A stretch of DNA of 35,165 nt, taken from a virus. Position 1 is the first letter of the stretch, and each line of letters starts with the position of its first letter. The stretch is taken from the IMG/VR virus record IMGVR_UViG_3300019867_000003, positions 1 through 35,165 of that record; one strand, written 5' to 3'. Both the position numbers and the translations under genes were made by a program. Below, piece by piece: positions 1-35,165 of the stretch. The notes under the pieces are model-generated. The model worked only from the letters and a program-made list of their open reading frames with translations, was not told the origin of the DNA and ran no database searches.

Positions 1-136
1 GAGGTGCTCTGCGATTGGGGGCTCGACGAGCGATATTACTCATTCAACGGACAGGATAATTACTACACGCTATACAACGGCTCAAAGGTCTATCTCTTCG
101 AAGCCGCCTACTTACCAACGGATCCCGAGTTTGAGC
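1..136 (+). repeat. Terminal overlap, copy 1 of 2 (circular genome)
   Basis: Bases 1-136 equal 35030-35165 except at base 10 (T here, C at 35039). The repeat lies inside the terL frame, and the frame is continuous through it. The simplest reading is a circular or circularly permuted genome with redundant contig ends, giving a unit length of 35,029 bp, rather than a biological direct terminal repeat. Confidence 0.95.
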
Positions 137-1098
137 GCTTCGGGTCTATCCAAATGACGCGGGGCTGGTGCGAAGAGGTCGGGGAGTTTCACCCGAAAGC
201 TAAGGCGATGCTGCAGGCAACGATCGGACGATGGAAAAACGACCTCTACAACCTACCGGGTAAGATGCTCGTAACGCTTAACCCGTCAAAGAATTTCGTT
301 TATGAGGACTATTACCTAGCCAAAAAGGAAAACCGCCTCCCTGAGTACCGTAAATTCGTGCAAGCCCTACCAACGGATAACAAAAGACTACCCAAAAATT
401 ATATCCGGGACCTTATGCGAGCGCTTAAGAACGACGAAAAGTCGATTAAGCGTTTAGTTTACGGTGATTGGGAGTATGACGATAACCCGTACAGCATGTA
501 CGCATACGACGACATCTGTAACCTCTTCACTAATTCGCACGTTAAGCCGAACGGTAAGAAGTTTTTAACCTGCGATATTGCCTACATGGGCGCCGATATA
601 TTCACAATCTTTTATTGGGAGGGGTTCGTAGTCAAAAAGACTTACGGTATCGACAAAATAGACGAAACGGCGATAGGTACAAAGCTTAAAGAGCTGGCAG
701 AGCTTCACGGCGTCCCGTATTCAAACATAACCTACGACGCGGACGGGCTAAGGAAGTTTACAGCGAACAGCCTTAGTAAGCTAACCGCCGCTAAGCCTTT
801 CATAAACAACGCCGCACCGCTGAAAGACGCCCAATACAAAAACCTTAAGACCGAGTGCGCCTTTATGCTTAAAGAATACCTCGAGAAGGGCCTTATCTTT
901 ATCGCGGATCTTACTTTCAAAAAACAAATCATGTCCGACTTAGAGCAGATTTGCAGAGAGCCGACAGACGACGAGGGTAAAATCAAACTGGAAAGCAAAA
1001 AAGAGCTTAAGAAGCGGACAGGCCGATCGCCCGATTGGTTCGACGCGCTGCTAATGAGATTTATATTCGAGTTAAAAACTTTGCCTAAATGGGATTAA
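1..1098 (+). CDS. terL: Terminase large subunit, C-terminal part (gene continues from 34766-35165)
   Basis: ATP-driven DNA packaging motor with a headful or site-specific nuclease. The reading frame is open from base 1 and joins the 5' part at 34766-35165 through the 136-base overlap of the window ends; the joined protein would be 453 residues, normal for TerL. Numbered in the joined protein, an acidic pair in the segment RGWCEE (about 146-147) fits the Walker B/catalytic Glu. The TLNP segment (about 180-183) fits the coupling motif. RNase H-like nuclease acidic residues are in CDIAY (Asp280), TYDADG (Asp334) and PDWFDALL (Asp433/Asp436). The GTG at base 4 is not a start; it is an internal valine. 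At codon 92 this copy reads TGC (Cys) where the copy at the window end reads CGC (Arg). Family assignment is from motifs plus adjacency to the small subunit. Confidence 0.93.
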   Translation, partial: EVLCDWGLDERYYSFNGQDNYYTLYNGSKVYLFEAAYLPTDPEFERFGSIQMTRGWCEEVGEFHPKAKAMLQATIGRWKNDLYNLPGKMLVTLNPSKNFVYEDYYLAKKENRLPEYRKFVQALPTDNKRLPKNYIRDLMRALKNDEKSIKRLVYGDWEYDDNPYSMYAYDDICNLFTNSHVKPNGKKFLTCDIAYMGADIFTIFYWEGFVVKKTYGIDKIDETAIGTKLKELAELHGVPYSNITYDADGLRKFTANSLSKLTAAKPFINNAAPLKDAQYKNLKTECAFMLKEYLEKGLIFIADLTFKKQIMSDLEQICREPTDDEGKIKLESKKELKKRTGRSPDWFDALLMRFIFELKTLPKWD

Positions 1099-1113
1099 TT
1101 CGAAATAGTTTTG
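1080..1113 (+). promoter_or_regulatory. Possible Bacteroidota promoter ahead of the tail-gene block
   Basis: TTTG at 1080-1083 and TAGTTTTG at 1106-1113 fit the TTTG / TAnnTTTG pattern with a 22-base spacer, which is at the long end. It lacks the TTGCAC-N16 form of the four strong promoters in this genome. It lies just behind the terL stop and would drive the genes from 1189. Confidence 0.35.
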
Positions 1114-1122
1114 TATCTTAGC

Positions 1123-1177
1123 GGTTCGCTACAACTAACTTTTAAAGCCCCTTGATTTGTAGCGAGTCTTGGGGCTT
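1123..1177 (+). promoter_or_regulatory. Two interleaved inverted repeats upstream of 1189 (RNA switch or attenuator candidate)
   Basis: Stem A pairs 1123-1134 with 1157-1168 (core TCGCTACAA / TTGTAGCGA, nine Watson-Crick pairs plus wobble extension). Stem B pairs AAGCCCC at 1145-1151 with GGGGCTT at 1171-1177. The order is A-B-A'-B'. The link from A' to B' is only two bases, too short for a full pseudoknot with a 12-pair stem, so the two hairpins are more likely mutually exclusive. No long T-run follows, so this is not a standard terminator. Confidence 0.5.
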
Positions 1178-1188
1178 AACTTTATACT

Positions 1189-1467
1189 ATGCTATCGGAA
1201 GAAATACAACACGAAAAAATTAACGCTTTAGATGCGATAATATCAGGGCTTTTTATAAATTTTAGTCCTGACCTAGATCAGCTTATTTTAGACTTTCTCG
1301 AGGAGGCCGATTACATTATAGCCGACTGCCGAAAAATCCCGCTAGATTTGGAACTTAATTTAGAAAAACTACAATCTAAGGCAAAAGCCATGCACCGCAG
1401 ATGGCTATCGGTAGTCGATGTAAGGGTCTTAACCATTATCGAAAATATTAAATATACCGAGCTGTGA
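1189..1467 (+). CDS. Hypothetical protein, 92 aa
   Basis: I do not recognise a family. The protein is acidic and looks mostly helical, with a leucine- and isoleucine-rich first half and a basic segment near residues 65-72 (SKAKAMHRRW). It is the first gene after the terminase and after a 90-base leader holding a possible promoter and two interleaved inverted repeats. Its stop overlaps the GTG start of the next gene by four bases, so the two are probably translationally coupled. By position it belongs to the head-tail or tail assembly block, but the sequence gives no direct sign of its role. Confidence 0.7.
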   Translation: MLSEEIQHEKINALDAIISGLFINFSPDLDQLILDFLEEADYIIADCRKIPLDLELNLEKLQSKAKAMHRRWLSVVDVRVLTIIENIKYTEL

Positions 1468-1985
1468 AACTAAAGCAAAAAGATAAAGCCATACTGCGCC
1501 ACGAGGACGAGCTCGCGAAGTTCTTAGACCTTGGCGGCGTTAAGTACACCGACATAGTCGATAAGATTAACGCGTTTGACTGGCTAGACATTCAACTCGC
1601 GAACAGCTCCGAGCAAATGGCCGTGATAGTTTTACGCCTTTACGAGAGCTTTAATTTCAAAGTTCCTGCGGCGTATAGCTCGATAGTCCTTAAGGCGTTC
1701 GCCCATAAGTTCAACGAGGCTATTGTCTATTTACGCGATGCAATCGAAGAGACTAACGCCTCTTACAACGTCGAGGGAACGACTAAAGGCTTTCAAAACG
1801 ATACGGTGAATAAGTTTTATTACATCAACTATTGGGCCGATAAGAAAGGCATTCCCGTAAACTACAACGAGAAGGACCAAAAAAATAGAGCGCTTTTTAA
1901 TCTCGATACTATTATTTTATCTATCTTAGCGGACAAATTAAACGCGTTCAATACCTTTGAGCGTAATAAACCTAAACGCAAATGA
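1464..1985 (+). CDS. Hypothetical protein, 173 aa
   Basis: The start is GTG at 1464, overlapping the stop of the previous gene. I see no membrane segment or known motif. The protein has a charged start (KLKQKDKAILRHEDELAK), an aromatic-rich middle (residues about 110-135, with FYYINYWADKK) and a basic C-terminal tail (FERNKPKRK). It overlaps the next gene by four bases (ATGA). Its place between terminase and tail genes suggests a morphogenesis role such as tail assembly, but this is inference from position only. Confidence 0.7.
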   Translation: MKLKQKDKAILRHEDELAKFLDLGGVKYTDIVDKINAFDWLDIQLANSSEQMAVIVLRLYESFNFKVPAAYSSIVLKAFAHKFNEAIVYLRDAIEETNASYNVEGTTKGFQNDTVNKFYYINYWADKKGIPVNYNEKDQKNRALFNLDTIILSILADKLNAFNTFERNKPKRK

Positions 1986-2203
1986 TTTACTTAAAGATAT
2001 TTTTGTTTATAAATTTGATCTCTTGGGTATATCACCGAGCAGCATACCACCTTATCGGCTATCCAGGTGAGAGCTTTTGGCTTTTCCTGCGCAGGATTAA
2101 ACCCTTAACACATTCGTATTTTAAATTAATCGATATAGCCGTTAAGCTTACAGCTCTTTACGCGCTAGTAATGACCCTGATTAAGTTATGGCAACGATTT
2201 TAA
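1982..2203 (+). CDS. Small membrane protein, 73 aa
   Basis: The ATG sits in an ATGA overlap with the previous gene. Two hydrophobic stretches are visible, residues about 3-18 (FLFINLISW) and about 49-69 (AVKLTALYALVMTLIKLW). They are separated by a basic hydrophilic loop with FLRRIKPLTHS, so a two-pass inner membrane protein is likely. It overlaps the next gene by 16 bases. A membrane protein inside a tail-gene operon is unusual; possible roles are superinfection exclusion or DNA entry, neither supported by direct sequence evidence. Confidence 0.65.
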   Translation: MIYLKIFLFINLISWVYHRAAYHLIGYPGESFWLFLRRIKPLTHSYFKLIDIAVKLTALYALVMTLIKLWQRF

Positions 2204-2655
2204 AACCAAAAGACCCGACGTACGTACTGCCTGTAATCGCGGACCCGTCCGACTTGTGGGCGTATATTGCGGCATATAACGGCTTTCAGTATTACGAGAC
2301 AGACCTCACAGGCGTAACGCCTAACGAGATCCTGCCTAGTTGGTTTTTTATTGATAGGATTGATTTAGCTACACCCGAAGCGGGACGCGCTCGAATGAAC
2401 TACTCAGGCGTTTTGTTTATCGGCGTACCGTCGGAAATAGGGACAGATACCAACGGGGCAACCTTTGACGCTGGACAGTTTACCGACATAGTGAAAAAGC
2501 TTTTAAACATTGATTTTGCAAACGAGCTTTTTAATTACATAGCTTGTGACTTTCAAATAACTATTAACTCTTTACGCCCGCTTTATAACTCGGTTAAATA
2601 CACTAAGTCGACAAACTGCACAGGCGTTGAGGTATATTACTCGATATGGATATAA
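2188..2655 (+). CDS. Putative tail or neck protein, 155 aa
   Basis: No known motif is certain. The protein has a beta-rich, aromatic-rich composition (FQYYETDLTG, WFFIDRIDLATP, NYSGVLFIGVPS) and looks like a small soluble structural protein. It sits two genes before an HK97 gp10-like protein and could be the tail terminator or another neck component, since tail terminators of about 130-160 residues are usually next to gp10-like proteins. It overlaps its neighbours on both sides by 16 and 10 bases. The tail terminator idea is inference from size and position. Confidence 0.6.
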   Translation: MATILKPKDPTYVLPVIADPSDLWAYIAAYNGFQYYETDLTGVTPNEILPSWFFIDRIDLATPEAGRARMNYSGVLFIGVPSEIGTDTNGATFDAGQFTDIVKKLLNIDFANELFNYIACDFQITINSLRPLYNSVKYTKSTNCTGVEVYYSIWI

Positions 2656-2873
2656 GAAAAATATTAAAAGCCTTAGGTATTATTCAAGAAGTATCTAATA
2701 AAATCAGAGCTAAAAGGTTAGGGCGAGGCTTCGATACGGCGCACAGGCTTAATCCTTGGAACCCTTTAAGTTATATATTTATAATAGGCGGTCTAGCTAT
2801 CTGCATAATTCTTTTTGGTGTTTACGGATTCGCAAAAGAGGTAGAATGGCGAAACCCTTTTAAATGGGATTGA
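2646..2873 (+). CDS. Small membrane protein, 75 aa
   Basis: A basic N-terminal half (residues 1-40, with KIRAKRLGRGFD) is followed by one clear transmembrane segment at about 43-64 (YIFIIGGLAICIILFGVYGF) and a short charged tail. The positive-inside rule predicts a cytoplasmic N-terminus. It overlaps the previous gene by 10 bases and ends three bases before the next. It is the second small membrane protein in this tail-gene block. I do not recognise a family. Confidence 0.65.
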   Translation: MDIRKILKALGIIQEVSNKIRAKRLGRGFDTAHRLNPWNPLSYIFIIGGLAICIILFGVYGFAKEVEWRNPFKWD

Positions 2874-2876
2874 TAT

Positions 2877-3311
2877 ATGGATTTAGGGCAATTAGTACAA
2901 ACGGAACTGGTAGAGCCTTTAATCGAGGCGATACTCGACGAGGATATGGTAGCGACCGAACAGCTTTTGCAGTCGGTACGCTACGAGACTAATATCACGG
3001 CGAATAAAGACGAGGTGAAAGTCTACGCTATGGATTATCTACTCGAGTTGCGGGACGGTGAACAGTATAAAAGCCCACCAACGCTGGACGACATACAAGA
3101 GTGGATTCTCACCAAAGATTTAGAGGGCACACTTGACGCCGAAGCGGTGCTCAACAGCATACTAGAGAACGGGACAACGTGGGACCGTCAAGGCGGGTCC
3201 TCGAGGCTTAAGGCAGTACTCAACCCCGACAACATTCAAAGGATTATGAATATAGCAATCGACGAAACTATAAACGAGATATCTCAAACTCAGTGGACCA
3301 TTAGAGCATGA
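2877..3311 (+). CDS. HK97 gp10-like head-tail connector/neck protein, 144 aa
   Basis: The pattern in residues about 28-80 resembles the gp10-like (minor tail/neck) family. A helix is followed by SVRYETNI, then by VYAMDYLLELRDGEQYKSPP and an IQEWI segment; in that family a YxxYLExG-type strand precedes R/K-x-P and a xxWI helix. The length of 144 residues fits. Such proteins form the ring joining head completion proteins to the tail. Its stop overlaps the next start (ATGA). The match is by pattern only and somewhat distant. Confidence 0.5.
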   Translation: MDLGQLVQTELVEPLIEAILDEDMVATEQLLQSVRYETNITANKDEVKVYAMDYLLELRDGEQYKSPPTLDDIQEWILTKDLEGTLDAEAVLNSILENGTTWDRQGGSSRLKAVLNPDNIQRIMNIAIDETINEISQTQWTIRA

Positions 3312-4429
3312 TAACAATACTAAAACAACCCGCCCAGTTTTTTAATTGCACTAACCCTGCAATTTTTGAGTTTACGACCGACTCGGTTGTCGGGAATCCA
3401 GCCGACTATGTTTGCGACGTGGTAATCAAAAGCCTTTACGCCGATAGGTCCGCAGTTATTAGAAATGTATTTCCGAACACCTCAACGGGTGTTTTTTCCG
3501 TTGATGCCTCGGAGTTCTTCAAGGCGCTACAGCTTAACGGCTTTGAGTTCAACTTCGACGGGACCAAAAACCTTTCAATTGAAAAGTTTGAGACTAGCCT
3601 TAAGATCCGTGACGGCTCAGTGCCCGAGGACGATAATTTTGTATTTGATAATTATACCTTTGATAACTTTGTATTTACGGACGGCGTAGGAGCGATCGAC
3701 GACTTAAGCGGTGATTACTTTTCGATATTAGGCGAACGCCTTATGTTTGATAGTTTCACCAATCCCTTAGTGGATAATAAGCTCACGTTCCTAACGCCCG
3801 AAGTTATCGAAGTTTGTCGAGGCTTTGATAACTACCTTTCAATATTTGTAAACGAGCTCACAGGCAACAGCGTAACGGTTGCGGGCTTGGCGGCTTCGAT
3901 CCCATACACGAAAGGCGTATCGACTTTCAAGTTCAGCGACGCCCAGCTTAACGCGATTCACTCACTTAGAGCCGTAACGTGCACCAACCAAAACCCAGCT
4001 AAAACATTACAAGCTTATGATTTCAAAGATGACAATTCGTGTGACCCCATCATTCAATTTAGATTCCCAAACACTAAAGGTGGTTTTAGTTTCTTTTATA
4101 GTCACATTGACGGAGAAATTAGCGACCGCTCAAAAGTCGGATTTTATAACCGAAATTACTCTAATGAAAACGAGAATAAATCGCCGGCCGTTCAATCGGA
4201 CGCAGATTACAAAAAAGAGATTAACTTCAAAGGTTCAAAGGTTAAACAACTTAAGGAATTATTTGACATGCTCTTACGTGCGCCGAAAGTAGAAATGAAC
4301 CTTAAGCAGCTCAACGGTAACGATGTGTTTATAGAGTGCGAGGTAACAGGCTCACAGGCTTCACTTATGCGCTCGTTTGACTACATACTCAAAGCGAAAA
4401 TAGTAAACTCGGGTAACTTCAAGTTATGA
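3308..4429 (+). CDS. Bacteroidota-phage tail protein, 373 aa
   Basis: A large, beta-rich protein with no known enzymatic motif. The C-terminal quarter (about 320-365) contains the segment LFDMLLRAPKVEMNLKQ followed by a strand-rich end. Notable is the aromatic/acidic repeat around residues 109-124, where VFDNYTFDNFVFTDG alternates F/Y with D/N. The position directly before a 753-residue partner and the tape measure gene suggests a distal tail or baseplate component. It overlaps the downstream gene by four bases. Function is inferred from context. Confidence 0.65.
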   Translation: MITILKQPAQFFNCTNPAIFEFTTDSVVGNPADYVCDVVIKSLYADRSAVIRNVFPNTSTGVFSVDASEFFKALQLNGFEFNFDGTKNLSIEKFETSLKIRDGSVPEDDNFVFDNYTFDNFVFTDGVGAIDDLSGDYFSILGERLMFDSFTNPLVDNKLTFLTPEVIEVCRGFDNYLSIFVNELTGNSVTVAGLAASIPYTKGVSTFKFSDAQLNAIHSLRAVTCTNQNPAKTLQAYDFKDDNSCDPIIQFRFPNTKGGFSFFYSHIDGEISDRSKVGFYNRNYSNENENKSPAVQSDADYKKEINFKGSKVKQLKELFDMLLRAPKVEMNLKQLNGNDVFIECEVTGSQASLMRSFDYILKAKIVNSGNFKL

Positions 4430-6687
4430 CACGAATATTAATAAATAACGAAGCTTTAGACCTTGACGCCGATACTCTTGTGACTTTCAAAAAGGCGCAA
4501 CAGCTTAACGGGATCCAAGGCGCTTATTCATTCTCAAACAATTTCAACTTAAAAGACAGCGCCAAAAATCGCAGGCTTTTAGGTATAAACTATTTACCAA
4601 ATTCAAAGGCTAAAAGTATGACTCAGGGATATGAGCCCGACGTCGTTTTAAACGATAGCATATTTTTAAAGCGCCAAAAACTTAAAGTCCAAAAAGAAAC
4701 GCCCGGAGCGATCCCCGTTTATTTGATTTTTACCGACAGCTATCTAGCCGCAAAGGCTAAAGCCGTTTTAATGAACCAAATCCCGCTAGGCGTGGTCTAC
4801 ACTAAGAACCTTGTCGACTTCACTATCTACAACGACGGGAGCATAGGCGGGCTTTATCGCTCTGCGCCTATTTCCGCACAGGACAAAAGCGGTTTAATCG
4901 TAGTCGAAGAGATTCCCGTCTTACTGAATATAAAAGAATTGGTTTTAAAAGTGTTTACCGCGTTAGGCTACGCCTTTACGGGCGACATTCTGACCGATAC
5001 CAATATCGGGAAGTACTATACTAACTCAAACGTGGGGGTTTATGGCCCCGACGGTACGCCTCGCTTTGCCGATACGCTGACCGCTTACGATTTTATAGTC
5101 GATTTCCTCGAAACGTTCAACGGTTATATCGAAGTTTCGGACTCTTCGCGCAGTCTAGGGCTTTATTTTTGGCGTAACATCGAGACAATTAAAAGCCGTT
5201 TCGTTGATTACTCAGACAAATACACGAACTATCAAGAGTATTCATTTGAGGGAGGGCTCGCGAAAGTTAATACCATGACTTACGCCGATAGCCCCGACTT
5301 TTATAACGGGTTTTTCAATAACAATAAATCGATAGTCGATAAGACCGAGTATTTAAACAGCGATTTTGGTGCGGGAAACTTACGCCTTTTCGCCGATCAG
5401 GATCTCGAGGAGGACGGGACTATTTTACCGCGTGTAATCGGAGAGACTACGGAGCCCCAAACTATGAATTTGTTCAGATTTGAGGACGCTATAACTTCCG
5501 TACCGATTTACTCGGGCGGAGTACTAAGCTATCAATCTATGAATAAAGCCTTCTCGCCTAATATTTTGGAAATTTGGCAGCTATTCCACCAACCTTACAC
5601 GGCTAACATAGCTCTGCCAACGTTGGCGCAATTGTCGTTTAGGTACGACGCTATATTTTTAGCCAACTTTAAAATGTCAGAGGTGTTTTTCATTAAGCAA
5701 CTATCAACTTATTGGCTGCCTTTAGAGCTAGGCTTTACCTCAAAGAAAGACGGCATAAAAGTTAAGGGGTTAATGATAGAGAAGACGCCCGCCGACGTGC
5801 CCGTAGTGTTCGACCAAAACCTTAAGGTAGGTTTTTACGGTGATGTTTTTATCTTAGACATTTACGCACTTTACTCCGCTCAAAACGTATCACCTGCGGC
5901 GACTATGACAATAGTTAGCGCCGACCTTACAAAGAATAGTATTTTTATAAACGGCGTCCAGGTGTTAGCCTTTCCGACTAACTTCGATGTGAGCGCGGTC
6001 TTTGAGTTAAAAGTCTCAAACGTTGAGCCTATAAACGTAATATCTAACTCCGATATAATTTTTCGCTTCACCTCCGAAGAGGGAGGCGTATCTCGAGACG
6101 CAACTATAAACGTGGCGCATACGGGCGCGGCTAATTTTGTAAGTGAGTTTAGAAGCGAGTTAGACACTACGTACAATTACGGCAACAACGACACGAACGG
6201 CTTTAGTAGACATTTGAATTATGCGGCTAAGATTACAACGCCGATAAACATAGCAGACACTTACGCCCCTGCTATCGGTGACGTACCCTCTGCCCCAGCG
6301 GGCCCCATAGCGTTTAAAGCGTTGCAATTCGACAGAGCCTCATCGGTTACGGTCGAGTTATCTATAGAATTGTTGCACTTGCACTGCTCGAATAGAGGAG
6401 GAGGCGCTGAGGCGAGGACCCGCTTATATTTCAGATTATGGAAAAACGGCGTAATGTTCTTAACTGTTTACTCAGCGGGGGCCATTGATAGCGGTAGCGG
6501 ATCAAAAAACATAGATTATCCAAATGTTACGGCGTCGAGCACCTTTAGCGTAAACGCGGGGGACGTAATCCTACTCGACGAGTATATGAACTGTTCCGAG
6601 GAGGACCGACTCGGCTCGGGGACTATGGACGGATCAATGTCAATTAAAAATATAACCTGGAGGTTTAAAGTTTCAGAACAACTATAA
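4426..6687 (+). CDS. Large tail/baseplate protein, 753 aa
   Basis: A long soluble protein starting in an ATGA overlap with the 373-residue gene. The N-terminus (MTRILINNEALDLDADT) and the middle look like a multidomain beta-rich tail hub or baseplate protein. The C-terminal part (about 600-753) resembles a jelly-roll or receptor-binding-like domain with alternating hydrophobic strands, for example SVTVELSIELLHLH and ending ITWRFKVSEQ. Size and place immediately before the tape measure gene argue for a tail hub or tip role. I see no peptidase or glycosidase catalytic motif. Confidence 0.65.
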   Translation: MTRILINNEALDLDADTLVTFKKAQQLNGIQGAYSFSNNFNLKDSAKNRRLLGINYLPNSKAKSMTQGYEPDVVLNDSIFLKRQKLKVQKETPGAIPVYLIFTDSYLAAKAKAVLMNQIPLGVVYTKNLVDFTIYNDGSIGGLYRSAPISAQDKSGLIVVEEIPVLLNIKELVLKVFTALGYAFTGDILTDTNIGKYYTNSNVGVYGPDGTPRFADTLTAYDFIVDFLETFNGYIEVSDSSRSLGLYFWRNIETIKSRFVDYSDKYTNYQEYSFEGGLAKVNTMTYADSPDFYNGFFNNNKSIVDKTEYLNSDFGAGNLRLFADQDLEEDGTILPRVIGETTEPQTMNLFRFEDAITSVPIYSGGVLSYQSMNKAFSPNILEIWQLFHQPYTANIALPTLAQLSFRYDAIFLANFKMSEVFFIKQLSTYWLPLELGFTSKKDGIKVKGLMIEKTPADVPVVFDQNLKVGFYGDVFILDIYALYSAQNVSPAATMTIVSADLTKNSIFINGVQVLAFPTNFDVSAVFELKVSNVEPINVISNSDIIFRFTSEEGGVSRDATINVAHTGAANFVSEFRSELDTTYNYGNNDTNGFSRHLNYAAKITTPINIADTYAPAIGDVPSAPAGPIAFKALQFDRASSVTVELSIELLHLHCSNRGGGAEARTRLYFRLWKNGVMFLTVYSAGAIDSGSGSKNIDYPNVTASSTFSVNAGDVILLDEYMNCSEEDRLGSGTMDGSMSIKNITWRFKVSEQL

Positions 6688-6691
6688 CGCT

Positions 6692-9358
6692 ATGGCAGAA
6701 GAAATTATAAATATCGCAACCCTTACAATCGATAAGACCGAGGCGAACAAGTCAATAACTGATACAAAAGCGGCTATTTTCGAATTGCAAAAAGCTAATT
6801 CAGAACTACGAAAAGATATAAACAAAAACGGCGACGCTACGGGCGAACAGACTAGGCAGTTTGTCGAGAATGAACAGGCGCTTAAGAAGCTTAACGCTCA
6901 GTATAAAACTCAGTCCGCCGCGATTAACGACTTAACGCTGGCAGAGCTCAAAGAAAATAAAGCGCTCACCGATTCAGTTAAGAGTCGAGACCAGGCAATC
7001 GCTCAAACAAAAGAGTTAAAGGTTATACGCGGGCAACTCAACGCCGAGACCGAAGAGGGCGCGCAGGCGTTAAAGCTATTAAACGATAAGATTGACCAAA
7101 ACGACGCCTTTTTAAAAAGAACGGCGAGCACCCAAGAGAAAGCCTCTACAATCACAGGCAACTACAGACAGGCTCTTTTTGGCGTAGATGCTGCGCTCTC
7201 TCAGTTCGGGATTAATGGGGAGCAAGCGCGAACCATTGTAGGCGGGTTCGGTAAAGGTGTAACGGACGCAGCTAAAGGCATTACGGATTACACCGCGAAG
7301 CTTGCCGACGGGACACGGGCGCAACTCGGTTTTAAGACCTCTTCCCAATTAGCCGCGGAGTCTCAGGTCGTACAGACTGCGACTACAGAAGCCCAAGCGG
7401 CTGCAACCGTAGAGCTTGCAGCAGGGCAAGAGGTCGCAACTGTGGCAACCGACGCGAGCACCGTATCAATGTGGGGCTTCGCTACAGCGTTAGCCGCTAC
7501 GGGTATCGGGGCTATAGTTATTTTACTTGTAGCGCTTATTAGTTATGTTAGCAAGCTGGATCCCGTAATGGATGCACTCGAGCAAGTAACGGCGGGAGTT
7601 GCTGCGGCGTTCAGCTCGTTGGGTAAAGCTATTTACAGTTTAGACTTTAGCAACCTTATAGGCGGGATGGAAGACGCGTACGACGCCGCCTCGAAACTTA
7701 AAGAAGCTCAGCAGGAACTTGCAGACCTGCAACGGTCCCAAGAGGTCGCCAACGCCAAAGCCTCTCAACAATATGACGAACTGATTTTAAAATCTAAAAA
7801 TAGAACGCTCACCGAGCAACAGCGTATCGCGTTTTTAAATAAAGCCCAAAAGATTGAAGAGGCTAATTTTAAACAGCGTTCAGAGTTAGCCGACGCAGAG
7901 CTCAACAACGCGATAGAAGCGGCAAGGATAAAAGGCGAACTTTCCGAAAAGGAAATCGCCAATTTAAGAGCTAATACTTTGGCATATGGTAACTATCTAC
8001 TTAATGCCGGAAAGATTACAGAGGACCAATTAGAAGCGATCAAAAAAGCCGAGCTAGGAAAGATCGACATACAAGCCGAGTCGACAAAAAGACTAGAGAA
8101 ATCCCAAAACGCAGAGGACAAACTCGCGGACGACGCAGCAGCCAAAGCAAAAGACCGCGCAGACAAGGCGAAAGCTGCCACCGATAAAGCTCTGCAAGCA
8201 ACTATCAAAGCTCGAGAGACTGAGATAGCTATCCAGCGCGCCAAAAATGCACAATTAAAACAATCAGACGAGGAGCGTCTAGCCTTTATAAACCATATTT
8301 CAAAAGAAGAGCTTCGCCTTATCGAGTTTAAAACCTCAAAAGGCCTGCTAACTGAGAAAGAGGCGCAACTCGCGAGCCTAAATATAGCAAAAACACAATC
8401 GACTCAAACGCTAGATTTAGCCGAGCAGACTATAAACTCGGAAATCGAGGCGCAAAAGAAGAAATTCGACGACAATAAAAAGCTTAGTGAGCAGCAAATG
8501 ATCGACGAGGTTTCAAACGCTGCTTTTCTTTTAAGCGTTCAAGAGAAACGCATATCAGAAAGCACACTTCTAGAGTCCGAAAAGGCCGCCGCTCTTATTG
8601 AAGTGCGCAAAGGGTACAACGAGAGCATCGATATCATTGATAAGAATTACGAGGAGTCGAGAAAAGCACAGGCAGAAATCGACGCCCGAGAGGCGCAAAC
8701 GCTTTTAGACGTTGCGGCGGAATTGCGAATACTAAAATTAGAAGACTCAGGACTTAAAGAGTCCGAGATCCAGCAAATAATTTTAGACTTACAACTGCAG
8801 CAGAAAAAAGATGCTCTCGATTTAGAGTTTGCCGAGGAAAAGAAAACCGCCGAAGAGGTACGCGCCTTAAAAGAGTTAGAAGACAAAAAGTATTCAGTCG
8901 CTACAAAGAAGCTAAACGACCAAGTCGCAGCGGCTAAACGCGCTACTAACCTTGGAATGGTTAAAGACTCTTTAGCCGCAGCGTCCGCGATCTTTGGCGA
9001 AAATAAAGCCGTTGCGGTTGCTACGGCTTTAGTCAACACTTACGAGGGGATCAGTGCGGGGGTTAAACTCGGCTATCCTGCGGCCATTCCTGCAGTAGCA
9101 GCCGCAGCGGCGACAGGGTTCGCAGCCGTTAAGAACATACTTAAGACAGACAAAAACGGTGGCGGTGGCGGAGGCAGCTCTTCGGGTAGCACCTCAACGC
9201 CTGCCGCAGTATTCGAGAATCCCGCGAGAACTCAAACGGTTGCAACGGTTAACGCCGCACCGACTCAGGACGTACCTATCACTAACGTACCCGTTTTAGT
9301 GGTGGCCGACTATGAAGAGGTGAAAGGGCAGCAGCAAATAAAAATAGACTCTAATTAA
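6692..9358 (+). CDS. Tape measure protein, 888 aa
   Basis: This protein sets tail length and lines the tail lumen. Long helical, Ala/Lys/Glu/Gln-rich stretches run over residues 15-150 and 330-760 and would form extended coiled coils. A membrane-like segment at about 262-286 (ALAATGIGAIVILLVALISY) fits the membrane-inserting region common in tape measures. A glycine-rich linker near 825-835 precedes a short C-terminal domain. The start at 6692 follows the previous stop by four bases. By the usual proportionality the length predicts a tail of roughly 130 nm, which is an inference. Confidence 0.85.
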   Translation: MAEEIINIATLTIDKTEANKSITDTKAAIFELQKANSELRKDINKNGDATGEQTRQFVENEQALKKLNAQYKTQSAAINDLTLAELKENKALTDSVKSRDQAIAQTKELKVIRGQLNAETEEGAQALKLLNDKIDQNDAFLKRTASTQEKASTITGNYRQALFGVDAALSQFGINGEQARTIVGGFGKGVTDAAKGITDYTAKLADGTRAQLGFKTSSQLAAESQVVQTATTEAQAAATVELAAGQEVATVATDASTVSMWGFATALAATGIGAIVILLVALISYVSKLDPVMDALEQVTAGVAAAFSSLGKAIYSLDFSNLIGGMEDAYDAASKLKEAQQELADLQRSQEVANAKASQQYDELILKSKNRTLTEQQRIAFLNKAQKIEEANFKQRSELADAELNNAIEAARIKGELSEKEIANLRANTLAYGNYLLNAGKITEDQLEAIKKAELGKIDIQAESTKRLEKSQNAEDKLADDAAAKAKDRADKAKAATDKALQATIKARETEIAIQRAKNAQLKQSDEERLAFINHISKEELRLIEFKTSKGLLTEKEAQLASLNIAKTQSTQTLDLAEQTINSEIEAQKKKFDDNKKLSEQQMIDEVSNAAFLLSVQEKRISESTLLESEKAAALIEVRKGYNESIDIIDKNYEESRKAQAEIDAREAQTLLDVAAELRILKLEDSGLKESEIQQIILDLQLQQKKDALDLEFAEEKKTAEEVRALKELEDKKYSVATKKLNDQVAAAKRATNLGMVKDSLAAASAIFGENKAVAVATALVNTYEGISAGVKLGYPAAIPAVAAAAATGFAAVKNILKTDKNGGGGGGSSSGSTSTPAAVFENPARTQTVATVNAAPTQDVPITNVPVLVVADYEEVKGQQQIKIDSN

Positions 9359-9378
9359 CAGCATATTAAATTTTTAAT

Positions 9379-9386
9379 TATATTTG
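9379..9386 (+). promoter_or_regulatory. Possible -7 element TATATTTG
   Basis: A perfect TAnnTTTG box, 21 bases behind the tape measure stop. No TTGCAC or TTTG is found at the expected upstream distance, so this is weaker than the other promoters. A transcript from here would reach the terminator at 9458-9484 after about 90 bases. Confidence 0.35.
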
Positions 9387-9457
9387 TATTCGAATTAGTA
9401 GGAACTAATAGATTATTTGATTTGGGGAAATTATTAACTTTTTAGTGAAAGGAGGGG

Positions 9458-9484
9458 ACTCGGGCGAAAGCTCGAGTTTTTTTT
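9458..9484 (+). terminator. Intrinsic terminator, GAAA-loop hairpin
   Basis: ACTCGGGC (9458-9465), loop GAAA, GCTCGAGT (9470-9477): eight pairs including one G-T wobble, followed by eight T's (9477-9484). It ends the tape measure operon. Confidence 0.9.
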
Positions 9485-9495
9485 ATGCTTATTTG

Positions 9496-9525
9496 TTGCA
9501 CGTATAAAAATAATAGTTATATTTG
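9496..9525 (+). promoter_or_regulatory. Promoter, TTGCAC-N16-TATATTTG
   Basis: TTGCAC at 9496-9501 and TATATTTG at 9518-9525 are 16 bases apart, exactly as in the promoters at 19951, 31010 and 33877. It faces the capsid operon. Transcription would start near 9532. Confidence 0.75.
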
Positions 9526-9543
9526 TCTCAACTTATTTCTAGT

Positions 9544-9576
9544 ATGACGATGTACTATTCAGCCATTTATCTCTAA
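9544..9576 (+). CDS. Possible ten-residue leader peptide
   Basis: An ATG lies about 12 bases after the expected transcription start of the promoter at 9496-9525. The frame encodes MTMYYSAIYL and stops at 9574-9576, ten bases before the terminator hairpin at 9586. Promoter, short frame with clustered tyrosines, hairpin and then structural genes is the order seen in classical attenuators. Ten codons can arise by chance, so this is only a candidate. Confidence 0.25.
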   Translation: MTMYYSAIYL

Positions 9577-9585
9577 GACCAGCCT

Positions 9586-9622
9586 AAAAGCCTTATCTGC
9601 TCAACGCGGATAGGGCTTTTTT
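9586..9622 (+). terminator. Intrinsic terminator or attenuator ahead of the capsid operon
   Basis: AAAAGCCTTATC (9586-9597) pairs with GATAGGGCTTTT (9609-9620) with one G-T wobble, the inner bases GC/GC extend the stem, and six T's follow. It lies after the promoter at 9496-9525 and only 19 bases before the next start codon. Confidence 0.85.
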
Positions 9623-9641
9623 GCTTTAGACAAATTTTAAA

Positions 9642-9884
9642 ATGATAGATTTTTTACAGGCTCTTAAACAGAACATAATAGGTAAGGTAGGCGAAGAGGA
9701 GAAAAGGCGCGCGAGTATTTGCGCGAAGTGCCCGACTAAAAAGTTAAGCTCTTACACTGAAATCCTTAACGCCGTAATGGTGGACGTAGACGGCTACGTG
9801 TGTACAGGACATTGTACGTGCCCACTAGCTACAAAGATATTTGCAAAAGAACCCGAAAATATTTGCCCTAAATGGACACAGTAG
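9642..9884 (+). CDS. Small Cys-rich (zinc-ribbon-like) protein, 80 aa
   Basis: Cysteines are arranged as CAKC (27-30), then CTGHCTC (about 54-60) and a final Cys near 75, with a His inside the second group. This could bind one zinc ion. The N-terminus (MIDFLQALKQNIIGKV) is amphipathic. It is the first gene after a promoter-terminator leader and overlaps the protease gene by 13 bases. Small Cys-rich proteins of this kind are common next to head genes of Bacteroidota phages, but the function is not known to me. Confidence 0.7.
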   Translation: MIDFLQALKQNIIGKVGEEEKRRASICAKCPTKKLSSYTEILNAVMVDVDGYVCTGHCTCPLATKIFAKEPENICPKWTQ

Positions 9885-10384
9885 AATTTAACGTATATGA
9901 GGATTTTGAGCAAGCACTAGCGGACAGATTCGCGGCGTTTATAGCAGGACTGAAAAGCCCTTGCACCGTTCTTATTGATATTGAAAGCTGCGGAGGTTTC
10001 CCCCCTGTTCTCGGACAAATGGAGACTCTTATAAAAGTTAAAAAGCAGGAGGGCTATATTTTCATAACTAATGTAGAGGAGTTTGCATATTCCTGCGGAT
10101 TGTTTTTATTTCTTTTAGGAGATATTAAGATGTGCGCAGACGATGCGCGATTCATGTACCACTCTTCGGGGTTTGATTTAGAAAACGAAAGACTTACGTC
10201 TACTGATTTACGTCAAATGTTAGATATTTTAGAGGCGGACGATGAGCTTACAAATAGAATTATATCAGAAAATACAACCCTACAACCGGGTATGCTAGAA
10301 ATATTAAAAAAGAATGACAACTTTTTAAGCAAAGAAGACCTTATTTACTTAGGTTTTATGGAAAGAGAGTACGAACTAATTTAA
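9872..10384 (+). CDS. ClpP-like prohead maturation protease, 170 aa
   Basis: Serine protease of the ClpP/crotonase fold that removes the scaffold and trims the capsid protein during head maturation. The nucleophile is probably Ser74 in FAYSCGLFLFLLGD, matching the GxxxSxG-x-L-xxxGd pattern of ClpP, and His97 in RFMYHSSGF is the likely base. VLIDIESCGG (33-42) corresponds to the first ClpP strand/turn with its oxyanion glycines. The third residue should lie in the 120-150 region and was not assigned. It stands directly before scaffold and capsid genes, as expected. Confidence 0.8.
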   Translation: MDTVEFNVYEDFEQALADRFAAFIAGLKSPCTVLIDIESCGGFPPVLGQMETLIKVKKQEGYIFITNVEEFAYSCGLFLFLLGDIKMCADDARFMYHSSGFDLENERLTSTDLRQMLDILEADDELTNRIISENTTLQPGMLEILKKNDNFLSKEDLIYLGFMEREYELI

Positions 10385-10390
10385 ATCAAC

Positions 10391-10960
10391 ATGAAAAAAA
10401 CAATTAGATCCGGAGGCTTTTTTGCTAAAGCCGAGGGAGCGCCAAGCTGGAAAGACCGCTTAGCAAAAATGACAGGTAAAGCAAAGCCGAAAGCAACCGC
10501 AAAATTAGAGATTGACGACGCCAACGGCGAAACGTTACTTTTCCCTGAGATTAGCGATGTTTCGGAAATCGCCGAGGGCGTAGCCGTAACAGCTACCGAC
10601 GGCGAACACGTTTTTATCTCTGACAATACCACCTACACGGTGACAGTTGCGGCGGGTGTAATTACGGCAGTTGTTGAGACGCCTATCGAAGCGGCGCCAG
10701 CAGCCGAAGCGATGAGCGCGGAGACTGTGGAATTTGTGGAGGCAGTAGCCGAAGCGATGGAAGCCGCAGAGACTTTCCAAGCTACAGCGACAGCAAGGTT
10801 TTTAAAGATGGAGACTGATCTAGCTACGGCTTTGGGGGTTATCGATACTTTAAAAGCTACAATGTCACACGCCAAGCCGAAAGAGGGCGAGGGCGACGAG
10901 CCTACAGCCTTTAAAATCGGAGGTAAAAAAATCGATCTATCAAAAATTAACTTAAAATAA
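10391..10960 (+). CDS. Scaffolding protein, 189 aa
   Basis: The protein is Ala/Glu/Lys-rich. A basic N-terminus (residues 1-38, with SWKDRLAKMTGKAKPKATAK) is followed by a small beta-rich section and a long acidic-alanine helix (about 100-155, ETVEFVEAVAEAMEAAE). A basic C-terminal end (IGGKKIDLSKINLK) fits a capsid-binding tail. The order protease, scaffold and major capsid protein is the classic head-module order. No signature motif exists for scaffolds, so the call rests on composition and position. Confidence 0.7.
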   Translation: MKKTIRSGGFFAKAEGAPSWKDRLAKMTGKAKPKATAKLEIDDANGETLLFPEISDVSEIAEGVAVTATDGEHVFISDNTTYTVTVAAGVITAVVETPIEAAPAAEAMSAETVEFVEAVAEAMEAAETFQATATARFLKMETDLATALGVIDTLKATMSHAKPKEGEGDEPTAFKIGGKKIDLSKINLK

Positions 10961-10970
10961 TCTTTAGCCA

Positions 10971-11996
10971 ATGATTACAGCTAATAACATGATTCCCGTA
11001 GCTTTTCAGTTTGGGGAGTCAGATTTCGAAATCGCCTTATTGGAGGCATTGGCGAGAGCTACAAGCAAGTACAACACTTCTGTAACTCTAGAGCCTAACA
11101 CTTATTCACTTGCGCCGATTGTAATAAGCGACGCGACTCTAGTAGCTGGCTGTAGCATTACAGACGCCTGCGCGGTTCCTAGCGTATTGAAAAATACAAG
11201 GATCCAAATGAATGAGGCTTGTAAAATTTGTTTAACTGACCTTTCCGACGGAGAGTTCGAGGTATACGGGATTGATCCTGTTTTCCCTGAGCCGTCTACT
11301 GAATTGGAAAACCAAAAGTCGAGACAACAAGCGTTACAATTGACATTCTCGGGATTGAAAACGTATTGGTTGGGGAATGTTGGGTATGTAGCGGGTGACT
11401 TATTAGTCCCTGCAAAATTAGCCGCATATAAAAAAGATAACGGGCAATGGAATAAAATCCTTGCAGCGAATCCGCCTCATTACGTTATCCCGCAAAACTC
11501 AGCGTTAACGCTTGCTTTGCAAATGACAATGACGTACGACCAGGCTTTGGCCATATTGGACGGAGTAATTGCTAAACAGTCTCTATCTATGCAGATGGTG
11601 ACCAACTCTGCCAAGACTGCTTGGACTACAGTTGAGATCTTCGATATCATTCAAGCGCAAAGACAAAAGAACGAACTTGCGGGGATCCGTTTCGTAGCAA
11701 TCGAAAACGAGTTTGGCAATTTCGATTCGTTCGTTTATCGCGATATCCAATGGATCAAATACGAGCACTTTAGTGCAGCTATCAAAGATTTTGCAACAGG
11801 CGTTGCAGACACTTTGCTTTTGCCTCACCGTATTATCTTAACAATCGGGCTGCCTATGCTATCTTTCCCGAAACCTGTAGACTCGAGCTTTAGATCTCAA
11901 TTTTACGAAGTTTCGAAAAGTTGGGAAGCGGGTACGATGTTAACCATTATGCACCCCGAAGCCGTGGCAGGAGACTACTACGTCGTAGCTTATTAA
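10971..11996 (+). CDS. Major capsid protein, 341 aa
   Basis: A soluble 341-residue protein in the position after protease and scaffold and of the right length for an HK97-fold shell protein. It has an alpha-rich N-terminal section (residues about 15-35), a long helix-rich middle (IVTNSAKTAWTTVEIFDIIQAQRQ type pattern near 205-230) and a strand-rich C-terminal part ending in DYYVVAY. I cannot see a definitive family signature. The start at 10971 follows the scaffold stop by ten bases. Confidence 0.75.
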   Translation: MITANNMIPVAFQFGESDFEIALLEALARATSKYNTSVTLEPNTYSLAPIVISDATLVAGCSITDACAVPSVLKNTRIQMNEACKICLTDLSDGEFEVYGIDPVFPEPSTELENQKSRQQALQLTFSGLKTYWLGNVGYVAGDLLVPAKLAAYKKDNGQWNKILAANPPHYVIPQNSALTLALQMTMTYDQALAILDGVIAKQSLSMQMVTNSAKTAWTTVEIFDIIQAQRQKNELAGIRFVAIENEFGNFDSFVYRDIQWIKYEHFSAAIKDFATGVADTLLLPHRIILTIGLPMLSFPKPVDSSFRSQFYEVSKSWEAGTMLTIMHPEAVAGDYYVVAY

Positions 11997-12022
11997 TTTT
12001 AACCCTTAATACATAAAATACT

Positions 12023-12637
12023 ATGGCATTTTGCGGAACACAAAAAGACGTCGACAAGGCGTGCGACTCAACACCTTTAAACCTTAAAGCCTCGCTTATA
12101 GCGGTGAGGCTTGAGGCTCTAAGTGTAACGCGAGATATCGCTAACCCTTATTTAATTACAGCCGTTGAGGTTATAGATCCCGCTACAGCGGCCTACCCTT
12201 TGCCTGCATCGGCCTACTACCCTGTACATTTAGAATGGCTCTATAACTCAGTATTGCAAAACTACGAGGTTACAGAGGGGACAAGCGTCTCAGACTCATA
12301 CATTCAAACCGTAGGGCCTGTAGTCGTTTCTGACTCAGAAACAGCGGCAGGAAAAGCAAACGTTAAAGCGTTAAACTCTAACCTCTGGGCTTTAGTTGGC
12401 CCGGTAAAAGGTGCGGTTGCTGACTCTTCGGCTTTCCACATTTACGGGGTAACTAACGGTTTGAAGTTTTTACCTATTCCTACGACTGTAGAGTTTGGGA
12501 ACAGAGTTGCGGGGAACTTTACAAGTATTGCAGGGGGTGAGGAGGCAACGCCTAACGGTGTGAACTGGCTGGACACTGATTACGCTACCACGTTAGCGCA
12601 ATTTAATAACCGCTTAGAGGTTGTTGTAATTCCGTAA
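12023..12637 (+). CDS. Probable tail tube (or head decoration) protein, 204 aa
   Basis: A beta-rich acidic protein with no membrane segment. The C-terminal half has strands of the type FHIYGVTNGLKFLPI and a GGEEATPNGVNWLDTD turn followed by a final strand, a layout that resembles major tail tube proteins. Its place just after the major capsid gene, where highly expressed structural genes sit, also fits. A head decoration protein is the main alternative. It contains two Cys near the N-terminus (Cys4, Cys14). Confidence 0.45.
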   Translation: MAFCGTQKDVDKACDSTPLNLKASLIAVRLEALSVTRDIANPYLITAVEVIDPATAAYPLPASAYYPVHLEWLYNSVLQNYEVTEGTSVSDSYIQTVGPVVVSDSETAAGKANVKALNSNLWALVGPVKGAVADSSAFHIYGVTNGLKFLPIPTTVEFGNRVAGNFTSIAGGEEATPNGVNWLDTDYATTLAQFNNRLEVVVIP

Positions 12638-12640
12638 GGT

Positions 12641-13156
12641 ATGACAACCGAAGAGTTTAACGCCTTATCTTTAGAAGCGAGGCAGTACATTGAACAAAAA
12701 CAAGGGTGTGCGTCTTGCGGTAAGTCGCAGGACGTAGATACCCTTTATAAAAACTATTTACTCATGTCAAAAAAAGCACTTTTTACTTTAAGAATGGGCG
12801 CAGTAAGTTATAAGACCGAAGCTGGAAAAGGCGGGGTTCTATACCCGATACACCCGAGCGATACCGACGAGGTGATCGCCGAAAAATTGGCAACAGCCTT
12901 AGAGGTTTACGCCGTAGCACCTGATAAGTTTGACGATATCCAAGAGGATAAGATCAAAAAAATATTAAATTCAGCGCCAAAAGTGGTAGAGCTTAAAGGT
13001 GCAGCGAAAACCGCCGCCGATAAAAAAGCCGCTAAGGATGCCGAAGCGAAAGCCGCTAAGGATGCCGAAGCGAAAGCCGAAGCGGACGCAAAAGCCGAAG
13101 CGGACGCAAAAGCCGAAGCGGACGCAAAAGCCGAAGCAGGCGACAATTTAGACTAA
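12641..13156 (+). CDS. Structural-block protein with CxxC and Ala-Glu-Lys repeats, 171 aa
   Basis: The N-terminal region (1-110) carries a CASC pair near 23-26. The C-terminal 50 residues are made of short repeats. The DNA shows a 24-base unit repeated twice (13028-13075) and then an 18-base unit repeated three times (13076-13129), encoding AKDAEAKA and AEADAK. This tail would be an extended, charged helix. It follows the tail-tube-like gene by three bases and ends before a terminator at 13180-13209. I do not recognise the family. Confidence 0.65.
   Translation: MTTEEFNALSLEARQYIEQKQGCASCGKSQDVDTLYKNYLLMSKKALFTLRMGAVSYKTEAGKGGVLYPIHPSDTDEVIAEKLATALEVYAVAPDKFDDIQEDKIKKILNSAPKVVELKGAAKTAADKKAAKDAEAKAAKDAEAKAEADAKAEADAKAEADAKAEAGDNLD
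13028..13129 (+). repeat. In-frame tandem repeats in the 171-aa gene
   Basis: Two perfect copies of a 24-base unit (13028-13051, 13052-13075) are followed by three perfect copies of an 18-base unit (13076-13129) that shares its GCCGAAGC core. Identity at the DNA level suggests recent slippage. Confidence 0.9.
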
Positions 13157-13179
13157 CGAATTTATCTCTTTGAAAACTG

Positions 13180-13209
13180 AAAAGCCTATCTCACACATAG
13201 GCTTTTTTT
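13180..13209 (+). terminator. Intrinsic terminator inside the late operon
   Basis: AAAAGCCTAT (13180-13189), a seven-base loop, ATAGGCTTTT (13197-13206) and a run of seven T's. It lies between the repeat protein and the portal gene, 12 bases before the portal ATG. No promoter box fits in those 12 bases, so the portal gene needs read-through. Confidence 0.88.
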
Positions 13210-13221
13210 AAACCTAATTGT

Positions 13222-14511
13222 ATGCAAATAGTAGAGATAAGCAAGCCCGTAAAAGAGCGAAAAGAGTTTGTAAAACTTATCGAGAAAGGCGACTACTTTC
13301 GCGAAATGGACCACGCTATTATGAATAGCCCTACGGCTTCTATGGCTGTATTGATGTTTAAAAAATACTGCGTTTTACCTAACATAAAACCCGCCTTAGT
13401 TACCACTTTCGATAAAGTTAAGCACGAAAAAATTCACTACGGATATTTCACTCTTTGGATTGAATATGACCTAGACTTGAACGTTAAGGCGGCGCACTTT
13501 AGATTATCAAAAAATTACAGAGTTAAATGTAAAGACGATCTAGGTAGAGCCTCACAATTTTCAAACGTAAACACCGAAGCGGTTTTTCCGGCGTTCAACT
13601 CTGATAAAAAAGTAGTTGCTGCACAAGTGGCAAAAGCGGGCGGATTCGAAAAATTTACGGGGCAGATATACCAATACAACACGACGACAGCCAACTACGA
13701 GTATTCAGTTTTCTATCCTGTTTTTAAGTGGATGGAGATTGAAGCCGACACGCCTACTTTCATTACGGCGAGCGCCGATAATGCCCTTTATGGTAATAAC
13801 ATTTTTGTTATGGCTAAGGACTCGGAGAGCTCAGCGGGTGAGGGCGCAACGGACGAAAACGGAAACCCGACAGGCCCTAAAATTGTATCGAATACCGATA
13901 AAGTTATCGGAGCCTTAAGAGCCGCAAAATCGGTTAAAAACTCGGGGACAAATCACGTTCTTACCGTTAACACCGAAAAGGATTTAAAAGAAGTTTTTAT
14001 AAAAGTACCGATAGGTAACGACGTAGAGCTGGACAAGTTCAACACCGTTGACGATAAGGCGGGTAAAAAGATTTGTACTGCAGCTTATTGCTTCCCTCAA
14101 ATATTATCTAACCCAAGCGAGGGGCTTTTTGGAAATAGCGGAGACGCTTATCAAACGGCGATTGATTTCTGGGCTAAAACTTGCGAGTTTGAAGCGGCTA
14201 AAATCGAAGCGGCTTTTTTAGAAATCGGCGTACCAATTCAAAACCTAGATCCTGCCGAAGCTGAGCAAGACATAGAGGAGGGGTCAGTAGACCAAGCGAC
14301 TTTAGACGCACAGGCGCAACTTCGCGGAAGCGTTGGAGGCGTACAGGCCTTACTTAGTATTCAAACGTCCTACTCTCAGGAGCTAACCACTTACGATAGT
14401 GCGATAGCTATGATAGAGTTGGTCTTTGGCTACAACAAAGACGAGGCGATCAGATTATTAGGTAAGCCGAAAGTAGAAGAAACGCCGCCAACCACTAACC
14501 CTAATACTTAA
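13222..14511 (+). CDS. Portal protein candidate, 429 aa
   Basis: The portal is the 12-subunit ring at the head vertex through which DNA passes. The protein has the right size. The C-terminal part contains CTAAYCFPQILSNP, then GNSGDAYQTAIDFW and a helix KTCEFEAAKIEAAFLEIG, which resembles the 'I-x-x-a-f-x-vPxxLl' plus 'a-x-x-x-f-x-x-T-x-x-P-x-x-x-x-i' pattern of portal proteins. A long helical tail follows. The next gene looks like a head-tail connector, which supports the call. Its place after the capsid gene, instead of after terL, is unusual. No search was possible, so this is a motif and context call. Confidence 0.6.
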   Translation: MQIVEISKPVKERKEFVKLIEKGDYFREMDHAIMNSPTASMAVLMFKKYCVLPNIKPALVTTFDKVKHEKIHYGYFTLWIEYDLDLNVKAAHFRLSKNYRVKCKDDLGRASQFSNVNTEAVFPAFNSDKKVVAAQVAKAGGFEKFTGQIYQYNTTTANYEYSVFYPVFKWMEIEADTPTFITASADNALYGNNIFVMAKDSESSAGEGATDENGNPTGPKIVSNTDKVIGALRAAKSVKNSGTNHVLTVNTEKDLKEVFIKVPIGNDVELDKFNTVDDKAGKKICTAAYCFPQILSNPSEGLFGNSGDAYQTAIDFWAKTCEFEAAKIEAAFLEIGVPIQNLDPAEAEQDIEEGSVDQATLDAQAQLRGSVGGVQALLSIQTSYSQELTTYDSAIAMIELVFGYNKDEAIRLLGKPKVEETPPTTNPNT

Positions 14512-14514
14512 GCT

Positions 14515-14973
14515 ATGGCAGTACCTATAAATACTATATTAGTTTCGGAAATCAAAAGATTTTACCCTGTAACGGCCTCGCTATCTCAGGTGAAAATCGA
14601 CGATTTTATGACGCACGTACAGAACATAATTTTTATGCAGATGTTTGGCCTTAGTATCTCTACGCGTATATTTTCGGGCGATATAGAAGACCAAGCGAAC
14701 GACGACTTTATTGGCTTTCGGGCTTTCGTCTCGATGTGTATAGCGGGTCAACTTTGCGAAGAGACTTACGTACACACCAACGCAGGGCTAAAAGCTATAA
14801 ATCAGCCTAATTGGTCAAGCCCTACAGCTATGACTAAAAATACGACGCTTATAAAGTTGAATAACGCTATAGAGGTGCAATTTATTGAAGCTAAAAAACT
14901 TTTACAACAGGCGAGCGAAAAGCCCGCCAATTCCTACGAGCCTTATTCGTCCTTTCAAATCGATAAAATATAA
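14515..14973 (+). CDS. Head-tail connector (HK97 gp6-like/DUF6712-type), 152 aa
   Basis: A helical protein with an N-terminal helix-rich layout (LVSEIKRFYPVTASLSQVKI) and a central aromatic/hydrophobic helix (DFIGFRAFVSMCIAGQLCEE). This resembles the small adaptor family that docks under the portal. The start follows the portal stop with TAAGCTATG, an initiation context seen several times in this genome. Position after the portal candidate and before a 178-residue structural protein supports a neck role. Confidence 0.5.
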   Translation: MAVPINTILVSEIKRFYPVTASLSQVKIDDFMTHVQNIIFMQMFGLSISTRIFSGDIEDQANDDFIGFRAFVSMCIAGQLCEETYVHTNAGLKAINQPNWSSPTAMTKNTTLIKLNNAIEVQFIEAKKLLQQASEKPANSYEPYSSFQIDKI

Positions 14974-14976
14974 GCT

Positions 14977-15513
14977 ATGGAGCATTACGAATTTATCGAC
15001 AGTAAGCCCGGAAGCGGCGGACTTAAAGAGCGAGTACTCGGGGCGACGATTGAGCTATGGAACAAGCTTTCCGCCGAAGAGACCAACAACATAAGGGCTA
15101 AGCTTAACGAGCTAGTAGACGCGATAAACGCTACAGGCGTGCCGTTGTTCCCCCTCTTTGCTTTAAAGTTCAAAGGCGAGGGGAACCTAGCCCCTACGAC
15201 TTTAGAAGTCGGCGACATAGTGCACGGGTTTTACGCTTCGGGTATTATTTGGGATAACGCTACTTATAACGGCGGAGACCCGTTAGACAAAGCAAATTAT
15301 ACGCGAATAGTTGACAGCTTCGAGCCTGAGCTTTTCACCGCTTCGGGGGCTTCAAATCTTTTCACTCTGACTCAGCCGGGAATGAAAGTACAAAACCTAT
15401 TTCTAGATAGAGGTATGAGGTATATAGACACGGAATGGAGCCAGGTAGGCGACGAGATCGAAATCTTAGGCGCTACTTTAGCCGCAGGGCGCAAAATTTA
15501 TGTAACACCTTAA
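14977..15513 (+). CDS. Structural protein, 178 aa (probable tail/fibre attachment)
   Basis: An N-terminal helical region (about 15-52, ending in LNELVDAINATG) is followed by a strand-rich domain from about 57 to the end, with short Gly/Asp turns. It lies between a connector candidate and the tail fibre gene, so it may attach the fibre or complete the neck. The same TAAGCTATG start context is used as in the preceding gene. I do not recognise a family. Confidence 0.55.
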   Translation: MEHYEFIDSKPGSGGLKERVLGATIELWNKLSAEETNNIRAKLNELVDAINATGVPLFPLFALKFKGEGNLAPTTLEVGDIVHGFYASGIIWDNATYNGGDPLDKANYTRIVDSFEPELFTASGASNLFTLTQPGMKVQNLFLDRGMRYIDTEWSQVGDEIEILGATLAAGRKIYVTP

Positions 15514-15523
15514 AACAAAACAG

Positions 15524-18286
15524 ATGAAAAAATTACTTTTAATACTATTATCGTTTTTCGCCTTAACGTCCTACGGGCAGGCGGAGTACGAGAAGTTAGC
15601 TATAACAGCAAATACTGCGAGTGCAACAGCGGCAAAAGTTAACGTGCAAGAGACTAACGGAGAGGTTAACTTTGTAACGGGCAATAATATTCCTATCCCG
15701 TATATACCTCTAAACTACAGCGTGCTGACCCCGACAACGGGCGGGCACTATGCGGGAATTGATGCTAAACTCGGCGCGCTTTCGGGTACAACGGCGGGGA
15801 TTTCTACGCGAGTATGGCTCACCGCCGATCAGACAACTATAACGGCGGGTACTTTTGATTTAACAAACCCTTTAAGCAAAGGGACGGCAGCGAGCCACCA
15901 GCAGACAGTAGCTAATGACGACAATCAAAAAAAGTATTTCACTACCGACTTAATAGGCCTGCCCTTTGCAACGGCCACTATGTTTCCCGCGGGGACTTAT
16001 GCGGGTAATTTAACGGCCTCCACCACTCCAACAAATGCAAATCAAAAATTTACAGTGGAGCTCTACAAATGTAATAATGCAGGAACTCCGATTGCTTCGG
16101 GAGTTAGTGGCGCGCCTATAGGGTCTTTAGGCGTTACAGTTATTATGATTTTAGATAGTGGAGAGGTTACTTTAGCAAATGCTAGTGTTACAAACGTGTC
16201 TGTAGCAGCAGTTTTAGGAGCAGGTGGTTTTTCTATTGCAGTAGGTGAGCGTATTCGTTATCATGTATCAGCGGAGAAAGTCGGAACAGCTGGCGGTGTA
16301 ATAAACGAAAGCGTGTATTATGGAAGTTCGTATAATTCATTTATTGACGTTCCTGTCATTTATAACTCTTCTAGTATCAAAGATGTTAGTACGGTTACCA
16401 ATGGTTCGGGGACTGTTACCGATGCGTTAAACAATTTATACGCTTCAATTCCTGTAAACTATTCTAAGATCGTTTATGTAAATAATATCGATCCAAATAG
16501 TGCAACAATATTCGATTTAAACAACCCGCCTGTTACGAATGATAATTTATTGAAATCTGATGTAGCTAACTTATATGTAGGAACAGACGCTTCGGGATGG
16601 GTGTACAATAGCACATCGCTAACCTATGTGTCAAAGAGCGTGACAGGAGTGCTATCTAATAATGCAATACCTAAATCTAGTGCGGTTGGATTAATAAATA
16701 GTTCAATATCTGATACAGGAACAGGAGCTGGAGGTATTGTAAATATAAATAATTTTGTAACAAGTTCGTTCTCTAGAGTTTTAGTTAGTGGTCCTACAAG
16801 TATTGGTAAAATTTTAAATTTGACCGGAACTAATGCCACAAGCCAATTACTTGACAGAAGTGTGTATAATTATAACGAGGATACATTTATATCTCCTAAT
16901 ATTATAGCTAACGAGGTTAGATTAGTTCTTAATAAAACAACTAATACGCCCGGAACTATGATCAGTTCTCTTGTTAGATTTCAACAAAATAATTCAGCAA
17001 CTATAGGGAGCATTATACCTGTACAGAGCGATTTATCAGGAACAGGGACAGGAACTTTGACTAATGCAGTGCTTTTTAAAGGTACGACAGTTGCTTCAAA
17101 TACATTCCCGATTACAAATTTTACAGGTTTAGAGTTGTTGAATAATCCTCAAAACAACGTACCAAATGCATGGGGTGTAAGAGTTGGTAATCTATTTGGC
17201 ACAACAATTTCGAGAGCTTTTGACTCGGCGGTATCATCTGGAATAGGAAAATATAATATTTATTCAGGGGGAACAGCAGCTAATTATTTTGCAGGCAATG
17301 TCCTTATAGGAACAACGACGCCTAATGGAAATGCCTTTAGATTAACAGGTACTGCGGAATTAATAACATCGCCTACCACAAGCGCGGGGACGTTTGATAT
17401 ACTGTCAAGAAATACAAGTACCGGGGTTGTTGAAAAAGTATTGAATTCTGATTTTGCTCATCTGTCTGGAACAGAAACATTTACAGGGACAAAATCTTTT
17501 AGAGCAAATAGTCCCCTAGGTACGATTTTTGATGTAGACAATACAGTTGGAAATAAGGGAATAAATATGCAACAAAGAGCAGGAGGTAATACTACTGGTA
17601 TTTACAACATAAATTACAGTACAGGGTACTCTATGGATTTGTGGAAAGATGTTGGTGGCGGAGCTTCCGGAGATAATGTAAAAATTAGAAGCAATGTTAC
17701 AGGGGCTTCTAATCTAATTTTAGATTATAATTCGGTTACAGGAGGTAATACAAATTTAGATATAAGAAACAACGGAGCTACTACAGCTACTATATCAAAT
17801 TTAGGCAATATAGTTGCGAACTCATATAGCGGAGGCGCTACTCTTACAGGAACGCCCACAGCTCCAACGGCAACAATAGGTACAAATACAACTCAGATTG
17901 CTACAACTGCATTTGTGCAAGCAAATTCAACCAGCGGAAGTTATACGCCTACGTTGACCGCTATCGCAAATTGCTCTTCTCTAGTGTTGGAGACAGCCAA
18001 TTATATTAAAGTAGGGAATATAGTAAGTGTAAAGATATTTATTACGGGGGCTGTAACTTCGGCAAGTACCCTTACAGAAATAAGCTTGCCACTACCTGTA
18101 AATAAATCGGTTGCGGCAAATAAAAAAGTAGGCACTTTTAATATTTACAGCAATTCTAGTGTAGGAGGATCTGTAGGGTATGTTATAACAAACCAAACAA
18201 CTGCCACATTAAGCGGGTTTAATGGCGCCTCAGCCGGTAGTAATTTCTATTTTATAGCAGATTTTCAATACGATATAACACAATAA
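15524..18286 (+). CDS. Tail fibre / receptor-binding protein with N-terminal signal peptide, 920 aa
   Basis: The N-terminus (KKLLLILLSFFALTSYGQ) is a typical Sec signal peptide with probable cleavage near residue 19-21. The rest is a long Ser/Thr/Asn/Gly-rich, beta-structured fibre. Near residues 774-800 the segment LTGTPTAPTATIGTNTTQ followed by IATTAFV is the hallmark of the tail-fibre repeat (Phage_fiber_2 type). A final domain of about 115 residues could bind the receptor. Codon and base composition change inside the gene: from about 16,030 onward it is clearly richer in A+T than upstream, suggesting a swapped fibre tip. A signal peptide on a virion protein is odd and is discussed as a finding. 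Confidence 0.8.
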   Translation: MKKLLLILLSFFALTSYGQAEYEKLAITANTASATAAKVNVQETNGEVNFVTGNNIPIPYIPLNYSVLTPTTGGHYAGIDAKLGALSGTTAGISTRVWLTADQTTITAGTFDLTNPLSKGTAASHQQTVANDDNQKKYFTTDLIGLPFATATMFPAGTYAGNLTASTTPTNANQKFTVELYKCNNAGTPIASGVSGAPIGSLGVTVIMILDSGEVTLANASVTNVSVAAVLGAGGFSIAVGERIRYHVSAEKVGTAGGVINESVYYGSSYNSFIDVPVIYNSSSIKDVSTVTNGSGTVTDALNNLYASIPVNYSKIVYVNNIDPNSATIFDLNNPPVTNDNLLKSDVANLYVGTDASGWVYNSTSLTYVSKSVTGVLSNNAIPKSSAVGLINSSISDTGTGAGGIVNINNFVTSSFSRVLVSGPTSIGKILNLTGTNATSQLLDRSVYNYNEDTFISPNIIANEVRLVLNKTTNTPGTMISSLVRFQQNNSATIGSIIPVQSDLSGTGTGTLTNAVLFKGTTVASNTFPITNFTGLELLNNPQNNVPNAWGVRVGNLFGTTISRAFDSAVSSGIGKYNIYSGGTAANYFAGNVLIGTTTPNGNAFRLTGTAELITSPTTSAGTFDILSRNTSTGVVEKVLNSDFAHLSGTETFTGTKSFRANSPLGTIFDVDNTVGNKGINMQQRAGGNTTGIYNINYSTGYSMDLWKDVGGGASGDNVKIRSNVTGASNLILDYNSVTGGNTNLDIRNNGATTATISNLGNIVANSYSGGATLTGTPTAPTATIGTNTTQIATTAFVQANSTSGSYTPTLTAIANCSSLVLETANYIKVGNIVSVKIFITGAVTSASTLTEISLPLPVNKSVAANKKVGTFNIYSNSSVGGSVGYVITNQTTATLSGFNGASAGSNFYFIADFQYDITQ

Positions 18287-18300
18287 AAACTAAAATAAAA

Positions 18301-18615
18301 ATGAAAAAATTACTTTTTTTAATGATTTTCGTAAGCTCGATATCATTCGCTCAGATAAAAATTAACCCAGTTTCGGTTGGTTACCCATCAAAACAAGCAA
18401 CTGATTTGCTTGTAAGAGTCTTGCCTTTTGAAACAACGTCAAAAACTTGTCAATTGTACTGGGAGTTAGCGGCAGTAGACACAGAAACGAGAGAGCGACT
18501 TGCTGGGGGAAACATACAATTATCTGAGCCTGAGTTTGCACTTTGGGCGGCAGATAATACTTACCTTGAGTCTTTAGTGCTTGAAAAATTAAATTTAACT
18601 AGAAAAATAGAATAA
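18301..18615 (+). CDS. Small secreted protein, 104 aa
   Basis: The N-terminus (KKLLFLMIFVSSISFAQ) is a signal peptide with probable cleavage after Ala-Gln near residue 17-18. The mature part of about 86 residues is acidic, with one Cys pair-less Cys near 43 and a small beta/alpha pattern. The first 17 bases are identical to those of the fibre gene, pointing to duplication of the export signal. It sits between the fibre and the lysis genes. It may be a fibre-associated or periplasmic accessory protein; this is inference. Confidence 0.65.
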   Translation: MKKLLFLMIFVSSISFAQIKINPVSVGYPSKQATDLLVRVLPFETTSKTCQLYWELAAVDTETRERLAGGNIQLSEPEFALWAADNTYLESLVLEKLNLTRKIE

Positions 18616-18617
18616 TT

Positions 18618-18818
18618 ATGGTACAATTCAAAGAATACAACGTTAAATCTATTTTAGCCCTAATCATAATAGTATTAGGCGGGGCGGCTCTTATTTTTGT
18701 ACATTTAGAGCAAATAATTATAGGGTTCTTAATCGGCATAATCGGGCAACCTGTTAGCTATTTCTTTGGCGACAGTAAAAGCGCTAATGATAAAAACAAT
18801 TTAGATAAAAAACCTTAA
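18618..18818 (+). CDS. Small membrane protein, holin candidate, 66 aa
   Basis: Two hydrophobic helices are packed into 66 residues: about 10-27 (SILALIIIVLGGAALIFV) and about 31-50 (LEQIIIGFLIGIIGQPVSYF), with a charged C-terminal tail (KSANDKNNLDKKP). Two-helix topology, small size and position before the lysozyme gene fit a class II-type holin. The holin role is inference from context. Confidence 0.6.
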   Translation: MVQFKEYNVKSILALIIIVLGGAALIFVHLEQIIIGFLIGIIGQPVSYFFGDSKSANDKNNLDKKP

Positions 18819-18829
18819 AACCTAACGCC

Positions 18830-19027
18830 ATGACGGGCAAACATAAAAATATGGACAATAACCTACTAGATTTTAAAGTATCGCTCGCGGGCTTGGGCTA
18901 TTTTTTCGTTAATTTAATCAATAACGATTCATTCACTAGAGTATTCAGTTTTATTCTAATTTCGGCTTTCACCCTAAGGCGTTGGTATATTATGGAGAAA
19001 CGTAACAAAACCGATAAAGACTATTAG
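18830..19027 (+). CDS. Small membrane protein, second holin/antiholin candidate, 65 aa
   Basis: A hydrophobic segment is seen at about 20-33 (LAGLGYFFVNLI) and another at about 37-48 (FTRVFSFILISAFTL), followed by a basic tail (RRWYIMEKRNKTDKDY). ATG at 18830 is used here; ATG at 18851 would shorten the protein by seven residues, which would be typical of a holin/antiholin dual start. It precedes the lysozyme gene by two bases. Function is inferred from position. Confidence 0.55.
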   Translation: MTGKHKNMDNNLLDFKVSLAGLGYFFVNLINNDSFTRVFSFILISAFTLRRWYIMEKRNKTDKDY

Positions 19028-19029
19028 CT

Positions 19030-19464
19030 ATGAAACACAAAGCAGACAAAAGCACATACGACTTTATAAGATCCCCCGCGATAGAGGGGGAAAAGCTCAC
19101 CGCCTATAAATGCTCTGCTGGTATTTGGACGATAGGGCCAGGGGCGACGAGTATAAATAACGTGCCTGTTAAAAAGGGGGACACTATCACACAAGAGCAG
19201 TCCGAGCAGCTTTTTTATAAAGAGGCGCCCCGTTTTGAGGACGACGTAAACGCCAATAGCACCCGAGAGCTTACGCGTAGACAGTGGAACGTGTTATTTT
19301 CTATTGCATGGAACCACGGGACAGGGTGGTACACTAATAAACGTCTAATTGTGATACAATTCAATAGAGACCCTGAGGACTTCGAAGAGGTAGAGCGGAT
19401 CCTTAGGCTTATGGACAACAAAAACCGTCGAATGAACGAACTTAAATACTTAAAACAAAAATAG
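19030..19464 (+). CDS. GH24-family lysozyme (endolysin), 144 aa
   Basis: Cleaves the glycan strands of peptidoglycan for host lysis. Residues 19-40 match the T4-lysozyme active-site stretch: Glu19 is the catalytic acid (IEGEKLTAYKCSAGIWTIG) and Thr34 matches the conserved Thr. Cys28 replaces the usual Asp, a change known in many phage lysozymes. The GxGH segment that follows reads GPGAT, so the conserved His is absent. No signal peptide is visible, so export would need the holin. RRQWNVLFSIAWNHG (about 82-96) fits the family's second conserved helix. It uses the AGCTATG start context. Confidence 0.85.
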   Translation: MKHKADKSTYDFIRSPAIEGEKLTAYKCSAGIWTIGPGATSINNVPVKKGDTITQEQSEQLFYKEAPRFEDDVNANSTRELTRRQWNVLFSIAWNHGTGWYTNKRLIVIQFNRDPEDFEEVERILRLMDNKNRRMNELKYLKQK

Positions 19465-19465
19465 T

Positions 19466-19627
19466 ATGTCAAAAACTAAAATACCAATAGACGCGATAAT
19501 AAGCGCGGGAGGCTCTTTAATTTCAGATAAACCGCCTACGACATTTTTCGGCAGAGTCTTTAGGATTCTAAAAAAGCTCATTCAGATAAAAGACGGGGCA
19601 AGTATTAAAATAAACAAACGACTTTAG
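19466..19627 (+). CDS. Hypothetical protein, 53 aa
   Basis: An ATG one base behind the lysozyme stop opens a 53-codon frame whose TAG at 19625-19627 falls in the loop of the terminator hairpin. The protein has a short Gly/Ser-containing hydrophobic N-terminus (IDAIISAGGSLI), a proline turn and a basic C-terminal helix (FGRVFRILKKLIQIKDG). It is tightly spaced, so it is probably the last gene of the lysis operon. It resembles small uncharacterised proteins found at that place in Bacteroidota prophages, but I cannot assign a function. Confidence 0.6.
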   Translation: MSKTKIPIDAIISAGGSLISDKPPTTFFGRVFRILKKLIQIKDGASIKINKRL

Positions 19628-19640
19628 GGTCGTTTTTTTT
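19616..19640 (+). terminator. Intrinsic terminator ending the structural/lysis operon
   Basis: AAACGAC (19616-19622), six-base loop TTTAGG, GTCGTTT (19629-19635) and a run of eight T's (19633-19640). The stop codon of the 53-aa gene is in the loop. Confidence 0.88.
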
Positions 19641-19663
19641 ATGCTGTAAACAATAAATATACA

Positions 19664-19733
19664 ATGCTTGTAAAAACACGTTGACGCGTTAAACCTTTCA
19701 CTCGTTGGCGTAAGCCTAAATGTAAACAAGTAT
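19664..19733 (+). repeat. Three-arm foldable structure in region L
   Basis: Outer stem ATGCTTGT (19664-19671) with ACAAGTAT (19726-19733), eight pairs including one wobble. Inside are hairpin AACaCG-TTGA-CGcGTT (19675-19690) and hairpin GGC-GTAA-GCC (19707-19716). Region R holds the same layout with a different outer-stem sequence. Confidence 0.5.
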
Positions 19734-19949
19734 CTAATAATATAACCAAAATATTAAATAATTAAAATATATAATAGAAATACTACACTAACTTACATAA
19801 AACGCGTTTATACCCGTGAGGACTTTACGGCGCACATTGTTTATTGTTTACAATTTGGGAGTTAATAGGCTTAAAGCCTTAAAACTCAACGACTTAACGC
19901 GTAAACAATAACTTTTAGGTAAATTTTTTAAAATTTTATGCGTAAATAA

Positions 19950-19980
19950 TTTGCACAGTTCAAAAATAGTTGTAGATTTG
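19950..19980 (+). promoter_or_regulatory. Early promoter, TTTGCAC-N16-TAGATTTG
   Basis: TTGCAC at 19951-19956 and TAGATTTG at 19973-19980 are 16 bases apart. Expected transcription start is near 19987, 15 bases before the ATG at 20002. The 62 bases from 19920 match 30979-31040 without gaps at 49 positions by hand count. Confidence 0.8.
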
Positions 19981-20001
19981 TCAAAGTTAAAACAATCAGA
20001 T

Positions 20002-20415
20002 ATGCAGACTTTGAACTTAAAAAGAATAATGGAAACAGCCAACCTGAAAGCTCCTTACGTTGGCGCGCATTTATTCCCTGATAACAAGGAGCCAAGGCAA
20101 GCGGTTTACCGAGTAATGAAAGGCGAGGCATTTCTAGACTCTGAGCAGATTGCCAAACTATCAGAATTGCTAAACGTGCCTATAGGCCTGCTATTCGACG
20201 ACGCGTCTTGGTGCATGAGCGTTAAGGCCGAACGCCGAAACGTTATAAACTTTCGCACTTATGATTACTTTGCAGAGCTTAATACCGAGACAATGGAGAC
20301 GACCCTCTCACGTAACGACGTGTTAATGTTTGAAAAGATAATCACCCACGACCGAGGTATCACTTTGACCGACTACCTCGCACAATTAACGGATTTAATA
20401 ATCAAATATAAATAA
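20002..20415 (+). CDS. XRE-like helix-turn-helix regulator, 137 aa
   Basis: First gene of the early operon. ATG at 20002 was chosen because the promoter -7 box ends at 19980; a longer frame from TTG at 19951 would start inside the -33 element. The N-terminal 70 residues fit a Cro/C1-type HTH. LNLKRIMETANL is helix 1, then RQAVYRVMKGEAFLDSEQIA covers the recognition area and LSELLNVPIGLLFDD closes the fold. The C-terminal half (about 75-137) is a separate domain without a known match. It probably binds the repeated elements just upstream, but that is inference. It could be a repressor or an activator. Confidence 0.7.
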   Translation: MQTLNLKRIMETANLKAPYVGAHLFPDNKEPRQAVYRVMKGEAFLDSEQIAKLSELLNVPIGLLFDDASWCMSVKAERRNVINFRTYDYFAELNTETMETTLSRNDVLMFEKIITHDRGITLTDYLAQLTDLIIKYK

Positions 20416-20434
20416 CTTTTAAAATTAGAGAAAA

Positions 20435-20857
20435 ATGAGTACAATTAAATTAGAGATTGAAGTAAGCGCTGAAAACGCAGGGCACGTAATGAAGTTTATC
20501 GGCGATATCGCTTACGGCGGATCGACAGACGTTAAAAATGTAAAAGTCGTAGACGCCGAAGAGGTGAAAGCCCCAGCGCCTGTAAAGACCCCAACGCCTA
20601 GACCATCAAGAGCTAACCCAAAACCAGAGCCTGTAATAGAAGAGGAGGAAGACCCTGAATTCGAAGAGGAGGAAGACCCTGAATTCGAAGAGGAGGAAAT
20701 AACAGCGGACGACCTTAGAGCGCTACAAGCAACAAAGATCGACAAGCACCGTCCCGCTATCGCTGCACACTACCAAAAGTTAGGGGCGAAAGGAATTTCT
20801 AGCCTAGCGCCTGAGAACTTCCAAAAGATGTTCGATTTCCTTTCAAAATTGAAGTAA
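20435..20857 (+). CDS. Acidic early protein with repeat linker, 140 aa
   Basis: Three parts are visible. Residues 1-45 are beta-rich (STIKLEIEVSAENAGHVMK). A Pro-rich linker with two perfect acidic repeats (EDPEFEEEE) follows at about 47-88. The C-terminal helical domain (about 90-140) contains ITADDLRALQATK and LGAKGISSLAPENFQKMFDF; similar C-terminal domains occur in uncharacterised early phage proteins next to DUF2800 and single-strand binding genes. It may tether replication proteins. No function is assigned. Confidence 0.65.
   Translation: MSTIKLEIEVSAENAGHVMKFIGDIAYGGSTDVKNVKVVDAEEVKAPAPVKTPTPRPSRANPKPEPVIEEEEDPEFEEEEDPEFEEEEITADDLRALQATKIDKHRPAIAAHYQKLGAKGISSLAPENFQKMFDFLSKLK
20639..20686 (+). 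repeat. 24-base tandem repeat in the acidic protein gene
   Basis: Two perfect copies of a 24-base unit (20639-20662, 20663-20686) plus a partial third encode the acidic repeat. Each full copy carries an EcoRI site (GAATTC). Confidence 0.9.
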
Positions 20858-20879
20858 TTTGCACCCTTTAGCCAAAACA

Positions 20880-22082
20880 ATGGTAAGCCACGAGGAGAGA
20901 GCGCACGCCCTCCTTTCGGCTTCGGGTTCCGAAAGGTGGATAAACTGCCCCGCTTCGCCTAGACTAGAAGAGAGCGCACCCGAAGAGTCTAGCGTTTACG
21001 CCCGAGAGGGTACACTCGCCCACGAGCTCGCCGAGATAATGCTTAAAGTCGATCTTAAAAAAATGACTATGGCAAAGTATCGCGAAGAGCTGGAAGTCCT
21101 AAAAAAGCATGAGCTTTATAGCGACGACCTACTCGACCCGATTATGGATTACGTGAACTATGTTAAGCAGCAATACGCCGAAGCGAAGCGAATAGACCCC
21201 GCCGCTCTTATCCTTATCGAGAATAAATTCGATTTACGTAACTACGTCGAAATGGGTTTCGGGACAAGTGACTGCACAATCGCTTATGATGGTCATATCG
21301 AGGTTATAGATTTGAAATTCGGAGCGGGTAAAGAAGTAAAGGCCACGAACAACACTCAACTTATGTATTATGGCTTAGGAGCTTTAGAGTCTCTCGGCGC
21401 TATGGCTAAGCGCCTACATAACGTAAAGCTTACAATCGTACAGCCTAGAATGTCAAACATTGATACATGGGAGACAACGCTTGTTGACATACGTAAGTGG
21501 GGCGAAGAGGTTTTAAAGCCTAAAGCTGTAGAAGCCTATAGAGGTGACGGCCCACAAGTTCCAGGCGATTGGTGTCAATTCTGCAAAGTCCGCCCACGCT
21601 GTAAGGCGTTGCACGATTTAGCTATGGAGAACGTAAGGCGAGACTTCGAAGAGCAAGACGATCCGAGACTCATAAACGACGACGAGCTTTTGACACTTTA
21701 CCAAAACGCGGACTTTATCACTAAGTTTTTAAACGATGTGAAATCGACCGTTTTAAAAGAAGCCTTAGCGGGTAAAAAGTGGGAGGGCTACAAGCTTGTA
21801 GAGGGTAAGTCTATCCGACAGATCACCGACGAGGCGCAGGCGCTTCTTATCTTAAAGGGTGAACTTTACACAACGGACGAGATTGCCAACGTTAAAATAA
21901 AAGGTTTGGGTGATTTAGAGAAGCTCCTTAAAAAAGCAGGGTTTAATTCACTTTTAGGGCATTTGGTTGTTAAGCCTGCAGGCGCTCCGACGCTTGTAGA
22001 CGAGAACGACAAAAGAGAACTTTACGGCGTTTCGCGCATAGCGCAGGACTTCGCCAAAATAGAAGACGACGACTTAAATTAA
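20880..22082 (+). CDS. DUF2800 protein, Cas4/RecB-like nuclease with Cys cluster, 400 aa
   Basis: A PD-(D/E)XK nuclease typical of phage replication modules. ATG at 20880 gives an N-terminus SHEERAHALLSASGSERW, which is the family hallmark; TTG at 20859 would add seven residues. Numbered from ATG, Cys23 (WINCPAS) and Cys232/235/241 (DWCQFCKVRPRC) form a Cas4-like iron-sulfur cluster. Catalytic residues are probably Asp131 (GTSDCTIA), Asp144 and Lys146 (VIDLKFGAG). It precedes a small gene and the DUF2815 single-strand binding protein. A role in recombination-linked replication or end processing is inferred from family and context. Confidence 0.85.
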   Translation: MVSHEERAHALLSASGSERWINCPASPRLEESAPEESSVYAREGTLAHELAEIMLKVDLKKMTMAKYREELEVLKKHELYSDDLLDPIMDYVNYVKQQYAEAKRIDPAALILIENKFDLRNYVEMGFGTSDCTIAYDGHIEVIDLKFGAGKEVKATNNTQLMYYGLGALESLGAMAKRLHNVKLTIVQPRMSNIDTWETTLVDIRKWGEEVLKPKAVEAYRGDGPQVPGDWCQFCKVRPRCKALHDLAMENVRRDFEEQDDPRLINDDELLTLYQNADFITKFLNDVKSTVLKEALAGKKWEGYKLVEGKSIRQITDEAQALLILKGELYTTDEIANVKIKGLGDLEKLLKKAGFNSLLGHLVVKPAGAPTLVDENDKRELYGVSRIAQDFAKIEDDDLN

Positions 22083-22086
22083 AAAT

Positions 22087-22434
22087 ATGGCAGATTATAA
22101 ACCGTTAAAAATAAAAGCCAAAGATGTAATACAATTTACAGCGAGGCAGAACAGAAATTCATACCGCGTCAAACTTTTAAACCTTGCGGACTTTGCGCAG
22201 GCAGTTTGGCACGTGAGAGATAAAACGTACCTAGAGTTAAAGCTCTACGGTTTTGATTCAAAAAACGAACCCGTGCAATTCGTTGCGCCGTTCGCCTTTG
22301 AGTCAGAGGAGAAAAGGAACGAAGTCTTTGAGGACGACGTTAAGTTAATCGATTTCGCAAATGCGGTATTTAGTACCCAAATGGCAACAATCAACCCCGA
22401 GTTAAACACAGATAAATTTAAAAAATTAGAGTAA
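22087..22434 (+). CDS. Hypothetical early protein, 115 aa
   Basis: A soluble protein with no recognised domain. It is beta-rich at the centre (TYLELKLYGFDSKNEP) and ends in a charged tail (NTDKFKKLE). It is embedded between two conserved replication genes, starting five bases after DUF2800 and overlapping the next start by one base (TAATG). It is therefore probably co-translated with them and may assist the nuclease or the single-strand binding protein. Function is inferred only from place. Confidence 0.65.
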   Translation: MADYKPLKIKAKDVIQFTARQNRNSYRVKLLNLADFAQAVWHVRDKTYLELKLYGFDSKNEPVQFVAPFAFESEEKRNEVFEDDVKLIDFANAVFSTQMATINPELNTDKFKKLE

Positions 22435-23003
22435 TGGCAACAGAAAATAAAAACGTGACTAGGATCACAGTAAGAGCAACATTAAGCTACGTTAACGTAT
22501 TTGAGCCTTATATCGACCCAAAAGGGAAAGATAAACCAAAATACAAATGTTTACTTTTGATAGATAAAGACGACACGGCAAGCGTTAAGAAAATCAAAGC
22601 GGCAATTGCAGCCGTAGAGGCTAAAATGATTACAGAGAAGTATGCGGGTAAAGCCCCAAAAAAGAAAATCTCAAATACTTTCGGCGACGGCGACGAAGAC
22701 AAAGACGGCGAAGAGTACGAAAATCGTTACTACATTAACGTTAGTAAGCATATTAAGCCTGCAATCGTTGATCGTAAACTTAGGCCGATTACAGATACCG
22801 AAGAGGTTTACAGCGGTTGCGTTGCAAACGTATGTATAGAGTTCTACTACTATTGGATGGACGAGTCAAAAGGTATCACAGCGAGTTTGGAGGGGATCCA
22901 AAAAATTAGCGACGGCGAGCCTCTAGGTGCAAGCCGCGTAAGACCCGAAGACGTTTTCAAGGAAATGGAAGAGGACGACGAGGATTACGACGACTTAGAC
23001 TAA
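22434..23003 (+). CDS. DUF2815 single-stranded DNA-binding protein, 189 aa
   Basis: T7 gp2.5-like protein that coats single-stranded DNA during replication. The OB-fold-type N-terminal strands (TRITVRATLSYVNVFEPY, with PKYKCLLLIDKDD) and an acidic C-terminal tail (VFKEMEEDDEDYDDLD, the usual protein-interaction tail) support this. In phages this gene is characteristically next to DUF2800 and the family A DNA polymerase, as here. A gene-free, structured stretch follows before the polymerase. The DUF2815 assignment is by sequence pattern and neighbourhood. Confidence 0.8.
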   Translation: MATENKNVTRITVRATLSYVNVFEPYIDPKGKDKPKYKCLLLIDKDDTASVKKIKAAIAAVEAKMITEKYAGKAPKKKISNTFGDGDEDKDGEEYENRYYINVSKHIKPAIVDRKLRPITDTEEVYSGCVANVCIEFYYYWMDESKGITASLEGIQKISDGEPLGASRVRPEDVFKEMEEDDEDYDDLD

Positions 23004-23391
23004 AAAGGCAGGGGTTGCAGAGATAGCGACTAGCTCACGGGTTCGACTCCCGTAACTCCTCAAAGTTTTTAGACGACGCGCCGTAAGGCTTGACGAGATT
23101 TAAAAACTTATTCCTAAACGTGTAAGAACGCACCGCGTAAAGGCGACCCACTGTTACAGGGTTTAGGTGGCACATACGGGAAAACGGGCACGTTGGAGAT
23201 TCCCACTGAAAAAGTTTTGGTTTAAAACTGTTAATCTTAAACTGCTCCCGCTTGGAGCTTGTAGAGCAAAGAGGTACTTACTAATCCGGGTAAGCTAAGG
23301 TATAAAGTACAGTCCTGTTAATCAGGTGTAGACTGCGGGTATTCTTTAACGCCTCTTTATATTACTACTTTCACACTAAAAAATTAATAAC
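23004..23391 (+). ncRNA. Candidate structured non-coding RNA, 388 bases
   Basis: No plausible protein gene is present. The stretch lies in the dense early operon, where other gaps are below 25 bases. Pairings visible by eye are the tRNA-like part at 23010-23060 (separate entry) and AAGTTTTTA (23063-23071) with TAAAAACTT (23101-23109), enclosing GCC-GTAA-GGC (23080-23089). CCTAAAC (23113-23119) pairs with GTTTAGG (23161-23167), and GCTCC (23244-23248) with GGAGC (23254-23258). AAAGAGG (23268-23274) pairs with CCTCTTT (23352-23358), enclosing CTTAC/GTAAG (23277-23281/23290-23294) and CAGT/ACTG (23310-23313/23332-23335). The 9-mer CTGTTAATC occurs twice. I cannot assign it to a known RNA family. 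Confidence 0.5.
23010..23061 (+). other. tRNA-like element: acceptor-type stem plus perfect T-arm, no anticodon arm
   Basis: T-arm: ACGGG (23037-23041), loop TTCGACT, CCCGT (23049-23053); the loop fits the TTCRANY consensus. It is closed by AGGGGTT (23010-23016) with AACTCCT (23054-23060), seven pairs with one wobble. Between them only 20 bases remain, folding as GAG-a-TAG-cga-CTA-g-CTC (23020-23036). A normal tRNA needs about 41 bases there, and no CCA follows. An alternative five-pair arm GTTGC/GCGAC (23014-23030) has a seven-base loop but lacks U33. Confidence 0.55.
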
Positions 23392-25368
23392 ATGGCTATC
23401 GAATTGCACATTGACGTCGAGACGTTCTCGAGCGTGGATATAATGAACTGCGGCTCCTACAAGTATTTCGAAAGCCCCGACTTTGAAATTTTAATTTTGT
23501 GCTACTGCTACGTAGTTGACGGGGTTAAATGTAAAGTTAATACTATCGATATAGCCAACGGCGAAAAAATACCCGCTATTTTTATTCAAAAACTTCTAGA
23601 TCCTACAGTCGAAAAGCACGCCCACAATGCCAACTTCGAGCGCAACGCCTTTAAGGCTATAGGCTACGACGTACCCGTGGAGCAGTGGCACTGCTCAGCA
23701 GTCAAAGCGGGGTATTGTGGTTTGCCTATGAGCTTGGACGCCGCAACCAAAGCGCTTAATATGGGTGAAGAGGGCAAAAGTGCAGAGGGTAAAGCCTTAA
23801 TACGGTACTTCTCTTGTCTTGTGAAGCCTACCAAGTCCAACGGCGGGCGTATGCGTAATTTACCAAGCCACAACCCCGAAAAGTGGGAAATGTACAAAGA
23901 CTATTGTCGTCAAGACGTTATCGCAGAAATGGGACTACTTGACCGATTGGCAGGCTTTGAAATTCCCGAGACCGAAAGACTCAACTATTTTTTAGATCAA
24001 AAGATAAACGACCGAGGTGTTAACATCGACGTCGAAATGGCACAAAATGCAATACTTATCGACGACCGCTTTAAGCTGGAAGTCGTAGACCAATTAAAAG
24101 AGATAACAGGCCTCACAAATCCGAACAGCGTTGCGCAGCTTAAAAAGTGGTTGAGCTCTACCCTGCAAACAGAAGTAAACAGCCTTGCAAAAGATACCGT
24201 CAAAACACTAATTAAAGAGCACAAGCGCGGCGCTGCGGTTGAGGTCCTAAAACTTAGACAACAAGGCTCGAGCACTTCAACAAAGAAGTACAACGCTATG
24301 ATTAACTACGCGCTTGACGACTACACGGCGCACGGGCTTTTATACTTTTACGGCGGATCTCGGACGGGACGCTGGGCGGGAAGAGCTGTACAGCTGCAAA
24401 ACCTACCCCGTAACAAAATGAAGCTCTTAGACGAGGCGCGTAAAATGGTAAAGGCAGGACACTACGACAGTCTTACAATGACTTTCGATAATATCCCGAG
24501 CGTGCTATCCCAGCTTATCCGTACCGCAATAATTCCAAAAGAAAACAATATCTTAGCCGTTGCGGATTATAGTGCAATAGAGGGGCGCGTTACGGCTTGG
24601 CTTGCGGGCGAGCAATGGAGGCTAGACGTTTTCGCGGGAGACGGTAAGATTTACGAGGCTTCGGCTTCTATGATGTTCGGCGTACCGATTGAAAGCATAG
24701 GCAAAGGCTCGGAGTACCGCGATAAGGGTAAAATCGCAGAGCTCGCCCTCGGCTTCGGCGGATCGGTTGGAGCACTTAAAACGATGGGCGGCGAGGCGAT
24801 GGGGCTAAGCGAGGCAGAAATGAAAAACATTGTCGAGCGTTGGCGTAAAGCCTCCCCCGCAATTGTAAAAATGTGGTATGAGTTTGAGCGGTGCGCTATT
24901 GCAGCACTGAAAAGCCCAAAGCTTATAATTATATCAAAATTAAAATGTATAGCTTTTCAGTACGATAACAAATGTTTAAGTATATTGCTCCCCTCGGGGC
25001 GCCAATTAGTTTACCGCGATCCAGTCTTAAGCCGTAACAAGTGGGACAACGAGAGTATAAAATATAAAGGTAAGCACCAAGTAACGGGTCAATGGGCTTG
25101 GGTTGACACTTACGGCGGGAAGCTCTCAGAGAATATAATCCAAGCCATAGCGCGAGACTTACTCGCCGACGGTATGAGACGCCTAGACGCCGCAGGGTTC
25201 GACATTGTGCTACACGTACACGATGAGGTTTGCGCCGATATACCGAACGAGTCGCCCGAGTTTATCGTCTCGGAAATGTGCCGCATTTTAGGCGAGCCCG
25301 TACCTTGGGCGAAAGGACTAGGCACGCCTGCCGAGGGCTTTATCACTAACTACTATAAAAAAGACTAA
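23392..25368 (+). CDS. polA: Family A DNA polymerase (PolA-like), 658 aa
   Basis: Replicative polymerase with proofreading. The 3'-5' exonuclease domain shows Exo I HIDVET (Asp8, Glu10), Exo II HNANFER (78-84) and Exo III YCRQDV with Asp175. The polymerase part shows GGSRTGRW (321-328), motif A VADYSAIEGR (Asp392), motif B near 443-458 (RDKGKIAELALGFGGS) and motif C HVHDEV with the catalytic Asp611. A 5'-3' exonuclease domain is absent, as in T7 and related phage enzymes. It is preceded by the 388-base structured stretch and followed by a 132-residue gene after four bases. Confidence 0.96.
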   Translation: MAIELHIDVETFSSVDIMNCGSYKYFESPDFEILILCYCYVVDGVKCKVNTIDIANGEKIPAIFIQKLLDPTVEKHAHNANFERNAFKAIGYDVPVEQWHCSAVKAGYCGLPMSLDAATKALNMGEEGKSAEGKALIRYFSCLVKPTKSNGGRMRNLPSHNPEKWEMYKDYCRQDVIAEMGLLDRLAGFEIPETERLNYFLDQKINDRGVNIDVEMAQNAILIDDRFKLEVVDQLKEITGLTNPNSVAQLKKWLSSTLQTEVNSLAKDTVKTLIKEHKRGAAVEVLKLRQQGSSTSTKKYNAMINYALDDYTAHGLLYFYGGSRTGRWAGRAVQLQNLPRNKMKLLDEARKMVKAGHYDSLTMTFDNIPSVLSQLIRTAIIPKENNILAVADYSAIEGRVTAWLAGEQWRLDVFAGDGKIYEASASMMFGVPIESIGKGSEYRDKGKIAELALGFGGSVGALKTMGGEAMGLSEAEMKNIVERWRKASPAIVKMWYEFERCAIAALKSPKLIIISKLKCIAFQYDNKCLSILLPSGRQLVYRDPVLSRNKWDNESIKYKGKHQVTGQWAWVDTYGGKLSENIIQAIARDLLADGMRRLDAAGFDIVLHVHDEVCADIPNESPEFIVSEMCRILGEPVPWAKGLGTPAEGFITNYYKKD

Positions 25369-25372
25369 CGAT

Positions 25373-25771
25373 ATGACACCAAAAATATCCAAACTCTTCG
25401 ACGACCTCGAAGCGGATTTACGACTCACAGGGCTAGAGCCTTTCGCTAATAGGGTAGCGCATATTAAGAAAAGCCTAACGCCTCTACAAAAAAAAGCACC
25501 CGTAAAAGGTATACCTCTAAAGTTAGAAATTACGGAAAACGGAAAGACTACAGAGGTGACTTTCCCAAACGAAAAGGAAGCCGAAAAGTTTTTAGTCTTG
25601 AAGCAAAAGCACCGCATAGCATCGCATCGAAACCCAAAGGGGCTAAGCGTACCTATTTACCGCCACGGTCGTATCGAGGATTACGAGGATTACGAGGATA
25701 AGTGCGCCGAGTATTGGAAAGCTGCGCAAGGGCAAAATTTGGATTTTAGAGTAATTATATCAAGAGCTTAA
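25373..25771 (+). CDS. Hypothetical early protein, 132 aa
   Basis: Basic overall, with an acidic-aromatic patch near 100-110 (IEDYEDYEDK) that comes from a nine-base tandem repeat. It contains a beta-hairpin-like segment (LKLEITENGKTTEVTF). I recognise no family. It lies between the DNA polymerase and the PrimPol-helicase genes with gaps of four and two bases, so it is an integral part of the replication operon. It may bind DNA or the polymerase; this is inference. Confidence 0.65.
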   Translation: MTPKISKLFDDLEADLRLTGLEPFANRVAHIKKSLTPLQKKAPVKGIPLKLEITENGKTTEVTFPNEKEAEKFLVLKQKHRIASHRNPKGLSVPIYRHGRIEDYEDYEDKCAEYWKAAQGQNLDFRVIISRA

Positions 25772-25773
25772 AA

Positions 25774-28182
25774 ATGATTTACGACGGAAAACTTAATATC
25801 GCAGTAGGACACTCGGCGCAGTCGGTTAAATGGAAAAACAAAGCTTTTACATGGTCGCAGTTCGTCGACCGTATCGCCGAGAATACCGTAACGCCCGAGA
25901 CCTACAAAGAATTTATTGCAAGCACTAAACCCGAACAGGGTAAAATAAAAGACGTCGGCGGGTACGTCGGAGGGTATCTGAGAAACGGAAAGCGCAGCCC
26001 TAAAAACGTGGTACACCGCCAACTCTTAACGCTGGACATTGACTTCGCGCATTTAGATTTTTGGAGCGACTTTACGCTGCAGTTTGAAAACGCGGCGATT
26101 ATACACGGGACGCACAAACACTGCAAAACCGATCCACGCTACAGGCTTTTAATGCCCTTAGATAGAGAGGTTACCGCCGACGAGTACGTCGCGATTGCGC
26201 GATCCGTTGCTGGACAGTTAGACATAGAGCTTTTCGACCAAACCACGTTCGAGACTAACCGCCTTATGTTTTGGCCCTCAACGCCGAAAGACGTAGATTA
26301 CTATATGGAGACGCAGGACGGCCCTTGGCTATGCGCCGACGAGATACTCGACAGTTACATTGATTGGACAGACACGAGCCTTTGGCCGACCTCGGGGCAG
26401 ATGCTCCGAGAGCTTGGAGCCAACGCCAAAAAGCAGGCAGACCCTAGAGAGAAAAGCGGAATCGTTGGGGCGTTCTGCCGTACCTACTCAATCACCGAAG
26501 CAATCGAGAAATTTTTAATTGAGCAATATATATCCACAGACCATGAAGAGAGATACACTTATACGCAAGGCTCAACGGCGGCGGGACTTATTATTTATGA
26601 GGACACGTTCGCTTATAGCCATCACGGTACTGATCCGTGCAGCGGGAAGACCTCTAACTCTTTCGACCTTGTGCGATTGCACCTCTTTGGGCACTTGGAT
26701 AACGATACTCAAACCCAAGGGCAAAAACCGAAGAGCTTCTCAGCGATGGAAGACTTTGCACGCAAAGACAAAGCGGTTAAGAAGCTTTTAGCCGAAGAGT
26801 CACAGGCTAATATAAAATACGATTTCGCCGAAGTATTAGACGGCGAATACGACGAAGAGCCCGACGCCGTAGAGGGTGACAACGATAACACCGATTGGAT
26901 GGTCGAACTCGAAGCGGACAATAAAGGCAATTATCTTTCGAGCTCGACAAATATATCGCTTATCTTTAAGCACGACGGGCGACTCAAAGAGTCGTTTAAA
27001 CAAAACATTTTCGACAACAAACGTTATGTATTTAGGACTTTGCCGTGGCGCGGGATTAAGAAGCCCGAACCGATTAAGAACGTAGATTACTCGGGTATTA
27101 GGAATTACATCGAAACAATTTACGGAATAACAGGCGTACAAAAGATCGACGACGCGCTCGCCTTAGAGTTTGAAAAACATAGCTTTCACCCCGTTAGAGA
27201 TTACCTCAACGGCTTAAAGTGGGACAAGACCGAAAGGCTCGACTATTTACTTATTGATTATTTTGGAATGGTAGACAACGCCTACACCCGCGAGTCGATA
27301 AGAAAGTGTTTAGTCGGTGCGGTGGCTCGGGTATTTAATCCAGGGGTTAAGTTCGATTTAGTGCTCACCATTATAGGGCCGCAGGGTTGCAACAAATCTA
27401 CGTTTATAGACAAGCTCGGTAAAGATTGGTATAGTGACAGCTTTAGCACGGTACACGGTAAGGAGTCTTTCGAACAACTGCAGGGCGCTTGGATTATCGA
27501 GATAGCGGAAATGTCAGGATTTAGAAAGGCAGACAACGAGGCGATTAAATTATATATTTCGAAAAGGGTCGACACGTTCCGCCCTGCTTATGGCCGAAGC
27601 CCTGAGGACTTCCCAAGGCAAAATATATTTATCGCAACGTCTAACACCCGTAACCTCTTTACGGATCCAACGGGAGGGCGTCGATTCTTGCCGGGGGATG
27701 TCGTGATAGACGACACCCTTAAAAATGTTTGGACTGACCTCGATAAAGAAGTAGATCAAATTTGGGCCGAAGCCTTAACGCTGTACAAAGCGGGCGAGAA
27801 ATTATACTTAAGCCCCGAAGCCGAGACGATCGCACGTTACGAGCAGACAAGCCACAGCGAGACAGACGAACGCCGCGGACTTATCGAGTTTTACCTAGAG
27901 AGAGAGCTCCCAAGCGATTGGAACGCCCGAGGGCTAGACGAGCGCCGTATGTTCTTAAACGACCCCGAGGCGTACAACGAGAAAGGCGTTAAGCGTGACC
28001 GCGTTTGTATGGTTGAGCTTTGGTGCGAGTGCCTCGGCAAGAACAAAGAAGACGCCGACCGCTACAAGACGCGAGACATTAACGATATAATGAAGTCGTT
28101 TCCCGATTGGGAGTACAAGCCAACGACTGCCAACTTTGGGGCGTACGGCAAACAAAAATATTATCAACGTAAAAAACTATAA
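25774..28182 (+). CDS. PrimPol-VapE (virulence-associated E) replicative primase-helicase, 802 aa
   Basis: A fused primase and helicase for the phage fork. The N-terminal BT4734/PrimPol-type domain has LTLDIDFAH (Asp88, Asp90), HGTHKH (111-116) and PRYRLLMPL (121-129). The C-terminal VirE/VapE domain is a superfamily 3-like ATPase. Walker A is GPQGCNKST (535-543), Walker B is IIEIAEM (574-580), and the sensor/arginine-finger part is NIFIATSNT with GGRRFLP (634-640). An acidic linker (about 355-380) joins the domains. It is the only clear replicative helicase here, next to polymerase and single-strand binding protein. Confidence 0.9.
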   Translation: MIYDGKLNIAVGHSAQSVKWKNKAFTWSQFVDRIAENTVTPETYKEFIASTKPEQGKIKDVGGYVGGYLRNGKRSPKNVVHRQLLTLDIDFAHLDFWSDFTLQFENAAIIHGTHKHCKTDPRYRLLMPLDREVTADEYVAIARSVAGQLDIELFDQTTFETNRLMFWPSTPKDVDYYMETQDGPWLCADEILDSYIDWTDTSLWPTSGQMLRELGANAKKQADPREKSGIVGAFCRTYSITEAIEKFLIEQYISTDHEERYTYTQGSTAAGLIIYEDTFAYSHHGTDPCSGKTSNSFDLVRLHLFGHLDNDTQTQGQKPKSFSAMEDFARKDKAVKKLLAEESQANIKYDFAEVLDGEYDEEPDAVEGDNDNTDWMVELEADNKGNYLSSSTNISLIFKHDGRLKESFKQNIFDNKRYVFRTLPWRGIKKPEPIKNVDYSGIRNYIETIYGITGVQKIDDALALEFEKHSFHPVRDYLNGLKWDKTERLDYLLIDYFGMVDNAYTRESIRKCLVGAVARVFNPGVKFDLVLTIIGPQGCNKSTFIDKLGKDWYSDSFSTVHGKESFEQLQGAWIIEIAEMSGFRKADNEAIKLYISKRVDTFRPAYGRSPEDFPRQNIFIATSNTRNLFTDPTGGRRFLPGDVVIDDTLKNVWTDLDKEVDQIWAEALTLYKAGEKLYLSPEAETIARYEQTSHSETDERRGLIEFYLERELPSDWNARGLDERRMFLNDPEAYNEKGVKRDRVCMVELWCECLGKNKEDADRYKTRDINDIMKSFPDWEYKPTTANFGAYGKQKYYQRKKL

Positions 28183-28184
28183 TT

Positions 28185-28559
28185 ATGGGCATACCTATTT
28201 CAGACAAAGAGCGGGATTTTGAGAAAAGAATAGAATTAACTCTCGAACACATTAAAGGGCTTTTAATCGAGAAAGGCAGAGAGTACCGCCGAAATGCTAA
28301 CCCGTTCCACAACTTCGAGAGGGGCGCGGAAATCTCAGGACGCACCCGCGAGGAAGTACTGCAGGGCTTTTTGCTTAAGCACCTCATAAGCGTAGAGGAC
28401 TTGCGCAATGACAGTAAGTTTGGAAACTTTCCGACTATTGGAAAGATCCATGAAAAGTATAACGACATTCTAGTTTACTTCTTAATCGAAAAGGCTATGA
28501 TGATAGAGGCGGCGGAGCAGTACGAGAGAAGCGCCGCAGTGGCTCGAGAAAATGGATAG
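28185..28559 (+). CDS. Putative MazG/Nmad-type nucleotide-associated protein, 124 aa
   Basis: The pattern KGREYRRNANPFHNFERGA (about 30-49) followed by GRTREEVLQGFLLKHLISV is found in a phage protein family annotated as nucleotide-modification-associated or dNTP pyrophosphatase-like. All-helical composition and a second EKYNDILVYFLIE helix fit a MazG-like fold, but I do not see the full metal-binding ExxE...ExxD set. It overlaps the VRR-NUC gene by eight bases. The exact reaction is unknown. Confidence 0.5.
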   Translation: MGIPISDKERDFEKRIELTLEHIKGLLIEKGREYRRNANPFHNFERGAEISGRTREEVLQGFLLKHLISVEDLRNDSKFGNFPTIGKIHEKYNDILVYFLIEKAMMIEAAEQYERSAAVARENG

Positions 28560-28833
28560 CGAAAAGCTCATAGAGAAAACCTTAAACGCTGAGGTTAAAA
28601 GCCTCGGCGGTTGGTCGCTTAAACTGCTTTGTCAGTTTGTAACGGGACTACCTGACAGGCTCGTCTTATTACCGGGTGGCGTTGTGTTCTTTGTCGAGGT
28701 AAAGAGCACAGGCAAAAAGCCTACACCCGTACAGCGGTTAGTACATGAGAAGTTACGCCGTATGGGCTTTACCGTTCACGTCGTAGACACTTTAAAACAA
28801 TTAAATGAAATCCTTAATAACTTATTAGAATGA
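28552..28833 (+). CDS. VRR-NUC domain nuclease, 93 aa
   Basis: A stand-alone VRR-NUC nuclease of the PD-(D/E)XK group, commonly found in phage replication modules and thought to cut branched DNA. Catalytic motif GLPDRLVL (Asp35) is followed by FFVEVKSTGKKPTPVQ with Glu49, Lys51 and Gln61. The length of about 90 residues is normal. It overlaps both neighbours (eight and four bases). Substrate in this phage is not known. Confidence 0.9.
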   Translation: MDSEKLIEKTLNAEVKSLGGWSLKLLCQFVTGLPDRLVLLPGGVVFFVEVKSTGKKPTPVQRLVHEKLRRMGFTVHVVDTLKQLNEILNNLLE

Positions 28834-29147
28834 AAAGAGTTATACTAGAAAGCCCCTACGCCGGAGACGTAGAGCGAAATATAAAGTACTCCCGTATGTG
28901 CGTTAAAGATAGCTTAAGCAGAGGAGAGGCGCCGATAGCGTCGCACCTGCTTTACACCCAAGAGGGTATACTTGACGACCTCAACCCCGAAGAGCGTAAG
29001 CAGGGAATCGACGCAGGGCTTAAGTGGAAAGAGGTTGCGGACTTACAAGTCTTTTATATAGATTACGGAGTTAGCCCCGGTATGCAGTACGGTATGGGTT
29101 ACGCAAAAGAGCACAACATACCATTTGAAACCCGTACTATTTTATGA
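28830..29147 (+). CDS. Nucleoside 2-deoxyribosyltransferase-like protein (DUF4406/DUF7768-type), 105 aa
   Basis: The N-terminal strand VILESPYAGD with RNIKYSRMCVKDSLSRGEAP, then ASHLLYTQEG, fits this Rossmann-like family. DYGVSPGMQYGMGYA near 85-100 fits its second conserved part. Members are found in many phages and are thought to act on nucleosides or related small molecules. It lies between the VRR-NUC gene and the adenine methyltransferase gene with four-base overlaps, so a role in nucleotide or DNA modification is possible. The reaction is not established. Confidence 0.65.
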   Translation: MKRVILESPYAGDVERNIKYSRMCVKDSLSRGEAPIASHLLYTQEGILDDLNPEERKQGIDAGLKWKEVADLQVFYIDYGVSPGMQYGMGYAKEHNIPFETRTIL

Positions 29148-29587
29148 AAAATAGAAATTTAGATCACTCAGATAATTGGGCGACCCCGAAAGAGTTATAC
29201 AACGAACTCGACGACGAGTTTTTATTTAGCTTCGACCCTTGCCCTTTTAATGTTAACGAAATAAGGCCCGAGGACGACGGCCTTTTAAAAGATTGGGGAT
29301 ATAGCAATTTTATAAACCCACCTTACAGCAGAAAGTTAAAAGAGGCCTTTATATTAAAAGCGATAGCCGAAAGCCAAAAGGGTAAAATATGCGTTATGCT
29401 GATCCCCGTATCGACTAGCACTAAAATATTTCACGATCACATACTACCAAACGCTAAAGAGATCAGATATATAAAAGGCCGCGTAAAATTTCAAAGGCTT
29501 GGCGAAGACGGTAAAATGTACACCCCGCCCTGGGCGGGGATGCACGACTCAATGATAGTAATTTTTAACCCGCATAATTTAGAATGA
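29144..29587 (+). CDS. Phage-type DNA N6-adenine methyltransferase, 147 aa
   Basis: Transfers a methyl group from S-adenosylmethionine to adenine in DNA. The Dam-like phage family signature is present: NWATPKELYNELDDEF at the start, FSFDPCP (29-34) and the catalytic motif NPPY (58-61). Length is near the family's usual 150-170 residues, a compact form. There is no cognate restriction gene nearby, so protection against host restriction or marking of phage DNA is the likely role. It overlaps both neighbours by four bases. Confidence 0.9.
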   Translation: MKNRNLDHSDNWATPKELYNELDDEFLFSFDPCPFNVNEIRPEDDGLLKDWGYSNFINPPYSRKLKEAFILKAIAESQKGKICVMLIPVSTSTKIFHDHILPNAKEIRYIKGRVKFQRLGEDGKMYTPPWAGMHDSMIVIFNPHNLE

Positions 29588-30981
29588 CTACCAAACTTAC
29601 TAAAAAAGACTTTTACCCGTACCAGCCAATAGTCGCTCAGCATATCGTCGACAATCCGTTTTGCGGGTTGTTTCTCGATATGGGTATGACTAAGACCGTG
29701 ATCACCTTAACGGCGATTAACGCGTTAGTGCTGGAAGACTTCGCGATCAACTCGGTACTTGTTATAGGTCCGCGTCAAGTTGTTGAGTCTACATGGCCCG
29801 ATGAGGTGGGAAAGTGGGAGCACCTGAGAAACTTAAAGCTCTCGCCGATAATTGGAAACCCGAAGCAACGCCGCGCCGCTATGCGCGTAAAGGCCGACAT
29901 TTATTTAATCTCTTGTGATAACTTCGCTTGGCTAGTCGGAGAGTTTGGCGGCGGGTCGCTGCCTTATGAAATGTGTATAGTCGACGAGTCCTCGAAGTTT
30001 AAAAACCCAAGCGCCGTAAAGTCGAAAGTCTTTAAGTCGATAAAACCCTGTTTTAAAAGAATTGTAATTTTAACGGGTACCCCTGCGCCTAACGGATTAA
30101 TAGATATTTGGTTTCAAATTTGGATGCTCGACCGCGGTAAGCGCTTAGGCGCATACGTCGCGCACTATAAAGATAGATTCTTTAACCACGTATCAAAGCC
30201 AGGCTCTCACTTCGGTAAGTACCTCCCGACCGATACAACCAAAGACCAAATTTACAAACTTATCCAGGACATAGTTATCTCGATGGAAGCGCCCGACTAC
30301 CAAAAGCACAAAGCCCCGAGGTTTATCGACGTGCCCGTGATCCTGCCTGATGCTGTACGTAAGAAGTACGAGCAGTTCGAACGCGAGCGGGTTATGGAGT
30401 TACTAGAGTCAGAGGTTACGGCTATGACCGCGAGCGTTATGTCAGGAAAGCTCTTGCAGTTTGCAGGCGGAGCAGTCTACGACGACGAAAAGAACGTCCA
30501 CGAGATCCACACCGAAACGATCGACGCCCTCGAGGAGTTAGTCGAGCAGGCGAACGGAAAGCCTGTACTTATCGCTTACACCTTTAAGCATGAGCTAGCC
30601 CGAATTATGGAACGCCTTAAACGCTTCGAGCCCGTACACTTTAGAAATGATCAACACTTAAAGGATTGGAACGCGGGCAAAATTAAGGTTATGGTGATGC
30701 ACCCAGCAAGCGGGGGACACGGGCTCAACTTGCAATACGGTGGACACATAGCTATTTGGTTTTCGCTTAATTGGTCCTTAGAATTATATCAGCAGTGGTG
30801 CGCACGTTTACCGCGTCCAGGACAAAAATATCAAGTATTAATCTATAGGCTAATAGTTAAGGGTACAGAGTACGAAAGCGTAGTTAAAACGCTGGATAAA
30901 AAGGACGGCGTACAGCGTGGACTTATGGAGGCAGTACGCGCTAAGATCAAGAAATACGGGCTATCGTTTAAAAAGAGTTAA
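29584..30981 (+). CDS. SNF2-family DNA helicase/translocase, 465 aa
   Basis: A superfamily 2 ATPase. Q-motif region YPYQPIVAQHI is followed by motif I LDMGMTKT (31-38), motif II VDESS (133-137), motif III LTGTPAPN (163-170), motif V GGHGLNL and motif VI QQWCARLPRPGQ with the arginine fingers. Motif I is unusual: the consensus MGxGKT reads MGMTKT, with Thr in place of the last Gly. Motif II reads DESS where DEAH or DESH is common. Such proteins close the DUF2800-polymerase-VapE cassette in many phages. It is the last gene before a new promoter at 31010. Confidence 0.9.
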   Translation: MTTKLTKKDFYPYQPIVAQHIVDNPFCGLFLDMGMTKTVITLTAINALVLEDFAINSVLVIGPRQVVESTWPDEVGKWEHLRNLKLSPIIGNPKQRRAAMRVKADIYLISCDNFAWLVGEFGGGSLPYEMCIVDESSKFKNPSAVKSKVFKSIKPCFKRIVILTGTPAPNGLIDIWFQIWMLDRGKRLGAYVAHYKDRFFNHVSKPGSHFGKYLPTDTTKDQIYKLIQDIVISMEAPDYQKHKAPRFIDVPVILPDAVRKKYEQFERERVMELLESEVTAMTASVMSGKLLQFAGGAVYDDEKNVHEIHTETIDALEELVEQANGKPVLIAYTFKHELARIMERLKRFEPVHFRNDQHLKDWNAGKIKVMVMHPASGGHGLNLQYGGHIAIWFSLNWSLELYQQWCARLPRPGQKYQVLIYRLIVKGTEYESVVKTLDKKDGVQRGLMEAVRAKIKKYGLSFKKS

Positions 30982-31008
30982 ATTTTTTAATATTTTTATG
31001 TTAAATAA

Positions 31009-31039
31009 TTTGCACAATTGAAAATAAGTATTACATTTG
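31009..31039 (+). promoter_or_regulatory. Promoter, TTTGCAC-N16-TACATTTG
   Basis: TTGCAC at 31010-31015 and TACATTTG at 31032-31039. The 62 bases 30979-31040 match 19920-19981 ahead of the regulator gene at 49 positions without gaps, so this is a copy of the early promoter. It drives the small-gene block 31086-33444. Confidence 0.82.
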
Positions 31040-31085
31040 TAATCAGATAGCAGCAACGAGGCGGTTAACTTAAAATGTAAATAAG

Positions 31086-31319
31086 ATGCAGATAGTAAGC
31101 GCAGTACTTTTGGAAACCACGACGACACACTACATAGTAGAGTTGACGATTAAAACTAAAAAACATATATTCGCTAAAACCTTAGAGGAAAAAGTAAAAG
31201 TCCATAAACAGAAACGACTACGTACTTGGCACGCTTTTGACGATAGGGAGATAGACTACAAGCTTTGCGAAAGCCTAGACGCTTTCATAAGCACGGGAAA
31301 AGAAACCATTAATTTTTAA
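31086..31319 (+). CDS. Hypothetical protein, 77 aa
   Basis: First gene of the block under the promoter at 31010-31039. It is small and basic, with a beta-rich first half (MQIVSAVLLETTTTHYIVEL) and Lys/His-rich middle. No domain is recognised. The start is preceded by AAATGTAAATAAGATG, a 16-base context that is identical at the next gene's start and includes an ATG-TAA start-stop. The small size and the promoter copy suggest an early host-takeover function, which is inference. Confidence 0.65.
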   Translation: MQIVSAVLLETTTTHYIVELTIKTKKHIFAKTLEEKVKVHKQKRLRTWHAFDDREIDYKLCESLDAFISTGKETINF

Positions 31320-31330
31320 ATGTAAATAAG

Positions 31331-31537
31331 ATGAAAAAGGAAGACACAGTACTCGAGATCCTAAAAAGAAACTTCGGTACATCAAAGTTCAGAGAGTTCG
31401 CGGGAACTATTAGATTTAACACCGACAGCATTGACGACGTTCAAATTATCGAACTCGGCATACTCTCAGTCGAAAAGGCGTGCGACATTAAGATTAAGCG
31501 ATCAGGCACGGGGTTATTAATCATTATAAACTTATAG
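31331..31537 (+). CDS. Hypothetical protein, 68 aa
   Basis: A small mixed alpha/beta protein (KREFAGTIRFN-like strand and a VEKACDIKIKRSG segment) without membrane segments. The start shares the 16-base context AAATGTAAATAAGATG with the gene at 31086. The protein could fold as a ferredoxin-like small domain, judged only from the strand-helix-strand pattern. It ends three bases before the next start (AGCTATG context). Function unknown. Confidence 0.6.
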   Translation: MKKEDTVLEILKRNFGTSKFREFAGTIRFNTDSIDDVQIIELGILSVEKACDIKIKRSGTGLLIIINL

Positions 31538-31539
31538 CT

Positions 31540-31737
31540 ATGAAAGACTTATTATTTCAATTATTCATAGGCGCGACGCTTATAGCCGTCGGAATGATAG
31601 GCGGGTACCTTTTACACCAAGAGCAAGTACTTAGCAGGTACCAAGAGGTTTTTACCGCACAGCCTTTCGAGTTCGGGGTCGAACAGATGCACTACGTTGC
31701 AACAGGGGATACAATAACATTTAAAAAAGTAGAATAA
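31540..31737 (+). CDS. Small membrane-anchored protein, 65 aa
   Basis: One hydrophobic segment (about 4-25, LLFQLFIGATLIAVGMIGGYLL) is followed by a soluble acidic tail of about 40 residues. It may be a single-pass membrane protein with the tail outside the cytoplasm. It uses the AGCTATG start context and overlaps the next gene by one base. It is the first of two membrane proteins in this block; a role in superinfection exclusion is possible but unproved. Confidence 0.6.
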   Translation: MKDLLFQLFIGATLIAVGMIGGYLLHQEQVLSRYQEVFTAQPFEFGVEQMHYVATGDTITFKKVE

Positions 31738-32183
31738 TGATACAATTAACACTTACGGAAATATTAGAGAAGTTCCAAAACGGCGAACAGCGTTACGACA
31801 AAGACGCGTACTTCAAAGAAGCCATAACGGCGATACACTTAGGCGTAGGGCCTTACGCGGTACTTGACCGAGTACTCAAAGAACATTTAATTCTTATGAA
31901 CCTGCACAACGAGGCAGTTAATAAGAACCGCGTTGCGGTGGGCGAAGTGGCGAGGTTGACAGACATTAACGAAAAGATAATAGTTTCTCACCGTAGCATG
32001 GAGGACAAACTTTTCGGAGAACAATCTCAAGAGGCTAACACTGGCGTTTATGTAGGCCGCGAGTACTACCCTAACGAATTGGAAACTTTGAGGGCTCAAG
32101 TTAAGGGGTTGATCTGCGATAAGCAAAAGCTAGCCGACGAGGTAGCAAGTCTAACCGAAGCCCTGCAACACCACATCAAATGA
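31737..32183 (+). CDS. Hypothetical helical protein, 148 aa
   Basis: The protein is mostly helical, with a C-terminal coiled-coil-like stretch (about 112-145, ETLRAQVKGLICDKQKLADE). The N-terminal part contains repeated hydrophobic-charged heptads (IQLTLTEILEKFQNGEQ). No catalytic motif is seen. It overlaps the next ATG by four bases. The family is unknown to me. Confidence 0.6.
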   Translation: MIQLTLTEILEKFQNGEQRYDKDAYFKEAITAIHLGVGPYAVLDRVLKEHLILMNLHNEAVNKNRVAVGEVARLTDINEKIIVSHRSMEDKLFGEQSQEANTGVYVGREYYPNELETLRAQVKGLICDKQKLADEVASLTEALQHHIK

Positions 32184-32368
32184 TAATCGAACTACACGGC
32201 GCAAAGTGGCACGGTTGCCCTAGCGCGATAGGCGCATACATTAACGGCAAGCAGTCGGAACAACCGCAGAGGACTAGAAGCCGTATAACCAAAGAACATA
32301 ATTATAAATTCACTCACCGGAGAGCCGTACAAGTTGACGGCGGACGATGGAGAGTTAAACAACTATAG
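32180..32368 (+). CDS. Hypothetical basic protein, 62 aa
   Basis: A short basic protein, rich in Arg/Lys/His, starting in an ATGA overlap with the previous gene. No domain is recognised. The next gene begins four bases after its stop. Its composition (QRTRSRITKEHNYKFTHRR) is compatible with nucleic-acid binding. The reading frame is short, so gene status is less certain than that of its neighbours. Confidence 0.45.
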   Translation: MIIELHGAKWHGCPSAIGAYINGKQSEQPQRTRSRITKEHNYKFTHRRAVQVDGGRWRVKQL

Positions 32369-32372
32369 AGCT

Positions 32373-32582
32373 ATGAATTTAGTAGAGCAAATAAAACAAG
32401 AGATATACACCTGCGGCGGGGGCTTTCAAGTACAGGAGACCGCCGAGCGCCTAGCCGAGTCAGTACAGGAGACCTCTACGGATTTTCTACTTTGGTACAT
32501 CGAAGCGAACATAGTCCCTGAGACAGACCCTAGAAGTATTTACGATTTGTGGCGCGAGTTCTCAATAGATAAACAACTATGA
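32373..32582 (+). CDS. Hypothetical protein, 69 aa
   Basis: ATG at 32373 is preferred, as it has the AGCTATG context; a TTG at 32334 would run into the previous gene. The protein is a small helical acidic protein with a Cys-Gly-rich spot (YTCGGGFQ) and a C-terminal aromatic end (IYDLWREFSIDKQL). It overlaps the next gene by four bases. Function unknown. Confidence 0.55.
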   Translation: MNLVEQIKQEIYTCGGGFQVQETAERLAESVQETSTDFLLWYIEANIVPETDPRSIYDLWREFSIDKQL

Positions 32583-32914
32583 GCACTAAACATCCACCAA
32601 GCGGACCAACTGAGCAGGAAGTCCGTGAGCACTTCGGCGATAAGCTTAAGCCCGATGCAAAGTTAATGCGCCCCGCCTATACGTCCATTTGGGCGCTCGA
32701 AGACGGGACTCTCTTATGGGATTGGCGTAACGGCTTTGCAGAGTTAGACGATTCACCGAAGCCCGCTAAGTCGGCAGAGAGACACAGCGTTACGCCGCAG
32801 GGCATAATCGCCGAACTGCGGGAACAGGTCGCCCGAAAGGACGAGGAAATTAAAAGCTTAAAAACTAAACTATCCGGCGCGCGGATGGAATTATCAATTC
32901 ATAGATCAATTTAA
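32579..32914 (+). CDS. Hypothetical protein with C-terminal coiled coil, 111 aa
   Basis: Residues 1-65 are Pro/Trp-rich and look globular (TSIWALEDGTLLWDW). From about 75 a coiled coil runs to the end (AELREQVARKDEEIKSLKTK). The last part, LSGARMEL, is repeated as LSGARVEL just behind the membrane segment of the next gene, and the DNA is alike too, so the genes share a duplicated segment. No family is recognised. Confidence 0.6.
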   Translation: MSTKHPPSGPTEQEVREHFGDKLKPDAKLMRPAYTSIWALEDGTLLWDWRNGFAELDDSPKPAKSAERHSVTPQGIIAELREQVARKDEEIKSLKTKLSGARMELSIHRSI

Positions 32915-32916
32915 CC

Positions 32917-33444
32917 ATGGAAACACCAACACACATTCTAATTTTATTCTTTTTTCTGCTTATCTTAATATCAATTATCGGCTTGTCGTTATCGGGCGCA
33001 CGGGTGGAACTCCGAACGCTTAGGGCTAGACTTGACAGGCGGGACGCCGTAGAGGCCAACCCGATAGTAAAAGCAGTCAAGGCCTCCGCAGAATTTGCTG
33101 CCAGCGTAAACGAGTTTAGTAGAGTCTTAAAAGACAAAGAGCACCATATAAAGCAACTAGGGGCTGAACTCGAGGCGATAGAACAACGAAACGGTAATCG
33201 GGCCGAAACTATCAACTATCAGTTTAAAGAAATTGAAGCCTTAGAGCACACGATCACCTTAAAGGACGAAGAGATTAAGCACCTCAACGGCGATATAGCT
33301 AAGCTTAAATTCGATTACGCTGCCGAGGTGGCAGGGCGGAACGAGGGCAAGAGTGATACCTTAAAAGAGTCACCACTTCGCGGCGAATGGGTGGACGAGT
33401 CGACGTACTTAAATCCCGACGAAAATACCGACGGTAGATTGTAA
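32917..33444 (+). CDS. Membrane-anchored coiled-coil protein, 175 aa
   Basis: One N-terminal transmembrane helix (about 7-26, ILILFFFLLILISIIGLSLS) is followed by a long charged coiled coil (about 30-138) and an acidic tail. An inner-membrane spanin looks like this, but it stands outside the lysis block and has no nearby lipoprotein partner, so that role is doubtful. It may be a membrane-tethered structural or exclusion factor. The gene ends 26 bases before a terminator. Confidence 0.6.
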   Translation: METPTHILILFFFLLILISIIGLSLSGARVELRTLRARLDRRDAVEANPIVKAVKASAEFAASVNEFSRVLKDKEHHIKQLGAELEAIEQRNGNRAETINYQFKEIEALEHTITLKDEEIKHLNGDIAKLKFDYAAEVAGRNEGKSDTLKESPLRGEWVDESTYLNPDENTDGRL

Positions 33445-33470
33445 AACCAACCAAAAACAATTAAATCCTT

Positions 33471-33502
33471 AAACCCGTCTTACCACAAAGGCGGGTTTTT
33501 TT
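33471..33502 (+). terminator. Intrinsic terminator ending the small-gene block
   Basis: AAACCCG (33471-33477) with CGGGTTT (33492-33498), extended inside by TCTT/AAGG (33478-33481/33488-33491) to 11 pairs, then seven T's. Confidence 0.9.
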
Positions 33503-33560
33503 ATAACATAATTTGTAAACCTTGTATACTTTTGTTTAACGTATACCTCTTTTAGGATAA

Positions 33561-33590
33561 AATAAACAATAATAAACAATAATAAACAAT
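33561..33590 (+). repeat. Three perfect tandem copies of AATAAACAAT (iteron-like)
   Basis: Perfect 10-base unit at 33561, 33571 and 33581. The 10-base period places copies on nearly the same helix face. The TAAACAAT core recurs in both control regions. Confidence 0.9.
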
Positions 33591-33591
33591 C

Positions 33592-33644
33592 ATTGAATAC
33601 GCGGGAAGCCCCGCCATGATTGGCGTAAGCCTCCTATATTCAAT
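33592..33644 (+). repeat. Three-arm foldable structure in region R
   Basis: Outer stem ATTGAATA (33592-33599) with TATTCAAT (33637-33644), eight pairs. Inside are GCGGG-AAGC-CCCGC (33601-33614) and GGC-GTAA-GCC (33622-33631). The second hairpin is identical in region L; the outer stem and first hairpin differ in sequence there but keep pairing. Confidence 0.6.
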
Positions 33645-33876
33645 ATAAACAATAATACTAATAGAATATAAAATATAATAAATAAGTAAGTAATATAACA
33701 CAACTATACAAGTATACACCCGTAACGCGTTATTTATATATAGCCCCCTAAGAAAACACATCGTTTATCGTTTACGGTTTCGGGACAACGGGGGTAAAGT
33801 CTAGTGTTTATAAGGCTTAACAGCGTAAACAATACTTTTATTGCATAGAATATCCAAAATTTTAACATATAAGGTC

Positions 33877-33906
33877 TTGCACTATTTAAAAAAGTTTGTA
33901 TATTTG
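33877..33906 (+). promoter_or_regulatory. Promoter of the terminase operon, TTGCAC-N16-TATATTTG
   Basis: TTGCAC at 33877-33882 and TATATTTG at 33899-33906. Expected transcription start is about 33913, 18 bases before the ATG at 33931. Confidence 0.8.
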
Positions 33907-33930
33907 CCTCTGAACATTAAAGCGTTATTT

Positions 33931-34278
33931 ATGGAGCCTATACACTTCCAAGCCCAAGAGGTAATCGATTATTTCAAAATAACCCCGTCCGATTTTGTCC
34001 GACTACTCGACCGCGATAGGCTTCCCGCCGAGATAATAGACGGGTGTGTGGTTTTCGAGTTCCACGCGCTTAAAAAATTAAATCTTGAAGAGCCTAAAAA
34101 GTTAATCTATCTGAAAGAGGGGCTCGCTACCGTTGCAGAATCTCTTAGCCGACTCGGTATATCCCGCAGGACGTTCTACCTCCGTGTAGCTTCGGGCGAA
34201 ATAAAACTCCAAAAGCAAGGTAGGAGGTCTTTCGTAAAATTAACTGACCTACTGAGTTTAACGGATGAATTATTTTAG
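33931..34278 (+). CDS. Two-HTH (excisionase/MerR-like) DNA-binding protein, 115 aa
   Basis: ATG at 33931 is preferred because the promoter -7 box ends at 33906; a longer frame from TTG at 33841 would start upstream of the promoter. Two similar winged-helix-type units are seen. About 8-50 reads QAQEVIDYFKITPSDFVRLL and ends FEFHAL. About 70-112 reads VAESLSRLGISRRTFYLRV, then IKLQKQGRRSFVKLTDLL, the classical helix_turn_helix_17/excisionase pattern. It lies directly behind region R and before terS, so it may control late transcription or the replication/packaging switch; that role is inference. Confidence 0.7.
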   Translation: MEPIHFQAQEVIDYFKITPSDFVRLLDRDRLPAEIIDGCVVFEFHALKKLNLEEPKKLIYLKEGLATVAESLSRLGISRRTFYLRVASGEIKLQKQGRRSFVKLTDLLSLTDELF

Positions 34279-34305
34279 TACATTTACGGCGTAATTACAA
34301 ACACA

Positions 34306-34809
34306 ATGGCATATACACCCTCACAACGCGAGTTGCTTTTTAAGCGAGTCATAAAAGGCCTGCAAAGCGGTACGTCCTTAAGGCAAGTCCTCAAACTTGA
34401 TGGGATGCCAAGCCGCACCGCTTTGTATGATTGGTTAGATAAAGACGAAAAGTTTCAAGAACGTTTCGCGCGCGCGATGGAAATGGGCGACGAGGTCCTG
34501 GAGGAGCGAAAGCTCGAAATTGCCAGCCTGCGATTGATCGAAACCGTTGAGGAGTCAGGTTATAGCGGCGAAGCGGCTTTCAGTAAAACAACCACGCGCG
34601 ACAACGTGCAGCGCAGCAAGCTTATGATTGAAACGATAAACACAATCCTCGCTCGACGCAATCCTCGAAAGTACGGCAATAAGATTGACGTCACAAGCGA
34701 TGGCAAAGCCTTAGCCGTCCCGGCCATTATCGGTATGACGATCAAAAACGAAACAACCCCAACCAATGACGCAGAGCCGCCAATCGAAGAGGACGACGAC
34801 CTTAATTGA
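34306..34809 (+). CDS. terS: Terminase small subunit, 167 aa
   Basis: Recognises the packaging site and delivers DNA to the large subunit. The N-terminal part carries a homeodomain-like HTH (SLRQVLKLDGMPSRTALYDW, about 24-43), followed by helical oligomerisation segments (ERKLEIASLRLIETVEE), basic ARRNPRKYGNK and an acidic tail (EPPIEEDDDLN). Length is normal. It overlaps the large subunit by 44 bases. The preceding gap of 27 bases has no promoter, so it is co-transcribed with the HTH gene. Confidence 0.87.
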   Translation: MAYTPSQRELLFKRVIKGLQSGTSLRQVLKLDGMPSRTALYDWLDKDEKFQERFARAMEMGDEVLEERKLEIASLRLIETVEESGYSGEAAFSKTTTRDNVQRSKLMIETINTILARRNPRKYGNKIDVTSDGKALAVPAIIGMTIKNETTPTNDAEPPIEEDDDLN

Positions 34810-35165
34810 GTTTAACACCTACGGCAACGACAAGCAGCTCGAAGTCGCTAAGCATTGGCTCGACCCCGAGGTCAGCGATATAGGGTACGGCGGATCGAAA
34901 GGTTCAGGCAAGTCTTACCTCGGCGCGTCCCTGATCTTCGGCGATGCACTTATTTATCCCGAAACTCACTACTTTATCGCCCGTAAGAAGCTCAACGACT
35001 TACGAAAGCACACAATGCCGACAATCGAAGAGGTGCTCCGCGATTGGGGGCTCGACGAGCGATATTACTCATTCAACGGACAGGATAATTACTACACGCT
35101 ATACAACGGCTCAAAGGTCTATCTCTTCGAAGCCGCCTACTTACCAACGGATCCCGAGTTTGAGC
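34766..35165 (+). CDS. terL: Terminase large subunit, N-terminal part (gene continues at base 137, ends 1098)
   Basis: This is the ATPase half of the packaging motor. The ATG at 34766 overlaps the end of the small subunit gene by 44 bases and is the first in-frame ATG. The frame then runs to the window edge without a stop. The Walker A segment YGGSKGSGKSYLG lies about 48-60 residues from the start, the usual distance for TerL. It is followed by an adenine-binding/Q-type arrangement and the conserved FIARKK segment. The sequence from 35030 onward is the same as bases 1-136, so the protein continues through the nuclease domain at 137-1098. Other possible starts in the overlap are rare codons (ATT), so the start is likely but not proved. 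Confidence 0.9.
   Translation, partial: MTQSRQSKRTTTLIEFNTYGNDKQLEVAKHWLDPEVSDIGYGGSKGSGKSYLGASLIFGDALIYPETHYFIARKKLNDLRKHTMPTIEEVLRDWGLDERYYSFNGQDNYYTLYNGSKVYLFEAAYLPTDPEFE
35030..35165 (+). repeat. Terminal overlap, copy 2 of 2 (circular genome)
   Basis: Second copy of the 136-base overlap. It carries CGC (Arg) in terL codon 92 where copy 1 carries TGC (Cys). A one-base difference inside an overlap points to a sequencing error at a contig edge or to a minor variant in the population. Confidence 0.95.

Follow-up and report, generated by a model that had tools for sequence, protein, structure and literature searches.

The DNA analysed here (the window, 35,165 nucleotides in all) carries two non-coding regions, L and R, at its module junctions. 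The ends of the window repeat each other over about 136 bases (one mismatch), so it is effectively a circle of about 35.0 kb, as the original prediction had taken it to be, and L and R split this circle into segments of about 13.9 kb and 21.1 kb. The common gene order runs from L through an HTH-like gene, an exonuclease, an ssDNA-binding protein, PolA, a VapE primase-helicase, VRR-NUC, an SNF2 helicase, and small genes to R and the terminase. The large replication genes of the window matched the PolA, VapE, SNF2 helicase, exonuclease, and ssDNA-binding families, and no DnaB-type helicase was found among them. The features of region L and of the gene behind it are as follows.

19628-20001, plus strand: region L, a non-coding iteron array and promoter upstream of the early/replication operon, homologous to R and kept in 16 relatives
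19646-19654, plus strand: L iteron GTAAACAAT
19705-19717, plus strand: TTGGCGTAAGCCT, a small inverted repeat (GGC-GTAA-GCC) common to L and R
19722-19730, plus strand: L iteron GTAAACAAG at the left edge of the AT core
19723-19802, no strand: AT-rich core of L, a putative DNA unwinding element and the second least stable 80-mer of the window
19836-19851, minus strand: two overlapping L iterons in reverse orientation (19836-19844 and 19843-19851), given in the original prediction as GTTTATTGTTTAC
19867-19880, no strand: palindrome AGGCTTAAAGCCTT, identical in two relatives
19901-19909, plus strand: L iteron GTAAACAAT
19951-19980, plus strand: Bacteroidota-type promoter TTGCAC-N16-TAGATTTG of the L operon, matching the -7 consensus TAnnTTTG
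20002-20415, plus strand: small HTH-like regulator gene, located after L in Bacteroidota-type relatives, with only weak HTH/repressor family matches

The corresponding features of region R and its surroundings are listed below.

33503-33930, plus strand: region R, a non-coding iteron array and promoter upstream of the terminase small subunit gene
33562-33590, plus strand: three R iterons ATAAACAAT at 10-bp spacing (33562, 33572, 33582)
33620-33632, plus strand: TTGGCGTAAGCCT, common to R and L
33637-33716, no strand: AT-rich core of R, a putative DNA unwinding element and the least stable 80-mer of the window
33645-33653, plus strand: R iteron ATAAACAAT at the left edge of the AT core
33760-33775, minus strand: two overlapping R iterons in reverse orientation (ATAAACGAT and GTAAACGAT)
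33825-33833, plus strand: R iteron GTAAACAAT
33877-33906, plus strand: promoter-like TTGCAC-N16-TATATTTG
33931-34278, plus strand: HTH_17 protein gene after R, absent from five relatives that keep R
34306-34809, plus strand: terminase small subunit gene, the conserved neighbour of R

L and R had been described beforehand as a paralogous pair at the two module junctions, and this was borne out by the alignment and by the relatives. The local alignment of L with R scored 662, while 1000 dinucleotide-preserving shuffles scored 368 ± 24 with a maximum of 460, and the homology extended over the whole length of the regions. The score was far above those of the shuffles, so the likeness is not an artefact of AT-rich composition, and chance resemblance in AT-rich DNA was ruled out. 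The shared elements were found where the original prediction had placed them and in the same order in L and R, at 19705 and 33620 (TTGGCGTAAGCCT), 19839 and 33763 (GTTTATYGTTTAC), 19867 and 33813 (AGGCTTAA), and 19899 and 33823 (GCGTAAACAATA). The spacings reported for them were correct, i.e., 60 bases from GTTTATYGTTTAC to GCGTAAACAATA in both regions, followed by 52 bases in L and 54 in R up to the TTGCAC element. Within the window, TTGGCGTAAGCCT, GTTTATYGTTTAC, and GCGTAAACAATA were confined to L and R, and AGGCTTAA had four further copies elsewhere. In addition, GGCGTAAGC was present in L and R of several relatives.

The pair was conserved in relatives, as the original prediction required. 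Both members were detected in all 17 Bacteroidota-type genomes (window included) in which the two places were readable, with z values of 4.7 to 18.7, and in these phages L preceded a small HTH-like gene and R preceded the terminase. The L-R comparison gave z values of 9.4 and 13.8 in G023 and G024. The paired genomes include the cultured Croceibacter phage P2559Y, the Elizabethkingia phage TCUEAP1, and the Bacteroides phage BF486P2. In P2559Y, a phage of Croceibacter atlanticus HTCC2559, L occupies 23621-23951 and R occupies 42739-43153/1-239. L was strongly conserved in L004 and L005, and R was strongly conserved in six relatives. Near-identical DNA was searched for in phage records and none was found, a DNA pattern scan of viral contigs for the hairpin-iteron string of L returned no match, and an Rfam scan of the window gave zero matches.

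The elements GTTTATYGTTTAC and GCGTAAACAATA proved to be copies of one 9-bp repeat, GTAAACAAT, placed in both orientations around an AT-rich core, which the original prediction had missed. This repeat (RTAAACAAT) was arrayed in L and in R, with opposite orientations flanking the core, and all 10 RTAAACAAK sites of the window fell inside the two regions, which make up 2.5% of the DNA. The L array is small in the window, with only about five sites, at 19646(+), 19722(+), 19836(-), 19843(-), and 19901(+). The R sites were at 33562, 33572, 33582, and 33645 on the plus strand, at 33767 and more weakly at 33760 on the minus strand, and at 33825(+), and most of the R iterons had the weaker ATAAACAAT form. 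In each region the AT core separates the left (+) iterons from the central (-) ones. The L and R cores were the two least stable 80-mers in the window and in G001, G004, G008, G013, G014, and G052, and in the other six genomes examined the L or R core ranked lower or one region was outside the twelve least stable. Richer arrays had a layout of about >>> < >> [core] <<, with same-strand spacings of mostly 9, 10, or 7 bp.

TTGCAC-N16-TAnATTTG had also been counted among the elements shared by the two regions. It was present in L (19951) and R (33877) but was not special to them, since it also occurred at two other sites:

9496-9525, plus strand: further TTGCAC-N16-TAnATTTG promoter, without iterons
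31010-31039, plus strand: further TTGCAC-N16-TAnATTTG promoter, after the SNF2 helicase gene

With four copies in the window it was regarded as an ordinary promoter and rejected as a signal of paralogy. Promoters of the Bacteroidota primary sigma factor have a -7 element TAnnTTTG and a -33 element TTTG (PMC7366714). The L promoter, reading TTTGCAC...TAGATTTG, fits this consensus; R reads CTTGCAC...TATATTTG, so its -33 element is one base off. The early/late switch raised in the original prediction may arise as a side effect, given that each array has a promoter about 50 bp downstream. The DNA around the promoter at 31010 (30976-31040) was 82% identical to part of L, and a promoter-like site likewise followed the SNF2 gene in relatives.

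The iteron word varied among genomes and agreed between L and R within one genome. It was GTAAACAAT in most genomes, TAAACAG in G014, GAAACAAT in G017, TAAACCAT in G036 and G040, and TGTCTCAA in TCUEAP1. True L/R pairs had a shared-repeat score of 269, whereas permuted pairs averaged 84 (p 5e-5, by a permutation that ignores relatedness). L and R shared identical core stretches of at least 60 bp in G018, 47 bp in P2559Y, and 44 bp in G017, and the identity of these L cores to the R of any other genome was 16-22 bp. The matched words and identical cores suggest that one factor reads both sites, which evolve together. Iteron type was also clustered on the VapE tree, with 5 changes versus 9.6 for shuffled labels and none of 200 shuffles as low. 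The correlation between iteron and protein distances was 0.73-0.75 for VapE, 0.77 for the polymerase, and 0.74 for VRR-NUC, and r was 0.20 for the L HTH protein, which was compared in 18 genomes, fewer than the others. Iteron type tracks the polymerase, exonuclease, and VRR-NUC as well, and the correlation alone does not single out VapE.

VapE was examined as the proposed initiator, and two features of its gene are relevant here:

25774-28182, plus strand: VapE-type primase-helicase, the proposed initiator, with no gap or array after its stop codon in the window
27877-28179, plus strand: C-terminal winged-helix domain of VapE in the predicted structure, the proposed iteron reader

The predicted structure (mean pLDDT 86) had as its best match the SaPI protein PriRep1 with dsDNA, 7pds (E 1e-36, 32% identity, TMt 0.79-0.84). 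The last 101 residues, 702-802, were predicted to form a winged helix, the sole significant match of which was the C-terminus of 7pds (E 1e-5). The iteron core GTAAACA is also the eukaryotic forkhead motif, which is likewise read by a winged helix. In Foldseek searches with the VapE domain, FoxH1 appeared only at E 0.4-1.2, so this likeness is most likely a coincidence.

Arrays directly after vapE were observed in distant phages. When an array was scored as an 8-mer repeated at least four times, it was present at 20 of the 29 loci whose VapE was less than 50% identical to that of the window, and at none of the 62 loci with 50% identity or more. In the distant VapE phages, vapE is followed directly by a gap of about 250-350 bp that contains the array. 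Such arrays occurred in Listeria phage LWP01 and Clostridioides phage phiCDKH02 (TGTCAACAA), Enterococcus phage phiFL4A, and Staphylococcus phages 2638A and IPLA35, and the TGTCAACAAT of phiCDKH02 is one base away from TGTAAACAAT. These five phages have the same replication gene set and iteron layout as the window, but their main array is directly after vapE, and an L/R pair at the module junctions was not seen. In L120 and L122 the array after vapE has the window's own word and is arranged in the same way, with paired 9-bp-spaced iterons on each side of an AT core. No relative of the L HTH gene was detected in the records of these two, which include fragments. In L049 (Dulem virus 37), two separate ACAACCGA arrays were noted, at 2705-2963 and 22453-22787, one after vapE and the other far away, and this may be a further VapE phage with two origins, in this case outside the Bacteroidota-type clade.

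Taken together, L and R are probably two dispersed SaPI-type iteron origins recognised by VapE and analogous to oriL and oriR of SPP1, as judged from sequence comparison and a modelled structure. The two-site replication origin offered as an option in the original prediction fits the comparative evidence. VapE binding, melting, initiation at either origin, and a possible sharing of roles between the two are steps that we infer. VapE would read the oppositely oriented iterons through its C-terminal winged helix, assemble as ring helicases on both flanks of the core, and melt the AT-rich DNA, and theta replication would then start with PolA and the ssDNA-binding protein. R, just before the terminase, could be a second or late origin or a fork barrier, as is thought for oriR of SPP1. 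The original prediction had also proposed GC skew as a check, and no origin-type flip was found at L or R in nine genomes, so skew lends no support to a replication start at either region. The L-to-R segment was more G-skewed in all nine, which gene content may explain.

These features were similar to those of several known systems. In PICIs the origin is found 3' of the initiator gene, and "always" contains an AT-rich region flanked by two sets of iterons (PMC6092414). In that study, replication from the EcCICFT073 pri-ori was assayed with a conditional-replication plasmid. The initiator of PICI/SaPI origins is a primase-helicase with a C-terminal DNA-binding domain, similar to the VapE of the window. 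In SaPI Rep and SCCmec Cch2 it is the C-terminal domain that binds the iterons (PMC7581432), and for VapE a self-loading helicase with such a domain is indicated at the level of predicted structure. No array lies immediately 3' of the initiator gene in the window, where the next gene directly follows vapE. This placement is the strictest feature of PICI origins, so the L/R pair would work like a PICI origin rather than being one. Moreover, the window differs from PICIs and SaPIs in having two copies, 13.9 kb apart and both away from the initiator gene, and in being a complete phage rather than a satellite. The SCCmec helicase Cch2 binds iterons beside its own gene via its C-terminal domain, with an A-family polymerase as partner (PMC7581432; PMC10061031), but its putative origin is a single array with few iterons, and it belongs to a different helicase subfamily. 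In Bacillus phage SPP1, oriL and oriR consist of direct repeats and an AT-rich unwinding element, are about 13 kb apart on the circle, and are both bound by gp38; one origin lies at the replication genes and the other in the late region, and gp38, when bound to oriR, is proposed to halt the fork and so bring about the formation of concatemers (PMC6316719; PMC3485210). L and R resemble this pair of similarly organised origins in sequence anatomy. However, SPP1 has experimentally studied origins and uses gp38, gp39, and the DnaB-type gp40, whereas the window has a VapE primase-helicase; a gp38-type initiator, gp39 loader, or DnaB-type gp40 was not found among its large replication genes. The layout is analogous, not homologous, to oriL/oriR.

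There is some chance, though a minor one, that R alone functions as an origin. L would then be a reduced copy that serves as an operator or handcuffing site, at which the initiator restrains its own operon and the copy number. The promoter of the replication operon follows L at a distance of about 50 bp, and R usually has more iterons than L (7 and 5 in G001, 9 and 4 in G013, 9 and 1 in G004, and 10 and 1 in P2559Y). However, canonical iterons in the window are more numerous in L than in R. L also has a complete, very unstable AT core with iterons on both sides, and in G017, G018, and P2559Y it matches R exactly along 44 to at least 60 bp. A recombination or packaging signal (pac-like at R) in place of an origin seems very unlikely, even though R lies just before the terminase. 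The same element recurs at L, a long way from the terminase, and behind vapE in other phages, and no known pac layout has an AT core between iterons.

Regulatory readings were also considered. L and R might be paired operators of the L-encoded HTH regulator, switching early (L) and late (R) transcription. In the Bacteroidota-type relatives whose L region could be read, L is followed by this HTH gene. Promoters follow both arrays, and the HTH protein is weakly similar to phage repressors, but the reading is unlikely in view of several results. Like arrays, some with the same word, follow vapE in phages in which no L HTH gene was detected, and the poor tracking of iteron change by L HTH distance (above) also argues against it. 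Palindromic operators overlapping promoters, of the C1/Cro type, were not found in L and R; the iterons are asymmetric, non-palindromic 9-mers spaced by 7, 9, or 10 bp around an AT core, upstream of the L promoter element and about 41 bp or more from its -33 element. Hardly credible is the first proposal of the original prediction, in which each region is the operator for its own downstream HTH protein. An HTH_17 gene after R and an HTH-like gene after L are indeed present in the window, but outside it the R-side gene was found in one relative only (L026), and R is kept without it in L015, L016, L018, L020, and L023. R is thus not simply the operator of its own regulator, and this candidate was rejected because the gene is missing in most relatives. 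Furthermore, L and R share one word, yet the proteins downstream of them belong to different families.

Another HTH gene occupies the R place in L025, where iterons are absent. The HTH_17 gene follows R in the window (33503-34278) and in G008 (L026 4140-4970), and both have weak R arrays, mostly of ATAAACAAT rather than GTAAACAAT, as if the arrival of this gene went with decay or retuning of R.

A broader scenario for the two VapE-type origins can be put forward tentatively, as possible rather than probable. A large Bacteroidota phage clade may have duplicated a satellite-type iteron origin and moved it from the initiator gene to both module junctions, with the words kept identical by concerted evolution. 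The early-side copy would then serve the theta start, and the terminase-side copy would be a late origin or a programmed fork barrier leading to packageable concatemers, so that the oriL/oriR design of SPP1 would have been reproduced independently with unrelated proteins. No description of a two-origin VapE phage was found in the open-access literature searched, and absence there is not proof. Bacteroidota phages have L/R pairs, among them cultured phages of Croceibacter and of Bacteroides fragilis, and the putative VapE-type origin is present in whole phages of several host groups. If the reading is true, origins and an initiator are predicted for a widespread phage replication module, the genomes form a series in which initiator/iteron specificity has changed naturally, and phages with two origins gain a second, unrelated case that allows the proposed switch of replication mode to be tested.

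Two further observations concern the DNA around the PolA gene. In L016, a PolA fragment was present in both orientations (175-1608), which is probably an assembly artefact of the contig. In the window, the non-coding stretch 23003-23392 between the ssDNA-binding and PolA genes contains a tRNA-like T-arm sequence, GGGTTCGACTCCCGT, and gave a weak tmRNA match of 12.7 bits, below the threshold. Similar DNA was found at the same place in G008, G004, and G015, and a tRNA-like sequence was found there in P2559Y. This stretch is possibly an odd tRNA-associated structured RNA.
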